Of a stretch of DNA of 64,000 bases, positions 1 through 64,000 are shown piece by piece; within the stretch, counting starts at the first letter, position 1; each line of letters opens with the position of its first letter. The notes below the pieces were generated by a model. It did no database searches. It saw only the letters and a program-made list of their open reading frames with translations, and had not been told where the DNA came from. The translations under genes were made by a program, and so were the position numbers. The stretch comes from Bacteroidota bacterium (lineage in GTDB: Bacteria > Bacteroidota > Bacteroidia > Chitinophagales > Chitinophagaceae). Where the stretch lies: NCBI GenBank assembly GCA_030706635.1, contig JAUZOD010000014.1, positions 1 through 64,000 of the forward strand, read 5' to 3'.

Positions 1-1
1 C

Positions 2-751
2 GACGATAAATCGGGCATTCCTTCCAGCGAACCGATCCCTTTTTACAAGAATAAGGCGTATATCGCCCTGATCGTGCTGGTTCTTTTTGTTTTGGGTGGT
101 TATTACCTCGTGCAGGCAGCGGTCGGCCTGGGAAGGCAAAAGAACTATCAGCCTGCCCAGCCCATTTTCTTCTCGCATAAGGTGCATCCGGGAAATAACC
201 AGATCAGCTGTTTATATTGTCACGGGGGAGCCTGGGACAGTAAACATGCCGGGGTTCCCTCTCTGAATGTTTGTATGAACTGTCATGCCGCCATCAATGA
301 TTATAAAGGCGAGCCCCTGCATCGCGCAGATGGCTCCGTGGTGGACGCCAACGCTGAAATTCAAAAATTATACAGTTACACTGGTTACGATCCGGCTTCC
401 GGAAAATATACCGAGCCTGGCAAGCAGATCGAATGGGTGAAAATTCACAATCTCCCCGATCATGTCTATTTCAACCACTCCCAGCATATCCGCGCAGGAA
501 AAGTACAGTGCCAGACCTGCCATGGCAACATTACCGAGATGAACGAGGTAAAACAATTTGCCGAACTGAGCATGGGCTGGTGTATCAACTGTCACCGCAC
601 CACCAAAGTGAACTTCCCGGATGATAAGGGGAACGGAAATAAATTTTATAGCATTTACGAAAGATTCCATCAGGACCTGAAGACGGGGAAGATGGACAGT
701 GTAACGGTTGAAAATATCGGGGGCACTGAGTGTCAGAAGTGCCATTATTAA
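2..751 (+). CDS. actA: Alternative complex III pentaheme cytochrome subunit ActA (5' partial)
   Basis: Multiheme cytochrome c subunit of the quinol:cytochrome c oxidoreductase (alternative complex III). It passes electrons from the quinol-oxidising core to the monoheme subunit and the oxidase. The frame is open to the left edge, so the N-terminus lies outside the window; the GTG at 74 is internal. What is visible is a membrane anchor of about 20 residues (from about base 56) and then a periplasmic domain with five CxxCH heme sites: CLYCH, CMNCH, CQTCH, CINCH and CQKCH, the last right at the C-terminus. It is the first visible gene of the act-cox operon, and actB follows after an 89-bp palindromic spacer. 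Family identity is secure from the heme pattern and gene order. Confidence 0.93.
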   Translation, partial: DDKSGIPSSEPIPFYKNKAYIALIVLVLFVLGGYYLVQAAVGLGRQKNYQPAQPIFFSHKVHPGNNQISCLYCHGGAWDSKHAGVPSLNVCMNCHAAINDYKGEPLHRADGSVVDANAEIQKLYSYTGYDPASGKYTEPGKQIEWVKIHNLPDHVYFNHSQHIRAGKVQCQTCHGNITEMNEVKQFAELSMGWCINCHRTTKVNFPDDKGNGNKFYSIYERFHQDLKTGKMDSVTVENIGGTECQKCHY

Positions 752-832
752 TGTGTTAATGTGGAAATATGAAAATGTGAGAATGACTGTATTGTCATTT
801 TCACATTTCCAAATTTTCAAATTTTCAAATTT
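751..832. repeat. Palindromic spacer of TGTGAAAATG-type words
   Basis: The spacer between actA and actB is an imperfect inverted repeat built from short related words. The left arm (about 752-786) reads TGTGTTAATGTGGAAA... and ends GTGAGAATGA. The right arm (about 795-832) starts TCATTTTCACATTTCC and continues as AAATTTTC units. It resembles the near-perfect palindrome at 15181-15287. A hairpin here could trim actA from actB in the operon mRNA or attenuate transcription; that role is inference. Confidence 0.6.
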
Positions 833-840
833 GAACTTCA

Positions 841-3800
841 ATGAGCGAAAAAAAGTATTGGCAAAATTTTGGAGAACGCAATAGTTCCGAATCCTCCAGG
901 AAGTTGGCCGAAAATGAGTTCCAGGAAGATCTTCCCATGGAAAGTTTCGACAGCAAAGGATTGCTGGAGGTAAAAACGCCAAGAAGGGATTTCCTCAAAT
1001 ATCTTGGATTCAGCACAGCCGCAGCCACCCTGGCCGCCAGTTGTGAGGTTCCTGTAAGAAAAGTTATTCCGTATCTGAATAAGCCCGAGAATATGATTCC
1101 GGGAGTTGCCGATTATTATGCAACAACCTATGTATCGGGCGGAGATGCTGTTTCCATTGTGGCGAAAGTGCGCGACGGCCGACCCATTAAACTGGAAGGC
1201 AACGAATTATCCGGCATTACGCACGGTGGAACCTCTGCGCGTGTTCAGGCATCGGTACTGGATTTATACGATACGGCGCGTTTACGTTATCCGGTGCAGA
1301 TGGTGAATGGTCTTCCCCAGGAAGTCACCAGCTTTGAAGCCTTTGATAAACTGGTTTCCCAATCCATGGCTGGCCAGAGTGGATCGCTGGTTTTGCTTAC
1401 CAGCACCATCACTTCTCCCACCAGCAATCAGATCATCAGTGAATTCCTGGCAAAATATCCGGGAAGCCGTCATATACAATACGATGCCGATTCCTTCAGT
1501 GGTATGCTGCTGGCGAATGAAGCAGCCTACGGAAAAAGGTCCATTCCCTCCTATCATTTTGAAAATGCAAAAGTGATTGTGAGCCTTGGTGCTGATTTTC
1601 TCGGAACCTGGCTTTCTCCTGTAGAGTTTGCCCGGCAATACGCCAAGGGCCGGAAGATTGATGAGAAAGCACCCGAAATGAACCGGCATTACCAGTTTGA
1701 ATCCCTGCTGAGCATGACGGGCGCTAATGCGGACGAACGGTTTGCGCATAAACCATCAGAAACAGGGGCCGTTGCCCTTTCCCTGCTGGCTGCCCTCGGT
1801 GGAAATGTTACGGCTCCTTCCATTTCAGATAAACTGAAAGCGGCTGTTGCCAAAGTAGCTAAAGATCTGTCTGCAGCCAAAGGCAAAGCCCTGGTTGTTT
1901 GCGGATCCAATGATATGCATATTCAGCTCATTGTAAACGCCATCAACGAGGCGGTTGGCGCCAATGGCACTACGATATCCTGGTCTTCCCCATTCTTAAC
2001 CCGTCAGGGCATTGACAGCGAGTTCAGCGCCCTGGTTGACGATATGAATGCCGGCAAAATCAGCAGCCTGCTGATTTATGATGCCAACCCGGCCTATGAT
2101 TATTATGATGCGAAGAAATTCAAAACGGGACTGGAGAAAGTAAAGACCAGCGTTTCTTTCAACGGCAGGCTGGATGAGACTTCCGAATTATGCAAATATG
2201 TTCTGCCTTCTCCGCACTTCCTTGAGAGATGGGGTGATGCGCAACCCAAACCGGGTTATATTTCTTTGATCCAGCCGGTGATTGCACCGCTTTTTCTGAC
2301 GAGACCCTACGAGGATTCGCTGATGAAGTGGAGCGGTAATAGTACCGGCAGCTATGATGAATTCTTCAAAAAGTATTGGGAAGATAAATTAGGCGGCCTC
2401 GAAGCTTACGAAAAAGCCTTGCAGGATGGCGTGCTGGAATCTAAAACCACTGATGCCGGTGTGGTAAACCCGGCGGGTGTTACTGCGTCTTACAACGGGT
2501 CGAAACTTGCGGATGCAGTTACGGCGATCGGCTCCAAAAAAGGCAGCGATCTCGAACTGGTGCTTTACATGCAGGTGAGCATGGGGACGGGCTCACAGGC
2601 CAACAACCCCTGGCTGCTGGAATTCCCTGATCCCATTACCCGCGGCGCCTGGGACAACTACGCGATGGTGTCTCCCAAATTCCTGAAAGACAATTATGAT
2701 ATAGACCTGAGTGATGCGCATCAGGCAGATAGTTTTGAGGTGCATCCCGAACGCCCTGTTATCAGAATAAAAGCGAACGGCAAGGAAACGACCATTCCGA
2801 TTGTGCCGGTTCCCGGCACGGCTGAAGGGGTAATCGCGATTGCCGTCGGTTACGGAAGGGAAAGCGCCGATCCGAAAAATACAGCCAGTTTTATTGGCCG
2901 TGCCGTTCCCGGCGCCGGCCGAAATGCTTATCCTTTTGCAACATCCAACGGAACTACGGTTGACTGGTCTGCCACAGGGGTGAGTTTTGAAAAAACAAAC
3001 GAAGAATATCAGGTTGCTTTCAGCCAGACGCATAATTCCTACGAAGGCCGCACATCGGTGATCAAGGAAATGAGCCTGGAGGACTTCATCAAGGACCCCA
3101 ACGAAGTACCGGAGGAAAGAGAGAATGAACTGAAGAAATTCGGGGGCATTGAGAACTATGAAAAGGATGGAACACTGTACGGCTATTATGATAAACCAGG
3201 TATCCACTGGGGCATGTCCATCGATCTGAACTCCTGTGTCGGTTGCGGGGCCTGCGTGATTGCCTGTCATGCGGAAAATAACGTAGCGGTTGTTGGCAAG
3301 AATGAAGTGATGCGTTTTCACGATATGCACTGGCTGCGGATTGACCGGTATTTTACCGGCAATTATGCAGATCCGGACAGCGTGCAGACCATTTTCCAGC
3401 CGATGCTCTGCCAGCATTGTGATAATGCGCCCTGCGAAAATGTTTGTCCCGTTTCCGCTACCAACCATAGCAGTGAAGGATTAAATCAGATGGTATATAA
3501 CCGTTGTATCGGTACCCGTTATTGCGCTAACAACTGTCCGTTTAAAGTACGGCGGTTTAACTGGGCTGATTACACGCAGGCAGACAGTTTCCCCAATAAC
3601 CAGGATCAGCATGGGGTGGGTGTGTTGAATGATTCGGTGCTGATGATGAATGATGATCTGACCCGCATGGTGCTTAACCCGGATGTAACCGTGCGTTCCA
3701 GGGGGGTTATGGAAAAATGTTCATTCTGCGTTCAGCGTTTGCAGGACGGCAAGCTGAAAGCTAAGAAAGAAGACCGGCCATTGCTGGATATGGTGGATGT

Positions 3801-3996
3801 TAGAACGAGTTGCCAGCAAGCCTGTCCGACGGAAGCCATTGTTTTCGGAAATATCAACGACAGCAAGAGTGCGATCGTAAAGGAAAGGGTGGATAATCAC
3901 CATCGTCTCTATCACGTACTGGAAGAATTGCATGTACTGCCGAATATAAGTTACCTCGCCAAGGTCCGTAACCCGGAATCAGAAGCGAAGGCATAA
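841..3996 (+). CDS. actB: Alternative complex III iron-sulfur/molybdopterin-like subunit ActB
   Basis: Large peripheral subunit of alternative complex III (1051 aa). Residues 47-68 carry a Tat-like signal (PRRDFLKYLGFSTAAATLAA) with Cys68 in a lipobox, so the protein is probably exported folded and lipid-anchored. Residues about 70-760 form the molybdopterin-oxidoreductase-like domain, which in this family binds no molybdenum. The C-terminal ferredoxin domain begins near Cys799 (CVGCGACVIACH) and continues with CQHCDNAPCENVCP, CIGTRYCANNCP, CSFC and CQQACP, the ligands of several [Fe-S] clusters. In ActB the two domains are fused, as usual for Bacteroidota. It is followed closely by the NrfD-like actC. 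Confidence 0.95.
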   Translation: MSEKKYWQNFGERNSSESSRKLAENEFQEDLPMESFDSKGLLEVKTPRRDFLKYLGFSTAAATLAASCEVPVRKVIPYLNKPENMIPGVADYYATTYVSGGDAVSIVAKVRDGRPIKLEGNELSGITHGGTSARVQASVLDLYDTARLRYPVQMVNGLPQEVTSFEAFDKLVSQSMAGQSGSLVLLTSTITSPTSNQIISEFLAKYPGSRHIQYDADSFSGMLLANEAAYGKRSIPSYHFENAKVIVSLGADFLGTWLSPVEFARQYAKGRKIDEKAPEMNRHYQFESLLSMTGANADERFAHKPSETGAVALSLLAALGGNVTAPSISDKLKAAVAKVAKDLSAAKGKALVVCGSNDMHIQLIVNAINEAVGANGTTISWSSPFLTRQGIDSEFSALVDDMNAGKISSLLIYDANPAYDYYDAKKFKTGLEKVKTSVSFNGRLDETSELCKYVLPSPHFLERWGDAQPKPGYISLIQPVIAPLFLTRPYEDSLMKWSGNSTGSYDEFFKKYWEDKLGGLEAYEKALQDGVLESKTTDAGVVNPAGVTASYNGSKLADAVTAIGSKKGSDLELVLYMQVSMGTGSQANNPWLLEFPDPITRGAWDNYAMVSPKFLKDNYDIDLSDAHQADSFEVHPERPVIRIKANGKETTIPIVPVPGTAEGVIAIAVGYGRESADPKNTASFIGRAVPGAGRNAYPFATSNGTTVDWSATGVSFEKTNEEYQVAFSQTHNSYEGRTSVIKEMSLEDFIKDPNEVPEERENELKKFGGIENYEKDGTLYGYYDKPGIHWGMSIDLNSCVGCGACVIACHAENNVAVVGKNEVMRFHDMHWLRIDRYFTGNYADPDSVQTIFQPMLCQHCDNAPCENVCPVSATNHSSEGLNQMVYNRCIGTRYCANNCPFKVRRFNWADYTQADSFPNNQDQHGVGVLNDSVLMMNDDLTRMVLNPDVTVRSRGVMEKCSFCVQRLQDGKLKAKKEDRPLLDMVDVRTSCQQACPTEAIVFGNINDSKSAIVKERVDNHHRLYHVLEELHVLPNISYLAKVRNPESEAKA

Positions 3997-4052
3997 AACG
4001 GAAAGATTTTTTAAAAAAACGGCTGAACCGATATTAAAAGTATTAACCGATT

Positions 4053-5501
4053 ATGGCTTTATATAAGTACGAATCACAGGTGAGACCTCCGCTGGTGGAT
4101 GGAAATAAAACGTATCACCAGATCACGGAGGATATAGTGCGCCCCATTGAGGCCCGCCCTTCCAAACTTTGGTGGACAGGCTTCCTGATTTCCGTTGCCC
4201 TCTTGTGTTTCGGGATCTTTTCGGTTACCCGGGAAGTGATCTATGGCGTCGGACAATGGAACCTGCATAAAACAGTGGGTTGGGGTTGGGATATCACCAA
4301 TTTCGTTTGGTGGGTAGGTATCGGGCATGCCGGAACCCTGATCTCTGCGATCCTCCTGCTTTTCCGCCAGGGCTGGAGAACCGGTGTAAACCGGGCTGCG
4401 GAAGCCATGACCATCTTTGCGGTGATGTGTGCGGGTCAATTTCCGATCTGGCACATGGGAAGGGTATGGATGGCATTCTTTGTGCTGCCTTATCCAAACA
4501 GTCGCGGATCCCTGTGGCCGAATTTCAACTCGCCTTTGCTTTGGGATGTATTTGCGGTAGGCACTTATTTTACCGTTTCCGTTTTATTCTGGTACTGCGG
4601 ACTGCTACCGGATCTGGCCACAGTCCGTGACCGCGCCAAGTTGAAGTGGAGAAAGTTCTTTTACGGACTCACCTCTTTTGGATGGACGGGTTCTACAAAA
4701 CACTGGCAGCGTCACGAATATTTATCACTGATACTCGCCGGGCTGGCCACGCCGCTGGTACTTTCTGTACATACGATTGTATCCTTCGACTTTGCCACAT
4801 CTATTGTTCCCGGATGGCATACCACCATATTTCCTCCGTACTTTGTTGCCGGCGCGGTATTCTCCGGTTTTGCAATGGTGCAAACCCTGTTGATCATCAC
4901 CCGAAAGGTATTTAACCTGAAAGAATACATTACGCTGGAGCATATCGATGTAATGAACAAGATCATTGTGCTGACCGGCTCCATTGTGGGGATTGCCTAT
5001 CTCTCGGAATTGTTTGTGGCCTGGTACAGTCAAAATCCGTATGAAGCAACGGCATTTATGCAGGACCGCGCGAATTTATTCACACCTTATGGATGGGCCT
5101 ATTATATTATGATGAGCTGCAACGTACTTTCTCCGCAGGTATTCTGGTCACGCAAAATGAGACGGAACCTTACCGTTACCTTCTTCATGAGTGTGATCGT
5201 GAATATCGGGATGTGGTTTGAGCGGTTTGTGATCATCGTGTCGTCCATTTACCGGGATTATATTCCAAGCGCCTGGGCCACGTATTATTCTCCGTCTATC
5301 TGGGAGGTTGGATTTTACCTGGGTACATTTGGATTGTTTTTCACGTGTTATTTTTTATTTTCCAAATTCTTCCCGGTGATTGCCCTGGCAGAAATTAAAC
5401 ATATTCTCAAGAAATCCGGAGATGGGTTTAAAGAAAAGATGGGCGAAGCAGAAAAGGAAGCGCCAGAGGCCTTTGCACATGAAATGGCGCATGCGCATTG
5501 A
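4053..5501 (+). CDS. actC: Alternative complex III NrfD-like membrane subunit ActC
   Basis: Polytopic NrfD/PsrC-family subunit (482 aa) that provides the quinol-oxidising membrane core of alternative complex III. Almost the whole chain is hydrophobic helices separated by short loops, from about residue 40 to 450, ending in a charged, His-rich tail (HEMAHAH). The start ATG lies 56 bp after actB. Position between the Fe-S subunit and actD, together with length, matches the family. ActC and ActF are related membrane subunits; in known structures the quinol site is associated with ActC. Confidence 0.95.
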   Translation: MALYKYESQVRPPLVDGNKTYHQITEDIVRPIEARPSKLWWTGFLISVALLCFGIFSVTREVIYGVGQWNLHKTVGWGWDITNFVWWVGIGHAGTLISAILLLFRQGWRTGVNRAAEAMTIFAVMCAGQFPIWHMGRVWMAFFVLPYPNSRGSLWPNFNSPLLWDVFAVGTYFTVSVLFWYCGLLPDLATVRDRAKLKWRKFFYGLTSFGWTGSTKHWQRHEYLSLILAGLATPLVLSVHTIVSFDFATSIVPGWHTTIFPPYFVAGAVFSGFAMVQTLLIITRKVFNLKEYITLEHIDVMNKIIVLTGSIVGIAYLSELFVAWYSQNPYEATAFMQDRANLFTPYGWAYYIMMSCNVLSPQVFWSRKMRRNLTVTFFMSVIVNIGMWFERFVIIVSSIYRDYIPSAWATYYSPSIWEVGFYLGTFGLFFTCYFLFSKFFPVIALAEIKHILKKSGDGFKEKMGEAEKEAPEAFAHEMAHAH

Positions 5502-5530
5502 CGATTTGAACCACTGTTAAAGCAAAGTAT

Positions 5531-6121
5531 ATGGCTATAAAAAGATTCGTTGTCGGCAGTTTTGAGGAGGAGCCGGTATTATTCAGGGCCGTGAAGAAAG
5601 TCCGCACAGCGGGATATAAGCTTTATGATGTGTTTACCCCGATGCCGATACATGGATTGGATAAGGCCATGGGATTGAGGGAAACCAGTATTCCGACAGC
5701 CGGATTTATTTACGGAATTACCGGCACCACAACAGCCTTGTGCGGCATATCTTATACGCTGGTTTATGACTGGCCGCTGAATATCGGAGGTAAACCCCAT
5801 TTTGCTTTACCGGCCTGGATTCCCATCATGTTTGAGCTGACCGTGCTGTTCTCTGCGGTAGGCATGGTAATGACTTTTTGTTATCTCTGCCAGATGGCAC
5901 CCTTCGTGCGGAAACATCATTTCAGTCCCCGTTCCACGGATGACCGGATGGTGATGGTGATCGAGTGTACCGAAAAGACGAATGAAGAAGAATTGAAGAC
6001 TTTTCTAAGCCAGACCGGAGCAGAGGATGTTCATGTGCAGAATGCGGAAACCGGCTGGTGGCTCGGATCATACAGTAAGAATAAAAAACCTTTTGAAAAT
6101 CCAAATACCATTCTGGCATAA
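5531..6121 (+). CDS. actD: Alternative complex III subunit ActD (DUF3341)
   Basis: 196-aa membrane protein of the DUF3341/ActD family. A short cytoplasmic N-terminus (FEEEPVLFRAVKKVRTAGYK, a ferredoxin-fold-like start) is followed by two hydrophobic hairpin helices at about residues 55-80 and 95-120, then a soluble C-terminal domain ending near NAETGWWLGSYSKN. It stabilises the ActC/ActF core, with no known cofactor. Tight spacing (29 bp from actC, 5 bp to actE) marks it as part of the operon. Confidence 0.92.
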   Translation: MAIKRFVVGSFEEEPVLFRAVKKVRTAGYKLYDVFTPMPIHGLDKAMGLRETSIPTAGFIYGITGTTTALCGISYTLVYDWPLNIGGKPHFALPAWIPIMFELTVLFSAVGMVMTFCYLCQMAPFVRKHHFSPRSTDDRMVMVIECTEKTNEEELKTFLSQTGAEDVHVQNAETGWWLGSYSKNKKPFENPNTILA

Positions 6122-6126
6122 ACGAA

Positions 6127-6786
6127 ATGAAAGTTGCAATGCGGATCATAAAAATCATAATCCCTTTCTTTTTAGCAGTCATTATACTCGCATCCTGCAG
6201 TGATGAGGTGAGACGGACGCCGGGAAGAGTGTACATGCCCGACATGGCGTACAGCGTCGCATATGAAACGTATTCCGTTACACCGGAACAAAAGGAAGCA
6301 TTATTGAAAAAAGGAATTCATTACAGTAATATTCCGGTTGCCGGAACAATTAAAAGGGGCGAGCTATTTCCATTTGCCATTCCGAAAGACAAGGAAGGAG
6401 ACACGACCAATTACACAGCATCCAAAGCGGTTAAGAATCCGATTCCTGTAATTGACTCGGCTTCGATGGTTGAAGCACATAGGTTATACCTGGTGAATTG
6501 CGCTATTTGTCACGGTCCCAAGCTGGATGGGAATGGTCCGCTGTACAAGGGTGGTGATGGTCCTTTCCCCGCGAAGCCAGCCACACTGGTGGGGGATAAG
6601 AAATATGAAGCCATGCCGGAAGGCCAGATGTACTATTCTGTTACTTACGGTAAAAATAAAATGGGTAGTTATGCGTCGCAGCTGGACACCCGGCAGCGGT
6701 GGATGGTGATTGATTACATCAAATCCCGGCAGGCTGCGGGTAATACAGCAGCAGCTGCATCGGATTCAACGGCCAAGAAGAAATAG
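6127..6786 (+). CDS. actE: Alternative complex III monoheme cytochrome c lipoprotein ActE
   Basis: 219-aa membrane-anchored cytochrome c that takes electrons from ActA and hands them to the oxidase. The N-terminus is a lipoprotein signal with lipobox LASC (Cys24). One heme site, CAICH, lies at residues 125-129, and the Met-rich stretch KNKMGSYASQLD (from about residue 178) probably supplies the axial Met ligand. The C-terminus is a low-complexity Ala/Ser/Lys tail (QAAGNTAAAASDSTAKKK). The length and single heme fit ActE. Confidence 0.93.
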   Translation: MKVAMRIIKIIIPFFLAVIILASCSDEVRRTPGRVYMPDMAYSVAYETYSVTPEQKEALLKKGIHYSNIPVAGTIKRGELFPFAIPKDKEGDTTNYTASKAVKNPIPVIDSASMVEAHRLYLVNCAICHGPKLDGNGPLYKGGDGPFPAKPATLVGDKKYEAMPEGQMYYSVTYGKNKMGSYASQLDTRQRWMVIDYIKSRQAAGNTAAAASDSTAKKK

Positions 6787-6820
6787 AAGTAAACTGAGAT
6801 ACGAATAAAAATTACTACGA

Positions 6821-8044
6821 ATGTCACTTAAAGAACGTTTTGAAATACCTTCCGGTTTCAGGATGTGGTCACTGGGTTTGATCGGTGTTGGGGTTCTTTC
6901 CCTGATCATCGGATACATTTTATATGGTACCGGTGATGATGCACACCAGGCAAGGTTTTGGGGTGTGCTGTTGCACAACAGTATTTACTTTTTGCTGGTC
7001 ACCAACGCCGTGATGTTTTTTTTCTGTGCCACCACTCTCGCCCTGGCGGGATTTCAGGTTTCGTTCAAACGGGTGACCGAAGCCATTTCGGCCTGTGTTC
7101 CGGTGATTGGCGGGATCACGTTTGTCGTGCTGCTTTTTATTATATTCGGTCATAAGCAGATGGTGTATGAATGGCTGGATAAGGGAAAAGTTTCCCGGGA
7201 TGCCGCCCTCACCGGGAAAAGCGGATTTCTGAATCCGGGATTTTTTATGACCTGGACCGTGCTGGCCATCGGGCTGTGGAGCATACTGGGTTATAAAATG
7301 CGGAGCCTCAGCCGTAAAACAGACGACCATCCGCTGAGTGTGGAAGAAGGAAAGAAGTTCATGTTCAAGAATACCGTTTGGGCATCTTTGTTCATCATCT
7401 GGTATGCCCTGACCGTTGCCGCGGTAATACCCTGGCTCTGGCTGATGAGCATCAGCGCACACTGGTATTCCACGTTATACAGCTGGTACATTTTCGCGAG
7501 CACGTTCGTGGCCGGCATTGCCCTGATTTCCATATTCGTTGTTTACATGAAAAATCAGGGGTACCTGGAATATACCAATAAAGAACACCTGCACGATCTG
7601 GGGAAATTCCAGTTCGCCTTTTCTATTTTCTGGACCTATCTGTGGTTCGCCCAGTTCATGCTGATCTGGTATGCGAACATTTCTGAAGAAACGATTTATT
7701 ACAAGGCACGGGCGGAAGGCGCTTATTCCGGGATATTCTACCTGAACCTGGTCATTAACTTCCTGGCGCCCATACTCATTTACATGAGCACGCCGTCCAA
7801 ACGCAACTACGCCGTAGTAACATTTATGTCTGTAGCTTTGCTGTTCGGGCACTGGCTGGATTTTTATCAGATTGTGTTTGCCGGTATGCTCCCGGACCAT
7901 GTGTCCATGGGTTTGTTTGATTTTGGCATTGCTGCGGGATTTGTGGGTGTGATCATTTACCAGACGGGCAGGGTATTCTCGAAATTTCCGACGCTGGCAA
8001 AAAATCATCCGTTTTTTAAAGAAAGTATCATTCATTATACTTAG
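6821..8044 (+). CDS. actF: Alternative complex III membrane subunit ActF
   Basis: 407-aa polytopic subunit (quinol:cytochrome c oxidoreductase quinone-binding subunit 2). Successive hydrophobic helices start at about residue 17 (WSLGLIGVGVLSLIIGYILY) and continue to about residue 390. A cytoplasmic loop near residues 160-185 (KMRSLSRKTDDHPLSVEEG) separates two halves. It follows actE after 34 bp and precedes coxB by 54 bp. Together with ActC it forms the membrane-embedded core. Confidence 0.93.
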   Translation: MSLKERFEIPSGFRMWSLGLIGVGVLSLIIGYILYGTGDDAHQARFWGVLLHNSIYFLLVTNAVMFFFCATTLALAGFQVSFKRVTEAISACVPVIGGITFVVLLFIIFGHKQMVYEWLDKGKVSRDAALTGKSGFLNPGFFMTWTVLAIGLWSILGYKMRSLSRKTDDHPLSVEEGKKFMFKNTVWASLFIIWYALTVAAVIPWLWLMSISAHWYSTLYSWYIFASTFVAGIALISIFVVYMKNQGYLEYTNKEHLHDLGKFQFAFSIFWTYLWFAQFMLIWYANISEETIYYKARAEGAYSGIFYLNLVINFLAPILIYMSTPSKRNYAVVTFMSVALLFGHWLDFYQIVFAGMLPDHVSMGLFDFGIAAGFVGVIIYQTGRVFSKFPTLAKNHPFFKESIIHYT

Positions 8045-8098
8045 TCGTTGTTTGTGCATTCGGAGAAGATTTAAAACGATTTAATTTTTTTAAGTATC

Positions 8099-9166
8099 AT
8101 GTCAACTATTTTTCTAATTGCGATTTTATTGTTGGGTTTTGTGATCACGTTCCAGATTGCCAAAGCCAGCGAATATGTGGGCATTCTGAAAGGCGAAAAG
8201 AAAAATTTAGAGCAGAATAACCGGATCAACGGATTCCTGATGATCGTTTTTCTCGTCCTGGGCCTGATCGGTGTTTACTGGTGCAATGAGTTATTCAGGG
8301 GAAGGATATTGGGGGAAGCGGCTTCCGACCATGGAAAGAAGATTGATACGATGCTTTATATCACCATTGCCATCACCGGCGTGGTTTTCTTTATTACCCA
8401 GATCCTGCTTTTCTGGTTTTCTTTCAAGTATCAGTATTCTGAAAAAAGGAAGGGATATTATTTTCCGCATAATAATAAACTCGAATTGATCTGGACCGTA
8501 GTCCCGGCGATTGCCCTTACCGTACTCGTGGGATTCGGTTTGATGTACTGGTTTCAGATTACCGGCGAAGCGCCAAAAAATGCCATGGAAGTGGAAGTGA
8601 CCGGAAAGCAGTTTAACTGGATATTCCGGTACCCGGGTAAGGATAATATTTTCGGAAAGAAATATTACAAGAACATCAGTGATAAGGACAATAACACCCT
8701 GGGTTTATTATGGGATGATGAGCATGCGCACGATGATATCGTGGTCCAAAATACCATGTACCTGATCGTTGGCCAGCCGGTCAAGTTTATTATCAATTCC
8801 AGGGACGTGATCCATGATGTGGGCATGGTCGCCTTCAGGATGAAAATGGATGCTGTGCCGGGCACACCCACGACCATTTGGTTCACGCCGCTATATACTA
8901 CGGCGGAAATGAAAAAGAAAACCGGTGACCCGGATTTTGAATACGAAATTTCCTGCGACCAGATGTGTGGAAAGGGTCATTTTTCCATGCGGGGGGAAAT
9001 CCAGGTAGTTACGCCGGAAGAGTTTATTTTGTGGCGCGCCAGGCAGCAGTCCAATTATGCATTGGTGATGAAAGACAAAATGCCGGCGGCGCCTGCGCCG
9101 GCTGCTGATTCCGCAGCAAAAGCAAGAATGAACAGCACGCCTAAGTTGGTGGCAGAGGTAAAGTAA
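8099..9166 (+). CDS. coxB: Cytochrome c oxidase subunit II
   Basis: 355-aa subunit II carrying the binuclear CuA centre that accepts electrons from cytochrome c. There is an N-terminal helix plus two membrane helices (about residues 42-60 and 90-112), then a cupredoxin domain. CuA ligands are visible in the motif CDQMCGKGHFSM (two Cys, His, Met) and in the upstream His of VIHDVG. The C-terminus is an Ala/Pro-rich tail. No CxxCH follows the cupredoxin domain, so this is aa3-type rather than caa3-type. Coupling to ActE as donor is inferred from operon structure. Confidence 0.95.
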   Translation: MSTIFLIAILLLGFVITFQIAKASEYVGILKGEKKNLEQNNRINGFLMIVFLVLGLIGVYWCNELFRGRILGEAASDHGKKIDTMLYITIAITGVVFFITQILLFWFSFKYQYSEKRKGYYFPHNNKLELIWTVVPAIALTVLVGFGLMYWFQITGEAPKNAMEVEVTGKQFNWIFRYPGKDNIFGKKYYKNISDKDNNTLGLLWDDEHAHDDIVVQNTMYLIVGQPVKFIINSRDVIHDVGMVAFRMKMDAVPGTPTTIWFTPLYTTAEMKKKTGDPDFEYEISCDQMCGKGHFSMRGEIQVVTPEEFILWRARQQSNYALVMKDKMPAAPAPAADSAAKARMNSTPKLVAEVK

Positions 9167-9200
9167 AAAGATTATAGAAACAGAGATAAAATTTTTTCTG

Positions 9201-11021
9201 ATGAGTAATGAATTGGCGATACACGGGCAGGGCGAAACTATGGTTTCGCATGATGCGCATCACGAACATGATCTGCATCATCACAAACAGAGTTTCATCA
9301 CAAAATATGTATTCAGTCAGGATCACAAAACCATTTGCAAGCAGTTCCTGATTACCGGAATTATCTGGGCGATGATTGGCGGCCTGATGTCGGTAATATT
9401 CCGTCTTCAGCTTGGTTACCCCGATTCTACTTTTCCGTGGCTTGAGGATATTCTCGGTAAATGGGCCAAGGGTGGCAAACTGACCCCGGAGGCTTACTAC
9501 GCGCTGGTGACGATGCATGGAACCATTCTCGTATTTTTTGTGCTTACGGGCGGATTGAGCGGAACTTTTGCCAACTTCCTGATTCCACTTCAGATCGGGG
9601 CCAGGGATATGGCCTCTCCTTTTCTCAATATGTTATCTTATTGGTTCTTCTGGCTGGGGAGTGTTGTGTTGCTTTCTTCCCTGTTCATCGAAACAGGTCC
9701 GGCCAGCGGGGGGTGGACCATTTATCCGCCATTGAGCGCACTGGGGGATGCGAACCTCGGGTCGCAGGCAGGCATGGATTTCTGGATTGTGGGGATGGCT
9801 TTGTTTGTAATCTCTTCTCTGCTCGGCGGTCTTAATTATATTACGACGATACTGAATATGCGGACCAAGGGAATGAGCATGACGCGGTTGCCACTGACCA
9901 TCTGGGCCCTGTTGTTTACGGCCATCCTGGGTGTATTATCGTTCCCGGTATTGCTTTCCGGATTGATCCTGCTGATGTTCGACCGTCATTTCGGAACGAG
10001 CTTCTTTCTTTCTGACATATTCATCACAGCTACGCAAACGGCGCTACCGAACGAAGGGGGAAGTCCTATCTTATTCCAGCATTTGTTCTGGTTCCTCGGT
10101 CACCCGGAAGTGTACATCATTATTCTGCCGGCCATGGGATTGGTGTCTGAAGTCATGGCCATCAATGCCCGTAAACCGATTTTCGGTTATATGGCGATGG
10201 TGGGCTCGCTGTTTGCCATTACCATCCTGGCCTTCCTGGTATGGGCACATCACATGTTTGTGACGGGACTGAATCCATTCCTGGGATCGGTATTTGTTTT
10301 ACTGACCTTATTAATTGCGGTGCCCTCGGCCATCAAAGTATTCAACTGGCTCACGACGCTCTGGCGGGGAAACCTGCGGTTTACTCCGGGCATGTTGTTC
10401 GCGATCGGATTTGTGAGCATATTTATTTCCGGGGGACTTACCGGTATTTTCATAGGAAACTCAACCCTGGATATTCATTTGCACGATACCTATTTCATGA
10501 TTGCGCATTTTCATCTCGTGATGGGCGTGGCGGCATTTTTTGGAATGTTCTGCGGCGTATATCATTGGTTTCCGAAAATGTTCGGACGTTACATGAACAA
10601 TACGATGGCGTATATCCATTTTTGGGTTACGCTGGCGGGTGCTTACCTGATCTTCTGGCCCATGCACTACGAAGGATTGGCCGGAATGCCGCGCCGGTAT
10701 ATGGATTACAGTGGATGGTCTTCCTTTAATAAGTTTGCCGGATTGAATCAGTTCATTACAGATGTTGCCCTGATTGTATTTGCCGTGCAGCTCATGTTCG
10801 TCTTCAACTTCTTTTATTCCATTTTTAAGGGACGGAAAGTGACAACAAAAAATCCATGGGGAGCGAATACGCTTGAATGGACAACACCGATAAGACCGGG
10901 CCATGGAAACTGGGTCGGGGAAATTCCTGAAGTGTACCGCTGGGCCTATGACTACGGCAAAGACGGAAAGGATTTTATTCCGCAAACAGAACCTCTTGGA
11001 GCCGATGAACAGCATCATTAG
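9201..11021 (+). CDS. coxA: Cytochrome c oxidase subunit I
   Basis: Catalytic heme-copper oxidase subunit I (606 aa). Signature residues are visible: the heme a His in TMHGTILVFF, the CuB His with cross-linked Tyr in GHPEVY, the CuB His pair in VWAHHMF, and the two His of HDTYFMIAHFH that bind hemes a3 and a. The N-terminus is His-rich (HDAHHEHDLHHHKQ), which may be involved in metal handling. The GHPEVY Tyr indicates an A-family oxidase. The ATG at 9201 lies 34 bp after coxB. Confidence 0.96.
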   Translation: MSNELAIHGQGETMVSHDAHHEHDLHHHKQSFITKYVFSQDHKTICKQFLITGIIWAMIGGLMSVIFRLQLGYPDSTFPWLEDILGKWAKGGKLTPEAYYALVTMHGTILVFFVLTGGLSGTFANFLIPLQIGARDMASPFLNMLSYWFFWLGSVVLLSSLFIETGPASGGWTIYPPLSALGDANLGSQAGMDFWIVGMALFVISSLLGGLNYITTILNMRTKGMSMTRLPLTIWALLFTAILGVLSFPVLLSGLILLMFDRHFGTSFFLSDIFITATQTALPNEGGSPILFQHLFWFLGHPEVYIIILPAMGLVSEVMAINARKPIFGYMAMVGSLFAITILAFLVWAHHMFVTGLNPFLGSVFVLLTLLIAVPSAIKVFNWLTTLWRGNLRFTPGMLFAIGFVSIFISGGLTGIFIGNSTLDIHLHDTYFMIAHFHLVMGVAAFFGMFCGVYHWFPKMFGRYMNNTMAYIHFWVTLAGAYLIFWPMHYEGLAGMPRRYMDYSGWSSFNKFAGLNQFITDVALIVFAVQLMFVFNFFYSIFKGRKVTTKNPWGANTLEWTTPIRPGHGNWVGEIPEVYRWAYDYGKDGKDFIPQTEPLGADEQHH

Positions 11022-11955
11022 TTCCGGGAATAAATCCCAACAAGTGATGGAACAGGACACGGCCAGGCAATCCAGTTCTTATAGAATAGCGGCTAAACTA
11101 AAAGACTATCTGTTGCTGGTCAAGTTCAATCTGAGCTTCATGGTTGTCTTTTCCGCGGTGGTAAGTTACTTGCTTGCTCCGCTGGTGACCGGATTTGACC
11201 TGCAGGCCATCATGCTGTTATTTGTGGGAGGCATGCTGGTAACGGGGAGTGCAAATGCCATCAATCAGGCGCTGGAAAAAGATACGGATGCCATGATGAA
11301 ACGCACGGCAGGAAGGCCGGTGGCATCAGGAAGAATGTCTGTAGCCGAAGCAATGTCCTTTGCAACCGTTTGCGGTCTGGCCGGGGTCATGCTGCTCTGG
11401 CACTTTAATTTCCTGACCGCCGTGCTATCCCTCTTCAGTCTCTTTTTTTATGCCTTTATTTATACGCCCTTAAAGAAGATCAGTTCTGTAGCTGTGCTGG
11501 CGGGAGCAATACCCGGGGCCATGCCCTGCCTGATCGGCTGGGCGGCTGGAAACGATAACCTGAGTGCCGGCGGCTGGATTTTATTTGCCTTGCAGTTCTT
11601 CTGGCAATTTCCCCATTTTTGGGCCATTGCCTGGATCGCTCACAAGGATTACAGCAAGGCCGGATTTAAATTGCTGCCTTCGGGTGAAGGGCAAACCAAA
11701 TATTCTGCCCTTCAGGCAGTCATTTATTCACTCCTGTTGTTGCCGGTAGGTGTAATGCCCTACTTCAACGGCATGAGCGGGATGATAAGTCTTTTTATAT
11801 TGCTTGTTGCCAATCTGTTTATGATCGGAACCTGTGTTAAGTTATACCGGGAAATGACCACAGCAGCGGCGAGGCGGGTGATGTTTGGAAGTTATATCTA
11901 TCTGCCGGTGGTTTTGCTGGCCTTACTGATTGATAAAATACATGTTTTGAATTGA
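11005..11955 (+). CDS. ctaB: Protoheme IX farnesyltransferase (heme O synthase)
   Basis: UbiA-superfamily prenyltransferase that attaches farnesyl to heme b, giving heme O, the precursor of heme A for the adjacent oxidase. The prenyl-diphosphate motif is NAINQALEKDTDAMMKRT, with a second Asp-containing loop around HKDYSKAGFK. The chain is otherwise membrane helices. I chose ATG 11005, which overlaps the end of coxA by 17 nt and has GGAG just upstream. An alternative ATG at 11047 gives 302 aa, also within family length. The reading frame continues further upstream inside coxA but is not expected to be used. Confidence 0.9.
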   Translation: MNSIISSGNKSQQVMEQDTARQSSSYRIAAKLKDYLLLVKFNLSFMVVFSAVVSYLLAPLVTGFDLQAIMLLFVGGMLVTGSANAINQALEKDTDAMMKRTAGRPVASGRMSVAEAMSFATVCGLAGVMLLWHFNFLTAVLSLFSLFFYAFIYTPLKKISSVAVLAGAIPGAMPCLIGWAAGNDNLSAGGWILFALQFFWQFPHFWAIAWIAHKDYSKAGFKLLPSGEGQTKYSALQAVIYSLLLLPVGVMPYFNGMSGMISLFILLVANLFMIGTCVKLYREMTTAAARRVMFGSYIYLPVVLLALLIDKIHVLN

Positions 11956-11960
11956 GCAAG

Positions 11961-12542
11961 ATGAGCCATTCACTAGAATTTGCAAACGTGGTTGACCAGA
12001 ATAAGAAAATACATCCCCATAAATTTACCTTATGGGTGGGCATAGCCAGCATTCTGATGATGTTTGCCGGGCTTACGAGCGCCTACCTGGTGAAGCGGGA
12101 ACAGCCGGGATGGACCAATTTTCAGGTACCCTTGATTTTCTGGTATTCCACGGCGACGATCCTGATCAGCAGCCTGACCATGTATATCGCCCTGAAATCT
12201 TTCCGGGAGAGGAGCATTATAAAATATAAGCGACTGGTTGCCGTTACCGCTTTGCTTGGCATCCTGTTCATGGTCCTGCAGTTTTTTGGCTTCCGGCAGT
12301 TATGGCTGAGCGGAATGGTTTTAAGGGGGTCCGGTGCTGCCCAGTTCCTATATATTATTGCGGGCTTACATGCCCTGCACGTACTGGGTGGGGTGATTGC
12401 GGTGCTGACCTTATTCGTTAGGTCGGGCAATGCGCGGATACGGAGTTATAACATTATACCTGTAGAAGTAGTCAGCACGTACTGGCATTTTGTTGATTTA
12501 CTTTGGATTTATCTGTTTATTTTCTTTTTATGGGTACAGTAA
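11961..12542 (+). CDS. Cytochrome c oxidase subunit III-family protein (first copy)
   Basis: 193-aa heme-copper oxidase subunit III family protein with about five membrane helices. The C-terminal signature STYWHFVDLLWIYLF contains the conserved WHFVD motif. It is shorter than classical subunit III, as in other Bacteroidota, where two such genes stand in tandem. ATG 11961 was preferred over the TTG at 11952 that overlaps the ctaB stop. Both copies probably assemble with subunit I; which is the structural subunit III cannot be told from sequence alone. Confidence 0.88.
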   Translation: MSHSLEFANVVDQNKKIHPHKFTLWVGIASILMMFAGLTSAYLVKREQPGWTNFQVPLIFWYSTATILISSLTMYIALKSFRERSIIKYKRLVAVTALLGILFMVLQFFGFRQLWLSGMVLRGSGAAQFLYIIAGLHALHVLGGVIAVLTLFVRSGNARIRSYNIIPVEVVSTYWHFVDLLWIYLFIFFLWVQ

Positions 12543-12559
12543 GTATGCTTTTTGTTAAA

Positions 12560-12567
12560 TAAATTTG
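12560..12567 (+). promoter_or_regulatory. Possible internal -7 element upstream of second subunit III
   Basis: TAAATTTG matches the Bacteroidota -7 consensus TAnnTTTG exactly and lies 22 nt before the ATG at 12590. No convincing -33 TTG sits at the right distance, so this is a weak internal promoter at best. Confidence 0.3.
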
Positions 12568-12589
12568 CGAACCAGACTAAAACAATCTC

Positions 12590-13264
12590 ATGGCACAAGC
12601 AGTTCCTGCGGGTCAAAAATGGTGGAGTGGCGGAAAGAGCCCGTTTCATGTCGAGTATGGAAAACTCATGATGTGGTTTTTCCTGATGAGTGATGCTTTT
12701 ACTTTTGGCGCTCTGCTGATTTCCTACGGAACCATCCGCATGTCTTCCAACGCCTGGCCCAACCCCAATGAGGTATTCAAGACTTTCCCCATCATTGGAG
12801 AAATGCCCGTGCCGCTGGCTTTTGTGAGTCTGATGACGTTTATCCTGATCATGAGTTCCGTTACCATGGTGTTGGCCGTGGGTGCCGGACACAACAACGA
12901 CCGCAAAGCGGTATTGAAATGGCTATTCTGGACGATTATCGGCGGCCTTGCTTTCCTGAGCTGTCAGGCCTGGGAATGGACACACCTGCATATGGAGGGC
13001 GCCTGGTGGGGCCGGAATCCGTTTATGAATATTGACGGCACCCAGTCGTCCAGTAATTTTACCAACTTCTTTTTTACCATTACCGGATTCCACGGATTTC
13101 ACGTGTTCTCCGGGGTCATTGTGAATATCATCATGTTTATCATGACCTGGAAAGGAACCTTTGAACGAAAAGGACATTACCTGATGATTGAGAAAGCCGG
13201 GTTGTACTGGCATTTTGTTGATCTCGTTTGGGTATTTGTGTTCACCTGTTTTTATCTGTTATAA
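12590..13264 (+). CDS. coxC: Cytochrome c oxidase subunit III (second copy)
   Basis: 224-aa subunit III. The N-terminus QKWWSGGKSPFHVEYGKLMM leads into the first helix, and several helices follow. Conserved subunit III features include the acidic EWTHLHMEG region, TGFHGFHVFSG, and the terminal WHFVDLVWVFVF. It is about 30 aa longer than the copy just upstream and closer to standard subunit III. It lies 47 bp after the first copy and 17 bp before the subunit IV gene. Confidence 0.93.
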   Translation: MAQAVPAGQKWWSGGKSPFHVEYGKLMMWFFLMSDAFTFGALLISYGTIRMSSNAWPNPNEVFKTFPIIGEMPVPLAFVSLMTFILIMSSVTMVLAVGAGHNNDRKAVLKWLFWTIIGGLAFLSCQAWEWTHLHMEGAWWGRNPFMNIDGTQSSSNFTNFFFTITGFHGFHVFSGVIVNIIMFIMTWKGTFERKGHYLMIEKAGLYWHFVDLVWVFVFTCFYLL

Positions 13265-13281
13265 ATTAATTTATTCTGTAT

Positions 13282-13710
13282 ATGGATTCAGCCACAGCGG
13301 TTCAGCACACACAGCATAGCGACAAACACAGTTTTGATACCCGGATTATCTGGCGAACATTCTGGGTGTTAACGGCAATCACGGTGTTTGAGCTTTTTAT
13401 TGCGATCCTTTATTATGAAACGGATTTTCTGCCCAAGCATATCCTGAATGGGGTTTTCATTATCATGACCCTGGCAAAAGCATTTTTTATTATTGCCGAA
13501 TTCATGCATCTGCGTCATGAAATTAAGAATATGATTATGGTGCTTGCGGTTCCCGCTTTATTGTTTATCTGGTTCGTGATCGCATTCATGGGTGACGGGG
13601 TTTCTTATCGTCATCTGCGCAACCGGTACGACCGGTATCAATATGAACAAAGTAAAACGCCTGTTAAAAAGGCGGAAAAGCCGGAGGCAAAAAAGCCCGG
13701 GGTTGAATAG
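13282..13710 (+). CDS. coxD: Cytochrome c oxidase subunit IV-family protein
   Basis: 142-aa small oxidase subunit (cytochrome C oxidase subunit IV / caa3_CtaG-type family) with three hydrophobic helices at about residues 30-48, 57-75 and 84-102, and a conserved EFMHLRHE segment between the second and third. The C-terminus is Lys/Pro-rich (TPVKKAEKPEAKKPGVE). It is the last gene before the operon terminator. Confidence 0.88.
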   Translation: MDSATAVQHTQHSDKHSFDTRIIWRTFWVLTAITVFELFIAILYYETDFLPKHILNGVFIIMTLAKAFFIIAEFMHLRHEIKNMIMVLAVPALLFIWFVIAFMGDGVSYRHLRNRYDRYQYEQSKTPVKKAEKPEAKKPGVE

Positions 13711-13743
13711 CGGGTGAGTGGTATAATATAAAAAATAATTCAT

Positions 13744-13773
13744 AAACCATTGCCTGCAGGCGATGGTTTTTTT
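13744..13773 (+). terminator. Rho-independent terminator after the cox operon
   Basis: AAACCAT-T-GCCTGCAGGC-G-ATGGTTT folds into a long stem around a self-complementary core and is followed by a T run. It lies 34 bp after the subunit IV stop and just before sco, so sco depends on read-through or its own promoter. Confidence 0.8.
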
Positions 13774-13793
13774 ATCTGATAAACCTCGGGATA

Positions 13794-14618
13794 TTGACTA
13801 AGAAAGCGCTTTTAGCCATTTTGATTGCCCTGCTGATTCCCATCGTCCTTTTCAGGATACTGACTAAAGCCAGTGAAAACGCCATTAATATGCCCGGACG
13901 TTTTTATCCTGATACAGTCATCACGCACATGAAGGATGGCAAGCAACTCACAGATACGGTGTGGCATGCGGTAAGTGACATCCGGCTGACCAATCAGCTT
14001 GGTCGTACTGTTTCGCTGCGGGATGATACGAAGGGAAAAGTGATCGTCCTCGATTTTTTCTTTACCCGCTGCCCCTCCATTTGTCCCTATCTCACGGCAA
14101 ATATGAGAAAGCTGCAGGATGCCCTGCTGACCAAGGACCGGTTTAAAGAATTGAACCCGGCCTTTGTTCAATTCATTTCCTTAAGCGTTGATCCGGAACG
14201 CGATTCCGTGCCGGTACTCAGGGCCTATGGAAACCGGTTTGGTGTTGATCCGGATATGTGGTGGTTGCTGACCGGCCCTAAGAAGGAGATTTATGATTTT
14301 GCACTGAATGAATTGAAAATGGGTCTTGTAGATGGCGAGGGCGTGGACTCGAATTTCATTCATACCCAGAAAATGGTTTTGCTGGATAAGAGCCACGTGG
14401 TCAGGGGATATTATAACGGGCTGGACAGTGTGGATCTCCGGAAACTTGCAGATGATATTGTGTTCATCATGCTGGAAAAAGACAAGGACTACGTATCTCC
14501 TTTAACGGAATTAAAACCCCTGATGCCCATGATTCTATTTATTGTATTGGCCACGGGTGCGGTGGTATATTTTCTCTTCAGAACGCCGAAATATCCGGTC
14601 AAAAAGAAAGAAACATGA
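13794..14618 (+). CDS. SCO1/SenC-family copper chaperone
   Basis: 274-aa membrane-anchored thioredoxin-fold protein that delivers copper to the CuA site of subunit II. The N-terminal helix (KKALLAILIALLIPIVLF) anchors it. The copper ligands are CPSIC (CxxxC) and the downstream His in FIHTQKM. Unlike most Sco proteins it has a second C-terminal helix (MPMILFIVLATGAVVYFLF). The start is TTG at 13794, which begins exactly at the signal anchor; no ATG is suitably placed. It overlaps the DUF420 gene by 4 nt. Confidence 0.9.
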   Translation: MTKKALLAILIALLIPIVLFRILTKASENAINMPGRFYPDTVITHMKDGKQLTDTVWHAVSDIRLTNQLGRTVSLRDDTKGKVIVLDFFFTRCPSICPYLTANMRKLQDALLTKDRFKELNPAFVQFISLSVDPERDSVPVLRAYGNRFGVDPDMWWLLTGPKKEIYDFALNELKMGLVDGEGVDSNFIHTQKMVLLDKSHVVRGYYNGLDSVDLRKLADDIVFIMLEKDKDYVSPLTELKPLMPMILFIVLATGAVVYFLFRTPKYPVKKKET

Positions 14619-15181
14619 TGAAACAGCGAAACCTGACTGTGCCTATCTTGGCGATCTCCATAGCGATCCCGCTGGGTGTGGCCGCATTGATCATGCTTCC
14701 GCATACCAGAATAAACCCGGGGTTTAATACATCCTCACTGCCTTTGTTTCACGCCATACTGAATTCCAGCACCGCCATTCTCCTGCTCGCGAGTTTATAT
14801 TTTATAAAACATCAGCGGATCAGGGCCCACCGCGCTGCTAATTTGACAGCCGTAGTGTTAAGTGTCATTTTCCTGATCTCTTATGTGATCTATCACAGCA
14901 GTAACCCATCCGTTCGGTTCGGGGATATCAATCACGACGGCCTATTGAGTGCTGGTGAAAAATTGCAGGCGGGAAATATGAGATATGTCTATTACGTTGT
15001 GCTCAGCTCTCATATCATTCTGTCTGGCGTCATCATTCCCTTTGTTTTATTCACGCTCCAGAAGGCCTTCCAGGAAAAATTCATTCAGCATAAAAAACTT
15101 GCCCGCATAACCTGGCCGCTGTGGCTTTATGTTGCCGTATCGGGGGTGGCGGTGTATTGGATGATCAGCCCGTATTATTGA
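14615..15181 (+). CDS. DUF420 membrane protein
   Basis: 188-aa polytopic protein of the DUF420 family, found beside cytochrome oxidase and Sco genes (YozB-like). Four to five hydrophobic segments are visible, with the conserved region VIYHSSNPSVRFG in a loop and HKKLARITWPLWLYVAVSGV near the end. The function is not defined; a role in oxidase assembly is inferred from context. The start overlaps the sco stop (ATGATGA), implying translational coupling. Confidence 0.88.
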   Translation: MMKQRNLTVPILAISIAIPLGVAALIMLPHTRINPGFNTSSLPLFHAILNSSTAILLLASLYFIKHQRIRAHRAANLTAVVLSVIFLISYVIYHSSNPSVRFGDINHDGLLSAGEKLQAGNMRYVYYVVLSSHIILSGVIIPFVLFTLQKAFQEKFIQHKKLARITWPLWLYVAVSGVAVYWMISPYY

Positions 15182-15287
15182 TGTGCTGATGTGAAAATGT
15201 GTAAATGTGTAAATGATCGTCCTATTAATTTGATCACGTCGTATGCACAAGACATTTACACATTTACACATTTTCACATTAGCACAT
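15181..15287. repeat. Near-perfect 34-bp inverted repeat of TGTGAAAATG/TGTGTAAATG words
   Basis: The left arm 15181-15214 and the right arm 15254-15287 are complementary at 33 of 34 positions, around a 39-nt loop. Each arm is a chain of 8-9-bp words (ATGTGCTG, ATGTGAAA, ATGTGTAA, ATGTGTAA). The element lies between two convergent genes, overlaps the last base of the DUF420 stop, and contains the stop codon of the minus-strand gene. It would act as a bidirectional hairpin. Confidence 0.85.
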
Positions 15288-15666
15288 TACTCCCCGGATC
15301 CCAGAATTTTTCGCTGAAACCTACAACGGTATCGTCTTTGACCAGAACGCCTTCTCCTTTTAACAGACGTTCCATTTTTCCGGGGGGCTTAAAATGGAAT
15401 TTTCCGGAGAGCAATCCGACGCGGTTTACAACCCGGTGCGCAGGAACCGTGGGATTTATTTTATCCGTTCCATTCAGGGCCCAGCCTACCATACGGGCAG
15501 AAAGTTTGGTGCCAAGGCAGGCCGCAATGGCGCCATAGCTGGTTACGCGGCCAGATGGAATCTGACGGACAATCTCGTATACCTGTTCAAAGAATGACTG
15601 ATCCTGCTTTCCGGAAGGATTAACCTTTTTTAATTTCGATTGGGGAATGATTTTTTTTTTGGCCAT
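15274..15666 (-). CDS. Alkyltransferase-like (ATL) protein, MGMT-fold DNA-binding domain
   Basis: 130-aa protein of the MGMT/Ada C-terminal domain family. The helix-turn-helix region (SFFEQVYEIVRQIPSGRVTSYGAIA) and the conserved ARMVGWAL are intact. The active-site motif PCHRV is PAHRV here (Ala76), so the methyl-accepting Cys is absent. By family knowledge such ATL proteins bind O6-alkylguanine without repairing it and recruit nucleotide excision repair. The last residues (SNVLM) and stop are encoded inside the right arm of the adjacent palindrome. Confidence 0.88.
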   Translation of the reverse strand: MAKKKIIPQSKLKKVNPSGKQDQSFFEQVYEIVRQIPSGRVTSYGAIAACLGTKLSARMVGWALNGTDKINPTVPAHRVVNRVGLLSGKFHFKPPGKMERLLKGEGVLVKDDTVVGFSEKFWDPGSNVLM

Positions 15667-15674
15667 GACTGCTT

Positions 15675-16379
15675 CTAATTTTTTTCTATCTCCTTCAGGA
15701 GTTCATTCAATTGTGCATCTGCCACGGGCAATGGTTCCGCGGGCAAGGTAAAGGTGAGGTAAAATATTTTCCGGCTCTGAGCAATGTCCAGCATTTCGTA
15801 ATGTGTTTTTATGGCTAACTCCTCGGAAATATCCGAGTGCGCATAAACGTCTTCAGAGAAGGCCTGTGTGGGTAGTCCATATAATTCCAGGATCAGTTTG
15901 GTAAAATTGAACAGGACCGGAGAATCTGTTTTGAGGTGAATCAATCCTTCCCGCTTTAGAATTTTCTGATAGAGCCGGAGAAAACGGGGATGTGTTAATC
16001 TTTTCTTTGCCCGGGAGATGCGGAGATGGGGATCGGGAAAGGTAATCCAGATTTCGCTGACCTCACCCGGTAAGAAATACTGATCTATTTTATCTATCTG
16101 GGTACGCAGGAAAGCGGCATTGTGCAGATTATTCTTCAGGCATTTGGATGCACCCACATACATACGGTTCCCTTTCAGGTCCACGCCTATAAAATTCCTT
16201 TGAGGATATAAAGTGGAAAGGGCTACCGTATATTCTCCTTTTCCGCAGGCAAGTTCCAGGACCAGTGGGTTTTCATTTTTGAAAAAATCCTTCCAGTGCC
16301 CTGGCATTCCTTCCGGATATTGCAAAACATTTGCGAAAGAATTTATGGCCTGGAAACGCTGCAGTTTATTTTGTGCCAT
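15675..16379 (-). CDS. trmB: tRNA (guanine-N7-)-methyltransferase
   Basis: 234-aa SAM-dependent methyltransferase that makes m7G46 in tRNA. The SAM motif is LVLELACGKGEYTVALS and is followed by FIGVDLKGNRMYVGA. The signature TFPDPHLRISRAKKRLTHPRF (TrmB family PDPWxKxRH-like) is present. The start at 16379 (MAQNKLQRF) was chosen over the long upstream extension, which has no family counterpart. A -7 element TATTTTTG lies at 16386-16393, only 6 nt before the ATG, implying a nearly leaderless mRNA. The ATL gene begins 8 bp downstream. Confidence 0.93.
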   Translation of the reverse strand: MAQNKLQRFQAINSFANVLQYPEGMPGHWKDFFKNENPLVLELACGKGEYTVALSTLYPQRNFIGVDLKGNRMYVGASKCLKNNLHNAAFLRTQIDKIDQYFLPGEVSEIWITFPDPHLRISRAKKRLTHPRFLRLYQKILKREGLIHLKTDSPVLFNFTKLILELYGLPTQAFSEDVYAHSDISEELAIKTHYEMLDIAQSRKIFYLTFTLPAEPLPVADAQLNELLKEIEKN

Positions 16380-16385
16380 GGAAGG

Positions 16386-16393
16386 CAAAAATA
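16386..16393 (-). promoter_or_regulatory. -7 promoter element for trmB
   Basis: The minus strand reads TATTTTTG, an exact TAnnTTTG match. It is 6 nt from the trmB ATG, so the transcript would start at or next to the start codon. No good -33 TTG was seen. Confidence 0.5.
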
Positions 16394-16441
16394 AGGTTTG
16401 ACAGAGAATCCGGAGTGGTTTAGGACAAACAGGAGAAATAC

Positions 16442-16981
16442 TTAATTCTGGTGTTGTAGTCCGATTGAATGAAGAGATCGATCGTGTATGAGGGTGGGCT
16501 TCAGGTTTTTCTGAAGCAGGCTTTCGATCACGATCATGGCCGCCATGAGACCGGAAAGATTCTGGGACATGGAGGCAAGACAGCCTGTCCGGTCCATAAT
16601 GGTCAGGAAGCTTAAATTCCCTACCATTCCCTCCGTAGCAATTTCCCAAAATTTGTAAATGATGCCTATGGTAAGGGTGGCAGAAACCAGCGCGGTATAG
16701 GAGATGGCCCTGGGAACGCGAAGTTTTATGGAGAAAAAAGCATAAAAACAAAGGGCCAGGAGAAAGCTCATGCCAAAATGCGCCGAAAAATGGAGCAGCT
16801 TATTGTGATCGGATAAGGAGTCCGGAAACACGAATCCGAAGCAAATAACCCCTAAGCTCAAACAGAGCAGGGTCAGCTTATCCTTCAAGGTATATTTCTC
16901 TTTCAATTCATTAACATTTTTCACGAAACAGGTTTCCCAATATAAACGAAATCCATGCCAAAAGAAACCGGAAAACTTCAA
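16442..16981 (-). CDS. Small VanZ-like membrane protein
   Basis: About 160-180 aa with four hydrophobic segments, beginning near DKLTLLCLSLGVICFGFVF and including HFSAHFGMSFLLALCFYAFF, a central TALVSATLTIGIIYKFWEIA, and MAAMIVIESLL. The pattern SDHNKLLHFSAHFGMS... followed by WEI/E-containing helices resembles VanZ-family and DUF2238-like proteins; that assignment is tentative. The TTG at 16981 gives 179 aa; a GTG at 16924 (VKNVNELKEKYT) may be the real start. It may be cotranscribed with trmB downstream. Confidence 0.6.
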   Translation of the reverse strand: MKFSGFFWHGFRLYWETCFVKNVNELKEKYTLKDKLTLLCLSLGVICFGFVFPDSLSDHNKLLHFSAHFGMSFLLALCFYAFFSIKLRVPRAISYTALVSATLTIGIIYKFWEIATEGMVGNLSFLTIMDRTGCLASMSQNLSGLMAAMIVIESLLQKNLKPTLIHDRSLHSIGLQHQN

Positions 16982-17020
16982 ATGCTGTTAAGAAAGATCA
17001 GCGTCCGTCCCGTCAAAACC

Positions 17021-17063
17021 AAAAACCCCGAAGCTCAGATCCGATCTGAACTCCGGGGCTTTT
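17021..17063 (-). terminator. Strong rho-independent terminator downstream of the tRNA-like RNA
   Basis: On the minus strand AAAAGCCCCGG-AGTTCAGAT-CGG-ATCTGAGCT-TCGGGGTTTTT forms a stem of about 14 pairs with two mismatches, a 3-nt loop and a T run. It begins 5 nt after the 3' end of the tRNA-like RNA. The A run on the other side could also make it act on plus-strand transcripts. Confidence 0.85.
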
Positions 17064-17067
17064 CAAG

Positions 17068-17239
17068 CTGTAGAGGGAGGATTCGAACCTCCACGGGGCA
17101 GTTAGCCTTAGCACAATGTTAGTGGTGGTCAACCCCAGTCGGCCACGCCTTGCAGCGAGACCGGCATTATGCTATGTTTATCCTGTGATCCCCACCCCCG
17201 AGACAAGAGGGCATGTCTGCCAAATTTCATCACTCCACA
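17068..17239 (-). ncRNA. tRNA-like RNA with a giant (~102 nt) structured variable region
   Basis: On the minus strand TGTGGAG (17233-17239) pairs with CTCTACA (17069-17075, one G-U) as a 7-bp acceptor. A class-II-type D arm follows (stem ATG/CAT; loop AAATTTGGCAGA), then an anticodon arm CCCTC-TTGTCTC-GGGGG (17195-17211) and a T arm GGAGG-TTCGAAT-CCTCC (17076-17092). T8, A14, A15, G18, G19, A21, T33, T48, G53, TTC 54-56, A58 and C61 are all canonical. Between the anticodon and T arms are 102 nt instead of 5-20. They can fold: GGGG/CCCC closes the insert, AGCATAATG pairs with CATTGTGCT, and CCGGTC pairs with GACTGG. The apparent anticodon is GTC, but position 37 is T, which is abnormal. No 3' CCA is encoded. 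I do not recognise the RNA; it is not a standard tRNA or tmRNA. Confidence 0.7.
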
Positions 17240-17322
17240 GTAAAGCCACTGCCTTCCGACAGCGACATCGCAATATTAACGTAAATCGCCGAATTATTGG
17301 ATAAATATTAATGAAATTTTTA

Positions 17323-17348
17323 AAATATTCGAATATATTCAAATATTT
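17323..17348. promoter_or_regulatory. Palindromic operator upstream of the Lrp/AsnC gene
   Basis: AAATATTCGAATA / TATTCAAATATTT is a 26-bp palindrome with a single mismatch per arm. It is in a very AT-rich stretch and ends 37 bp before the Lrp-family start. A second smaller dyad, TTATTGAATAA, lies at about 17357-17367. Lrp/AsnC proteins commonly autoregulate through such sites; the operator could also affect the divergent tRNA-like RNA, which starts about 85 bp away on the other side. Confidence 0.6.
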
Positions 17349-17385
17349 ATTATATTTATTGAATAATATTAAAAACCATCTTTAA

Positions 17386-17859
17386 ATGGCGGTCAAATTT
17401 AATCTGGATAAACTGGATCTGCAGATCATTCATGAAATGATGGAAAATGCAGAAATCTCCTATGCCGATCTTGGAAAAAAGCTTTTCGTTTCCGGGGGTA
17501 CCATTCACGTGCGGATTAAAAAATTGCAGGAATTTGGTATTGTTAAAGGTACTAAACTGAATGTTAATCTAAAACACCTCGGTTATGATGTAATTGCCTT
17601 TATCGGCATTTACCTGGAAAAAAGTTCACTCTATGATTCTGTCGCAAAAGAGCTGCGCAGGATTCCGGATATCGTCCGGTTGAACTACACCACGGGGAAT
17701 TACAGCATGTTCGCAGAAATTGTTTGTAAAGACATCACTCAACTGCGTTTTGTACTTCACGATGAATTGCAGAAAATAAAAGGCATTGAACGTACCGAAA
17801 CATTCATTTCCCTGGATGAGAGCTTCAACCGCAATGTGCCGGTTTATAAAGAACCTTAA
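17386..17859 (+). CDS. Lrp/AsnC-family transcriptional regulator
   Basis: 157-aa feast/famine regulator. The N-terminal winged helix-turn-helix (residues about 5-60: LDKLDLQIIHEMMENAEISY, LGKKLFVSGGTIHVRIKKL) is followed by the RAM ligand-binding domain (about 68-150: VIAFIGIYLEKSS, NYSMFAEIVCKD, IERTETFISLDESFNRNVP). Full family length. The start ATG is directly preceded by an AT-rich region with a strong palindrome. The effector is unknown, and the targets other than itself cannot be told from the sequence. Confidence 0.93.
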   Translation: MAVKFNLDKLDLQIIHEMMENAEISYADLGKKLFVSGGTIHVRIKKLQEFGIVKGTKLNVNLKHLGYDVIAFIGIYLEKSSLYDSVAKELRRIPDIVRLNYTTGNYSMFAEIVCKDITQLRFVLHDELQKIKGIERTETFISLDESFNRNVPVYKEP

Positions 17860-17918
17860 TCTCTTTTCCTTGTGATCTTCTTTTAATTACTATTTCCAGG
17901 TCAAACGAAGTGCGTACT

Positions 17919-19001
17919 TCATTCCTTCACGTTTAATGCATCCCTTAATCCGTTTCCCAATAAATTAAATGAGAGTACCAGCAGCATGATCGCAATTCCG
18001 GGAACCAGTGCCAGCATCGGATTATGGGTAATGATGAAATTATAGTTTTCCTTGATCATCAATCCCCAGCTTGGCTGAGGCGGTTGAACGCCGATGCCTA
18101 AAAAACTCAATCCCGCTTCAATCACAATAGCGGAAGCAAAATTCGATGCAGCAATTACCAATACAGATCCCAGAATATTCGGGAGAATATGTTTTCCGAT
18201 AATCCGGACGTCGGAATAGCCCAAGGCTCTGGCTGCTTCCACGTATTCCAGTTGCTTTATGGCCAGGACCTGTCCGCGTACCATGCGCGCCACATTCACC
18301 CACATCGTCAGTCCGATGGCTATGAACACCTGCCAGAATCCTTTGCCCAGAAGAAGTGTTAATGCAAACACCAGCAACAAGGTCGGTACGCTCCAGATCA
18401 CATTCAGGAACCACATGATGATCTGATCAGACCTTCCGCCGAAATATCCGGCAATGGCACCCAGCAGAATGCCTATGCTCAGGGAAAGGATTGCTGTGAT
18501 GAGGCCTACGGCCAGACTAACCCGTACACCAATGATCAGCCGGCTGAGAATATCCCGTCCATAGCGGTCTGTGCCCAGCCAGAATGTTTTTTTTTGAATC
18601 TGCAGGTTCGGATCCGATGGCAGATGAAGTAAAGCCTGGCGTTCGCTGATTCCCTCATCAATATATTTAAACACAACCAGGCTGTCTCCGCGCTGCGCAT
18701 AATTTGTAATGGGCAGGTAGTCATAACGATCGTCCTCACCGGTAAATGATTCCGCGATTCTGGATTTTGCAGCAATGGACCGCTGCTTTCTGAGGAGCAG
18801 AAAAGTTTGCCTGAAGCCGGGTTTCCGACCGCCGATCTCCAGGGTCATCCGGTTGGCATCAGGACTGTGATCCGGAGCGAGCATATAGGCGAAAACAGCC
18901 AGGATCAAAGCAATGGAAATGAGCACCATGCCGAAAACTGCACCAGGGTTTTTTTTTAATCGCCTCCAGGTGGAGGGTTGTGGTGAATCAGCGCTTTTCA
19001 A
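17919..19001 (-). CDS. DppC/OppC-type ABC transporter permease
   Basis: 360-aa inner-membrane permease of the peptide/nickel importer family. The first helix (about residues 20-45) is followed by an extracytoplasmic segment of about 110 residues before the conserved FWLGTDRYGRDILSRLI, longer than in typical DppC. The cytoplasmic EAA loop is visible (EAARALGYSDVRIIGKHILPN), and the end is GNGLRDALN. The start is a TTG at 19001, immediately next to the palindromic repeat. The partner permease, ATPases and binding protein are not in this window. It is convergent with the Lrp gene. Confidence 0.88.
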   Translation of the reverse strand: MKSADSPQPSTWRRLKKNPGAVFGMVLISIALILAVFAYMLAPDHSPDANRMTLEIGGRKPGFRQTFLLLRKQRSIAAKSRIAESFTGEDDRYDYLPITNYAQRGDSLVVFKYIDEGISERQALLHLPSDPNLQIQKKTFWLGTDRYGRDILSRLIIGVRVSLAVGLITAILSLSIGILLGAIAGYFGGRSDQIIMWFLNVIWSVPTLLLVFALTLLLGKGFWQVFIAIGLTMWVNVARMVRGQVLAIKQLEYVEAARALGYSDVRIIGKHILPNILGSVLVIAASNFASAIVIEAGLSFLGIGVQPPQPSWGLMIKENYNFIITHNPMLALVPGIAIMLLVLSFNLLGNGLRDALNVKE

Positions 19002-19002
19002 T

Positions 19003-19134
19003 CGGTTGACGGTTGACGGATGACAGTTGACGGACTTCCAATGTAAATTCGCACATAGAGATTGATTATAAAATAATATAAAAAAAATTAGCTAACTAAG
19101 ATAACGATAAAAACCGTCAACCGTCATCCGTCAT
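19003..19134. repeat. GTTGACGG-word palindromic element, expanded loop
   Basis: The left arm 19003-19033 (chain of GGTTGAC, GGTTGAC, GGATGAC, AGTTGAC words) pairs with the right arm 19114-19134 (CCGTCAACCGTCATCCGTCAT). The start of the loop (CTTCCAATGTAAATTCGCAC) resembles the loops of the other copies but is followed by about 60 nt of AT-rich insert. It lies between the glycosyltransferase stop (19138) and the permease start (19001). Confidence 0.75.
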
Positions 19135-19137
19135 CTT

Positions 19138-20322
19138 TCATTTCACCCGCCTGTTCTTCCAGCTGTATTTCCCGAAGACGCCAAAAGTTCCGGCGGCTAC
19201 GGTATAAATAATATGGAAGGGCTGACAAAGAATAAAATAAGACATCAGCGCGCGTTGCTGAAAAAAGGCGGCGACTTTGGAAACAAAGAAATATTCGGCG
19301 AAGGTTTTAAACATCAGGAAAGCGATCAGCCAGTGCCAGCTGTCATATTTAAAGCTTAAGAAGAAAAGCAGGAGTAAACAAACATTCAGCGTATAGACCA
19401 GGGCGAGGGTAATAAAAATTGCCGGATGTCCGTAATGGGAAATCTTACTCGCCCACCGGATGCGCTGCTGAAAAAAGGCAATTAAACTATCCGCTGGTTC
19501 TGTGCTTACAATGGCTTTTGAATTTTTCAGATAACCGGCTTTTCCGGGAAACCGGGCCTGCATTTTTGCCATGAGCAGCATGTCGTCTCCGGATGCGATA
19601 TGATCAATACCTTTAAATCCATCAACGCTATAAAATGCAGCGCGGCCATAGGCCAGGTTTGCCCCATTGGCCATGGGATATAAATTTTTATGGATGGCGG
19701 CTCCGGTGATGCCCTGTAAGGAAATAAAATCGAGGGCCTGGAATATCGAGAGCAAGGAGCCGTCTGTTTCAATTTTCACCGGCGCCGCCAGGATTTTATA
19801 ATCATTTTTCAAATAGGATTGAACCAGGGTTTCTATCCATTCCGGACCCGCTGTACAATCAGCATCTGTGCAAACAATCAGTTCCCCTGAAGCGTGAGCG
19901 ATCCCCGTTTCGATGGCCTTTTTCTTATGGGCATTCAGGCTATTCTCCTCAGCAAACTGATGCAGGTTCAATAAAATGGCGCGTCCGGCGGTTTGCTCAA
20001 CGACTGAGGCAGTGTTGTCCGTAGAAAAATCATTTACTACAATCACTTCTATTTGAGCGGCGGGATAGGATTGATTGAAAATGGATCCCAGGCAATCACC
20101 GATATGCAATTCTTCATTTCTTGCGGGAATAATGATGGAGACTTTTAACAGATGAGCAGATCTTTTTCCATTCGGAACAGCGGTTCTGGTAGCGATCAAA
20201 TCCGGGGTTGCGGTGGGCTCGTTTTCTCCTGGCGTGATACGGTCCCATAACCGGTGATAATATAAAATCAGAAAGGAATATAATAGTAAAAATGCGCCGG
20301 TGAAGGCCAGGAATACATGCAT
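19138..20322 (-). CDS. Family 2 glycosyltransferase, membrane-anchored
   Basis: About 394-aa glycosyltransferase. There is an N-terminal membrane helix (VFLAFTGAFLLLYSFLILYY), then a GT-A domain beginning VSIIIPARNEELHIGDCLGS, with the nucleotide-sugar DXD-type motif in CTDADC and an acceptor-site motif QRIRW (QxxRW). Three C-terminal hydrophobic helices follow. The QxxRW motif marks the processive-type GT2 group. ATG 20322 was chosen; ATG 20367 in the same frame would add 15 residues. It probably acts in envelope polysaccharide or lipid glycosylation; the substrate is unknown. Confidence 0.88.
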   Translation of the reverse strand: MHVFLAFTGAFLLLYSFLILYYHRLWDRITPGENEPTATPDLIATRTAVPNGKRSAHLLKVSIIIPARNEELHIGDCLGSIFNQSYPAAQIEVIVVNDFSTDNTASVVEQTAGRAILLNLHQFAEENSLNAHKKKAIETGIAHASGELIVCTDADCTAGPEWIETLVQSYLKNDYKILAAPVKIETDGSLLSIFQALDFISLQGITGAAIHKNLYPMANGANLAYGRAAFYSVDGFKGIDHIASGDDMLLMAKMQARFPGKAGYLKNSKAIVSTEPADSLIAFFQQRIRWASKISHYGHPAIFITLALVYTLNVCLLLLFFLSFKYDSWHWLIAFLMFKTFAEYFFVSKVAAFFQQRALMSYFILCQPFHIIYTVAAGTFGVFGKYSWKNRRVK

Positions 20323-20523
20323 TGTTTTAAAATCCAATTGGAAATATACGATGATGTGGACCCTCATCCAATTGAATTCAGGTGGGAAACCGCTTCACGG
20401 ATGAGGATATAACCAGGGTCAGCATCCAAGCTGAACAACCCGAGAATCAAAATCAAACGGGGTATAGTCTAAAAGCCGAATGGGACAAAGGCATTCAATT
20501 ATCCCAAAAAAGACACCTGGAAA

Positions 20524-20576
20524 TTTGCTCTTCAATGGGGAAATGGGTAGATTTGGATAGTTGTTTAACTAACTAT
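20524..20576 (+). promoter_or_regulatory. MarR promoter with overlapping palindromic operator
   Basis: TTTG (20524-20527), a 20-nt spacer and TAGATTTG (20548-20555) make a near-ideal Bacteroidota promoter. The expected start site falls inside the 20-bp dyad ATAGTTGTTTAACTAACTAT (20557-20576, 16 of 20 positions symmetric), which ends immediately before the ATG at 20577. This arrangement fits autorepression by the MarR protein and regulation of the downstream acyl-CoA dehydrogenase. Confidence 0.7.
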
Positions 20577-21017
20577 ATGCAAAACAACCATTTCAAAAAA
20601 GGGGAGTTATATAGTTTCGTCACCGGCAAGGCGTCCATCGCCATCGCCCGCCGTCTGCAGAAAAAATTCAATCTGGCTTCGCTGAACATCACGATCGAAC
20701 AATGGAGCGTATTGTATCAGTTGTGGAAACAGGATGGTCTGAGTCAGCAGGAACTTTGCCGGGCTACCTTCCGGGATAAACCCAGCATTACCCGGCTGGT
20801 GGACAACCTCGAAAAATTACAACTGGTCAAACGGGTCGCTTCTTCCGACGACCGGCGTATAAACCGGATTTATTTGACGAAACTCGCGGTGAAGTTACAG
20901 GAGCAGACCATGCTGATTGCCGAAGATACGTTGAATGAAGCCCTGCAGGGTGTGCCGGGAGAACAGGTGGAAGTATGCAAATCGGTTTTGCAAATTGTGT
21001 ATGATAACCTTAAATAG
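20577..21017 (+). CDS. MarR-family transcriptional regulator
   Basis: 146-aa winged helix regulator. The core is visible: LNITIEQWSVLYQLWKQDGL, SQQELCRATFRDKPSITRLV (recognition helix) and the wing VKRVASSDDRRINRIYLT. An in-frame GTG at 20382 would add 65 residues, but these look non-conserved and lie upstream of the promoter, so ATG 20577 is preferred; it also gives standard MarR length. The acyl-CoA dehydrogenase starts 21 bp downstream, suggesting control of fatty-acid oxidation in response to an acyl-type ligand (inference). Confidence 0.9.
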   Translation: MQNNHFKKGELYSFVTGKASIAIARRLQKKFNLASLNITIEQWSVLYQLWKQDGLSQQELCRATFRDKPSITRLVDNLEKLQLVKRVASSDDRRINRIYLTKLAVKLQEQTMLIAEDTLNEALQGVPGEQVEVCKSVLQIVYDNLK

Positions 21018-21038
21018 AGCATATTAAAATAATACAAG

Positions 21039-22832
21039 ATGAGTACAGCAATCGTTAAGCAGCAGCAGATCAGGGGCGGCGAATGGCTGATCCGTGAATC
21101 TGAAACCGCGGATACTTTTATTCCGGAAAATTTTAGTGAGGAACAACGCATGGTCAAAGACATGTGCGCTTCTTTCCTGGACAGCGAGGTATTGCCACTG
21201 ATGGACCGAATCGAAGAACTTGAACCGGGTCTTATGCCATCCTTGCTTTTGAAAGCCGGTGAGCAAGGCCTTCTCGGTGCTTCCATTCCGGAAAATCTCG
21301 GGGGCCTCGGAAAAGATTTCGTTACCTCAACCCTCGTGAACGAAGGACTTGGCGGAGGATTTTCATTTTCTGTGGCCCTGGCTGCCCATACGGGAATCGG
21401 AACCCTGCCCATATTGTATTTTGGCACAGAAGCACAAAAAACGAAATACATTCCGAAACTGGCAACCGGAGAATGGAAAGCTTCCTACGGATTAACGGAA
21501 CCCAACAGCGGAAGTGATGCCCTCAGTGCAAAAACAACAGCGACCCTGAGCAGGGATGGAAAATTTTATTTGCTGAACGGACAGAAATGCTGGATCACGA
21601 ATGGGGGTTTTGCTGATGTTTACACTGTGTTCGCCAAAGTAGATGGCGAGAAATTTACTGCTTTCATTTTGGAGAAAAACTTTGCCGGATTCACCCGTGG
21701 CCAGGAAGAACATAAAATGGGCATTAAGGGTTCTTCCACCGTTCAGTTATATTTTCAGGATTGCCCGGTGCCGGTGGAAAATGTGCTGGGGGAGATCGGT
21801 CGCGGGCACATCATTGCTTTTAATATCTTGAACATCGGTCGTTTGAAGTTGGGCGCCGCAGCCCTGGGCGCCGGAAAACGTATTGCCGGTGTTGCCATAG
21901 ATTATGCGAATACCCGGGAGCAGTTTAAGACGATGATCTCCGCATTTGGGGCTATTAGAAATAAGATTGCCGAAATGGCTGTTCAAATCTGGGTAGCTGA
22001 AAGCGCCTTGTATCGTGTGTCTGACTGGATCGAGCGTTGGAAAGCGGCATTAACAGAAGAGGGGAAACCTTTTAATGAGGCGGCATTAGGGGCTGCCGAA
22101 GAGTATGCCATTGAATGCGCGATGTTAAAAGTATTCGGGAGTGAAATGCTGGATTACGTAGTTGACGAGGCAGTGCAAATTCATGGCGGCAACGGCTTCA
22201 GCGATGAATACAGTGTTTCCAGGTCGTACCGGGACAGCCGCATCAACCGGATCTTTGAAGGGACCAACGAGATCAATCGGCTGCTGATCGTGGACATGGT
22301 TTTAAAACGGGCAGCGAAGGGCCGGCTCGATATTCTTTCTCATGCCAAATCCGTTGCCGGGGAGCTGGTAAGCATTCCGGATTTCGGTGAAGCGGAAGGC
22401 GGGCTTTTTGACCCGGAAAGAAAAACGGTCAGGCAATTTAAGAAAGCCATCCTGATGACCGCAGGTGCCGCTGTTCAAAAACTGGCTGCAACATTGGAGT
22501 CTGAGCAGGAAATCCTGATGCATATAGCTGACATGGCCACAGTAACCTTTCATGCCGAAAGCGCCCTGTTGCGGGTAGTCAAACTGGCCGAACTGAAAGA
22601 TGAAAAAAATATCGGTTTTGAATTGGATATAATGAGAACCTATCTCTACGATGCAGCAGATCAGCTCAATAAATCGGGTAAGGATGCCATCAATGCATTT
22701 GCGGAAGGGGATGAGCAACGGATGCTCTTGCTGGGTTTAAAAAGATTCACCAAAATAAATCCGTTTAATTCGAAGGAAGCAAAGAGACGCATAGCCGGCA
22801 AACTCATTGCCGCGGACAAATATCCGTTGTAA
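21039..22832 (+). CDS. Acyl-CoA dehydrogenase
   Basis: 597-aa FAD enzyme for the first step of fatty-acid beta-oxidation. Signature stretches are YGLTEPNSGSDALSAKT (FAD/substrate loop), CWITNGGFADVYTVFAKV, and VQIHGGNGFSDEYSVSRSYR followed by RINRIFEGTNEINRL. The catalytic base is probably the Glu of FEGTNE. The extra C-terminal domain of about 150 residues makes it VLCAD-like rather than the 380-aa short form. It is in an operon with the MarR gene. In related genomes this unit often includes a thiolase and hydroxyacyl-CoA dehydrogenase; those are absent here. Confidence 0.93.
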   Translation: MSTAIVKQQQIRGGEWLIRESETADTFIPENFSEEQRMVKDMCASFLDSEVLPLMDRIEELEPGLMPSLLLKAGEQGLLGASIPENLGGLGKDFVTSTLVNEGLGGGFSFSVALAAHTGIGTLPILYFGTEAQKTKYIPKLATGEWKASYGLTEPNSGSDALSAKTTATLSRDGKFYLLNGQKCWITNGGFADVYTVFAKVDGEKFTAFILEKNFAGFTRGQEEHKMGIKGSSTVQLYFQDCPVPVENVLGEIGRGHIIAFNILNIGRLKLGAAALGAGKRIAGVAIDYANTREQFKTMISAFGAIRNKIAEMAVQIWVAESALYRVSDWIERWKAALTEEGKPFNEAALGAAEEYAIECAMLKVFGSEMLDYVVDEAVQIHGGNGFSDEYSVSRSYRDSRINRIFEGTNEINRLLIVDMVLKRAAKGRLDILSHAKSVAGELVSIPDFGEAEGGLFDPERKTVRQFKKAILMTAGAAVQKLAATLESEQEILMHIADMATVTFHAESALLRVVKLAELKDEKNIGFELDIMRTYLYDAADQLNKSGKDAINAFAEGDEQRMLLLGLKRFTKINPFNSKEAKRRIAGKLIAADKYPL

Positions 22833-22856
22833 ATAAGTGCCCAAATACTTACTTTG
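22827..22856 (+). promoter_or_regulatory. Probable promoter of the Dabb gene
   Basis: TTG (22827-22829), a 19-nt spacer and TTACTTTG (22849-22856, one mismatch to TAnnTTTG). Spacing is right for a Bacteroidota promoter and gives a leader of about 65 nt to the ATG at 22929. It begins within the acyl-CoA dehydrogenase stop region. Confidence 0.4.
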
Positions 22857-22928
22857 TGCCATGCATGACCAGGTTGGCCAATGGGCGAGCATACATGCTG
22901 CGTATCTTTCATTTAAACTCCTATCAAG

Positions 22929-23249
22929 ATGTCAGAAGACAAAAATGTGTTTATCCACCATGTATTTTTCTGGCTTGCCAATCCGAAAAGTACGGAAGAC
23001 CGCGCCCAGCTTCTGGCCGGTCTCAGAAAACTCTCAAAGGCTGTAACCATCAAACGATTTCACATTGGCCGGCCGGCCGGCACGCTCCGCGATGTTATAG
23101 ATACCTCTTATGCTTTTTCGTGGTGTATTTTTTTCTCAAATGCTGCGGATCAGGAGAGTTACCAGACTGATCCTATTCATCTCCGGTTTGTTGACGAATG
23201 TTCCCACCTATGGAGCCGGGTGACGGTATATGATTCGGTTGACATTTAA
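22929..23249 (+). CDS. Dabb-domain (stress-responsive A/B barrel) protein
   Basis: 106-aa protein with the dimeric alpha-beta barrel fold seen in small Dabb proteins. The start FIHHVFFWLANPKSTEDRAQ, the central VDTSYAFSWCIFF-like strand (here IDTSYAFSWCIFF) and the end VDECSHLWSRVTVYDS match the family. The biochemical role is generally unknown. Its stop overlaps the convergent pgl stop by 4 nt. Confidence 0.85.
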   Translation: MSEDKNVFIHHVFFWLANPKSTEDRAQLLAGLRKLSKAVTIKRFHIGRPAGTLRDVIDTSYAFSWCIFFSNAADQESYQTDPIHLRFVDECSHLWSRVTVYDSVDI

Positions 23250-23980
23250 AGTTCTGCGGCAGCAGCTTCGTCAAGAAAAAAATGTAATTCTCCGTGCAGG
23301 GGTTCAATCACCTGAGACGGGTAGCGATCAGGATCGTATTGTCCTTCTAATACTTCGCGAAGGGCATGTGATTTGCCGGACCCGCTGATCATAAAAACGA
23401 TGTAGTTGGCCCGGTTGGCTATATTTTTTGTTATGGTGATACGGAACATATCCTGCGCCGGAAGAAATAAAGAAGCGGCCCATTTGCGTTCTTCATGGAT
23501 CACTGCCGTGCCTGGAAAAAGGGAAAGTGTATGTCCATCGTCTCCCATACCCAGCAGGATCAGGTCGAAGGTGGTTTCGGGGAAATTTTTTTCGCTGCCC
23601 CCGAAATATTGCTGAAGCACAGTTTCATATTGTTCCGCCGCTTTCTCCGGCGTGAGCTGCGTCTGCATGATGTGGATCTGGTCTGCAGGAATATCCACTT
23701 TATTCAGGAGGGTATCGAAAGCCATCCGGGCGTTGTTCCGCTCATCTTCCAGGGGAACGGCTCTTTCATCGCCAAAAAATACATGTATTTTTCTCCAGTC
23801 AATTCTTTCCCTGTAAGGTGAGGTAGAAAGTAATTCATTTAGTCTCTTTGGTGTATTTCCTCCTGAAAGGGCGATGCAAAAACGGGATTGAATCTGGAGC
23901 TTCTCCTCGATCAGGCTGGTGATCCATTCTGCCAGTTCCAGGCTTAAAATCTCCAGGTTTTTATAAACTTGCTTGTTCAT
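23246..23980 (-). CDS. pgl: 6-phosphogluconolactonase
   Basis: 244-aa DevB/SOL-type 6-phosphogluconolactonase, hydrolysing 6-phosphogluconolactone to 6-phosphogluconate. Conserved segments are ALSGGNTPKRLNELL, KIHVFFGDERAVPLEDERNN (active-site loop), FDLILLGMGDDGHTLSLFPG and the sugar-phosphate stretch near NRANYIVFMISGSGKSHAL. Last gene of the gnd-zwf-pgl operon, starting 60 bp after zwf, so all three oxidative pentose-phosphate steps are encoded together. Confidence 0.94.
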   Translation of the reverse strand: MNKQVYKNLEILSLELAEWITSLIEEKLQIQSRFCIALSGGNTPKRLNELLSTSPYRERIDWRKIHVFFGDERAVPLEDERNNARMAFDTLLNKVDIPADQIHIMQTQLTPEKAAEQYETVLQQYFGGSEKNFPETTFDLILLGMGDDGHTLSLFPGTAVIHEERKWAASLFLPAQDMFRITITKNIANRANYIVFMISGSGKSHALREVLEGQYDPDRYPSQVIEPLHGELHFFLDEAAAAEL

Positions 23981-24040
23981 AAGCGCAATCTTTTTTGACG
24001 TGGCCGGAAGTCCGCCTTAAGTCCCTGTTCACTTTATTTA

Positions 24041-25543
24041 TCACATCACGATCCACTGATGACCATCTTTGGCGATCAGGGCCTCTGCATCTTCAGGCCC
24101 CCAGGATCCGGGCGCATAATTTGGGAAAGAAACCGGCGCTCTGTTTTTCCAGGCATCCTGGATGGGCATAATGATTCTCCACGCAGCTTCCACCTGATCT
24201 TTCCGCATGAACAGCGTGGCATTTCCTTCCATGATATCCAGGAGCAGGGTTTCATAGGCTTCGGGCTCGTTGCCATCGTAAGCATCTTTATAACGGAAAA
24301 TCATGTCCACAGGGTTCAGCGTCATGGATTGCCCGGGCCGTTTGGACTGAAAACGAAGGCGGATATCCATCTCCGGCTGAATACTGATGGTGAGCCGGTT
24401 TGGACGCCAGGTTTCGGCCGCTTCCGGAGGGAACGCATAACTGGGTGCCGGGCGGAACTGAATATTGATCACCGTTGTTTTCTCGTGTAATCTTTTTCCG
24501 GTACGGATATAAAACGGTACATCCTGCCAGCGCCAGTTGTCAATATAAAACTTCACGGCGGCAAAAGTGTCTGTTGCAGATTTGGGATCCACATTCTTTT
24601 CTTCCCGGTAGGCTGGTACTTTTTCGCCTTCCATCCATCCGGCATCATACTGCCCGCGTACTGCATATCTGCTTACTTCATCCTTTCCGATCCTGCGGAT
24701 GGCATTCAGCACATCTACCTTCTTATTACGGATCTCATCAGCGTCGAAAGACACAGGCGCTTCCATGGCGATCATGCAGATAAGCTGGAGGATATGGTTC
24801 TGAACCATATCCCGCAGGGCGCCGGCGCCTTCGTAATAAGCACCGCGGCCTTCCGAACCAACGGTTTCTGCCGCCGTGATCTGAACATGATCAATATAAT
24901 TCCGGTTCCAAAGCGGTTCAAAAAGTGCATTAGCGAACCGCAGGGCGATAATATTCTGAACGGTTTCTTTTCCGAGATAATGATCGATGCGGTAGATCTG
25001 TTTTTCATCAAACATGCTCATGAGCAATTCATTCAATTCGTGCGCGCTTTCCAGATCATGTCCGAAGGGCTTTTCAATAACGATGCGCGTATTGGATTTA
25101 TCGGGGGAGATATGTTTTTTTCCTAATTTTTTGGCAATATCGGGAACCAGCTGCGGAGCCACTGCCATATAAAAGATGATGTTCGGATGTGCACCGAATG
25201 CTGCCTGCTTTTCTTTGATGACTTCGCTGATCTGGTTGTATTCTTCATCTTTTTCAGCGTCCATTTTCAGATAAGACACATGCTGGGAGAAGGCTTGCCA
25301 CTGGGCATCGGCCACATCCTTTCTCCTGCTGAATTGTTTGATCCCTTCCAGCAGGTGGGCCCGGTAGTTCTCATCCGAATATTCACTTCTCCCAATGCCG
25401 ATCACGGTAAATTTATCCGGCATCCATTCGTCAATAAACAGATTGTAAATAGCGGGAGAAAGTTTCCGGTAATTCAGATCACCGCTTCCTCCAAAAATAA
25501 AGATGATGGTCGCGGAAGGTCTTTTATGATTTTGATTTTCCAT
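24041..25543 (-). CDS. zwf: Glucose-6-phosphate 1-dehydrogenase
   Basis: 500-aa enzyme making 6-phosphogluconolactone and NADPH. The N-terminal nucleotide-binding motif is IFIFGGSGDLNYRKLSPA (GxxGDLxxRKL), the active-site signature is RIDHYLGKE, and IEKPFGHDLESA is conserved. ATG 25543 (MENQNHKRPS) gives family length; the 27-residue upstream extension lies over gnd and is not conserved. It starts 7 bp after the gnd stop. Confidence 0.95.
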   Translation of the reverse strand: MENQNHKRPSATIIFIFGGSGDLNYRKLSPAIYNLFIDEWMPDKFTVIGIGRSEYSDENYRAHLLEGIKQFSRRKDVADAQWQAFSQHVSYLKMDAEKDEEYNQISEVIKEKQAAFGAHPNIIFYMAVAPQLVPDIAKKLGKKHISPDKSNTRIVIEKPFGHDLESAHELNELLMSMFDEKQIYRIDHYLGKETVQNIIALRFANALFEPLWNRNYIDHVQITAAETVGSEGRGAYYEGAGALRDMVQNHILQLICMIAMEAPVSFDADEIRNKKVDVLNAIRRIGKDEVSRYAVRGQYDAGWMEGEKVPAYREEKNVDPKSATDTFAAVKFYIDNWRWQDVPFYIRTGKRLHEKTTVINIQFRPAPSYAFPPEAAETWRPNRLTISIQPEMDIRLRFQSKRPGQSMTLNPVDMIFRYKDAYDGNEPEAYETLLLDIMEGNATLFMRKDQVEAAWRIIMPIQDAWKNRAPVSFPNYAPGSWGPEDAEALIAKDGHQWIVM

Positions 25544-25550
25544 GATTGCT

Positions 25551-26978
25551 TTAATTGTCAAATGATGCCCATTCGGTATGAAAGATGCCGGGCATATCCA
25601 CGCGCTGGTAAGTGTGTGCTCCAAAATAATCCCGCTGAGCCTGGATCAGGTTGGTTGGTAGTTGCTCGCTGCGATAAGCTTCGAAATAACAGAGGGAGGT
25701 CATGAGACCCGCTACCGGAAATCCGGTTTGTACAGTATGCATGATCACGGTGCGCAGGTGTTGTTGTTTTGCCTGGATCAGGGCAGCTATATTTTTATCA
25801 AGCAGCAGATTGGGCAGGTTCGGATTTTCCTGAAAGGCGGTATAGAATATTTCCAGCATGGCAGCGCGTATAATACATCCCCCGCGCCAGATGCGGACCA
25901 CCTCGGGGAGTGGGATATCCATCTGTAATTCTGAAGAGGCTTTATGCAGCAACGCCAGTCCCTGCGCATAACAAACGATCATAGAAAAATAAAGTGAATC
26001 TGCCAATTGCTGAATGAATACTTCTCTGGGAACTTCAATTTTAAAGTGGGTGGATTTGTACAGGGCAGCGGCCTGAATTCTTTCCTCTTTGGCAGCAGAA
26101 AGATCGCGAAGTGAAACCGCGATATCAATAACCGGAACGGGGATACCCAGATCCATGGAATCCTGGGAGGTCCATTTTCCGGTACCCTTGGCGCCGGCCC
26201 TGTCGAGAATCATATCCACCAGCCGGTTCTCTGTTTTATCGTCGGCCTGAAGGAAAATATCCCGGGTAATCTCCACGAGATAGGATTGTAGCTCACCTTC
26301 ATTCCAGTTTTTATATACTTTATGCAGTTCGTCGTTGTTGAGTCCTTCTCCTTCGTGCAACAGCTGATAAGTTTCGCTGATTAGTTGCATAATAGCATAT
26401 TCAATCCCATTATGAACCATTTTTACATAGTGACCTGCCGCGCCTTTACCGAGATGGGCAACACAAGCGCTTCCATTCACTTTGGCAGCCACAGCTTCCA
26501 GGATGTGTTTTACCTGGGCATAGGCTTCAGGATCCCCGCCCGGCATAATACTGGGGCCGGTGCGTGCGCCATGTTCTCCGCCAGAAATGCCAATGCCCAT
26601 AAAATGAAAGCCTTTATCCCGGACAAAATTCACCCGCCGCAGCGTATCTGTATAATGGGAGTTCCCCCCATCTATGATGATATCTCCTTTCTCAAGCAGG
26701 GGAAGCAGGGAATTGATCACGTCGTCCACCGGTTTGCCGGCCGGAACAAGCATCATGATTTTCCTGGGGACTCCCAGTTGCTTCACCATTTCCTCCAGGG
26801 TATCAACACCCTTTACCGTTGTACCCGGCGTGGCCGAGGTTTCCAATAATTTTCCTTTTTGAAGGTCTTTGTCAAAGCCAATAGCCTTAAATCCATGATC
26901 AGCCATATTCAGCAACAGATTTCTGCCCATCGTACCTAAACCGATCATGCCAAAGTCGAACAGATTATTTTTTTCCAT
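25551..26978 (-). CDS. gnd: 6-phosphogluconate dehydrogenase (decarboxylating)
   Basis: 475-aa enzyme producing ribulose 5-phosphate, CO2 and NADPH. The N-terminal Rossmann motif is FGMIGLGTMGRNLLLNMADHG; the substrate signature is GISGGEHGARTGPSIMPGG; the catalytic Lys lies in GHYVKMVHNGIEYA. Length and the C-terminal helical domain fit the long (homodimeric) form. ATG 26978 was chosen; the upstream extension of 33 residues is not conserved and contains the promoter. First gene of the operon. Confidence 0.95.
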   Translation of the reverse strand: MEKNNLFDFGMIGLGTMGRNLLLNMADHGFKAIGFDKDLQKGKLLETSATPGTTVKGVDTLEEMVKQLGVPRKIMMLVPAGKPVDDVINSLLPLLEKGDIIIDGGNSHYTDTLRRVNFVRDKGFHFMGIGISGGEHGARTGPSIMPGGDPEAYAQVKHILEAVAAKVNGSACVAHLGKGAAGHYVKMVHNGIEYAIMQLISETYQLLHEGEGLNNDELHKVYKNWNEGELQSYLVEITRDIFLQADDKTENRLVDMILDRAGAKGTGKWTSQDSMDLGIPVPVIDIAVSLRDLSAAKEERIQAAALYKSTHFKIEVPREVFIQQLADSLYFSMIVCYAQGLALLHKASSELQMDIPLPEVVRIWRGGCIIRAAMLEIFYTAFQENPNLPNLLLDKNIAALIQAKQQHLRTVIMHTVQTGFPVAGLMTSLCYFEAYRSEQLPTNLIQAQRDYFGAHTYQRVDMPGIFHTEWASFDN

Positions 26979-27303
26979 GCGCGTATTAAAAGGTCCCAAA
27001 ATTAGGTATTTTATAGAAAGATCGTGATGGACCTCTGTGTAGCTATCCAAATCCGGGCCACACAGGCAAGCCGGCATCGCTTGTGCACCCGCTAAAATGC
27101 TTGGAGTTACAAGAAAAACTTTCTATTTTTAACTGCCCGTGCTAAGTTGTTTCACTCCGTTGCATTCCATACCTATTAAGAGCTTCACGTGTTCCCTTAT
27201 ATCCTTGGAATTGGTTCCTGAAACATTTCCTGAATTGATGAATGATTGTTATTGCCGTTGAATCTGGTTATGGAAAATTTTGGTTCAAATTCAACAAGCT
27301 AAG
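26979..27303. other. Divergent intergenic region gnd / T9SS propeller gene
   Basis: 325 bp between divergent genes. Apart from the gnd -7 element near its left end I see no RNA gene, repeat or perfect plus-strand promoter. A one-mismatch TATCCTTG lies near 27202 and an AT-rich GAAAATTTTGG precedes the plus-strand start. Confidence 0.5.
26997..27004 (-). promoter_or_regulatory. -7 promoter element of the gnd-zwf-pgl operon
   Basis: The minus strand reads TAATTTTG, an exact TAnnTTTG match, 18 nt before the gnd ATG. No clear -33 TTG was seen. Confidence 0.5.
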
Positions 27304-30300
27304 ATGATGAAGAAATTTACCCGGTATGCTTCCCTGTGCCTCTGTTTTTTCCTGCACATTGGGCCTGGATATTCGCAAACGGATGTGTTGACGCAGCATA
27401 ACGACCTGAACCGGACGGGATGGAATCCCACGGAAACCATTCTCAACCAATCCAACGTCACCCCAACCAATTTCGGTCTTTTATATAAACGGACGGTGGA
27501 TGATCAGATCTATGCCCAACCTCTGATCGTTAGCGGCGTGACCATTGGCGGCGTAAAGAAAAATGTGGTTTATGTGGCTACGGTGAAAAATACTATTTAT
27601 GCTTTTGACGCCGACGATGGTACCCTCGATCCCTACTGGACGCGGAATTTTACCCCTGCTGGTGAAACAGTTCCCAATGCTGGCGATGTTCATGCTTCTC
27701 TCTGCGGATTTGGTTATACCGATTTTCAGGCTGTTTATGGTCTTGGCCAGGCAGGAAGTTTTGGCATTGTGGGCACGCCGGTTATTGATAAGTCAACCAA
27801 TACCCTGTATTTTGTCAGTCGCTACCGGGACCTGACCGTAGATAATACCTTGCAGGGTTCCAACGGGCACTTTGACGATCCCGACTGGTCTTCTGCAGGG
27901 TTTTATCAGCAGTTTCATGCTATTGATCTGAGCACGGGGGCTGATAAGTTTAACAGCCCGGTAACCATCACCGCTCAGGTCAATGGAACGGGTGAAGGCG
28001 GAACGGTAATTCAATTTGATCCACGCCGTGAAAATCAGCGGGGCGGACTTACCCTCTCCAACGGGATCGTGTACATTGCTTATTCCGGGCATTGTGACAT
28101 GAACAATTACCACGGCTGGATTCTGGGATATAACGCGGCCGATCTCACAGATCAAAAGATTCGCTATGTTACCACGCCGAATGACGGCCGCGGCGGAATC
28201 TGGATGAGTGGAGCGGGTTTGGCGGCGGATAGCAGCGGGAACCTCTACTTTTCCTCCGGAAACGGGAGTAGCGGAAGTAATTCCGGAGATCCCGGCAACG
28301 TGGCATTGAGCGTGGTGAAAGTTACCCCGGATTTAACCAATCACACATTAACCAATGTTTCCTGGTTCAAACGAACCACTTACGACGGCGATAATCAAAG
28401 TGATCTTGATTTTGGAACCGGCGTCGTGCTGATTCCCGGATCCAATATGCTGGTTACGGCTCACAAAAGCGGAATCATCTATTTATTGAAACAAAATATC
28501 CCGGCACCCGGTGGTGAATACCACGAAGCGTCTCCCAATTTCCTGTCGTCCTATGATCTGGGTGTTGGCAGCTCGGCGCAAGGTCATTCCTCTCTTACTT
28601 ATTTCGGAGGTGTTCCAACCCAGTATATTTACCAGTTTTCGGAATACACCCATATAAAGGCTTTCCCGGTCAATGCGGCCGGCCAAACATTGGGCACGCC
28701 GATATCCAATACCTCGGTGCCGACCAATATTAATCTGGACGGGGGATATATGTCGGTCAGTTCAAACGGCACCGATCCCTCAAGCGCTATTCTCTGGGTC
28801 AGTCATTTAACAGGAAGCGGGGGTGCTTTGCACGCCCTTAAAGCAAACGATATAACCCAGGAATTATGGAACTCGGATGCCAATCCAAATGATCTGCTGG
28901 GGCGTTATGCCAAAATGACCTGTGTTTCGGTTGCTAACGGAAAGGTATATGCGCCAACATTTACCAACAGCCTGAACGTTTATGGATTGCTGGCGGCCAA
29001 TACCCGCTGTGTTAATAATGTGGCATTAAATAAAACAGTTACTGCTTCGTCTTCGGATCCTAATTTCCCCGCTTCCAATATAACCGATGGCAATCCCCCC
29101 GGCACACCATCCACCCGGTGGGCGATAAGCGCCTTCACGCATCCGCAATTCGCCTACGTGGATCTTGGACAGCGTTACGATATCTGTAAGGTGCAGATTT
29201 ACTGGAACAATATCAATGACTTTGCCCAGGATTTTACGGTGGATATTTCGGACGATGCCGTAAACTGGACCACGATAAATACGGTGACCGGTAATTCATT
29301 TGCCGGAAGCCCGTTTTTAAATGAATTTAACGAGCACAGTACCGGCCGGTACGTAAGGATGAATGCCACCGGTTTTGCTTCTTTATCCATAGCGGAGATG
29401 CTGGTATTCGGATCTCCGGCGAGCAATTGTGTTCCGCCTGCCCTGGCCAATATGACGGTAACCAACATTACTCAAAATTCGGCTACCCTGAACTGGAAAC
29501 CGGTTACCGGGATAACCGATTATATTGTTAAGTACCGGGGACCGACGGTTAGTAGTTATATTACCCGTCATGTGCAGGATCTTTCCGGCTCCGGAAATAC
29601 TCTGAGTATGAATATCGCAGGTCTTACCTGCGGGTTCACTTATGAGTTTGATGCGCAGTCAGACTGCGGAAGCGGTGTGGTCAGCGCGCCCTCTGTTCAA
29701 TTGTTTACTGCTTTGAATTGCAGCTCGCCCTGCACAAATCTGACGCGGTTTTACCATGGGGATCTGGGAGATATACAAACCGCTGGCATGTCTTGTTACA
29801 ACAGTCCTACGTTTACGGTATCGGGTGCCGGAACCGGCATAGGTGGCAATGGAGATCAGTTCCAGTTCAACTATACCAGTCTGGACAAAGATGAAGAATT
29901 CATTGTACATGTAGCAACACAGGATCAGGTTGGCCCTTCGAATAAGAATCTGGCAGGCATCATGATGCGTGATAGCGTTACGGATATTTCCCGGTTTATA
30001 TTCATTGGGAAAACGGGCGATAATAATCTTTCCCTGATATACCGGCCTGTTACCGGTGGCGCAGCCGTAAGCTCTGCCATACCCAACAGCAGCAATGCCA
30101 ACTATTTCAGAATCGTTAAGGCTGGAACCACCTACAGTGCATTTTATGGGAACAGCAGTGCCGGACCCTGGACGCAAATGGGCACGATTCAGGATCTCGG
30201 ATTCGGGACCCAGACCATTTATATCGGGATGGCTGTGTCCAGTCTGAACTCCACAACACTCTCCACAGCCACTTTTGATAATTTGCTGGAGAATTCGACG

Positions 30301-30840
30301 AATCTGCCCGTGCAGTTGCTGAATTTTACGGCTGTTAATGTCCAGAATCAATATATCTCGCTGACCTGGCAAACGGCTACGGAGGAAAACAATGATCACT
30401 TTGATGTGGAACGAAGCACCGATGGGATTACGTTCACTAAGATTGCTACCGTAAAGGCGGTCGGAAACAGCAGTACCCTTCAGTCTTACTCAGCCGCGGA
30501 TAATGATCCGGCGCCCGGTATGGATTTCTACCGGTTGAAACAGGTGGATTCTGATGGTCATTTTGTTTATTCATCGGTGGACAGTGTCAAATTCGGTTCG
30601 GGAGATGGTCCCCTGGTATATCCGAATCCGGTTCATACGGTGATTACAGTGGTTCCAGGCACCGACCTGATCCGGGAAATAGTGATCTACAATGTTCAGG
30701 GCAGGGCCGTGCAATTTGCCATGGGCAATTCCACCCTGGAGGAAATGAAAGTAAATGTTTATGCCCTGCCTGCAGGCGTTTATATTTTAAAGGTCAAAAC
30801 AGATCCGAAAATATACCAGTTTAAGATAATCAAAGACTAA
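27304..30840 (+). CDS. Secreted multidomain protein: PQQ-like propeller, discoidin, FnIII, T9SS sorting domain
   Basis: 1178-aa exported protein. It has a Sec signal (residues 1-25, ending GPGYSQ); a beta-propeller-like region with PQQ-enzyme-type repeats (about 30-570, for example YVATVKNTIYAFDADDGTLD); an F5/8 type C (discoidin)-like domain at about 575-710 (NVALNKTVTASSSDPNFPAS); a fibronectin III domain at about 720-805; a concanavalin-like DUF1349-type domain at about 820-1000; a Por-type FnIII-like module; and a C-terminal type A T9SS sorting domain (YPNPV... YALPAGVYILKV). It is therefore a surface or released protein, plausibly carbohydrate-binding. The enzymatic function is not evident. 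ATG 27304 is chosen at the signal peptide. Confidence 0.88.
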   Translation: MMKKFTRYASLCLCFFLHIGPGYSQTDVLTQHNDLNRTGWNPTETILNQSNVTPTNFGLLYKRTVDDQIYAQPLIVSGVTIGGVKKNVVYVATVKNTIYAFDADDGTLDPYWTRNFTPAGETVPNAGDVHASLCGFGYTDFQAVYGLGQAGSFGIVGTPVIDKSTNTLYFVSRYRDLTVDNTLQGSNGHFDDPDWSSAGFYQQFHAIDLSTGADKFNSPVTITAQVNGTGEGGTVIQFDPRRENQRGGLTLSNGIVYIAYSGHCDMNNYHGWILGYNAADLTDQKIRYVTTPNDGRGGIWMSGAGLAADSSGNLYFSSGNGSSGSNSGDPGNVALSVVKVTPDLTNHTLTNVSWFKRTTYDGDNQSDLDFGTGVVLIPGSNMLVTAHKSGIIYLLKQNIPAPGGEYHEASPNFLSSYDLGVGSSAQGHSSLTYFGGVPTQYIYQFSEYTHIKAFPVNAAGQTLGTPISNTSVPTNINLDGGYMSVSSNGTDPSSAILWVSHLTGSGGALHALKANDITQELWNSDANPNDLLGRYAKMTCVSVANGKVYAPTFTNSLNVYGLLAANTRCVNNVALNKTVTASSSDPNFPASNITDGNPPGTPSTRWAISAFTHPQFAYVDLGQRYDICKVQIYWNNINDFAQDFTVDISDDAVNWTTINTVTGNSFAGSPFLNEFNEHSTGRYVRMNATGFASLSIAEMLVFGSPASNCVPPALANMTVTNITQNSATLNWKPVTGITDYIVKYRGPTVSSYITRHVQDLSGSGNTLSMNIAGLTCGFTYEFDAQSDCGSGVVSAPSVQLFTALNCSSPCTNLTRFYHGDLGDIQTAGMSCYNSPTFTVSGAGTGIGGNGDQFQFNYTSLDKDEEFIVHVATQDQVGPSNKNLAGIMMRDSVTDISRFIFIGKTGDNNLSLIYRPVTGGAAVSSAIPNSSNANYFRIVKAGTTYSAFYGNSSAGPWTQMGTIQDLGFGTQTIYIGMAVSSLNSTTLSTATFDNLLENSTNLPVQLLNFTAVNVQNQYISLTWQTATEENNDHFDVERSTDGITFTKIATVKAVGNSSTLQSYSAADNDPAPGMDFYRLKQVDSDGHFVYSSVDSVKFGSGDGPLVYPNPVHTVITVVPGTDLIREIVIYNVQGRAVQFAMGNSTLEEMKVNVYALPAGVYILKVKTDPKIYQFKIIKD

Positions 30841-30849
30841 CAGCGCGGT

Positions 30850-31272
30850 TCATTTGGAAAGAGGCAGAATGGGAACCGGGTTGCCCTGATGACAGGTCTT
30901 ACACCAGATCACCCCCCGGGTGGTCATGGTTCCTGTAAGCGAAGTATTGAAATATTTCTTGTTTAGCTTCATAGTCATTCGAAGCATTTCGCGGGCAATG
31001 CGTTTATTCCGGAGTTCATCGGAAACGTAATCAATGTTTAAAACATATCCGTTCTTTCTGCCGGGGTGACAGAATAAACAGTTTACGCCCAACTGAACAC
31101 CAAAGCTTTCCATCACAAAATCCATATTATCGTCACTGATCTTTTTGGAGAGCACTTTCAGGTTTTTATAAACCGGCTTTTCTTCGTCCGGCGGCTTAGC
31201 AGCGAGTATCCCAAGCAGGGTGAACCCCAAAAGGCCCAGGAGTACATTGATTTTTTTTAAAGATGGAGGCAT
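30850..31272 (-). CDS. Small c-type cytochrome (reaction-centre cytochrome-like), copy 1
   Basis: 140-aa protein with an N-terminal membrane helix (INVLLGLLGFTLLGILAA) and two heme sites, CLFCH and CKTCH, separated by about 65 residues. The layout and the KPP...KNLKVLSKKIS start match the short homologues of the photosynthetic reaction-centre cytochrome family (PF02276) found in non-phototrophic Bacteroidota and Acidobacteria. ATG 31272 is preferred over an upstream GTG at 31293. It stops 9 bp from the end of the convergent propeller gene and is a paralogue of the next gene upstream. Confidence 0.85.
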   Translation of the reverse strand: MPPSLKKINVLLGLLGFTLLGILAAKPPDEEKPVYKNLKVLSKKISDDNMDFVMESFGVQLGVNCLFCHPGRKNGYVLNIDYVSDELRNKRIAREMLRMTMKLNKKYFNTSLTGTMTTRGVIWCKTCHQGNPVPILPLSK

Positions 31273-31299
31273 AAATGGAAAAATTCCCGGCACAGGTCG

Positions 31300-31704
31300 T
31301 CAATGATTGCCCGGATGTTCCCTTCCTCTGTGGCAGGTCATGCATTCCACGGTGGGGATTTGCTCATCTTCTTCGTTCCTGTTGTAGTTGAAATACTTTT
31401 TATTAATCTTGGCCGTCATTTTATACATCTTACGGGCAATATTCTTTTCCGGTTTTTCATCGCTGGCAAAATCGAGGTGATGGTTGCTGCTGTCCTTACT
31501 CGCCGCATGACAAAAATTGCATTTTACACCCAAAGCTTCTTTAAAATGATCCATCACTTTGTCCAGATCCTCCTTGCTGATGTTCTTCGGAAGTATTTTC
31601 AGATTTTTAAACTTATGCTCTTCCGGTGGTTTGGTAGCGGCTATACCGCCGATGATAACAAGACTTAATATTAACGCTACTCCGGTTTTTCTGCTGAAGA
31701 TCAT
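31300..31704 (-). CDS. Small c-type cytochrome (reaction-centre cytochrome-like), copy 2
   Basis: 134-aa paralogue of the adjacent gene: N-terminal anchor (TGVALILSLVIIGGIAA), the shared KPPEEHKFKNLKILPKNIS start, heme sites CNFCH and CMTCH, and the shared ARKMYKMTAKINKKYFN helix. ATG 31704 begins at the anchor; the upstream open frame overlaps the divergent MFS gene and is unlikely to be translated. The two cytochromes are probably cotranscribed and may form a periplasmic electron-transfer pair; partners are unknown. Confidence 0.85.
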   Translation of the reverse strand: MIFSRKTGVALILSLVIIGGIAATKPPEEHKFKNLKILPKNISKEDLDKVMDHFKEALGVKCNFCHAASKDSSNHHLDFASDEKPEKNIARKMYKMTAKINKKYFNYNRNEEDEQIPTVECMTCHRGREHPGNH

Positions 31705-31843
31705 ATCATCTGATTTTAATTCTAAGCTAGTTAATATTTCTGAAAGCCTGATACGATGGAGAATTAAAAAATGCAGTTGGGTGAAACGTTCTTCGGGAAA
31801 TGCTGATCCCGATTGATTTTTTCCCTTATTTTGCATCCCCTTT

Positions 31844-33049
31844 ATGGTAAAAAAACAGGCTGCCATCGGATTTATTTTCATCACCCTGCTGATTGATGTC
31901 ATCGGCTGGGGGCTGATCATTCCCGTTATGCCCCAGCTTATTTCCGGTTTGAAACATATTCCGGTGAATCAGGCGAGCAGGGAGGGTGGCTTGCTGCTTT
32001 TTGTTTATGCTTTTATGCAATTTATCTGTGCTCCCATTCTGGGTAATCTGAGTGATCAGTATGGACGTCGCCCGGTACTGCTTTTTTCTTTATTTGGATT
32101 CGGGATAGACTATATATTTATGGGTTTTGCACCGTCCTTCGGATGGTTGTTCCTGGGCAGAACCATTTCGGGTATTACCGGGGCGAGTTTTACCACTGCC
32201 TCGGCCTATATAGCGGATATCAGCGACGAGAAAACGCGGGCAAAAAATTTCGGTTTGGTGGGTGCAGCTTTTGGCCTCGGCTTTATTATCGGTCCCGCCA
32301 TCGGTGGTTTGTTAAGTGGCTGGGGTATCCGTGCGCCATTTTATGCTGCCGCCATCCTTACCCTGATCAATTGGTTATACGGTTATTTTGTACTTCCGGA
32401 ATCCCTGAGCCTGGAACATCGCCGTCAGTTTCAGTGGAAAAGGGCAAATCCGCTGGGCTCCCTGATGCACCTGAAAAATTATCCTGCACTTGGGGGACTG
32501 ATCTTTTCCCTCGCGCTGGTTTATCTGGGCTCTCATGCCGTTCAAAGTAACTGGAGTTATTTTACGATGTACCGGTTCAAATGGACGGCCAAAACGGTGG
32601 GTATCTCTCTGGCGGTTGTGGGTGCCCTGGTAGCCCTGGTGCAGGGCGTGCTCATTCGCTGGATTACCCCGAAAATCGGGAATAAAAGAAGTATTTATAT
32701 CGGGCTGTTATTGTATGCCGGCGGAATGTTTCTCTTCGCTTTTGCTTCGCAAAGCTGGATGATGTTTGTATTCCTGATCCCGTATTGTTTGGGAGGAATC
32801 GCAGGACCTGCTCTGCAAGCGACTATGTCCGGTCACGTTCCACCCAATGCGCAGGGCGAACTGCAGGGCGCCCTTACCAGCGTGATGAGTCTTACGGCCA
32901 TTTTCGGACCGCTGCTCATGACCAATCTGTTTGCTTATTTTACCAGTGTACAGGCCCCCCTGTTATTCCCGGGCGCACCGTTCCTGCTCGGTGGACTGTT
33001 AATGTTAATAAGCAGCATGGTGGCCTATAAAAGTTTAAAACAGTATTGA
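31844..33049 (+). CDS. MFS transporter, TetA/TCR-like
   Basis: 401-aa twelve-helix major facilitator. The loop 2-3 signature is [14 protein letters not shown], helix 5 contains [17 protein letters not shown] (antiporter motif C), and the start [21 protein letters not shown] is typical of TetA-type drug:H+ antiporters. Substrate cannot be assigned; in Bacteroidota these are often annotated as TCR/Tet without conferring tetracycline resistance. It is divergent from the cytochrome pair. Confidence 0.88.
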
Positions 33050-33075
33050 TATTCCGGAAATTCCGCGTATATTTG
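33046..33075 (+). promoter_or_regulatory. Promoter of the RRM gene
   Basis: TTG (33046-33048), a 19-nt spacer and TATATTTG (33068-33075), both matching the Bacteroidota consensus. The -33 overlaps the MFS stop codon. The implied leader is about 120 nt. Confidence 0.7.
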
Positions 33076-33204
33076 CAGCGTTAAGTTGATAGGCATTTAG
33101 TAAGTAAACAAACATTCTGCTACGCAATCTTCAGTACGGTTAGTTGGTCTTCTTTACTCCTGCTTTTTGTCAGCTGTATTTTTTAATTAATCTTTTATTT
33201 AAGT

Positions 33205-33534
33205 ATGAACATTTATGTTTCAAATTTAAGCTTCAACGTAACCGATGAAGACTTAAACGAGTATTTTGCAGAGTACGGTGAAGTTTCATCTGCTAAAGTT
33301 ATTTTAGACAAGTTCACTCAGAAATCACGTGGATTTGCCTTTGTTGAAATGTCAGACGAAGAAGCTGCAAAAAAAGCAATCCAGGAACTGGATGGCGCTT
33401 CAGTAGATGGCAGAACAATCAATGTTTCTGTCGCTAAACCCCGCGAAGAACGCACTGGCGGCGGCGGTAACAGAACCGGCGGTGGCGGTGGTAATTTCCA
33501 GAAGAGAAATAACTTCAGCAACAGCAGATATTAA
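33205..33534 (+). CDS. RRM RNA-binding protein
   Basis: 109-aa protein with a single RNA recognition motif: RNP2 IYVSNL at residues 3-8 and RNP1 RGFAFVEM near residues 42-49. The C-terminal tail is Gly/Arg/Asn-rich (GGGGNRTGGGGGNFQKRNNF). Such small bacterial RRM proteins are abundant and often cold-induced. The AT-rich leader of about 120 nt is consistent with post-transcriptional control (inference). Confidence 0.93.
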   Translation: MNIYVSNLSFNVTDEDLNEYFAEYGEVSSAKVILDKFTQKSRGFAFVEMSDEEAAKKAIQELDGASVDGRTINVSVAKPREERTGGGGNRTGGGGGNFQKRNNFSNSRY

Positions 33535-33548
33535 TCTCCTTTAGTTAA

Positions 33549-33597
33549 ATAGCCGTTGGTTCAGGAGATAATCCTGAATCAACGGCTATTTTTTTTA
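33549..33597 (+). terminator. Rho-independent terminator after the RRM gene
   Basis: AATAGCCGTTGGTTCAGGA and TCCTGAATCAACGGCTATT form a stem of about 18 pairs around a short loop, followed by a run of eight T. The A/T-rich left flank could make it serve the convergent lipoprotein gene too. Confidence 0.88.
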
Positions 33598-33623
33598 GAA
33601 AAACAATCCATCTGAAACCGGTT

Positions 33624-33902
33624 TTACCAGTGGCCCCTTCTCCATCTGTATCCGTTTCCATGATTTTCCCAGTGGCCTTCGTGCCAGGCTCTTCCCGGTC
33701 TGCGGCGATCCCAATGACCTTCGTGCCAGTGGTAAGATCCGCCGCTCCATATCCAGTCACCTCCAATCCAGATATAATCCGGACCCGGGGAAATGGTTCT
33801 GCTGTAAACGACATCAGCCGGACGGGTTGCAACTATTTCTGCGGTACACCCGGCCAGGATGAATATGAGGGCTGTTCCAAAGACCGTTAACCATTTTTTC
33901 AT
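33624..33902 (-). CDS. YXWGXW-repeat lipoprotein
   Basis: 92-aa lipoprotein: signal with lipobox LAGC (Cys19), then aromatic/Gly/His repeats of the YXWGXW family (YIWIGGDWIW, YHWHEGHWD, AWHEGHWE, YRWRRGHW). Such proteins sit at the outer membrane or periplasm and have no defined activity. The His/Trp richness may reflect metal or cell-wall interaction, but that is speculation. Confidence 0.85.
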   Translation of the reverse strand: MKKWLTVFGTALIFILAGCTAEIVATRPADVVYSRTISPGPDYIWIGGDWIWSGGSYHWHEGHWDRRRPGRAWHEGHWENHGNGYRWRRGHW

Positions 33903-34125
33903 TTTTGTGTTATTTAAGTATAGTTATCGTAGCAAAATCTATTCTTATTTTGAGGAAAGAAATGAAGAATAGAAAGTAAGTAAATGGCTATCAATTGATT
34001 AAACTAATCCTGAAATAGCAGCTTTCCTTTTTAGTTTTTACCTCTTTCTTTTTAATTCAAGTCCCGGGGAGGCTTTTCTACAGTAACTGGCAGGGATATG
34101 CTTAATTTGCAAAAAATTTCAAGTG

Positions 34126-35163
34126 ATGAGCAGTGCAGTTGGGGCGACCATCCCGTTAACGGCCAGAGACTTTACAACGGACCAGGAAGTGCGCTGGTGT
34201 CCGGGATGCGGTGACTATTCTATCCTTGCGCAGGTTCAGAAGGTGATGCCCCAGATGGGCATTCCACGGGAGAATATCGTGATCATTTCGGGTATTGGCT
34301 GCAGCAGCCGGTTTCCTTACTATATGAATACCTATGGCATGCATTCCATTCATGGACGGGCCACGGCCATTGCATCCGGCCTGAAAGCAAGCCGGCCCGA
34401 ACTGAGTGTGTGGATCGTTACGGGTGACGGGGATTCCCTAAGCATTGGCGGAAATCATACGATCCATTTATTGCGTCGTAATTTTGATGTGAATATCCTG
34501 CTTTTCAATAACCAGATCTACGGACTTACCAAAGGGCAGTATTCACCTACGTCGGAAACGGATAAGTTGACGAAGTCCACGCCTTTTGGAAGCATTGATC
34601 ATCCGTTTAATCCGTTGGCGTTGGCCATGGGAGCGGATGCCAGTTTTGTTGCCCGGAGCATGGACCGGGATCCGAAGCATCTGCAGCAAATGCTTACACG
34701 CAGCCATCAGCACAAAGGATCATCTTTTCTGGAAATCTATCAGAACTGCAATATTTTCAACGACGGGGCTTTTGGAATTTATACGGAAAAGGGTACGAAG
34801 GCGGCTGAAACTCTTTTTCTGGAACAGGGCAAACCCCTGGTTTTCGGCGCACAGCAAGATAAGGGTATCCGCCTTGAAGGCCTCAAACCGGTAGTAGCAG
34901 ACCTGGGCAGCGGGATTCAGAGAGAAGATCTATGGATTCACGACGAAAAAGATTTTTACAAGGCCCAGATACTGGTTCGGATGTTTGATGATCCGAATCG
35001 TGATAACCACCTTCCCCGTCCTTTTGGTGTTTTCTTTGAATCGGAACGCCCTTGTTATGAGGACATGCTGAACCAACAGATTGAGGAAGTGATCAGGTCC
35101 AAAGGAAAAGGCGATCTCAACAAGCTTCTGCGTGGCCGGGAAACCTGGACTATTTCGTCCTGA
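34126..35163 (+). CDS. korB: 2-oxoacid:ferredoxin oxidoreductase beta subunit (KorB-like)
   Basis: 345-aa thiamine-diphosphate-binding beta subunit. The Fe-S/TPP region starts WCPGCGDYSIL, the Mg/TPP motif is TGDGDSLSIGGNH... FNNQIYGLTKGQYSPTS, and GIGCSSRFPYY is conserved. It would catalyse CoA-dependent oxidation of 2-oxoglutarate or a similar acid with ferredoxin, but needs the alpha/gamma partner (korA), which is not adjacent here: the upstream neighbour is unrelated and a terminator follows. ATG 34126 is preferred over the overlapping GTG at 34123. Confidence 0.9.
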   Translation: MSSAVGATIPLTARDFTTDQEVRWCPGCGDYSILAQVQKVMPQMGIPRENIVIISGIGCSSRFPYYMNTYGMHSIHGRATAIASGLKASRPELSVWIVTGDGDSLSIGGNHTIHLLRRNFDVNILLFNNQIYGLTKGQYSPTSETDKLTKSTPFGSIDHPFNPLALAMGADASFVARSMDRDPKHLQQMLTRSHQHKGSSFLEIYQNCNIFNDGAFGIYTEKGTKAAETLFLEQGKPLVFGAQQDKGIRLEGLKPVVADLGSGIQREDLWIHDEKDFYKAQILVRMFDDPNRDNHLPRPFGVFFESERPCYEDMLNQQIEEVIRSKGKGDLNKLLRGRETWTISS

Positions 35164-35187
35164 ATCTTACAGGACAGCGATAAAAAT

Positions 35188-35213
35188 AAAAGTCCCGACA
35201 AAGCAGGACTTTT
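35188..35213 (+). terminator. Rho-independent terminator after korB
   Basis: AAAAGTCC-CGACAAAGCA-GGACTTTTT: an 8-9-bp stem with a T run, 24 bp after the korB stop. Confidence 0.75.
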
Positions 35214-35256
35214 TATTGGTTGTTTCACGGAGAAAATAAGTTATCTATATAAAAAT

Positions 35257-35278
35257 GCCGGCGATAAAAATCGCCGGC
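35257..35278. other. Perfect 9-bp hairpin GCCGGCGAT-AAAA-ATCGCCGGC
   Basis: A perfect GC-rich stem with a tetraloop 44 bp after the korB terminator and about 40 bp before the small ORF at 35317. It lacks a T run on either side, so it is not a standard terminator. It may be an mRNA-stabilising or processing structure in the leader of the small ORF. Confidence 0.5.
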
Positions 35279-35316
35279 CTGAGCTTACCTCTGAAACCAC
35301 AAAAAGAAATCGTTAA

Positions 35317-35598
35317 TTGAAGTCATCGTATAAAATAACATGGAAATATACAGTCGTTAATGGATCATCAGCTCACAAGGCAGGAGGATTGGAAGTATTA
35401 TCGGCAGTTATGCCGGATGCAAAGATTTTACGGGGTACAGGAAAGAATCTCATTCATATACAATATGAACAGGACCGGGTATCCGCAAGGGCGATTGGAA
35501 AATGGAAATTGGACGGGACGGTATCGGAAGGGCAGGGAAAAGGAAAACAGAGTGTTAAAAGTAAATACAAGTTTCCTATTAGCAAAGCGTTTTTTTAA
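35317..35598 (+). CDS. Hypothetical small protein
   Basis: 93-aa unrecognised open frame from a TTG. Alternating hydrophobic residues suggest beta strands (SYKITWKYTVV, NLIHIQYEQ), and the C-terminus is Lys/Gly-rich (EGQGKGKQSVKSKYKFPISK). It has no signal peptide or membrane helix. It fills an otherwise empty gap between korB and the convergent JmjC gene, ending 3 bp from that gene's stop. No overlapping frame looks better. Whether it is expressed is uncertain. Confidence 0.4.
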   Translation: MKSSYKITWKYTVVNGSSAHKAGGLEVLSAVMPDAKILRGTGKNLIHIQYEQDRVSARAIGKWKLDGTVSEGQGKGKQSVKSKYKFPISKAFF

Positions 35599-35601
35599 AA
35601 T

Positions 35602-36513
35602 TCAGGAAAAACCCGCACTGGCGTTTCCGGCATACGCATCCATTTCCTTGCCCGCATCCGCAAAAGTTTTATCTTTCTTATAATTATACCACCATTCCGG
35701 GGAAGTTTTTTTCATAAAAGTATCGATGTAGCGCATGCCGAACAGGTTCCAGGCCCCCTTAACTTTACCCAGGATCCCGGATTGCAAGGCGCGAAGACTC
35801 ATGGCAAAACCACTGTCGATATATTCCATATGATGCCAGTAACCTGCCGGCATAAATAGCGTATCGCCGTGATCCAGGATCAGCTCATAACCCCTGGCCA
35901 GCCGGAGGGCGGGAAATTTTTCGGGGTCCAGCTTATTGCCGGAACGCTCGTAATAGCGTTCAAAGTTCACCAGGCTAAGTACTTCCCAGGGTTTTCTGTA
36001 TAACTTATGCTGCTCTTCAAAAGGGAATAGCAACACCCGTTTTTTGCCCATAAACTGAGTATGAAAAATATGGGATAGATCAATGTCGAAGTGCATATGG
36101 GTAATAGAACCCTGGCCACCCGTAAAGAGCATAGGGTATTTTTTTACAAATCCTCCGCTGTATTGCTCAGGCCAGTTGAAATCTTTTATGATCTGGGGTG
36201 CGTGGTCAAAAAGATTAAATAAAAATATCCTCCATTCCGCCGGCCCTCGCCGGATCAGGTCAATGTAATCGCCAAATTTCATATAGTCATCCGCCGTATT
36301 GATCGGCGTATAAGCATCACTCTTTACATTATTGTATACCCCTACCTGCACATCTCCCACTACTGCTTTAAAAAAATCCCAATTCCATTTATCATAAGCC
36401 GGCCATTTCCTGGCAAGCCCGGTAATCACCAGGGGTTTAAATGGGTCGTAATAGTTAGTTTTGAATTCATCTGAGGAGATGTCTTCCACCCGGTCCACTG
36501 CCTGTAACACCAT
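35602..36513 (-). CDS. Cupin-like / JmjC-domain oxygenase
   Basis: 303-aa protein of the cupin_8/JmjC family of Fe(II)/2-oxoglutarate oxygenases. The iron facial triad is visible as HFD in ITHMHFDIDLSH and the distal His in PAGYWHHMEY. The 2-oxoglutarate-binding Lys may be in the KKRVLLFP stretch. It starts VDRVEDISSDEFKTNYYDPFKPLV, typical of FIH-like bacterial homologues. The substrate (protein or small-molecule hydroxylation) is unknown. Confidence 0.88.
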   Translation of the reverse strand: MVLQAVDRVEDISSDEFKTNYYDPFKPLVITGLARKWPAYDKWNWDFFKAVVGDVQVGVYNNVKSDAYTPINTADDYMKFGDYIDLIRRGPAEWRIFLFNLFDHAPQIIKDFNWPEQYSGGFVKKYPMLFTGGQGSITHMHFDIDLSHIFHTQFMGKKRVLLFPFEEQHKLYRKPWEVLSLVNFERYYERSGNKLDPEKFPALRLARGYELILDHGDTLFMPAGYWHHMEYIDSGFAMSLRALQSGILGKVKGAWNLFGMRYIDTFMKKTSPEWWYNYKKDKTFADAGKEMDAYAGNASAGFS

Positions 36514-36530
36514 ATCTCATTTTTTTAATA

Positions 36531-36538
36531 CAAAATTA
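36531..36538 (-). promoter_or_regulatory. -7 promoter element of the JmjC gene
   Basis: The minus strand reads TAATTTTG, an exact TAnnTTTG match, 17 nt from the ATG at 36513. No clear -33 box. Confidence 0.5.
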
Positions 36539-36593
36539 ATATAAAGCCTGAATCCTGATTATTGTCGGGCATGCCTTTTTCATACATTGCCTT

Positions 36594-37211
36594 ATGTTTC
36601 TGACTTTACATCCTACCAATCCTCAGCCAAGAAATATTAGAACTATTGTTGATTGTCTTTTGTCGGGCGGCGTAATTATTTACCCAACCGATACAATTTA
36701 TGGACTGGGTTGTGACATATTTCAACACAAGGCTATCGAACGCATCTGTCAGATAAAGCAGATCAACCCGGAAAAAGCCCAACTTTCTTTTGTGTGTTAC
36801 GATCTCAGCGATCTAAGCATTTATACCAAGAGCATTTCTACACCTTTATACAGGATATTGAAAAATCATCTGCCCGGACCCTATACTTTTATTTTGCCAG
36901 CCAGTAAGGAGGTGCCAAAAATACTGAAGAGCCGCAAGAATACAATTGGTCTCCGCATCCCGGACAACCTGATTGCCCGGACCATCGTAAAAGAACTGGG
37001 TCATCCGGTGCTGAGTACTTCTCTTCCGGGTGAAAATGTGGAAGATTATACCGATCCGGAAATCATCAACGAACATTTTAAAAATCAGGTTGATATCGTG
37101 ATAGACGGGGGCCCCGGCCATACCGTGCCTTCTACCATTGTCGATTATACTTCGGGTGAAGGGATCATGCTGCGGCAGGGGGCCGGTGAATGGGCGAGCG
37201 TTGAGCTTTAA
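36594..37211 (+). CDS. YciO-type protein of the TsaC/YrdC/Sua5 family
   Basis: 205-aa protein with the YrdC fold that binds ATP/threonylcarbamoyl-adenylate. The N-terminus FLTLHPTNPQPRNIRTIVDC with GGVIIYPTDTIYGLGCD is closer to E. coli YciO than to TsaC (which lacks the HP-NPQ-R start). KNTIGLRIPDN and PSTIVDYTSGEGIMLRQGAG are conserved. It may carry out L-threonylcarbamoyladenylate synthesis for tRNA t6A, or the less-defined YciO role. Convergent with the GNAT gene. Confidence 0.88.
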   Translation: MFLTLHPTNPQPRNIRTIVDCLLSGGVIIYPTDTIYGLGCDIFQHKAIERICQIKQINPEKAQLSFVCYDLSDLSIYTKSISTPLYRILKNHLPGPYTFILPASKEVPKILKSRKNTIGLRIPDNLIARTIVKELGHPVLSTSLPGENVEDYTDPEIINEHFKNQVDIVIDGGPGHTVPSTIVDYTSGEGIMLRQGAGEWASVEL

Positions 37212-37237
37212 CATGTTGTCTGCATTTCTCCTGGAAT

Positions 37238-37828
37238 TCAACGGGTCTTTTGCGAAAGTGTTTGTTTGACTGTGCTTAACCATTCCGTTTTCAGTATGGA
37301 GAGTACTATAGAATCCCTTCTTCCTTCGGGGCAGGTCTTATTACTCCGCAAAACGCCTTCAGGAGTACAACCCAATTTTTTCATGGATTGAATTGATCTG
37401 TCATTTTTCAGATCTGCGCGGAATTCCACTCTTTCCATTCCCCATTGCTCAAAGGCATAGGTCAGCAGGAGTTGTTTACAGTGCCGGTTCAATCCCGTTT
37501 GCTGAAATCGTTTACCATACCAGGTATAACCCAGCTGAGTAGTTAAGTGATTCAGCTGAATATCATAAAAGCGGGTACTTCCTGCATAGGCATTGGCTTG
37601 CTTGTCAAAAACGATAAAAGGATATTCTTTCTGCAATTGGTATTCCCTGAAAGCCTGATCCAGGTAGCAGATCATTCCGTCTCTTCCGGCTGCGCTGGCG
37701 GTTGAATACTGCCATAGGTCCGGCTCTGCTTCCGCAAAGGGAAGAAGGAATTCAAAGTCCTCTTTCCGCAGAAGCCTCAGACGGGCTCGCTCATCCTCCA
37801 GTATAAGATCACGCGGAAAAAGGATCAT
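37238..37828 (-). CDS. GNAT-family N-acetyltransferase
   Basis: 196-aa acetyltransferase of the RimJ/RimL-like group. It starts with LEDERARLRLLRKEDFEFLL and contains the strand-turn YTWYGKRFQQTGLNRHCKQL (acetyl-CoA pocket region) and the C-terminal VEFRADLKNDRSIQSMKKLG. The substrate (ribosomal protein or small molecule) is not predictable. It overlaps the 3' end of rnhB by 4 nt (ATGA), so the two are translationally coupled. Confidence 0.88.
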   Translation of the reverse strand: MILFPRDLILEDERARLRLLRKEDFEFLLPFAEAEPDLWQYSTASAAGRDGMICYLDQAFREYQLQKEYPFIVFDKQANAYAGSTRFYDIQLNHLTTQLGYTWYGKRFQQTGLNRHCKQLLLTYAFEQWGMERVEFRADLKNDRSIQSMKKLGCTPEGVLRSNKTCPEGRRDSIVLSILKTEWLSTVKQTLSQKTR

Positions 37829-38442
37829 GACGTTTGATGTTCGTTTTCAAAAATCTCCATCTGGGCGGGATCGATATTAAAACTGCGCCGGTGGTGAGGG
37901 CATAAGCCATATTTTTCGATCCCATTGCGGTGTTCCGGAGTTCCGTATCCTTTATTGTTGTACCAGTTGTAATGAGGAAACTCCTGATGCAGCCGCTGCA
38001 TATATTCATCCCGGTACGTTTTTGCCAGAATACTTGCTGCAGCGATCGAAGCGTATATGCCGTCTCCTTTGATCACGCACAGATGCGGGATTTTTTTATA
38101 AGCCTTAAAGAGATGTCCGTCAATCAACAGGAATCCCGGAGGATTTTTTAATTTATTCAGGGCAAGATGCATGGCTTTGAAGGAAGCCCTGAGAATATTG
38201 ATCCGGTCAATTTCTTTATTGCTTACCTGAGCAACGCCATAATCGAGGGCATGGATTTCAATAAATGCCCTCAACTCAGTCCTGGTCTCTGGCGGAACCT
38301 GCTTGGAATCATTAAGCAGGGGATGATAAAAATCTTCGGGAAGTACTACGGCCGCCGCAAATACCGGCCCTGCATAGCAACCCCGGCCCGCTTCATCACA
38401 GCCGGCCTCCCTTAACGAAATCTGATGAAATGCTTTGAGCAA
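37825..38442 (-). CDS. rnhB: Ribonuclease HII
   Basis: 205-aa RNase HII, cleaving RNA in RNA-DNA hybrids and at single ribonucleotides. The signature EAGCDEAGRGCYAGPVFAAA has the catalytic DEAGRG; further acidic residues are in DSKQV and IDGH, and the C-terminal HRRSF is conserved. I chose the TTG at 38442 (LLKAFHQISLREAG) because it fits family N-termini and lies just downstream of a perfect -7 element (38458-38465); the ORF start at 38490 would be upstream of that promoter. Confidence 0.9.
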   Translation of the reverse strand: MLKAFHQISLREAGCDEAGRGCYAGPVFAAAVVLPEDFYHPLLNDSKQVPPETRTELRAFIEIHALDYGVAQVSNKEIDRINILRASFKAMHLALNKLKNPPGFLLIDGHLFKAYKKIPHLCVIKGDGIYASIAAASILAKTYRDEYMQRLHQEFPHYNWYNNKGYGTPEHRNGIEKYGLCPHHRRSFNIDPAQMEIFENEHQTS

Positions 38443-38457
38443 AGAGAAATCTTTGAT

Positions 38458-38465
38458 CAAAAATA
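38458..38465 (-). promoter_or_regulatory. -7 promoter element of rnhB
   Basis: The minus strand reads TATTTTTG (exact TAnnTTTG), 15 nt before the TTG start at 38442. It supports the shorter rnhB reading. Confidence 0.5.
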
Positions 38466-38530
38466 AAGCAATGAACCAAGCTCCGGGCATGGAGGATGAA
38501 ATAGTTATCTACAGGCGGCTGCGAATGAAT

Positions 38531-38538
38531 TATTTTTG
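38531..38538 (+). promoter_or_regulatory. -7 promoter element of ctaA, near-leaderless
   Basis: TATTTTTG (exact TAnnTTTG) ends 4 nt before the ATG at 38543, so transcription would start at or within a few bases of the start codon. No clear -33 TTG. Confidence 0.5.
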
Positions 38539-38542
38539 CCAT

Positions 38543-39613
38543 ATGCGCATACGGAAAACCGTTTCCCCTAATCGGGCTGTTGCTTACTGGGTATTGGGAG
38601 GAACCATCATGCTGATGATCCAGGTTATGCTTGGCGGTATCACGAGATTGACGGGCTCGGGCCTGTCCATCACCGAATGGAATGTGATTACCGGCGTGGT
38701 TCCCCCTTTGCATAATCAGGAATGGATGCTGGAATTTGATAAATACAAACAAACGCCGCAATACCAGCTTCTAAATACCGGTTTTAGCCTGTCTGATTTT
38801 AAATTTATCTTTTTTTGGGAATGGTTTCACCGGTTCTGGGCCAGGCTGGTTGGGGTTGTTTTTATTGTCGGATTTGTTTACCTGCTGTTGAAAAGGAAAA
38901 TGAAAACGGAAATGATCCGCCCGCTGCTGATCCTTTTTTTACTGGGCGCATTGCAGGGCGCCATTGGCTGGATCATGGTGGTCAGCGGCCTCACCGGGGA
39001 TGCTCTGTATGTGAAACCGGCAAAACTGGCGCTGCATTTTGTTTTTGCCATGGGACTGATCTCCTACGCCTTCTGGTTCGCCTTACAACTTTTATATCCG
39101 GTTACACGCATACGCAATGCCAGGAGCCTGCGGCGGTTTTCGGTTGCATTGCTGGTGCTGATCTTCATCCAGGTGAGCTACGGCGCCCTGATGGCCGGTC
39201 ATAAAGCGGCAGCGGTTGCTCCCACCTGGCCAACGATCAATGGGGACTGGATACCGGCAAGCCTGTTCAAAAGTTCGCCCTGGGTTCTTAATCTGGTTGA
39301 AAATACCATCTGCATCCAGTTCATTCACCGGGGGCTTGCCTACCTGATCTTTGTGGGCATCCTGATATGGACCGTGCTGCTTTTCTCATCCGGGCTGCTT
39401 CGTTATGAGCGCACCAAACTGGTTGCACCGCTGGGCCTGGTCTGTATCCAGGTGTTGCTGGGCATCCTGACTCTGTTGTTAAGTCCCGGAATCGTGGCGA
39501 ATCATTGGGTATTTTTCGATTGGTTCGCCCTGCTGCACCAGATTACGGGCATGCTGTTGTTATTGAGCCTGGTTTACGCAGTTTATATGCTGAGGCCGGG
39601 AAGAATAAAATAA
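38543..39613 (+). CDS. ctaA: Heme A synthase (COX15/CtaA family)
   Basis: 356-aa polytopic heme A synthase, converting heme O made by CtaB into heme A. Family signatures are GGITRLTGSGLSITEWNVITG (first His-free segment), FFWEWFHRFWARLVG (heme-ligand His in EWxHR), QGAIGWIMVVSGL, VQFIHRGLAYLI-like (here IQFIHRGLAYLI) and WFALLHQITGML. Start ATG 38543 (MRIRKTVSPNRAVAYW); upstream in-frame ATGs would extend the protein beyond the conserved start. It serves the aa3 oxidase encoded at 8-13 kb. Confidence 0.92.
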   Translation: MRIRKTVSPNRAVAYWVLGGTIMLMIQVMLGGITRLTGSGLSITEWNVITGVVPPLHNQEWMLEFDKYKQTPQYQLLNTGFSLSDFKFIFFWEWFHRFWARLVGVVFIVGFVYLLLKRKMKTEMIRPLLILFLLGALQGAIGWIMVVSGLTGDALYVKPAKLALHFVFAMGLISYAFWFALQLLYPVTRIRNARSLRRFSVALLVLIFIQVSYGALMAGHKAAAVAPTWPTINGDWIPASLFKSSPWVLNLVENTICIQFIHRGLAYLIFVGILIWTVLLFSSGLLRYERTKLVAPLGLVCIQVLLGILTLLLSPGIVANHWVFFDWFALLHQITGMLLLLSLVYAVYMLRPGRIK

Positions 39614-39646
39614 TTTTTCTGTGCTCCTTTCCGTTAAAAGGACTTC

Positions 39647-41872
39647 ATGATGTTATATCTCAGGTCGGTTTATTATTCTTTTCCCGTTCAGCTGGTAATC
39701 CTTTACCTGAAGAAATTTCAGGTCCTCCTGATCTTCTGGTTTATTCTGTTCTCCACTTTTCATGGCGGATTCATGCATTCTTTTGGCGCGGATGCCTTAT
39801 TCATGGCCCCGGAATACCTGAATAATGTCAATGCTCTCAGTGCCGGGATCGTCGGTGCGGCCCTGGGTGCGTTCATCATGAGTTGGAATGTAACCACCTT
39901 TATTCTGTTCAGCCGGCACTTTCGGTTCCTGGCCACCACCGGACGCCCTTTCTTAAAGTACTGCACCAATAATTTCATTCTCCCGGGATGTTTGCTGATT
40001 GACTATTTTATCCAGGCGGTGGAATTCGACAGAACCAAGGAACTGATGACGAATGGAGAAATTGCTTGGCTGATCGCGGGGTTTTTAACCGGCTTTTTTT
40101 TAGTGATCGGACTTTCCATGTTGTATTTTTTTGAGGCCGACCGGTCCATCATCCGCCAGATGACACCGCTGATCACGAATCCAAAATTATTTAAGTCGCA
40201 ATTCAATTCGAAAGATACACAGCTCAATCCCAGCCGGCTGATCAAAGTGAAATGGTATCTCAATACGCCTTTCGCAGTGAAGCCCGTTCGGGATGTATCT
40301 CATTACAGCAAGGAGTTCATTGAAAGGATTTTCAGCCGCCATCACTTTGCGGCCATTATATCCATCATTTTCGCTTTTCTGATCCTGGTTGTGGTTGGGT
40401 TTTTTATGGATAAACCATTTTTCCAGTTGCCGGCGGCGGCCAGTATTTTTCTTTTCTTTTCCATTCTCATTTCTTTGTCCGGCGCCTTTTCCTATTTTAT
40501 GCAAAGCTGGAGCCTCCCCATTCTCATCGTCCTTTTTCTCGTGCTGAACCTGCTTTACCGTTATGATGTGATTGACCCGACAAACAAGGCGTACGGGTTA
40601 AATTATACTAACCGGTCAGAACGGCCGGTGTACGACAGGGATCATTTACTGGCCCTGTGCACCACAGATAAATTGCGGCGGGATGAAGCTGGGATGATCC
40701 AGATCCTGGAGAACTGGAAGAAAAAGCAGAAAGAAGAAAAACCGCTGATGCTGATCATCAATACCAGTGGGGGAGGAAGCCGGAGTGCTGCGTTCACCAT
40801 GAATGTTTTACAGAAACTGGATGCGCAAATGGAAGGGAAACTGATGGATAAAACATTCCTGATCACCGGCGCATCCGGTGGCATGTTCGGGGCTGCTTAT
40901 TTCCGGGCCCTGGCCCGCCTGAAAGTAAATGATCCAACCATCAATCTGCAGGATCGCCAATACACGGATAATATTTCGGAAGATCTGCTCAATCCGCTTT
41001 TTTCTTCTTTTGTTGCAAGGGACCTTGCATCACCCGCTCAAAAATTTAAAGTGGGCAAGTATGAATATATCAAGGACCGGGGTTACGCGTTCGAGCAAAA
41101 ACTGAATATCAACACCAGGGGTGTTTTGGACCGTCAGCTGCGGGATATAGCACCTGATGAAAAAGCAGCCCGCATCCCCCTGATGTTACTGAGTTCCGTT
41201 ATAACGCGGGATAGTCGCACGATGCTCATCAGCAGCCAGCCCGTTAGTTTTTTGATGCGCCCGGTATATGACAGCACCAGGATCATGGGCATTGATCCGG
41301 ATGCGGTGGACTTCAGCAGTTTTTTTTATAAGCAGGACCCGATGAATATCCGGTTACTCACCGCCCTTCGCATGAATGCCACATTTCCCTACGTTCTTCC
41401 CAACGTGTGGCTGCCGACTAACCCCGTTATTGATGTAATGGATGCGGGCTTCCGGGATAATTTCGGCGAGGAGGTGAGCATTCGTTTTCTGAATGTATTC
41501 CGTGAATGGATTCTCAAGAATACCCGTGGCGTGCTGATGATCCAGATCCGTGACCGGAAAGTGGGTGGCTGGGAAAGCCCCTTTGAATCCACGAGCATCA
41601 CAGAAATTATTACCAAGCCGGTTCTCTTACTTCAGTATAACTGGTATAAGATGCAGGAATATAATCAGGACAACCTGCTCAGCGTATTTCAGGGGCTGAT
41701 GGGCCCCGATTTTTACAAGATGACTTTTCAGTATGAACCGAAAAAAGCCAATGAGGGCGTTGCACTCAATTTTCATCTTACCCGGCAGGAAAAACTGGAT
41801 GTGGCCAATGCATTGGATCTGCCGGTAAATCAGGAGATATTTCAAAAAGTGGATTCTTTGGTGAACCCTTAG
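39647..41872 (+). CDS. Integral-membrane patatin-like phospholipase
   Basis: 741-aa protein with an N-terminal membrane half (about residues 1-310, seven or eight hydrophobic helices) fused to a cytosolic patatin domain. The oxyanion motif is SGGGSRS near residue 375, the nucleophile motif GASGG near residue 408, and the catalytic Asp lies in DAGFRDNFGEE near residue 598 (DG[A/G]-type dyad, with DAG). It probably hydrolyses membrane phospholipid or lysophospholipid acyl esters. The polytopic fusion is unusual relative to soluble bacterial patatins. Confidence 0.87.
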   Translation: MMLYLRSVYYSFPVQLVILYLKKFQVLLIFWFILFSTFHGGFMHSFGADALFMAPEYLNNVNALSAGIVGAALGAFIMSWNVTTFILFSRHFRFLATTGRPFLKYCTNNFILPGCLLIDYFIQAVEFDRTKELMTNGEIAWLIAGFLTGFFLVIGLSMLYFFEADRSIIRQMTPLITNPKLFKSQFNSKDTQLNPSRLIKVKWYLNTPFAVKPVRDVSHYSKEFIERIFSRHHFAAIISIIFAFLILVVVGFFMDKPFFQLPAAASIFLFFSILISLSGAFSYFMQSWSLPILIVLFLVLNLLYRYDVIDPTNKAYGLNYTNRSERPVYDRDHLLALCTTDKLRRDEAGMIQILENWKKKQKEEKPLMLIINTSGGGSRSAAFTMNVLQKLDAQMEGKLMDKTFLITGASGGMFGAAYFRALARLKVNDPTINLQDRQYTDNISEDLLNPLFSSFVARDLASPAQKFKVGKYEYIKDRGYAFEQKLNINTRGVLDRQLRDIAPDEKAARIPLMLLSSVITRDSRTMLISSQPVSFLMRPVYDSTRIMGIDPDAVDFSSFFYKQDPMNIRLLTALRMNATFPYVLPNVWLPTNPVIDVMDAGFRDNFGEEVSIRFLNVFREWILKNTRGVLMIQIRDRKVGGWESPFESTSITEIITKPVLLLQYNWYKMQEYNQDNLLSVFQGLMGPDFYKMTFQYEPKKANEGVALNFHLTRQEKLDVANALDLPVNQEIFQKVDSLVNP

Positions 41873-41873
41873 T

Positions 41874-41955
41874 GGGTTGACGGATGACGGTTGACCGATC
41901 CCGGGTGCGAATCCGCAACTAAAGGCCGTCAACCGTCATCCGTCAACGGTCAACC
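41874..41955. repeat. GTTGACGG-word palindromic element
   Basis: The 20-nt arm GTTGACGGATGACGGTTGAC (41876-41895) is perfectly complementary to 41928-41947. The loop, read on the minus strand, contains TTGCGGATTCGCAC, shared with the other copies. It sits between convergent genes. Its right arm encodes the last residues (RVDR) and stop of the minus-strand kinase gene. Confidence 0.85.
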
Positions 41956-42863
41956 CTTTGCTCGGGGCGCAACAAACGGAAACAATTCTTTATTATCCGG
42001 ATGTTAAATTCCCCACTGGTATCCCGCGGGTCTCCATCAATATGCAATGGAGCATGGTGCGGATTCCGGATGCTGAGCCGGTCGGTTTGCAGATAGAGGA
42101 TATTTTTATTCTTTGCATAGTCGGATACCGTCTGCATCGCATTGGCACCCGAAAGCTGGCGCAGAACAGAAAAAGGTAACAGCAGTTTATTCATTTTCTT
42201 CACGATAACGATATCCAGCAAGCCATCCTCCAGGCTTGCTTTTGGGGCAATGGTGAAATTATTTCCAAATTGATTGCCGTTGGCGACGCTGATAAAAAAA
42301 GCATCTGTTTTCAGAACGCTGTCGTTCAACCTGATTTCAAATAAGTAGGGCCGCGCTTTAAAAAAATGCATCGTGGATACCCGGATATAAGTTTGAAGTC
42401 CGCGTTTCTTCTGTTTGGCGAATGCATGTGCAACCAACGCATCAAACCCGATCCCGCAAAGCATGCACGAGAAATCCTCATTGATATAAAATGCGTCCGT
42501 TCCATATGACTTTCCATTGAAAATTACTTCCAGCGCCCGGACGGTCTGTTTTGGTATTTTAGCAGCAAAGGCAAGCCCGTTCCCGGATCCCAGGGGAATG
42601 ATGCCGATATTTACCGGGATCTTCTGCAAAACCTTCACGACAGCATTCACGGTTCCGTCGCCGCCGCAAATGACCACATCGGTGATTTTTTCCTCCCTCA
42701 CCTTCTTCTGCAGGAAATCATAATCTCCAGATGCATTGGTAGAAAGTATTTCAAAAGCAATCCCCCTTTCCCGTGTTTTGCGGGAAATCAGTTCTCTGAC
42801 CTGCGCTTTTTTTTTCGTTCCCGAAATGGGGTTGATGAGATAGATGATTTTTCTGGGCATCAT
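41943..42863 (-). CDS. Diacylglycerol/sphingosine kinase-family lipid kinase
   Basis: 306-aa YegS/LCB5/DAGK-family lipid kinase. ATP-binding motif VICGGDGTVNAVVKVL (GGDGT), followed by IGIIPLGSGNGLAFAAKIP, and the C-terminal DGLLDIVIVKKM and HIDGDP are conserved. The N-terminus is MPRKIIYLINPISGTKKK. ATG 42863 (or 42860) was chosen; upstream sequence overlaps the divergent gene and is not conserved. It phosphorylates a lipid hydroxyl group; in Bacteroidota, which contain sphingolipids, ceramide or sphinganine is also possible. Confidence 0.9.
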   Translation of the reverse strand: MMPRKIIYLINPISGTKKKAQVRELISRKTRERGIAFEILSTNASGDYDFLQKKVREEKITDVVICGGDGTVNAVVKVLQKIPVNIGIIPLGSGNGLAFAAKIPKQTVRALEVIFNGKSYGTDAFYINEDFSCMLCGIGFDALVAHAFAKQKKRGLQTYIRVSTMHFFKARPYLFEIRLNDSVLKTDAFFISVANGNQFGNNFTIAPKASLEDGLLDIVIVKKMNKLLLPFSVLRQLSGANAMQTVSDYAKNKNILYLQTDRLSIRNPHHAPLHIDGDPRDTSGEFNIRIIKNCFRLLRPEQRVDR

Positions 42864-42948
42864 CGCAAGTTCCGTTAAAACATGGAAAACCGGCCGAAGT
42901 TTCCGAACTTGGGTTTCTTTTTTCATAGCCGCCATCAAAATCATTCCA

Positions 42949-44073
42949 ATGACTGCTCCTAAACAACGTTTTCTTGCCCTGGATGTTTTCCGGGGAATGA
43001 CCATTTGCTTTATGATCATCGTAAATACCACCGGAAGCCAGTTTACCTATTCGCCGCTTGAGCATGCTCACTGGTATGGTTTTACGCCTACGGACCTTGT
43101 TTTTCCTTCTTTTCTTTTTGCTGTGGGTAATGCGATGAGCTTCGTAATGAGCCGTTGGGATACCCTGAGCCAAAGCCAGGTGCTGGCTAAAATTTTTAAA
43201 AGGACTTTCATCATATTTCTTTGCGGTTTTTTGTTGTACTGGTTCCCTTTCTTTCAATACAATGAAGCCCATCACCTCGTGCTTTCTCCATTTTCCCATA
43301 CCCGCATCATGGGTGTGCTGCAAAGGATTGCGTTGGCATATTGCCTGGCTTCCCTGCTGATCTACTACTTCAAGCCCGGCACGGTGATCAGCATTTCCAT
43401 CGCCATTCTGCTTTTATACTGGGCCGTGATGAGGATGGGCGGAGATGCTCCGGATCCGCTGTCCATGACGGGGAATCTGGGTTATAAAATTGATGTTTGG
43501 CTTTTGGGGGAAAACCACATGTATCATGGAGAAGGCATTGCCTTTGATCCGGAAGGTTTGCTGGGCACCCTGCCTGCAGTGGTGAATGTAACTTTCGGAT
43601 ACCTGGTGGGGAGATTCCTGCAGAAAAAGGGAAAGACCTTTGAAGGGCTCACCCAATTACTCCTGCTGGGTTTCGCCTTTATCGTGATCGCCTATTTCTG
43701 GGACCTCGGGTTTCCGATAAGCAAAAAACTGTGGACCAGCTCCTTTGTCGTTTACACCGTGGGCCTGGATTGCATAATCATATCGGCTATTATTTATGCA
43801 GTCGATTTTTTGGGCAAAAGGCAATGGACAAGATTTTTCACCATATTTGGTAAAAACCCCCTGTTTATTTACCTCGTTTCTGAGGTAGGTGCCACCATTC
43901 TGAACATAACCCATCCCCAACCCGGTGTGGATACGATCTCCTGGCTATACACGAATATATTCCGGCATGCAGGTCTCTATTTCGGATCCTTCTTATTTGC
44001 CGTTTCCTGGATGCTTTTCTGCTGGCTGGTTGGACTTTATCTGGAGAAAAAGAAAATTTACGTCAGAGTCTAG
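42949..44073 (+). CDS. HGSNAT-like / NagX-type membrane acyltransferase (DUF5009)
   Basis: 374-aa polytopic protein. The start PKQRFLALDVFRGMTICFMI with NTTGSQFTYSPLEHAHWYGF and TPTDLVFPSFLFAVG is the hallmark of the heparan-alpha-glucosaminide N-acetyltransferase family; the active-site His is in EHAHW. About ten helices. Related bacterial proteins (NagX) are linked to transport or modification of aminosugars. ATG 42949 is chosen at the conserved start. Divergent from the lipid kinase. Confidence 0.88.
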   Translation: MTAPKQRFLALDVFRGMTICFMIIVNTTGSQFTYSPLEHAHWYGFTPTDLVFPSFLFAVGNAMSFVMSRWDTLSQSQVLAKIFKRTFIIFLCGFLLYWFPFFQYNEAHHLVLSPFSHTRIMGVLQRIALAYCLASLLIYYFKPGTVISISIAILLLYWAVMRMGGDAPDPLSMTGNLGYKIDVWLLGENHMYHGEGIAFDPEGLLGTLPAVVNVTFGYLVGRFLQKKGKTFEGLTQLLLLGFAFIVIAYFWDLGFPISKKLWTSSFVVYTVGLDCIIISAIIYAVDFLGKRQWTRFFTIFGKNPLFIYLVSEVGATILNITHPQPGVDTISWLYTNIFRHAGLYFGSFLFAVSWMLFCWLVGLYLEKKKIYVRV

Positions 44074-44076
44074 AAG

Positions 44077-44163
44077 GTCGACGGTTGACGGATGACCGTT
44101 GACGGTCTCTTATTGCGGGTTCACCCCTGGATTCGGTTAACCCTCATCCGTCAACCGTCAACC
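44077..44163. repeat. GTTGACGG-word palindromic element
   Basis: The left arm 44077-44105 and right arm 44135-44163 are complementary with a few mismatches. The loop TCTCTTATTGCGGGTTCACC resembles the loop of the copy at 61.6 kb. It lies just after the HGSNAT-like gene and upstream of the typA promoter. Confidence 0.8.
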
Positions 44164-44200
44164 AATTCGGCAAACCCTTCCAAAAACCGGGAAAAAAACG

Positions 44201-44208
44201 TACCTTTG
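44201..44208 (+). promoter_or_regulatory. -7 promoter element of typA
   Basis: TACCTTTG (exact TAnnTTTG), with TTC at 44178-44180 in the -33 position (20-nt spacer). The leader to the ATG at 44257 is about 45 nt. Confidence 0.55.
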
Positions 44209-44256
44209 CACGTCGAAAAAAACGGTGGCTGCCGACCAGCTTAAAGTAAGGATAAT

Positions 44257-46071
44257 ATGGAGATCAGGAACATTGCGATTATAGCACACGTAGACCATGG
44301 AAAAACAACTCTGGTTGATAAGATTTTACATGCCACTAAGGTATTCAGGGATAATCAGGAAACCGGTGAGCTGATAATGGACAGCAACGACCTGGAAAAG
44401 GAACGGGGCATCACTATTTTTAGTAAGAATGCCGCCGTTATGTACAAGGGCGTTAAAATTAATGTGATCGATACCCCGGGCCATGCTGATTTTGGAGGCG
44501 AAGTGGAACGCGTATTGAAAATGGCTGACGGCGTTTTATTGCTGGTGGATGCTTTTGAAGGACCTATGCCGCAGACCCGGTTTGTGCTGCAGAAGGCCCT
44601 GCATCTCAACCTGCGCCCCATCGTGGTGATCAATAAAGTGGATAAAGCGAATTGCCGCCCCGATGAAGTGCATGAGGCTGTGTTTGAATTGTTCTTTAAC
44701 CTCGATGCTACTGAGGCACAACTTGATTTTCCCACTTTTTATGGTTCCGGAAGGAACGGATGGTTCAACGATTCGTTGACCCAGTCGGCAGACATTACTC
44801 CACTACTGGATGGGATCCTTAAATATGTTCCGGCTCCTGAAAAAAATGAAGGGCCGCTACAAATGCAGATCACTTCCCTGGATTATTCTTCTTTTTTAGG
44901 CAGGATTGCTGTGGGGAAAGTTGCCCGGGGCGCAATTAAGGAAGGCCAGACGATTGCCTTGATGCAGGCAGATGGCACCATAAAGCGATCTAAAGTAAAA
45001 GAACTATACGTGTTTGAATCTCTGGGAAAGAAAAAAACCACGGAAGTGGTTTGCGGCGATATATGCGCCGTAGTTGGATTGGAGGATTTTAATATTGGAG
45101 ATACTATCGCCGACTTTGAAAATCCCGAGGCGCTTCCGGTGATCAGTGTGGATGAACCGACCATGAGCATGATGTTTTCCATTAACAACTCTCCTTTTTA
45201 CGGAAAGGATGGAAAGTTTGTCACTTCCCGGCATCTGCGGGACCGCCTGATGAAGGAAACAGAGAAAAATCTTGCCCTGCGCGTAGAAGATACCGGCAGT
45301 GCAGATAGTTTCCTGGTCTTCGGGCGCGGTATCCTTCACCTGGGTATTCTGATAGAAACCATGAGAAGGGAAGGTTATGAACTTACCGTGGGGCAGCCCC
45401 AGGTTATTGTCAAAGAGATCAACGGCAAAAAATCCGAGCCCTTTGAAGTACTCGTTGTGGATGTTCCCCAGGAATACAGCGGTAAAGTGATTGACATGGT
45501 CACCCAACGCAAAGGGGAATTGCATGTTATGGAAACCAAGGGTGAGATGCAGCATCTGGAATTTGACATTCCATCCCGCGGTCTCATAGGCCTCCGTTCC
45601 GGTATGCTCACCAACACGGCAGGAGAAGCGGTGATGGCGCACCGTTTCAGTGAATACAAACCGTGGAAGGGCCCGATTCCCGGAAGAAGTAACGGTGTGC
45701 TGATCGCGAAAAACAAGGCTGCCACTACCGGATATTCAATCGATAAATTGCAGGACCGCGGTTCCTTTTTTGTGGACCCCGGCGAAGAAGTATATGTAGG
45801 GCAAATCATTGCGGAACACATCAAACCAGGAGACCTGATTGTGAATGCCACGGAAGGCAAGAAGCTGACCAATATGCGTGCAAGCGGAAGCGATGACTCC
45901 GTGCGAATCATCCCCAAAATACAGATGACCCTTGAAGAATGCATGGAATATATTCAGCAGGACGAATGCATTGAGGTTACACCGAAAAATATCCGTCTCC
46001 GCAAAACCATCCTGGATGAAGATGAAAGAAAGAAGCTCCAGAAGATGCTGAAGACGGAGGAAGTGGGATAA
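44257..46071 (+). CDS. typA: Translational GTPase TypA/BipA
   Basis: 604-aa ribosome-associated GTPase used in stress adaptation and ribosome biogenesis. G1 AHVDHGKTT, G2 region EKERGITI, G3 DTPGHADFGGEV, G4 NKVDKANCRP are visible, followed by EF-G-like domains II, III and V and the BipA-specific C-terminus (NATEGKKLTNMRASGSDD). Full family length. Confidence 0.96.
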   Translation: MEIRNIAIIAHVDHGKTTLVDKILHATKVFRDNQETGELIMDSNDLEKERGITIFSKNAAVMYKGVKINVIDTPGHADFGGEVERVLKMADGVLLLVDAFEGPMPQTRFVLQKALHLNLRPIVVINKVDKANCRPDEVHEAVFELFFNLDATEAQLDFPTFYGSGRNGWFNDSLTQSADITPLLDGILKYVPAPEKNEGPLQMQITSLDYSSFLGRIAVGKVARGAIKEGQTIALMQADGTIKRSKVKELYVFESLGKKKTTEVVCGDICAVVGLEDFNIGDTIADFENPEALPVISVDEPTMSMMFSINNSPFYGKDGKFVTSRHLRDRLMKETEKNLALRVEDTGSADSFLVFGRGILHLGILIETMRREGYELTVGQPQVIVKEINGKKSEPFEVLVVDVPQEYSGKVIDMVTQRKGELHVMETKGEMQHLEFDIPSRGLIGLRSGMLTNTAGEAVMAHRFSEYKPWKGPIPGRSNGVLIAKNKAATTGYSIDKLQDRGSFFVDPGEEVYVGQIIAEHIKPGDLIVNATEGKKLTNMRASGSDDSVRIIPKIQMTLEECMEYIQQDECIEVTPKNIRLRKTILDEDERKKLQKMLKTEEVG

Positions 46072-46110
46072 GAGGAAGTTGATGGTTAACAAATTTACTA
46101 TCTTCGCTCT

Positions 46111-46323
46111 ATGAAAGGGCTTACGATATTTTTGCTCATCCTTTGTTTCAGTTTTATATCACTGGAAGCAGGTGCACAGTGCTCCATTTGCACGCGAACC
46201 GCGCAACAATTGGGTGAAGGGCCCGCCAAAGGACTAAATGCCGGTATTATTTACCTCGCTTTTACACCGCTCGCCATTGGAAGTATCATTGGCTATCGCT
46301 GGTGGAGGCAGAACCGGGAATAA
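46111..46323 (+). CDS. Small exported or membrane protein with CxxC
   Basis: 70-aa protein with a Sec-type signal (residues 1-23, ending EAGAQ), immediately followed by CSICTRTAQQLGEGPAKGLN and a hydrophobic helix (AGIIYLAFTPLAIGSIIGY) with a short positively charged tail. The CxxC directly after the signal could bind metal or form a disulfide. It resembles an uncharacterised small Bacteroidota protein; no function is assigned. It lies 39 bp after typA and 19 bp before a glycosyltransferase. Confidence 0.65.
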   Translation: MKGLTIFLLILCFSFISLEAGAQCSICTRTAQQLGEGPAKGLNAGIIYLAFTPLAIGSIIGYRWWRQNRE

Positions 46324-46342
46324 GTAAGCTGCCCGATATATC

Positions 46343-47206
46343 ATGCAAAAGCCCATATTTTCTATTCTCCTTCCCACCTGGAATAATCTTCCGTATTTAA
46401 AATTATGCATCGAAAGCCTGCGCAGGAATTCTGCCTTCAGGCATGAGATCATTGTCCACATTAATGAAGGAAAAGATGGTACACGGGACTGGGTAGCTGC
46501 GCAAAAAGATCTTCTCTATACTTTCAGTGAGCAAAATGTGGGCGTCTGCTTTGCACTCAATCAGAGCCGGACGCTGGCGACAACGGAATACATCGTTTAT
46601 CTGAATGACGATATGTGGCTTTGTCCGGGTTGGGACAGGGCCCTCTATGATGAAATTAATGCCATCGGCCATCCGCTGTTCTTTTTATCTGCAACGGCCA
46701 TTGAGCCCATGAACACGGGCAACTCCTGTGTTATTGTAAGTGATTTCGGGAAAGACCCGGGCTCTTTTAATGAAACGGCACTATTGGAGAAGTTTGCAAT
46801 CCCTGTGAAGCAAGACTGGTCAGGCGCCACCTGGCCACCCAATGTGGTGCACAAAAAGATCTGGGACCTGGTGGGTGGTTACAGTATCGAATTCTCTCCC
46901 GGCCTTTATTCCGATCCAGATTTTTCCATGAAGCTTTGGCAGGCGGGTGTGCGCATATTTAAAGGCGTGTCGGCCAGTCGCGCTTATCATTTCGGCGGTA
47001 AATCCACTTCCAGGATGGTCCGCAACCGGGGCTATTATACTTTTATCTCCAAATGGGGGATGACCTCCGGCACATTCACCAGAATCTTTCTTCGGAGCGG
47101 CGCACCGTATGCGGGCGCATTGAGCGAGCCAGAGTCCACATTGGGTTTACGCATGAAAAATGCAATAAAGCGTTTGGGCGCTGCCTGGCAAAAACCGGTT
47201 TCCTGA
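46343..47206 (+). CDS. Family 2 glycosyltransferase
   Basis: 287-aa cytosolic GT-A glycosyltransferase. It begins FSILLPTWNNLPYLKLCIES, contains the nucleotide-binding LNDDMWLCPGWD (DxD-type) and the LYSDPDFSMKLWQAGVR motif typical of GT2 enzymes. No membrane helices. It probably builds a cell-envelope or secreted-protein glycan; the substrate is unknown. Convergent with meaB. Confidence 0.87.
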   Translation: MQKPIFSILLPTWNNLPYLKLCIESLRRNSAFRHEIIVHINEGKDGTRDWVAAQKDLLYTFSEQNVGVCFALNQSRTLATTEYIVYLNDDMWLCPGWDRALYDEINAIGHPLFFLSATAIEPMNTGNSCVIVSDFGKDPGSFNETALLEKFAIPVKQDWSGATWPPNVVHKKIWDLVGGYSIEFSPGLYSDPDFSMKLWQAGVRIFKGVSASRAYHFGGKSTSRMVRNRGYYTFISKWGMTSGTFTRIFLRSGAPYAGALSEPESTLGLRMKNAIKRLGAAWQKPVS

Positions 47207-47214
47207 GTAAAATT

Positions 47215-48144
47215 TCAGGCTGTGCTCCCCTTGTATTGGGCGGCGAACCGGTGTATATTAAAACCGGGTTGTTCCATCGCCCGCTTCAGGGATTGGATTA
47301 GCAGACCGCGATCAATATCCCGCATCCGGCGATCCAGAATAAGTTGCCAGGCTTTCTCCGCAAGCAGGTCAAGGGATTGCTTTGGGGAAATATTCCGGAT
47401 ATTTTCCATGATCGCCGCATAAAGCTCCCCGATTCCTTTTTCTTCGCTTGCCACCGTTTGTAAAAAACGGAGATCAGTAAAAGATTTTCCGGACTGAAAC
47501 TGAAGCGAAGATTTCAGGGATTGTAAAAAACGGGATGCCCCTGACCGGTCTGATTTATTCACGACAAAAATATCTCCGATTTCCAAAATGCCGGACTTCA
47601 TGGTCTGGATATCATCGCCGGATTCAGGAACAAGTACCAGCACTACCTGGTCGGCAACACGGGCAATATCCACCTCAGACTGACCCACGCCAACAGTTTC
47701 AATCAGAATAAAATCAAAGCCGGCATTTGCCAGCAGATCGGTGATTTCGAAAATCCGGGGATTCAGGCCCCCTATAGCTCCCCGGCTGGCCAGGGAACGG
47801 ATATATACCTGCGGATGGTTGTACCAGCGGTTCATCCGGATACGATCACCGAGCAACGCGCCGGAGTGAAAAGCAGACGAAGGATCCACGCAGAGAATTG
47901 CCAGTTTCTTATCATGGTCCACCCATTGTTTTGCCAGGGCGTCGACCAGCGTACTCTTTCCGGCACCGGGTGGCCCGGTTACCCCGATTACCGGGGCATG
48001 CCGGTTACCCAAATTCTGTAATAACGCATCCGATCCGGGCATTGTATTTTCGATAACAGTAATGGCCCTGGCTATGGAGCGAAAATCTCCCCGCCGGATA
48101 AGGGATAAGTCTGGAAAACGGGGAAGGTCGGATGAGGCCTGCAT
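47215..48144 (-). CDS. meaB: Methylmalonyl-CoA mutase-associated GTPase MeaB
   Basis: 309-aa G3E/ArgK-family GTPase that protects and reloads B12 in methylmalonyl-CoA mutase. P-loop GVTGPPGAGKSTLVDAL, downstream FILIETVGVGQSEVD (switch region) and VNKSDR (G4) are clear. The mutase itself is not in this window. A -7 element lies 8 nt upstream of the ATG. Confidence 0.93.
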   Translation of the reverse strand: MQASSDLPRFPDLSLIRRGDFRSIARAITVIENTMPGSDALLQNLGNRHAPVIGVTGPPGAGKSTLVDALAKQWVDHDKKLAILCVDPSSAFHSGALLGDRIRMNRWYNHPQVYIRSLASRGAIGGLNPRIFEITDLLANAGFDFILIETVGVGQSEVDIARVADQVVLVLVPESGDDIQTMKSGILEIGDIFVVNKSDRSGASRFLQSLKSSLQFQSGKSFTDLRFLQTVASEEKGIGELYAAIMENIRNISPKQSLDLLAEKAWQLILDRRMRDIDRGLLIQSLKRAMEQPGFNIHRFAAQYKGSTA

Positions 48145-48151
48145 GCGTATT

Positions 48152-48159
48152 CAAAGCTA
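48152..48159 (-). promoter_or_regulatory. -7 promoter element of meaB, near-leaderless
   Basis: The minus strand reads TAGCTTTG (exact TAnnTTTG), 7 nt before the meaB ATG at 48144. Confidence 0.45.
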
Positions 48160-48264
48160 AGTTAAAATTCATTTTCCGGAAGGAAGCACAAGGCTGAATT
48201 TGCTTAATCTTGCGCTGAATGGAAACTTTTCATTTTTAAATAACAGATAGACATCGCGAGCGGC

Positions 48265-48272
48265 TAAATTTG
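48265..48272 (+). promoter_or_regulatory. -7 promoter element of the LON-domain / coaX / lptC cluster
   Basis: TAAATTTG (exact TAnnTTTG), 38 nt before the ATG at 48311. The -33 position has only an AT-rich stretch. Confidence 0.45.
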
Positions 48273-48310
48273 CGATTTGATTCAAGTGTGGCAAACATAT
48301 TTTTTGATGC

Positions 48311-48955
48311 ATGACCAATTTTATTCCCATCTTTCCATTGTCTGTTGTTGTGTATCCCGGAGAAACGCTGAACCTGCATATTTTTGAACCCCGGTATAAG
48401 GAACTTGTAAGAGAATGTTTTTCGGGTAAAAAGAGCTTTGGCATTCCCACCGTGATCGGCGGCAAAGTAAGTGAAATGGGGGTATCGGTAACGATCTCCG
48501 AGATCGCAAAAGAATATGAGAATGGCGAGATGGACATAGTAACGAAAGGAACTTCCGTTTTCCGGATACTGGAGATCATCAAATCGGTTCCGGATAAGTT
48601 ATACAGCGGAGCCATTGTAAACTATCCGCACAATACGGAAATTTATAAACAGCCGGAACTCATGCAGCTGGTGCTGAAGGCCGTTCGCGAATTACACCGT
48701 ATGCTTAACATCAGCAAAGATTTTAAAAAACCAGATGAAGAATTGAATTCATACGATATTGCCCATCATGCCGGATTATCGCTGGAAGAAGAGTATGAAC
48801 TGCTGACATTATTGAAAGAGGAACAGCGTCAGGAATATTTAAAAAGACACCTGGGAAAGGTGTTGCCGGTGATTATGGAGATGGAGGTTTTGAAAGAAAG
48901 GGTGAAGCTGAACGGCCACTTCAAAAATTTATCATCTTTTCGCTTCGGGGAATGA
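48311..48955 (+). CDS. LON peptidase substrate-binding (N-terminal) domain protein
   Basis: 214-aa protein consisting of the Lon N-terminal domain only: FIPIFPLSVVVYPGETLNLH, FEPRYKELVRECFSGKKSFG and later EYELLTLLKEEQRQEYLKRH. It lacks the AAA+ and protease domains of Lon. Stand-alone copies are widespread; a role in substrate recognition or an independent function is not established. Followed after 13 bp by coaX. Confidence 0.9.
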   Translation: MTNFIPIFPLSVVVYPGETLNLHIFEPRYKELVRECFSGKKSFGIPTVIGGKVSEMGVSVTISEIAKEYENGEMDIVTKGTSVFRILEIIKSVPDKLYSGAIVNYPHNTEIYKQPELMQLVLKAVRELHRMLNISKDFKKPDEELNSYDIAHHAGLSLEEEYELLTLLKEEQRQEYLKRHLGKVLPVIMEMEVLKERVKLNGHFKNLSSFRFGE

Positions 48956-48968
48956 CTAAATCAACCGC

Positions 48969-49694
48969 ATGCTGACAACGCTTTGTTTTGATTTTGGCAA
49001 CACGCGATTAAAATATGCGGTTTTTGAGGGTGCGGACCTCAAAGAAGTTCATGTTTTGAAAGATGACCGGGAAGAGACAATCCGGTCCGTCCTGGAGAAA
49101 TACGGGCCCGTCAAGACGATTTTATCCTCCGTTATTGATCACAATCCGGACCTTGAACAATTATTGACTGCGGAAACCCGCTTTCATAAGCTGAATCATC
49201 ATTCCATGGTTCCGGTCACTACACCGGTAGGAAAGCCCGAGACCATTGGTGCCGACCGGCTGGCGTTGGTGGTGGGAGCAAGTCATTTTTATCCCGGCCG
49301 AAATAATTTGGTGATCGGCCTGGGCTCAGCAATAACGTATAATTACATCAACCGCTTCCTGCAGTTTCTGGGCGGCAGCATTTCACCGGGCATGGAGATG
49401 CGGTTTAAATCGCTGGAAACATTTACGGCGAAATTGCCCCTGATCAATCCCCATTGGAATTTTCCCCTGGTGGGCTATGACACAAAAACAAATATTCAAT
49501 CAGGCGTAATCGTCGGGATGGCCAAGGAAATTGACGGGATTATTGAAGCCTATGAAGAGCGATACGAAAATCTGAATGTTCTGATGACTGGCGGAGACGC
49601 GCAGTATTTCATGCCTTTTATGAAAAAGACGATCATTACAGATCCTGATCTTATATTTAAAGGATTGTATGTTATCAGTGAATTCAACCCATAA
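48969..49694 (+). CDS. coaX: Type III pantothenate kinase
   Basis: 241-aa ASKHA-fold kinase for the first step of CoA synthesis. N-terminal phosphate motif CFDFGNTRLKYAVFEG, the substrate region TIGADRLALVVGAS (GADR), the phosphate-2 region GLGSAITYNYI and GGSISPGMEMRFKSL, and the C-terminal VLMTGGDAQYFM are conserved. It is 3 bp from the next gene. Confidence 0.94.
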   Translation: MLTTLCFDFGNTRLKYAVFEGADLKEVHVLKDDREETIRSVLEKYGPVKTILSSVIDHNPDLEQLLTAETRFHKLNHHSMVPVTTPVGKPETIGADRLALVVGASHFYPGRNNLVIGLGSAITYNYINRFLQFLGGSISPGMEMRFKSLETFTAKLPLINPHWNFPLVGYDTKTNIQSGVIVGMAKEIDGIIEAYEERYENLNVLMTGGDAQYFMPFMKKTIITDPDLIFKGLYVISEFNP

Positions 49695-49697
49695 ATA

Positions 49698-50273
49698 GTG
49701 AATCGGTTACCCCGGAACATCTTGTTTCTGTTATATTGCCTGACAGCGTGCGTAGTGCTTGCCGCTTGTGAGAATAATATGAAGGACCTGCCTAATTTCA
49801 GACAAAAGCATTTCGGCGTGGATGAGGGGAAACAGATCACCGCTTATATGAGTGAAAGCGCTAAAGTAAAAGCCAGGCTGACTGCTCCGTATATGCGCAG
49901 GAATGAGGTGGATTCACCCTACGTCGAATTCCCGCAATCTCTCCATGTGGATTTTTACAACGATTCAATGACCATCGCCAGTGTCATGGATGCCCGGTAC
50001 GGGAAATGGCTGGAGCTGCAGAGCAAAGTATTGTTGCGGGATAGTGTCGTGGTAAAAAATACGCTTAAGGGAGACACCCTGTATTGCCAGGAGCTGTGGT
50101 GGGACCAGAAATCGGAGAAATTCTACACCACCAAGCGAGTCCAGATCCATAAAGCCGGTGGAACGGTTCTATATGGTACCGGGCTGGAAGCCCCCCAGGA
50201 TCTCAGTGGATACACCATTTACCAGATTACAGGGCCCTTTGCATTCCCGGAGAATGGGATGCCAAAGAATTAG
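49698..50273 (+). CDS. lptC: LPS export protein LptC
   Basis: 191-aa LptC-like protein with lipobox LAAC (Cys24), so a lipoprotein rather than the transmembrane form of E. coli. The region CENNMKDLPNFRQKHFGVDE and repeating beta-strand residues (VKARLTAPYMRR, PYVEFPQSLHVDFYN, SGYTIYQITGPFAFPENG) match the OstA-like fold. It transfers LPS from LptBFG towards LptA in the periplasm. The start is a GTG 3 bp after coaX. Confidence 0.88.
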   Translation: MNRLPRNILFLLYCLTACVVLAACENNMKDLPNFRQKHFGVDEGKQITAYMSESAKVKARLTAPYMRRNEVDSPYVEFPQSLHVDFYNDSMTIASVMDARYGKWLELQSKVLLRDSVVVKNTLKGDTLYCQELWWDQKSEKFYTTKRVQIHKAGGTVLYGTGLEAPQDLSGYTIYQITGPFAFPENGMPKN

Positions 50274-50774
50274 GGTCAACTGTAACCGTCAACGCTTTTG
50301 CGCGGGCCCCGCACATCAAACGAAAAAGCCCCGGATTACTCCGGGGACTTTTTGAATGTGTTTGTACTTTACCTAACCATTACCAAGTTGGTCATCAATA
50401 GGGTACAAATTTTAACACCTTCGTAGGATTTGGCTTTTCGCGGAATTTGGATTTTAACAGCCCGGGATTGAGTTCGGCAAATGGTTTTGGTGGTTCATAG
50501 ATATTGGTTTTTTTCAAAGGAAATTGGATATCGGAACCATTTGAACGAGCATCAATCACATGACGGTGTAAACATACAAACTGGGTATTCTGGTACAAGC
50601 GGAATTGCGCTCGATCTTACCAATTCGGAAAATACGGTAATATTTTGCATTTTTACCCTAAATTACGCTGTGGATCAGCAAAATAGTAGGTCTGTATAAG
50701 GGTATCCAATTAGGCCGGGAATCGGTGGAGAAGGGATTTTTTTAGGCCAATTCAGCCGATTCCGGGTGCCCTCC
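50274..50774. other. Intergenic region lptC / lysS
   Basis: 501 bp without a convincing gene. A degenerate piece of the GTTGACGG-type arm (GTCAACTGTAACCGTCAAC, from 50276) is followed by TGCG/CGCAC loop-like sequence and then the lptC terminator. Two overlapping short frames (50395-50598 minus and 50481-50699 plus) look non-coding. An imperfect dyad, CCGGGAATCGG (50715-50725) with CCGATTCCGGG (50756-50766), lies just beyond the lysS stop without a T run. Confidence 0.55.
50323..50353 (+). terminator. Rho-independent terminator after lptC
   Basis: CCCCGG-ATTACT-CCGGGG with flanking A and T runs (AAAAAG ... CTTTTT), about 50 bp after the lptC stop. Confidence 0.85.
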
Positions 50775-52322
50775 CTAAGGCTTCGGCGTGGCAGGACCAT
50801 CCACCAATTTCTCCGGCCGCATCTGTGGAAAAAGCAATACGTCCTGTATGGATGGCTGATTCGTCAGTAACATGGTCAAACGGTCTATCCCGATGCCTAT
50901 GCCTGCTGTCGGCGGCATGCCGTATTCCAATGCCCGGAGAAAATCATGATCAATAAACATCGCTTCCTCATCTCCCCGTGCCATCAGGGCAGACTGCTCT
51001 TCAAAACGTTCCCGTTGGTCCAGCGGGTCATTAAGTTCTGAGTAGGCATTGGCAATCTCTTTTCCGTTAATGATCAGCTCAAATCTTTCCACGAGTCCGG
51101 GCTGGCTGCGGTGTTTCTTGGTGAGCGGACTCATCTCCACCGGGTAATCGGTGATGAAAGTAGGTTGGATAAACTGGTGTTCGCAGGTGGTACTGAATAA
51201 CTCATCAATCAGCTTCCCCTTCCCCATGCTAATATCTGCTGCGATATGCCATTTTTTACAAAGATTCCTTAATTCTTCTTCGGTCATCCGGGACACGTCC
51301 GCACCGGTGGCTTCCCCGATGGCATCGTAAATGCTGATCCGCTTATAAGGCGCTTTAAAATCAATCTCTTTCTCAGCCGCCTTTACCATGGTGCTGCCAT
51401 TAACCGATCTGGCCGTAGTCTCCAGCAAATGCTCGGTCGTTTCCATCATCCAGAAGTAATCTTTATAGGCTACATAAAATTCGAGTATGGTAAACTCGGG
51501 GTTGTGTGTACGATCCATTCCTTCGTTCCGGAAATTCCGGCTGAACTCATAGACCCAGTCAAACCCCCCTACGATCAGCCGCTTCAGGTAGAGTTCATTC
51601 GCGATGCGCAGATAGAAAGGAACATCCAGGGCATTGTGATGCGTGATGAAAGGGCGCGCCGCTGCGCCACCGGGAATGGTTTGCAAAACGGGGGTATCCA
51701 CCTCCAGCGCACCCTGGCCATTGAGAAATTCCCGCATGGTATTGATCATCCTGGATCGTTTGATAAAGACTTCCTTTACCTGGGGATTAACAATGAGGTC
51801 GGCATACCGCTGGCGGTAACGGAATTCCGGATCTGTTACGGCATCAAAAGTTTCACCTTCTTTTTCTTTCACTACAGGAATGGGCCTGAGGGCTTTGGCC
51901 AGCAGAGTCAGCTCTTTCACGTGGATGGATATTTCTCCGGTTTTGGTCGTGAATACATAACCTTTTACGCCGATAATGTCCCCGATATCCGTGAGGTGTT
52001 TCCAAACCTTATCGTAGAGCGTTTTATCTTCAGCCGGACATATCTCATCCCGTTTTAAGTAAAGTTGAATTTTTCCGGTGCTGTCCTGGATAACTGCAAA
52101 TGAGGCCTTTCCCATATCCCGGATGCTCATGATGCGGCCTGCAACGCAAACGGCCCCGAATTCAGCATTATTTTCTCCCTCTTTATAGTTGGATTTAATG
52201 AATACAGCGTTACTGTTTACCGGGAACGCAGGTGCAGGATAAGCCATAATCCCCAGCTCCTGGAGGGATTTCAATTTTTCACGCCGGATAAGCTCCTGCT
52301 CAGAGAGATTTGAGGTATGCAT
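50775..52322 (-). CDS. lysS: Lysyl-tRNA synthetase, class II
   Basis: 515-aa class II synthetase. The N-terminal OB-fold anticodon-binding domain (about residues 60-160, AGRIMSIRDMGKASFAVIQD) precedes the catalytic domain with motif 1 around FLNGQGALEVDTPVLQ, motif 2 RNEGMDRTHNPEFTILEFY and motif 3 GIGIDRLTMLLT. It charges tRNA-Lys in the cytosol. A -7 element lies 25 nt upstream. Confidence 0.96.
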   Translation of the reverse strand: MHTSNLSEQELIRREKLKSLQELGIMAYPAPAFPVNSNAVFIKSNYKEGENNAEFGAVCVAGRIMSIRDMGKASFAVIQDSTGKIQLYLKRDEICPAEDKTLYDKVWKHLTDIGDIIGVKGYVFTTKTGEISIHVKELTLLAKALRPIPVVKEKEGETFDAVTDPEFRYRQRYADLIVNPQVKEVFIKRSRMINTMREFLNGQGALEVDTPVLQTIPGGAAARPFITHHNALDVPFYLRIANELYLKRLIVGGFDWVYEFSRNFRNEGMDRTHNPEFTILEFYVAYKDYFWMMETTEHLLETTARSVNGSTMVKAAEKEIDFKAPYKRISIYDAIGEATGADVSRMTEEELRNLCKKWHIAADISMGKGKLIDELFSTTCEHQFIQPTFITDYPVEMSPLTKKHRSQPGLVERFELIINGKEIANAYSELNDPLDQRERFEEQSALMARGDEEAMFIDHDFLRALEYGMPPTAGIGIGIDRLTMLLTNQPSIQDVLLFPQMRPEKLVDGPATPKP

Positions 52323-52347
52323 ATTGCAATTTTTTTCGGGATTCTGG

Positions 52348-52355
52348 CAAATGTA
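52348..52355 (-). promoter_or_regulatory. -7 promoter element of lysS
   Basis: The minus strand reads TACATTTG (exact TAnnTTTG), 25 nt before the lysS ATG. Confidence 0.5.
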
Positions 52356-52430
52356 CAGGAATATGTTTTTCGAGGGGGTCCCACCGTTAGCCTGACGAAA
52401 CTAAGCAATGGTTTTTTTGCCTTTTAGACG

Positions 52431-52438
52431 TATTTTTG
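52431..52438 (+). promoter_or_regulatory. -7 promoter element of the hydroxylase gene
   Basis: TATTTTTG (exact TAnnTTTG), 10 nt before the ATG at 52449. The TTG at 52417-52419 is too close for a -33 box. Confidence 0.4.
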
Positions 52439-52448
52439 GATATAATTA

Positions 52449-53114
52449 ATGGTGATGAAGTTCGAGAAGATCAATAACAAGGGGCAAGCGCACTTATTCC
52501 GGAACCATTATATGGAAATGATGACGAAAACACATCCGCTTGTCATCTGGGGCATGTACCTGCCCGTCATATTTTATTTTCTTTACCTGAGTCATTTCAG
52601 ATTTGAGATCAGTTACGGGATTATATTCCTGGTGTTTTGCGGCGGCATGTTTTTCTGGACCTTTTTTGAATACCTGATGCATCGTTTTGCCTTTCATGCT
52701 GTTGGAGAGAGTGAAAGGGCGAAGAAGTTTATTTACATCATGCACGGGAACCACCATCATTTTCCGCGCGATAAAGAGCGGCTATTTATGCCCCCCGTGC
52801 CCAGCATCATTATTTCCTCCGTGATTTTTGGTATTATGTTCCTGGCATTGAAAGAATATGCCTTTATTTTCTTTTCCGGGTTCATTCTCGGCTATCTTTT
52901 TTACGGAAGCATCCATTATGCCATTCATGCCTGGAACCCGCCCTTTAAGTGGATGAAACCCCTCTGGAGAAATCATCACCTGCATCATTATAAGGATGAT
53001 GAAAAGGGTTTCGGAGTGAGCACCACCATCTGGGACCGGGTATTTGGCACCATGTTCAATCTCAGCAAGGAAAAGGAGGACAAGGATAAGGTGAGGGAAC
53101 TGATGTATAAATGA
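52449..53114 (+). CDS. Fatty acid 2-hydroxylase-like membrane diiron enzyme
   Basis: 221-aa membrane protein of the fatty-acid hydroxylase/sterol desaturase family. Histidine boxes: HRFAFH, HGNHHHFP, HYAIHAW and HHLHHY, which bind two irons. FEYLMHRFAFH, PPVPSIIISS and GFGVSTTIWDRVFGT align with eukaryotic FA2H/Scs7. The expected reaction is O2-dependent alpha-hydroxylation of fatty acyl chains, consistent with the 2-hydroxy fatty acids and sphingolipids of Bacteroidota (inference). Confidence 0.87.
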   Translation: MVMKFEKINNKGQAHLFRNHYMEMMTKTHPLVIWGMYLPVIFYFLYLSHFRFEISYGIIFLVFCGGMFFWTFFEYLMHRFAFHAVGESERAKKFIYIMHGNHHHFPRDKERLFMPPVPSIIISSVIFGIMFLALKEYAFIFFSGFILGYLFYGSIHYAIHAWNPPFKWMKPLWRNHHLHHYKDDEKGFGVSTTIWDRVFGTMFNLSKEKEDKDKVRELMYK

Positions 53115-53129
53115 CCCTGTCGCAGACTA

Positions 53130-53905
53130 CTAATATTTTTCAAATACCCCAAGGCCGAACAGGGCAAAATCAAATTTTACCGGATCTTTTTTATCCATTC
53201 CCCGGAGGGCGTCGGTCAGTTCCACGGCGGTTGCCCAGTCAGTTTGTTTCCGCGTGATAAGACCGAACCGCCTCGCCACCCGGGCTACATGCAGGTCAAC
53301 CGGACAGATGAGGTCCGCAGGGGATATTTTCTTCCACAAACCAAAATCAACTCCCCGCTTATCCCGGCGAACCATCCAGCGCAGGTACATATTCAGCCTT
53401 TTACAGGCTGCGTTTTTCTGCGGAGTGGCAATGTGTTTCTGTGTGCGGCGGGGCGCATCTTCCAGTGAAAAAAAGCGGTTATAAAAAGCAGAAAGGCCGT
53501 TTTCCATACGATTTTGCCTGGAGGCTTCGGGCTGGAAGAAGGCGGATTCCAGGGAAATATTTTCCCGATAATGAGACTGTAAAAAACGGATAAAATAAAG
53601 AAGGTCGGTGGCGTTAAACGTCCGGTGTTTGAATTCGAGCATTTTCCTGAGATCCTTCGGGCGGTGCTGCAGGCAGAAATCATGCGGGGCATTGTCCATA
53701 AGCTGCATCAGTTCATTTGATTTCCGGATAATGGTGCTGCGGTTTCCCCAGGCAAAAATAGCCGCAAATAACCCGGCAATCTCAATATCCTGTTTCTTGC
53801 TGAAACGGTGCGGCACGGAAACAGGATCAGTGGAGATAAAAGAGGGACAGTTGTATTGCAGCACCTTGCTTTCCAAAAAATCCTGGAGATTATCAATGGA
53901 CAATT
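53130..53905 (-). CDS. TIGR02757 (DUF2400) family protein
   Basis: About 255-aa protein of the TIGR02757/DUF2400 family. Conserved segments: FLESKVLQYNCPSFISTDP, SKKQDIEIAGLFAAIFAWGN, HRTFNATDLLYFIRFL, KRLNMYLRWMVRRDKRGVDF and PVDLHVARVARRFGL. The role is unknown; the HhH-like character of the final motifs suggests nucleic-acid binding (tentative). The frame extends upstream to 53945, but those residues (PTVNCPLSTVHCQLS) are encoded by the palindromic repeat, so the true start is uncertain, probably a TTG near 53905. Confidence 0.82.
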
Positions 53906-54064
53906 GACAATGGACAGTTGACAATGGACAGTTGACAGTTGGCAATGAATAAAATAATTAAAGGTTGATGCCAGAGATATACCAGTCAGATTTCGGATAA
54001 TACATTGGTCATTGAAAATTAAATGTTAACGATTTACAATAAAGAATTGTTAACTGTCCATTGG
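53895..54064. repeat. Palindromic element of GACAATGGACAGTT words
   Basis: The left part (53895-53937) is a tandem chain of GACAATTGACAATGGACAGTT-like words. The right part (54037-54064) contains AATTGTTAACTGTCCATTGG, complementary to it, with about 100 nt between. Organisation matches the other word-based palindromes but with a different word. It lies between the TIGR02757 gene start and the PLP-enzyme stop. Confidence 0.6.
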
Positions 54065-54065
54065 A

Positions 54066-55205
54066 TCACCCTATAGCATGCTCAAGGTCCTCGATCAGAT
54101 CATCCGCATCTTCAATGCCCACGCTCAAACGGATCAGGGAATCGCTAAGCCCGTTTTTGATGCGGTCTTCCCGCGGAATGGACGCATGCGTCATACTTGC
54201 GGGATGACTCATCAGAGATTCCACACCACCGAGACTCTCCGCGAGGGAAAATAATTTAGTGGATGACAAAACTCTTTTGGTCTCTTCCGGAGAATCATTT
54301 TTTAATTCAAAACTGAGCATGCCGCCAAAATCATGCATTTGTCTTTTTGCAACGGCATATCCTGGATGATCTTCAAAACCACACCAGTAAACCCGGTTAA
54401 CCTTAGGGTTTTTTCGCAGGTAATGCGCGATCTTTTTCCCGTTCTGACAATGTCTTTCCATACGGACCTGAAGCGTCTTTATGCCCCTTAATACAAGAAA
54501 ACAATCCTGCGGTCCGGGTACAGCCCCGCAGGATTTCTGGATAAAATATAATTGGTCACGCAGGCCCGGATCATTCATCATTAAACAACCGTGAATAACA
54601 TCGCTGTGGCCGCCCAGGTATTTTGTGGCGGAATGAACAACGATATCTGCGCCCAGGTCAAGCGGATTTTGAAGGCAGGGGGAGGCAAAAGTATTATCTA
54701 CACAGAGCAAGAGGTCTTTTTCTTTCGCAATAACAGATACCGCGGCAAGGTCCACAATATTCATCAGTGGATTGGTCGGTGTCTCCGTCCAGATCAATTT
54801 GGTCTTGCTATTAATAAAAGGACGCAGGTTTTCCGGGTTCTGCATGTTCACATAATGAAACCGGATGCCGGCCTTTTCAAATATTTTGGAGAAAAGACGG
54901 AATGTACCCCCGTACATATCGTTGGCTGCAATCACTTCATCGCCTGGAACCAGCAAACGGATAACGGCATCGGAGGCGGCCACCCCGCTGCTGAAGCTGA
55001 GGGCAAAGCGGGCATTTTCGATGCTGGCCAGGGCCTTTTCCAGCGCTGTGCGCGTCGGATTCTGGGAGCGTGCATATTCATAGCCCTTGTGGTTTCCCGG
55101 GGCTGCCTGAACGAAGGTGGACGTCTGATAGATGGGTGGAATAATAGCACCTGTACTGGGGTCTGGCTCCATACCTGCGTGGATGAGCCGCGTAGCAAAT
55201 TTCAT
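54066..55205 (-). CDS. Cys/Met metabolism PLP-dependent enzyme (cystathionine gamma-synthase/lyase-like)
   Basis: 379-aa PLP enzyme of the cystathionine gamma-synthase group. It starts FATRLIHAGMEPDPSTGAII with PPIYQTSTFVQ; YEYARSQNPTRTALE is the cofactor/substrate loop; the Schiff-base Lys is in HSATKYLGGHSD; ESLMSHPASMTHAS is near the C-terminus. It performs beta/gamma-replacement or elimination in the cysteine-methionine pathway; synthase versus lyase cannot be decided by eye. It starts 20 bp after the DUF2911 stop. Confidence 0.9.
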   Translation of the reverse strand: MKFATRLIHAGMEPDPSTGAIIPPIYQTSTFVQAAPGNHKGYEYARSQNPTRTALEKALASIENARFALSFSSGVAASDAVIRLLVPGDEVIAANDMYGGTFRLFSKIFEKAGIRFHYVNMQNPENLRPFINSKTKLIWTETPTNPLMNIVDLAAVSVIAKEKDLLLCVDNTFASPCLQNPLDLGADIVVHSATKYLGGHSDVIHGCLMMNDPGLRDQLYFIQKSCGAVPGPQDCFLVLRGIKTLQVRMERHCQNGKKIAHYLRKNPKVNRVYWCGFEDHPGYAVAKRQMHDFGGMLSFELKNDSPEETKRVLSSTKLFSLAESLGGVESLMSHPASMTHASIPREDRIKNGLSDSLIRLSVGIEDADDLIEDLEHAIG

Positions 55206-55225
55206 GTGTCACTATTTTTTGATGT

Positions 55226-55789
55226 TCACCAGCTGATGGGTAAAAGGGCCTCCTGGTCGTCCCAGGCCATGAGCAATTCTGTTTTATTTTTTTCATTGCC
55301 CGTAAAGCAAATGGTCATAACATCGAGCGGCTCTCCCTGTTTTTTAACCGGAACATTCACCCGGAGCACGTCCTTTTTATTATCATAGTCAAATGCCCCC
55401 CAGGTATCTGTTTCCCTGTTGAGGATAACGGTCCATTTACTGGTGTCCGGAATGGCATATAATGTATACTCGCCTTTGGGCACTTTCTTATTGTTGATTT
55501 TTACATCTTTGAAAAATTCGATTTCCGTGGCCTCATTGGCGCCCAAACGCCATACACTGTGGTATGGAACGAGGTCTCCGAAAATAACCCGGTTGTTTTT
55601 TTGGGGACGTCCGTAGATGACGCGGGCTATCAGCGGGGCATCCGCTTTATGCTGGATTTTAAGAATGGGATAATTTACGGGGTAATAACTCATGTCCATC
55701 GGCGACTTATCCAGACCGGGAAGAGAATCCTGCGCCCGAACGGAAATAAAACACAACATCGCCAGTATTCCAAAAAGAAAAGATTTCAT
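55226..55789 (-). CDS. DUF2911 exported protein
   Basis: 187-aa secreted protein with a Sec signal (FLFGILAMLCFISVRAQ). The DUF2911 core is visible: ARVIYGRPQKNNRVIFGDLV, VWRLGANEATEIEFFKDVKI, VPKGEYTLYAIPDTSKWTVI. Function unknown; common in Bacteroidota. ATG 55789 begins at the signal; a -7 element TACCTTTG is at 55808-55815. Probably cotranscribed with the downstream PLP enzyme. Confidence 0.88.
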   Translation of the reverse strand: MKSFLFGILAMLCFISVRAQDSLPGLDKSPMDMSYYPVNYPILKIQHKADAPLIARVIYGRPQKNNRVIFGDLVPYHSVWRLGANEATEIEFFKDVKINNKKVPKGEYTLYAIPDTSKWTVILNRETDTWGAFDYDNKKDVLRVNVPVKKQGEPLDVMTICFTGNEKNKTELLMAWDDQEALLPISW

Positions 55790-55807
55790 GTCATTATCGA
55801 TTGACGG

Positions 55808-55815
55808 CAAAGGTA
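55808..55815 (-). promoter_or_regulatory. -7 promoter element of the DUF2911 gene
   Basis: The minus strand reads TACCTTTG (exact TAnnTTTG), 18 nt before the ATG. Confidence 0.45.
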
Positions 55816-55832
55816 CAACTAAGTCGGCCCGC

Positions 55833-56429
55833 TTAGTTTTCCGGCCGAAGATAGAGCAACTCGTTGTAAGCGAAGGTCTTTACATTGGGAAAAAAGAGTT
55901 CATAACAATTCTTTAGTGCTTCGTAATGGGTAACGAAAGCCAGGTAGGGCGGCTCCGCATCCTGAATGTATTTTGCACGATGGGTCAGGCCTTCGAAGCT
56001 CCGCCGGATTCCTTCCAGGGAACGATAGTTCAATAACCAGTTTTGGGTGCGCATGTGATGCAGAAAACGGTCAAATTTATCGGGCAGTAAGTCTTTGTAC
56101 GCATCCAGCTGATCATAGGTTTTGCCCGCAAAAACTGCAAGGGCGCCTTCCTCGAATTCATGCGAATCGTTCGCCAGAAAATGGTCATACACAATGTCCA
56201 TAAAGCTCCCCGCATATATGCCGGCGGCCGCTTTCAGAAATTGCTTTGCATCCCGGGTTGCGGGATGATGGTCAGTATATTCATCTATTTTGCGGTGGAG
56301 CATGATGCCGTTCTGAACCTTCGGGGGATAATCGAATTTTTTTTTGCCTTTTATAAAATCACTGATCATGTTTCCCACGAGAATATCCGGATCGCCAAAA
56401 GACAGATAAGCGTGTGCGAGATAGTTCAC
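55833..56429 (-). CDS. Acyl carrier protein phosphodiesterase (AcpH-like)
   Basis: 198-aa protein of the DUF479/AcpH family, which removes 4'-phosphopantetheine from holo-ACP. The start MNYLAHAYLSFGDPDILVGN with MISDFIKGKK, GIMLHRKIDEYTDHHP and MDIVYDHFLANDS contains the conserved metal-binding His/Asp residues. It begins 1 bp after the upstream hydrolase stop, so the two are cotranscribed. Confidence 0.9.
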   Translation of the reverse strand: MNYLAHAYLSFGDPDILVGNMISDFIKGKKKFDYPPKVQNGIMLHRKIDEYTDHHPATRDAKQFLKAAAGIYAGSFMDIVYDHFLANDSHEFEEGALAVFAGKTYDQLDAYKDLLPDKFDRFLHHMRTQNWLLNYRSLEGIRRSFEGLTHRAKYIQDAEPPYLAFVTHYEALKNCYELFFPNVKTFAYNELLYLRPEN

Positions 56430-56430
56430 T

Positions 56431-57585
56431 TTATTTTACATTTTTATCCAGCCAGTCGCCCATTGTCGCCAGAGCTTCCGGTGCAAAAGTTTCTTCAAGT
56501 TTGCCGTATTCTTCTGCTGTGCAGGTTTTACATTGCTGAAACAAATGGTTCAGACCCGGAAGTTTTTCTGTTGAATAAATTTTAACGCTACTTTTCTTTA
56601 AAGCGCTGTCAATGGCTGCGAGGTTTTGGTCGGGCAACACCTGGATATCTTTCGATCCATTCAGGGCAAATACCTTGCAATGCAGTTTGACGATGAAGTC
56701 CGCCGGGTCGGTTTTAAGGAAATAAATTATCCATGGATTGTTCAATTGGTCAAGTTGCGCCTCAAGGAATTTTCTGGCGCTGGCTTCATCGCCGCAACCC
56801 ATCAGGGTCACGGTCACGGGGTTCGTATTTTTCTTCCAGGACAAAAAAGTTTTCCAGGCTTCCTCTGATTGCAAGCTGCGTTCGTTGGAGAATAGAACGG
56901 CATGATAAAGCAGTTTATTTAATCCTTTGGTTGCTTCGGCCATCTCTTCTCTTTCACCATGAGAGAGGGCAACAGCTTTATTTTGCAATGCCAGGACATC
57001 TGAACCTTTTAATCCGGTACCGGCCAACATTACAATAAAGTTTATGCCAGGGTCTCCGGATGCTGTAATGGCAGCTATCAATCCGCCCTCGCTGTGGCCG
57101 ATCAGGCCGATCTTTTTCTTATCAATATCCTTCCGGCTGCGGAGTTCTTTTACCCCTGTTTCCACATCCTCAGCAAAATCCTTGCTGGTTGCCCTGAGCA
57201 CATCTCCTGTGCTTTTGCCGATCCCGCGATCATCTACCCTTAGTATGGCATACCCCCTGCGGGTAAGATAATCTGCAATAACGGCAAAGGGCTTGTGTCC
57301 GAACAAGCTTTCATCGCGGTCTTGCGGGCCGCTGCCGGTAATGAGTATCGCCGCCGGAAAAGGTCCGCCGGATTTGGGATAGGTAATTGTTCCGGAATAA
57401 TGTATTCCGGAAGCTGCATTGTCATATTCCAGATTTTCAATGTTATAGGGAAAAGGCGGTTTAGGCGTTTGCGGACGGTTGAGTACTACCACGGTATCTG
57501 TTGTACGGGAAAGGCCCGCAAAGGAGTGTGTCCACGAAAAAAAGGGATTTGAAGCAAGGACGAGGATCAGCAATTGTTTTTTCAC
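56431..57585 (-). CDS. Exported alpha/beta hydrolase
   Basis: 384-aa exported hydrolase of the serine aminopeptidase/dienelactone hydrolase type. N-terminal hydrophobic signal (KKQLLILVLASNPFFSW), an N-terminal strand region, then AAILITGSGPQDRDESLFGH (oxyanion region), nucleophile GHSEGG, and C-terminal catalytic His in LPGLNHLFQ; the Asp is probably in GSKDIQV. Substrate is probably an ester or peptide. The start is a GTG at 57585; a TTG at 57624 would extend it upstream. Confidence 0.87.
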   Translation of the reverse strand: MKKQLLILVLASNPFFSWTHSFAGLSRTTDTVVVLNRPQTPKPPFPYNIENLEYDNAASGIHYSGTITYPKSGGPFPAAILITGSGPQDRDESLFGHKPFAVIADYLTRRGYAILRVDDRGIGKSTGDVLRATSKDFAEDVETGVKELRSRKDIDKKKIGLIGHSEGGLIAAITASGDPGINFIVMLAGTGLKGSDVLALQNKAVALSHGEREEMAEATKGLNKLLYHAVLFSNERSLQSEEAWKTFLSWKKNTNPVTVTLMGCGDEASARKFLEAQLDQLNNPWIIYFLKTDPADFIVKLHCKVFALNGSKDIQVLPDQNLAAIDSALKKSSVKIYSTEKLPGLNHLFQQCKTCTAEEYGKLEETFAPEALATMGDWLDKNVK

Positions 57586-57675
57586 CGGAATGGTTTTAAT
57601 AAAATTACAGGTAAAAAAATTCAACCGGGAAAAATCGTTGAAAACAGTATGGCCCGGCTGCGATGCCGGATTGTT

Positions 57676-57706
57676 TTGAAGGGGCGCCTAAAAAAAATTA
57701 TTTTTG
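57676..57706 (+). promoter_or_regulatory. Promoter of the deoxyhypusine synthase-like gene
   Basis: TTG (57676-57678), a 20-nt spacer and TATTTTTG (57699-57706), both matching the consensus. The leader to the ATG at 57729 is about 18 nt. It supports the start at 57729 over the upstream frame. Confidence 0.7.
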
Positions 57707-57728
57707 CCCCTCAAGTTTACAAAAAATC

Positions 57729-58703
57729 ATGAATAAAGGACCGGTTTCTCAGTTTGTTGCCCATCATTACAGGCATTTTAACGCTGCAGCCCTGGTGGAT
57801 GCGGCAAAAGGGTATGAAACCCACTTAACGGAGGGGGGAAAGATGATGGTGACCCTGGCAGGGGCCATGAGCACCGCTGAGCTGGGTGTTTCGCTGGCGG
57901 AAATGATCCGTCAGGATAAAATTCACATCATATCCTGCACCGGGGCAAACCTGGAAGAAGACATCATGAACCTCGTTGCCCATTCCCATTATAAAAGAGT
58001 TCCGCATTACCGCGATCTTACCCCGCAGCAGGAATGGGAACTGCTGGAAAAAGGATTGAACCGGGTAACGGACACCTGTATTCCGGAGGAAGAAGCATTC
58101 CGTAAGATCCAGCATCATATTGTGCGGCTCTGGAAAGACGCAGATCAAAAGGGGGAAAGATATTTTCCTCATGAGTTCATGTACCAGCTGCTGCTGAGTA
58201 AGGTGATGGAGAAAGATTATGAGATTGATGTGAAAGACAGCTGGATGATTGCGGCCGCGGAAAAAAACCTGCCGATCGTTGTGGGTGGATGGGAAGATAG
58301 CACCATGGGAAATATTTTTGCTTCCTATATTGTCAAAGGCGAAATGAAACCCACCACCATGAAGAGCGGCATTGAATATATGGTATGGCTGAGCGACTGG
58401 TACCGAAAAAATTCCGGAGGAAAGGGGATTGGGTTTTTTCAGGTTGGCGGAGGCATCGCCGGTGATTTTCCCATCTGCGTGGTGCCCATGATGTATCAGG
58501 ATCTGGAGTGGCACGATGTCCCTTTCTGGAGTTATTTCTGCCAGATCTCCGATTCTACCACTTCTTATGGATCATACTCCGGCGCAGTGCCCAACGAAAA
58601 GATCACCTGGGGCAAACTGGATATCCATACTCCGAAATTCATCGTGGAAAGCGACGCTACCATCGTAGTCCCGCTTATATTTGCCTGGATTCTGGGCTGG
58701 TAG
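57729..58703 (+). CDS. Deoxyhypusine synthase-like / homospermidine synthase-type protein
   Basis: 324-aa NAD-binding protein of the deoxyhypusine synthase family. Conserved parts: TLAGAMSTAELGVSLAEMI, ISCTGANLEEDIMNLVAH, VVGGWEDSTMGNIFASYI, and TWGKLD containing Lys296, equivalent to the active-site Lys of eukaryotic DHS. Bacteria lack eIF5A, so the enzyme probably transfers the aminobutyl group of spermidine to a small amine (homospermidine synthase-like) rather than to a protein. It has its own promoter and is followed 78 bp later by paaZ. Confidence 0.88.
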   Translation: MNKGPVSQFVAHHYRHFNAAALVDAAKGYETHLTEGGKMMVTLAGAMSTAELGVSLAEMIRQDKIHIISCTGANLEEDIMNLVAHSHYKRVPHYRDLTPQQEWELLEKGLNRVTDTCIPEEEAFRKIQHHIVRLWKDADQKGERYFPHEFMYQLLLSKVMEKDYEIDVKDSWMIAAAEKNLPIVVGGWEDSTMGNIFASYIVKGEMKPTTMKSGIEYMVWLSDWYRKNSGGKGIGFFQVGGGIAGDFPICVVPMMYQDLEWHDVPFWSYFCQISDSTTSYGSYSGAVPNEKITWGKLDIHTPKFIVESDATIVVPLIFAWILGW

Positions 58704-58781
58704 TCACTTCCGCCGCAAGAGCGGAAGGCTGGAAAATTTTAGGGCAGCAGATCCATCCAGTAAAAAAGACAACTTCAACGG

Positions 58782-60833
58782 ATGAAAAAGCTTGGAAATT
58801 ATATTGCCGGAAACTGGGTGGAAGGAGAAGGTGAAGGGCAAACCCTGTTTGATGCAGCTTCCGGGAAAGCGCTTTACCAGGCGGGAAGCAAGGGAATTGA
58901 TTTTCAGGAAATGCTGGACTATGGACGCAATACCGGCAATCCGGCATTACGCAAAATGAGTTTTCAGGAACGGGGCCGGATGCTGAAGGCTCTGGCCCTT
59001 CATCTGCAGAGCCATCTCGAGGAATTTTATACGATCAGCTATCAGACCGGGGCTACCCGTGCCGACAGCTGGATAGATATCGAGGGGGGCATCGGCAACT
59101 TATTTTCCTACGCTTCACTACGCCGGAAATTTCCGGATGAACCTATTTGCACGGACGGTGAGCCCGTCAATCTCAGTAAGAATCATAGTTTTACTGGTCA
59201 TCACCTCCTTATTCCGAGGGAAGGGGTTGCCCTGCACATTAACGCATATAATTTTCCGGTATGGGGCATGCTGGAAAAAATCGCAGTCAACCTGCTGGCG
59301 GGCGTTCCGGCCATCGTTAAACCAGCAACGGTCACTTCTTTCTTAACCGAAGCGGTCGTTCGTGAAATCCATGCCTCCGGCATACTTCCTGCCGGCGCTT
59401 TGCAGCTGATCTGCGGAAGCACGGGCAATTTGCTGGACCTGCTGAATTCCCAGGATACAGTTACGTTTACGGGTTCCGCTTCCACCGGACTTAAACTGAA
59501 ATCAAATCCCAATATACTCAGGGAGAATGTTTCATTCACCATGGAAGCCGATTCCCTGAATTGTATTGTACTGGGTGAAGATCTGGATCCTTCGAGACCC
59601 GAATGGGATCTTTTTGTAAAAGAGATCCGGAAGGAGATGACCGTAAAAGCAGGACAGAAATGTACAGCCATCCGCCGGATTTTTGTTCCGGAGAACAGGC
59701 TGGAAGAAATGGGTAAATCCATTTCTAAGGCGCTTGCGCAAACGGTAATTGGAAATCCGTCGAATGAAAAAGTGCGGATGGGCTCGCTGGCGGGGCAGGA
59801 TCAGCGTAAAGAAGTGCGGGGCCAGGTGCAGAAACTGTTGGCCTCTTCACAGATCATTTATGGTTCGATGGACGAGGTGGAACTAGTGGACGCGGATTCC
59901 GTTAAAGGAGCTTTTATGAGTCCTCTCCTGCTTCTGAATGAGCACCCCTTTGCAGCGGAAGATGCGCACGGCATTGAAGCATTCGGTCCGGTGAGTACGC
60001 TGATGCCCTATAAACACCTGGATGATGCGATTGCCTTATCAAAAAAAGGCAAGGGATCTTTATGCAGCACTATGGTAACAGCAAATGACCGGATTGCAAA
60101 ACAATATGTGGTTGGAGCCGGAACCCATCACGGAAGAATATTGATATTAAACCAGGATTGTGCAAAGGAAAGTACCGGTCATGGCTCTCCGCTGCCCATG
60201 CTGGTTCACGGAGGGCCTGGCCGGGCGGGGGGCGGGGAAGAAATGGGTGGTGAACGCGGGGTAAAACATTACATGCAAAGAGTGGCCATTCAGGGTTCGC
60301 CCACAACCCTGACGGCGATCACTTCCATTTATCAGCCATATGCCAAACAGACGCTGGATATAAAACACCCGTTTAAAAAATATTTTGAGGAGTTGCAAAT
60401 CGGAGATACGGTCGTCACCCATAAACGTACGGTAACGGAATCGGATATTTCGCAGTTTGCCAATCTGAGCTGGGATCATTTTTATGTGCACACGGATCAC
60501 ACATCACTGGAGGGAACCATCTTTGAAAGACCCGTTGCCCATGGATATTTTATTCTGAGTGCAGCAGCAGGATTGTTTGTGGATGCGGCAAAGGGACCGG
60601 TGCTTTTAAATTACGGAATCGAGACCTGCCGGTTTTTAAAACCTGTTTATGCAGGAACAACGATTGGCGTGCGATTGACCTGCATGGAAAAGACAGGCCA
60701 GGAACTGAAAGAAGGAGAATCCATTCCGAAAGGCATCGTGAAATGGTATGTAGATGTATATGATGATTCAGGTGAATCTGTTTTGATTGCCAGTATTCTC
60801 ACTATGGTCAGGAAAAAAACATCAGCAATATGA
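58782..60833 (+). CDS. paaZ: Bifunctional oxepin-CoA hydrolase / 3-oxo-5,6-dehydrosuberyl-CoA semialdehyde dehydrogenase PaaZ
   Basis: 683-aa fusion. The N-terminal aldehyde dehydrogenase (residues about 1-520) has the catalytic Glu in FTMEADSLN and Cys in GQKCTAIRR. The C-terminal MaoC-like hydratase (about 540-683) includes DISQFANLSWDHFYVHTD with its Asp/His pair. PaaZ opens the oxepin ring of the aerobic phenylacetyl-CoA pathway and oxidises the aldehyde. The epoxidase genes paaA-E are not here. It overlaps the hydratase gene by 4 nt. Confidence 0.93.
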   Translation: MKKLGNYIAGNWVEGEGEGQTLFDAASGKALYQAGSKGIDFQEMLDYGRNTGNPALRKMSFQERGRMLKALALHLQSHLEEFYTISYQTGATRADSWIDIEGGIGNLFSYASLRRKFPDEPICTDGEPVNLSKNHSFTGHHLLIPREGVALHINAYNFPVWGMLEKIAVNLLAGVPAIVKPATVTSFLTEAVVREIHASGILPAGALQLICGSTGNLLDLLNSQDTVTFTGSASTGLKLKSNPNILRENVSFTMEADSLNCIVLGEDLDPSRPEWDLFVKEIRKEMTVKAGQKCTAIRRIFVPENRLEEMGKSISKALAQTVIGNPSNEKVRMGSLAGQDQRKEVRGQVQKLLASSQIIYGSMDEVELVDADSVKGAFMSPLLLLNEHPFAAEDAHGIEAFGPVSTLMPYKHLDDAIALSKKGKGSLCSTMVTANDRIAKQYVVGAGTHHGRILILNQDCAKESTGHGSPLPMLVHGGPGRAGGGEEMGGERGVKHYMQRVAIQGSPTTLTAITSIYQPYAKQTLDIKHPFKKYFEELQIGDTVVTHKRTVTESDISQFANLSWDHFYVHTDHTSLEGTIFERPVAHGYFILSAAAGLFVDAAKGPVLLNYGIETCRFLKPVYAGTTIGVRLTCMEKTGQELKEGESIPKGIVKWYVDVYDDSGESVLIASILTMVRKKTSAI

Positions 60834-61591
60834 ACGGACATTCAGCGGGCTATGTAAAATCGGAAAGGCATGGCCATTCCATGACCATCGAATTTTTCCA
60901 TCCGCAGGGTAATTCGCTTCCCGGCAATCTGCTTTGGGAACTGGCATCACAGATACACGACGCGGGCCTTGATGTCGAAATCCGCGTGGTCCTGCTTTGC
61001 TCGGCAGGGGAAAGAGCTTTCTGCGCTGGTGCTTCTTTTGACGAATTATCTAAGATCAAAAATGCGCAGGAAGGTGAGGATTTCTTTAATGGATTTGCAC
61101 ATGTATTGAATAGTATGCGGAAGTGCCCCAAGTTTATTGTTGCGCGGATCCAGGGGAAATGTGTTGGTGGCGGCGTAGGTCTTGCTGCTGCAGCAGATTA
61201 CGCCATTGCCCTGACCGGCGCGGAAATCAGGCTAAGCGAGCTGGCTCTGGGGATCGGACCATTTGTTATTGGCGCTGCCCTGGAACGCAAAATTGGTTCT
61301 TCCTTTTTCTCCCAGTTGGCCATAGATACGGCTTCCTGGAGAACAGCGGAGTGGGCAAAATCGAGAGGGCTCTATTCGGAAGTGCATGCCACGAAAGAGC
61401 TGATGGATGAATCAGTATCCCGTCTTCTCCATCATCTGAGCCATTCCAATCCGGAGGCGATGAAAGAAATGAAAAAGATGTTCTGGGAAGGCACTTCGCA
61501 CTGGGATCATTTACTGGTTGAACGGGCCAAGATCAGCGGGAAGCTGGTGGCGGGAGCGTTTGCACAGGGGGTGATTAGTAAGAGCCGGTGA
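60830..61591 (+). CDS. Enoyl-CoA hydratase/isomerase family protein (phenylacetate-linked)
   Basis: 253-aa crotonase-fold enzyme. Oxyanion-hole segments: RAFCAGASFDELSKIK and ARIQGKCVGGGVGLAAAADYA; the downstream ADYAIALTGAEIRLSELALG carries the usual Glu region. The second Glu of classical hydratases is replaced in the GPFV region, so isomerase or PaaG/PaaF-like activity cannot be distinguished. Coupled to paaZ by ATGA overlap, so it probably acts in the same catabolic pathway. Confidence 0.88.
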   Translation: MNGHSAGYVKSERHGHSMTIEFFHPQGNSLPGNLLWELASQIHDAGLDVEIRVVLLCSAGERAFCAGASFDELSKIKNAQEGEDFFNGFAHVLNSMRKCPKFIVARIQGKCVGGGVGLAAAADYAIALTGAEIRLSELALGIGPFVIGAALERKIGSSFFSQLAIDTASWRTAEWAKSRGLYSEVHATKELMDESVSRLLHHLSHSNPEAMKEMKKMFWEGTSHWDHLLVERAKISGKLVAGAFAQGVISKSR

Positions 61592-61598
61592 TAATCAG

Positions 61599-61677
61599 GT
61601 TGACGGATGACCGTTGACCGTCTTTTATTGCGAATTCGCACCTGAAGTCCGTCAACCGTCAATCGTCAACCGTCAAC
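61599..61677. repeat. GTTGACGG-word palindromic element
   Basis: The left arm 61599-61620 (GTTGACGGATGACCGTTGAC...) pairs with the right arm 61649-61677. The loop CTTTTATTGCGAATTCGCAC is the clearest version of the shared loop. It lies between convergent genes; the right arm encodes the last residues (KVDG) and stop of the carbonic anhydrase. Confidence 0.85.
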
Positions 61678-62310
61678 TTTCATATCATCATACCTGTACA
61701 AAGAATCTAAAGGGCTATCCGGCCCAAGCCTGAATACCGGATTCAGGATACCATCGCTCAAGCCATATACCCAGCCATGAAGTTCGGGGGATTGGGTGAA
61801 TTGCCAGGCGCGTTGAATGATCGAGGTTTTGGCCAGATGCAAAACCTGCTCCTGCACATTGAGTTCAGTAAGCCGGTCCTCTCTTTTTCCAGGATCGGCA
61901 ATGGCTTCCAGTTCATGCCGGTGCAGCCGGTAAACATCCTTGATATTTCTCAGCCACATGTTCAGCACCTGCTTGAAATCGTGGTTGGTCATGGCTGCTT
62001 TGATTCCCCCGCAACCATAGTGACCACACACGATCACGTGTTTTACTTTCAGGTGAACAACGGCATATTCCAATACGCTCAAAAGATTGACGTCAGTATG
62101 GATTACGAGATTTGCTATGTTGCGGTGAACAAAAATCTCTCCGGGATGTGTGCCGGTGATCTGATTGGCCGGCACGCGGCTGTCGCTGCAGCCGATCCAT
62201 AAGAATTCAGGGTTTTGAATTGCCAGATTCCGGAAATAATCCGGAGCGGCCTCTACCGTTTTGGTTGCCCAGGATTTATTATTGGAAAGTAATTTTTCGT
62301 AAGCATTCAT
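61666..62310 (-). CDS. Beta-carbonic anhydrase
   Basis: 214-aa zinc enzyme interconverting CO2 and bicarbonate. Zinc ligands Cys41 (IGCSDSRVP, with the Asp43/Arg45 dyad), His97 and Cys100 (CGHYGCGG) are present. ATG 62310 is chosen over a TTG at 62319. The C-terminal residues KVDG and the stop are encoded by the palindromic repeat, so the repeat has replaced the original 3' end. It starts 9 bp after the fabG stop and is probably cotranscribed with fabG. Confidence 0.92.
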
Positions 62311-62319
62311 TCTTTTCAA

Positions 62320-63069
62320 TTAAATATTTAATCCGCCACAAATACTGATCACCTGGCCGGTAATATAACTGCTCATGTCAGAAGCCAGGAAAAGCGCCGT
62401 ATCGGCAATCTCTTCCGCACTGCCAAATCTTCCCAGGGGGATTTTTGCCAGAAAGGATTTTGATCCCTCTTCATCTTTAAGATAATGGGTCATGTCTGTT
62501 TCAATGAATCCCGGCGCAATGGCATTACAGCGGATATTACGGCTGCCCAGTTCGTGGGCGACCGATTTGGTAAACCCGATAATGCCTGCTTTGGAAGCGG
62601 CATAGCTCGACTGTCCCGCATTGCCCCGAATGCCTATAATGGAACTCATATTAACGATGGATCCTTTTTTTGCTTTCAGCATAGGCCTGATCACGTGTTT
62701 GGTCATATTGAACACGCTCTTCAAATTGGTGGCCATCACATCGTCCCATTGTTCAGGGGTAAGACGCAGCAACAGGCTATCTTTGGAGATCCCGGCATTA
62801 TTTATGCAAACATCCACTGTTCCATATTCTTTCAGAACATCATTAACCAATTGCTCGCAGTCTGCATATGAACCCGCATTACTCTTGTATCCTTTGGCTT
62901 TAACTCCGAGAGACAGGAGCTTTTGTTCCAGAACCCTGGCTTTTTCATCGCTGGAAAGAAAGGTAAATGCAATATGCGCACCCTGGGACGCCAGCTTCAG
63001 GGCAATGGCTTCGCCGATTCCGCGGGCAGCGCCTGTTATGATGGCTATTTTACCTTCTAATAGTTTCAT
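62320..63069 (-). CDS. fabG: 3-oxoacyl-[acyl-carrier-protein] reductase
   Basis: 249-aa short-chain dehydrogenase for NADPH reduction of 3-oxoacyl-ACP in fatty-acid synthesis. Cofactor motif TGAARGIGEA, catalytic Ser in NMSSIIGIRGN, Tyr/Lys in SSYAASKAG, and the FabG-type NAGISKDSLLLRL and APGFIETDMT are all present. Length fits FabG. A -7 element TATATTTG is at 63090-63097. Confidence 0.93.
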   Translation of the reverse strand: MKLLEGKIAIITGAARGIGEAIALKLASQGAHIAFTFLSSDEKARVLEQKLLSLGVKAKGYKSNAGSYADCEQLVNDVLKEYGTVDVCINNAGISKDSLLLRLTPEQWDDVMATNLKSVFNMTKHVIRPMLKAKKGSIVNMSSIIGIRGNAGQSSYAASKAGIIGFTKSVAHELGSRNIRCNAIAPGFIETDMTHYLKDEEGSKSFLAKIPLGRFGSAEEIADTALFLASDMSSYITGQVISICGGLNI

Positions 63070-63089
63070 GTCATTGCATTAAAGATTGT

Positions 63090-63097
63090 CAAATATA
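63090..63097 (-). promoter_or_regulatory. -7 promoter element of fabG
   Basis: The minus strand reads TATATTTG (exact TAnnTTTG), 20 nt before the fabG ATG. Confidence 0.5.
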
Positions 63098-63153
63098 TAC
63101 ACTCGAAAGTTTGCAGGTAAATAAAAATATTAATTTAATGCCTTTCACCCGCC

Positions 63154-64000
63154 ATGGATCGTAAAGTTGCAAAGAACTTATTATTGATTTCATTTGCCGC
63201 AGAAACATTTTTTGCCAGCTTCGGTCTTATGCTGGGTTCAGATGCATCGCTCGCTTCCATTGCGTATCTGATAGCCGGTCTGGGTCTGGTATTTTCAATA
63301 TTATTCCTTCCCGAAGCCCGGTTAGGTATTGTCACGATATCCGAACCCGGAAGCATCTGGATAAAATGCGGCTTAACTGCGGCCATGCTGTTCCTGGCTT
63401 ATGTTACCGCACGCTATTGGTTTAATGAGATCTCTGTTGATCCTGATTACGCTGACATGCTGCCGGTGATCAAAGAGATGAATGAACGGTTTCTGGCTGG
63501 CCATTGGAAACAGGTATACGATCCCATTCAGGGCATCTGGAAAGGTCTGATGCCGGGTTATCTTCCGGCTATGTGGATTCCTTATTCAGCTGCTTTGTGG
63601 CTGCACCTGGATATGCGATGGGTGACGGTGTTGACCATTCTGCTCAGTTTCACCGGTTTTCTGCTTGTCCTGCGAATAAAAAGGAAAGTCTTTTCCACCT
63701 ATCTGCTCGCCGGTATTGCCGGAATGCTTTTCTGGTGGATCTTTTCGAAAGATGATGTGCATGGGGTGATCAGCCTGAGTGAAGAAGGCCCGGTTATTTT
63801 GTATTATGTGTTGCTGTGTTTTGCGATTGTATCCGGGAATATTTATTTTATTGCCGTTACCGCTTCCCTTTGCCTCCTGAGCCGGTACAGTATGATTGGC
63901 TGGGTAATTCCTTTTCTGATGTTTTTGGTAACGCGCAAAGCGTTCAGGCAAATGCTGATTTTTTTGCTCATCGGCCTGCTTTTTTTCCTGTTGGTTTTTC
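63154..64000 (+). CDS. Multispanning membrane protein, mannosyltransferase-like (3' partial)
   Basis: An open frame from ATG 63154 runs to the window end without a stop (282 codons). Hydrophobic helices are at about residues 8-25, 32-50, 70-85 and onward. Between helices is a loop ending PVIKEMNERFLAGHWKQVYD then GYLPAMWIPY, which resembles the extracytoplasmic loop of polyprenol-phosphate-dependent (GT-C/GT87/DUF2029-like) glycosyltransferases; that identification is tentative. Divergent from fabG with an 84-bp gap. Confidence 0.75.
   Translation, partial: MDRKVAKNLLLISFAAETFFASFGLMLGSDASLASIAYLIAGLGLVFSILFLPEARLGIVTISEPGSIWIKCGLTAAMLFLAYVTARYWFNEISVDPDYADMLPVIKEMNERFLAGHWKQVYDPIQGIWKGLMPGYLPAMWIPYSAALWLHLDMRWVTVLTILLSFTGFLLVLRIKRKVFSTYLLAGIAGMLFWWIFSKDDVHGVISLSEEGPVILYYVLLCFAIVSGNIYFIAVTASLCLLSRYSMIGWVIPFLMFLVTRKAFRQMLIFLLIGLLFFLLVF

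Follow-up and report, generated by a model that had tools for sequence, protein, structure and literature searches.

The window analyzed here, a stretch of 64,000 nucleotides, encodes a tRNA-like RNA that belongs to a genuine new RNA family and quite probably serves tRNA-dependent asparagine synthesis as a dedicated carrier that takes no part in decoding and is controlled by an AsnC-type regulator. We favor this role because the RNA bears the marks of AspRS together with those of GatCAB, which amidates tRNA-bound aspartate to asparagine, and is apparently unfit to read codons. Its conserved fold, its recognition nucleotides, its gene neighborhood and its co-occurrence with GatB are direct observations. 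We found no description of such an RNA in the titles and abstracts of the open-access literature that we searched.

Read on the minus strand from 17239 to 17068, the RNA forms a 7-bp acceptor stem, a 3-bp D stem, a 5-bp anticodon stem and a 5-bp T stem, and 102 nt separate its anticodon arm from its T arm (Table 1). An earlier note on this DNA had described these four arms, the insert at 17093–17194, a GTC anticodon with T37 and a downstream terminator; we locate all of them where it placed them, the terminator as a hairpin followed by a T run. ARAGORN makes no tRNA call in the window, and the Rfam search that the note had suggested, tmRNA and 6S models included, gives no match at the gathering threshold within the window. 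The best sub-threshold Rfam match is CopA (27.4 bits, cut-off 60), which covers the T arm and the terminator. A single-sequence fold of the RNA gives z = -2.3, and its minimum-free-energy structure departs from the cloverleaf at the D and anticodon arms; the structural case rests on covariation.

Table 1. Coordinates of the tRNA-like RNA, its parts and the neighboring elements in the window
Feature	Position	Strand	Basis and remarks
Whole tRNA-like RNA, -1 to C74	17067..17240	minus	model match over full length, 166.9 bits (the window sequence is part of the model); 20/20 cloverleaf pairs
Landmark positions	U1 = 17239; G73 = 17068; C74 = 17067	minus	
Acceptor stem, 5' strand, TGTGGAG	17233..17239	minus	read in sequence; covariation
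Acceptor stem, 3' strand	17069..17075	minus	A72 = 17069 pairs with U1 = 17239; pairs 4-7 covary
D arm	17213..17230	minus	3-bp stem ATG/CAT (17230-17228 with 17215-17213); loop with GG and A at the 20a place
Anticodon arm, CCCTC-TTGTCTC-GGGGG	17195..17211	minus	G34 U35 C36 = 17204-17202; U37 = 17201; C38 = 17200
T arm, GGAGG-TTCGAAT-CCTCC	17076..17092	minus	cloverleaf fit; covariation
Variable-arm insert, 102 nt	17093..17194	minus	length 45-131 nt among 69 members
Basal insert helix, GGGG/CCCC	17193-17190 with 17098-17095	minus	covaries
Second basal insert helix, CAG/CTG	17185-17183 with 17101-17099	minus	covaries; followed by GATAAA facing CTAA
Conserved apical motif, GGGTTGACCAC	17125..17135	minus	form GGRTNGACCAY in 145/307 pattern-selected copies
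Intrinsic-terminator-like hairpin and T run	17022..17060	minus	read in sequence
Candidate -7 box, TAATATTG	17271..17278	minus	Bacteroidetes type TAnnTTTG, one mismatch; inferred
Divergent AsnC-like regulator, 157 aa	17386..17859	plus	146 nt from U1; Lrp/AsnC domains

The window DNA matches 62 of 98 genomes drawn around its own genome, which is included in the count (E<=0.01). One cloverleaf pattern fits 69 of 70 full-length members drawn from these genomes, 67 with 20/20 pairs and two with 19. The earlier note had proposed looking for compensatory changes in relatives, and these are plentiful: in an alignment of 30 diverse members, 18 of 34 pairs are changed on both sides, a number that none of 500 shuffles reaches, and 98.2% of the pair cells hold standard pairs. 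Sliding the partners in this alignment lowers pairing to 47–59%, a control that leans toward the structure because these sequences also served to derive it. The acceptor stem covaries across members (TGTGGAG/CTCTACA, TGTTGGG/CCCAACA and TGTAAGG/CCTTACA), as does the D stem (ATG/CAT, ACG/CGT and GTG/CAC). A covariance model separates family hits, at 85 bits or more, from ordinary class II tRNAs, at 61 bits or less, with two hits of about 67 bits being odd relatives.

Covariation extends into the insert. Its two basal helices, which appear as GGGG/CCCC or GAAG/CTTC and as CAG/CTG or CGG/CCG across the family, are changed on both sides at five of seven pairs in the 30-member alignment; beyond them, GAYAAA lies opposite CTAA and the tip is lineage-specific. 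Of the nested insert helices named in the earlier note, GGGG/CCCC and the basal 6 bp of the 9-bp helix covary. We set aside a self-splicing intron in view of where the insert sits, at the variable region, and of the covariation that its base shows along with the cloverleaf. The GAC within the apical motif could in principle pair with the GUC anticodon.

Two kinds of recognition marks, those of AspRS in the anticodon loop and G73 and that of GatCAB in U1-A72, appear to be joined in this one RNA. The strong AspRS determinants are G73, G34, U35, C36 and C38 (PMC9976931, in part), and all five are kept in 30/30 members of alignment A1. Nucleotide counts were taken from 81 distinct model hits (88 rows minus 7 duplicates): the anticodon is GUC in 77 and position 38 is C in 78, with the proviso that the model itself contains the AspRS-determinant positions and favors hits carrying them, and G73, G2-C71 and U1-A72 are each present in all 81. 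Pattern-derived counts of GUC, C38 and 20a were discarded because the search pattern itself demands these nucleotides. We read the GUC as conserved because it is a recognition signal for AspRS. The acceptor and T stems make up 7+5 bp with certainty; -1 is C or U in 68/81 hits, in which an eighth pair, -1:73, is possible and could lengthen the acceptor to 8 bp. C74 is invariant (81/81).

On the amidation side, U1-A72 confers amidation on Asp-tRNA-Asn, and G1-C72 and U20a of tRNA-Asp act as antideterminants (PMC9976931, in part). Every one of the 81 hits has A at the 20a place, that is, no U20a. The window's own genome encodes an ordinary tRNA-Asp(GUC) with G1-C72, U20a and the D loop GGUUA, and a tRNA-Asn that has U1-A72 but also U20a in the same GGUUA D loop; the D loops of these two tRNAs and of the tRNA-like RNA were numbered by hand. 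Counting against charging by AspRS are U1-A72 in place of G1-C72 and the rarity of G10 (18/81 hits): G1-C72, which bacterial tRNA-Asp keeps, helps E. coli AspRS place the 3' end (PMC9976931, in part).

If the RNA feeds GatCAB, it should accompany GatB where GatB has no other use, and we took genomes with GlnRS as the test set because GatCAB should be unneeded there for Gln-tRNA. A sample of 139 genomes, the RNA status of all of them known from the class-sample model search, contains GatB in 103, AsnRS in 134, AsnB-like proteins in 131, GlnRS in 49 and AsnA in seven (six above the cut-off). Among the 49 GlnRS genomes, GatB occurs in 16, comprising 12 that are RNA-positive and four of family f33, and the 33 genomes without GatB are all without the RNA. 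The RNA is therefore found in 12/16 GlnRS genomes with GatB versus 0/33 without (Fisher 2e-8, which ignores kinship). The search found no GlnRS in the other 74 RNA-negative GatB genomes of the 139, and GatCAB presumably serves Gln-tRNA there for this reason. In a second set of 80 genomes, chosen by RNA status, GatB is present in 49/49 RNA-positive versus 8/31 RNA-negative genomes (kinship not corrected). The contrast holds within family f1, with 27/27 versus 1/10 (five of the ten negatives rest on DNA search alone), and within family f18, with 8/8 versus 0/9, making 35/35 versus 1/19 for the two together. Over both sets, GatB, the one component of GatCAB that was searched, accompanies the RNA in 74/74 genomes tested (25/25 and 49/49). 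Counting against the association, eight genomes outside the GlnRS-typed set have GatB and are RNA-negative (G192, G089, G102, G150, G414, G460, G390 and G475).

The other enzymes of asparagine supply add to this picture. The 25 RNA-positive genomes of the 139 comprise 25 with GatB, 24 with AsnRS and 24 with AsnB-like proteins, and AsnA is found in 0/25 of them versus 7/114 RNA-negative genomes. G284 (f61) and G360 (f23), from families in which the RNA is otherwise present, possess AsnA and miss both the RNA and GatB; G246 has the RNA and GatB and gives neither AsnA nor AsnB-like hits. Absence of AsnB failed as a test of the proposal, AsnB-like proteins being present in 131/139 genomes. Their presence in 24/25 RNA-positive genomes implies that the RNA route need not be the sole one and may be conditional. 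The window's own genome has four AsnB-like proteins, of which the two that were read score 266 and 288 bits versus an E. coli AsnB cut-off of 499, and above the generic asparagine synthase cut-off.

In the four f33 genomes, GatB lies within frames of 1109–1120 aa. One of them, G256, encodes GatB fused to a bacterial-type AspRS in a single 1106-aa protein (L352:404-3724); GlnRS and AsnRS are present there and the RNA is absent. Judged from the sequence, the fusion reads as an independent sign that AspRS and GatCAB cooperate in the class.

These data bear on the idea that the RNA is charged with aspartate and acts, with no amidation, as a regulatory decoy or as a sensor of AspRS or of the aspartate level. 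We consider this unlikely. It would account for AspRS determinants on an RNA that lacks decoding features, and for the regulator gene that adjoins it, but it leaves unexplained both the invariant U1-A72 and the distribution of GatB, present in every RNA-positive genome and absent in 18/19 RNA-negative genomes of f1 and f18.

That regulator has E. coli AsnC as its closest PDB chain (113 bits versus 44 for Lrp). The NCBIfam AsnC model NF008384 is the best of seven models at 158.3 bits (next 65.8), and since this score is under the cut-off of 227 we call the protein AsnC-like only. The earlier note had suggested building a covariance model and searching for copies upstream of Lrp genes, and the search was fruitful: after removal of RNA duplicates and of 13 short-flank loci without such a gene, 163 of 220 loci have a divergent Lrp/AsnC-family gene no more than 1.5 kb away. 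At 143 bits or more, the regulator occurs in at least 43 of the 49 RNA-positive class-sample genomes among the matches listed, and it adjoins the RNA in three of the other six. The arrangement recalls E. coli, where 151 bp separate the divergent genes asnC and asnA (146 here between RNA and regulator) and an AsnC-type regulator likewise faces an asparagine-making gene, as proposed here, with the difference that asnA encodes an enzyme whereas the partner here is an RNA gene. Activation of asnA by AsnC in E. coli is lost when asparagine is present (PMC4482635, in part). Counting against the proposal, 14 genomes, G302 and G371 among them, have the regulator and no RNA of at least 80 bits. An unfiltered full-model search beside 20 regulator homologs, in genomes without a hit, recovered one diverged copy, in G371.

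The G371 remnant (L327:1269-1383), divergent from an AsnC-like gene, keeps the acceptor, the T arm, G73-C74 and AATAAAC, and its D and anticodon arms are not recognizable. Another relative, in G302 (L148:2038-2115), is 78 nt long, with a short variable region and the anticodon AUC; AsnA is present in the same genome.

The Bacteroidetes-type promoter, as TTG-N-TAnnTTTG, occurs in about half of the upstream regions (94/208 versus 1.95 in block-shuffled ones), and a terminator-like element lies within 80 nt downstream in 170/304 copies versus 20/304 with shuffled flanks. Upstream k-mers yielded promoter-like and GTTCTT motifs and no clear candidate for an AsnC operator. The GTTCTT leader motif, at about -40 to -15, is found within 60 nt upstream in 85/305 copies and presumably resembles boxA of stable-RNA operons.

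The neighborhood also weighs on a reading in which Asn-RNA is formed and then acts as donor for an aminoacyl-transfer enzyme, which would place the asparagine on a peptide, a lipid or a wall precursor. The nucleotide and GatB evidence fits such transfer equally well, no release factor is known, and a partner might bind at the conserved apical motif. We nevertheless hold it to be improbable: the AsnC-like regulator was the one partner gene to recur among the clustered neighbors, loci without an adjacent regulator yielding no other gene that recurred widely, and where G284 and G360 miss the RNA and GatB it is AsnA, a maker of free asparagine, that is present.

In decoding tRNAs, U33 is retained and position 37 is a purine. 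The 81 hits carry U (68), G (10) and C (2) at position 33 and U (66), C (7), G (7) and A (1) at position 37, where a pyrimidine thus stands in 73 and a purine in 8. The family departs from decoding tRNA-Asp in four features, namely G1-C72, G10, a consistent U33 and a purine at 37, and to go by its nucleotides the RNA seems built against decoding. The earlier note had raised a tRNA scaffold in a non-decoding role, next to an aberrant class II tRNA, and our results support the former: the family is conserved, with strong covariation and a divergent Lrp/AsnC-family gene at most loci, and we regard the scaffold as non-decoding because C or G replaces U33 in some members and position 37 seldom carries a purine. 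Counting against this, some members combine U33 with G37 or A37 in an anticodon loop that could decode.

Those members, the prevalence of U33, the GUC anticodon and the AspRS determinants would all suit an unusual yet translating tRNA-Asp with a long variable arm, and an allo-tRNA class with GUC anticodons has been reported (PMC7609411, in part). We find this very unlikely, given the pyrimidine at 37 in 73/81 hits and the normal tRNA-Asp(GUC) already in the genome; if amidated, such a tRNA would put Asn at Asp codons, and the linkage to GatB and AsnC would go unexplained. Least credible of all is a tRNA-Sec-like RNA, with its class II arm, G73 and possible 8-bp acceptor, that accepts serine for some other serine-dependent use. 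In its favor, the marks of SerRS include G73 and a large variable region (PMC7609411 and PMC9976931, both in part), and -1 is able to pair with 73 in most members, but bacterial Ser identity lists C72 (PMC9976931, in part) where the RNA has A72, and the conserved GUC and C38 would be unexplained because SerRS ignores the anticodon.

For the asparagine carrier that we favor, we envision the following course. The RNA would fold as a class II-like tRNA; AspRS would recognize G73 and the GUC/C38 anticodon loop and load aspartate; and U1-A72, with no U20a, would make the Asp-RNA a GatCAB substrate, to be amidated to Asn-RNA. Asparagine would be released by hydrolysis or by a further factor and then used by AsnRS, release being the weakest step of the proposal. 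Asn-RNA would be prevented from reading Asp codons by the drift at position 33, the pyrimidine at 37 and its large variable arm, and the divergent AsnC-type regulator would tune transcription of the RNA to asparagine, matching supply to need. The large arm may exclude the RNA from ribosomes, or it may bring AspRS and GatCAB together, a scaffolding role that has been ascribed to tRNA-Asn in the transamidosome. Charging, amidation, release, ribosome exclusion and asparagine sensing are thus the parts that we infer, and this specific function, asparagine synthesis with AspRS and GatCAB, was absent from the earlier note.

The pathway is already known, tRNA-dependent asparagine synthesis being an established answer in bacteria that have AsnRS and GatCAB and no asparagine synthetase (PMC4206432, in part); the new part would be the dedicated non-decoding carrier. 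We lean toward seeing in it a novel class, a non-coding RNA cofactor of amino-acid biosynthesis, in which a chimera of AspRS anticodon arm and GatCAB acceptor replaces asnA in an asnC divergon and makes AspRS and GatCAB an asparagine synthase. In the ND-AspRS/tRNA-Asn/GatCAB transamidosome, aspartate is likewise placed on a U1-A72 tRNA and amidated by GatCAB. There, the carrier is a decoding tRNA-Asn and the AspRS is non-discriminating, whereas in the proposed route the carrier is a separate non-decoding RNA, whose Asp anticodon would make an AspRS specific for tRNA-Asp sufficient. Non-translational tRNA isoacceptors, such as the staphylococcal tRNA-Gly for cell-wall synthesis, are likewise poor decoders in metabolic use, but they serve aminoacyl transfer to wall precursors, and amino-acid biosynthesis is proposed here. 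Allo-tRNAs and selC* tRNA-Cys are also odd bacterial tRNAs with a long variable arm and a lengthened acceptor, and GUC is among the allo-tRNA anticodons (PMC7609411, in part); they are translating, Ser-type RNAs of 8/4 or 9/3 build, unlike the 7/5 or 8/5 build, the 45-131-nt variable region and the AspRS determinants found here.

If the proposal is true, a tRNA has been converted from a translation adaptor to a metabolic carrier that unites the marks by which two enzymes recognize their substrates. GatCAB would also gain a role in class members that possess GlnRS as well as AsnRS, a pairing described as puzzling (PMC4206432, in part). Annotation would gain an RNA family missed by ARAGORN in the window and below Rfam cut-offs, and the RNA could provide a natural scaffold for non-decoding aminoacyl-RNA chemistry.

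The family extends across the window's class. At 80 bits or more, the model finds the RNA in 49 of 295 class-sample genomes, in 19 families, and two RNA-bearing genomes of a 296-genome phylum sample (G761 and G769) lie outside the class. A pattern scan of named genomes returned at least 120 stretches, the matches listed including Chitinophaga, Mucilaginibacter, Pedobacter, Algoriphagus, Cyclobacterium, Fulvivirga, Saprospiraceae and one Ignavibacteriales; a Streptomyces match proved not to be a family member. Tandem copies of the RNA are common, with a maximum of five per locus (L151), and L151 (G221), L149 (G447), L153 (G135) and L154 (G224) contain arrays of three to five copies whose inserts differ in length. 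On the minus strand of the window, a TrmB-type methyltransferase (PF02390) is encoded at 15675-16751, and in several relatives a homolog (cluster c2) lies on the far side of the RNA.
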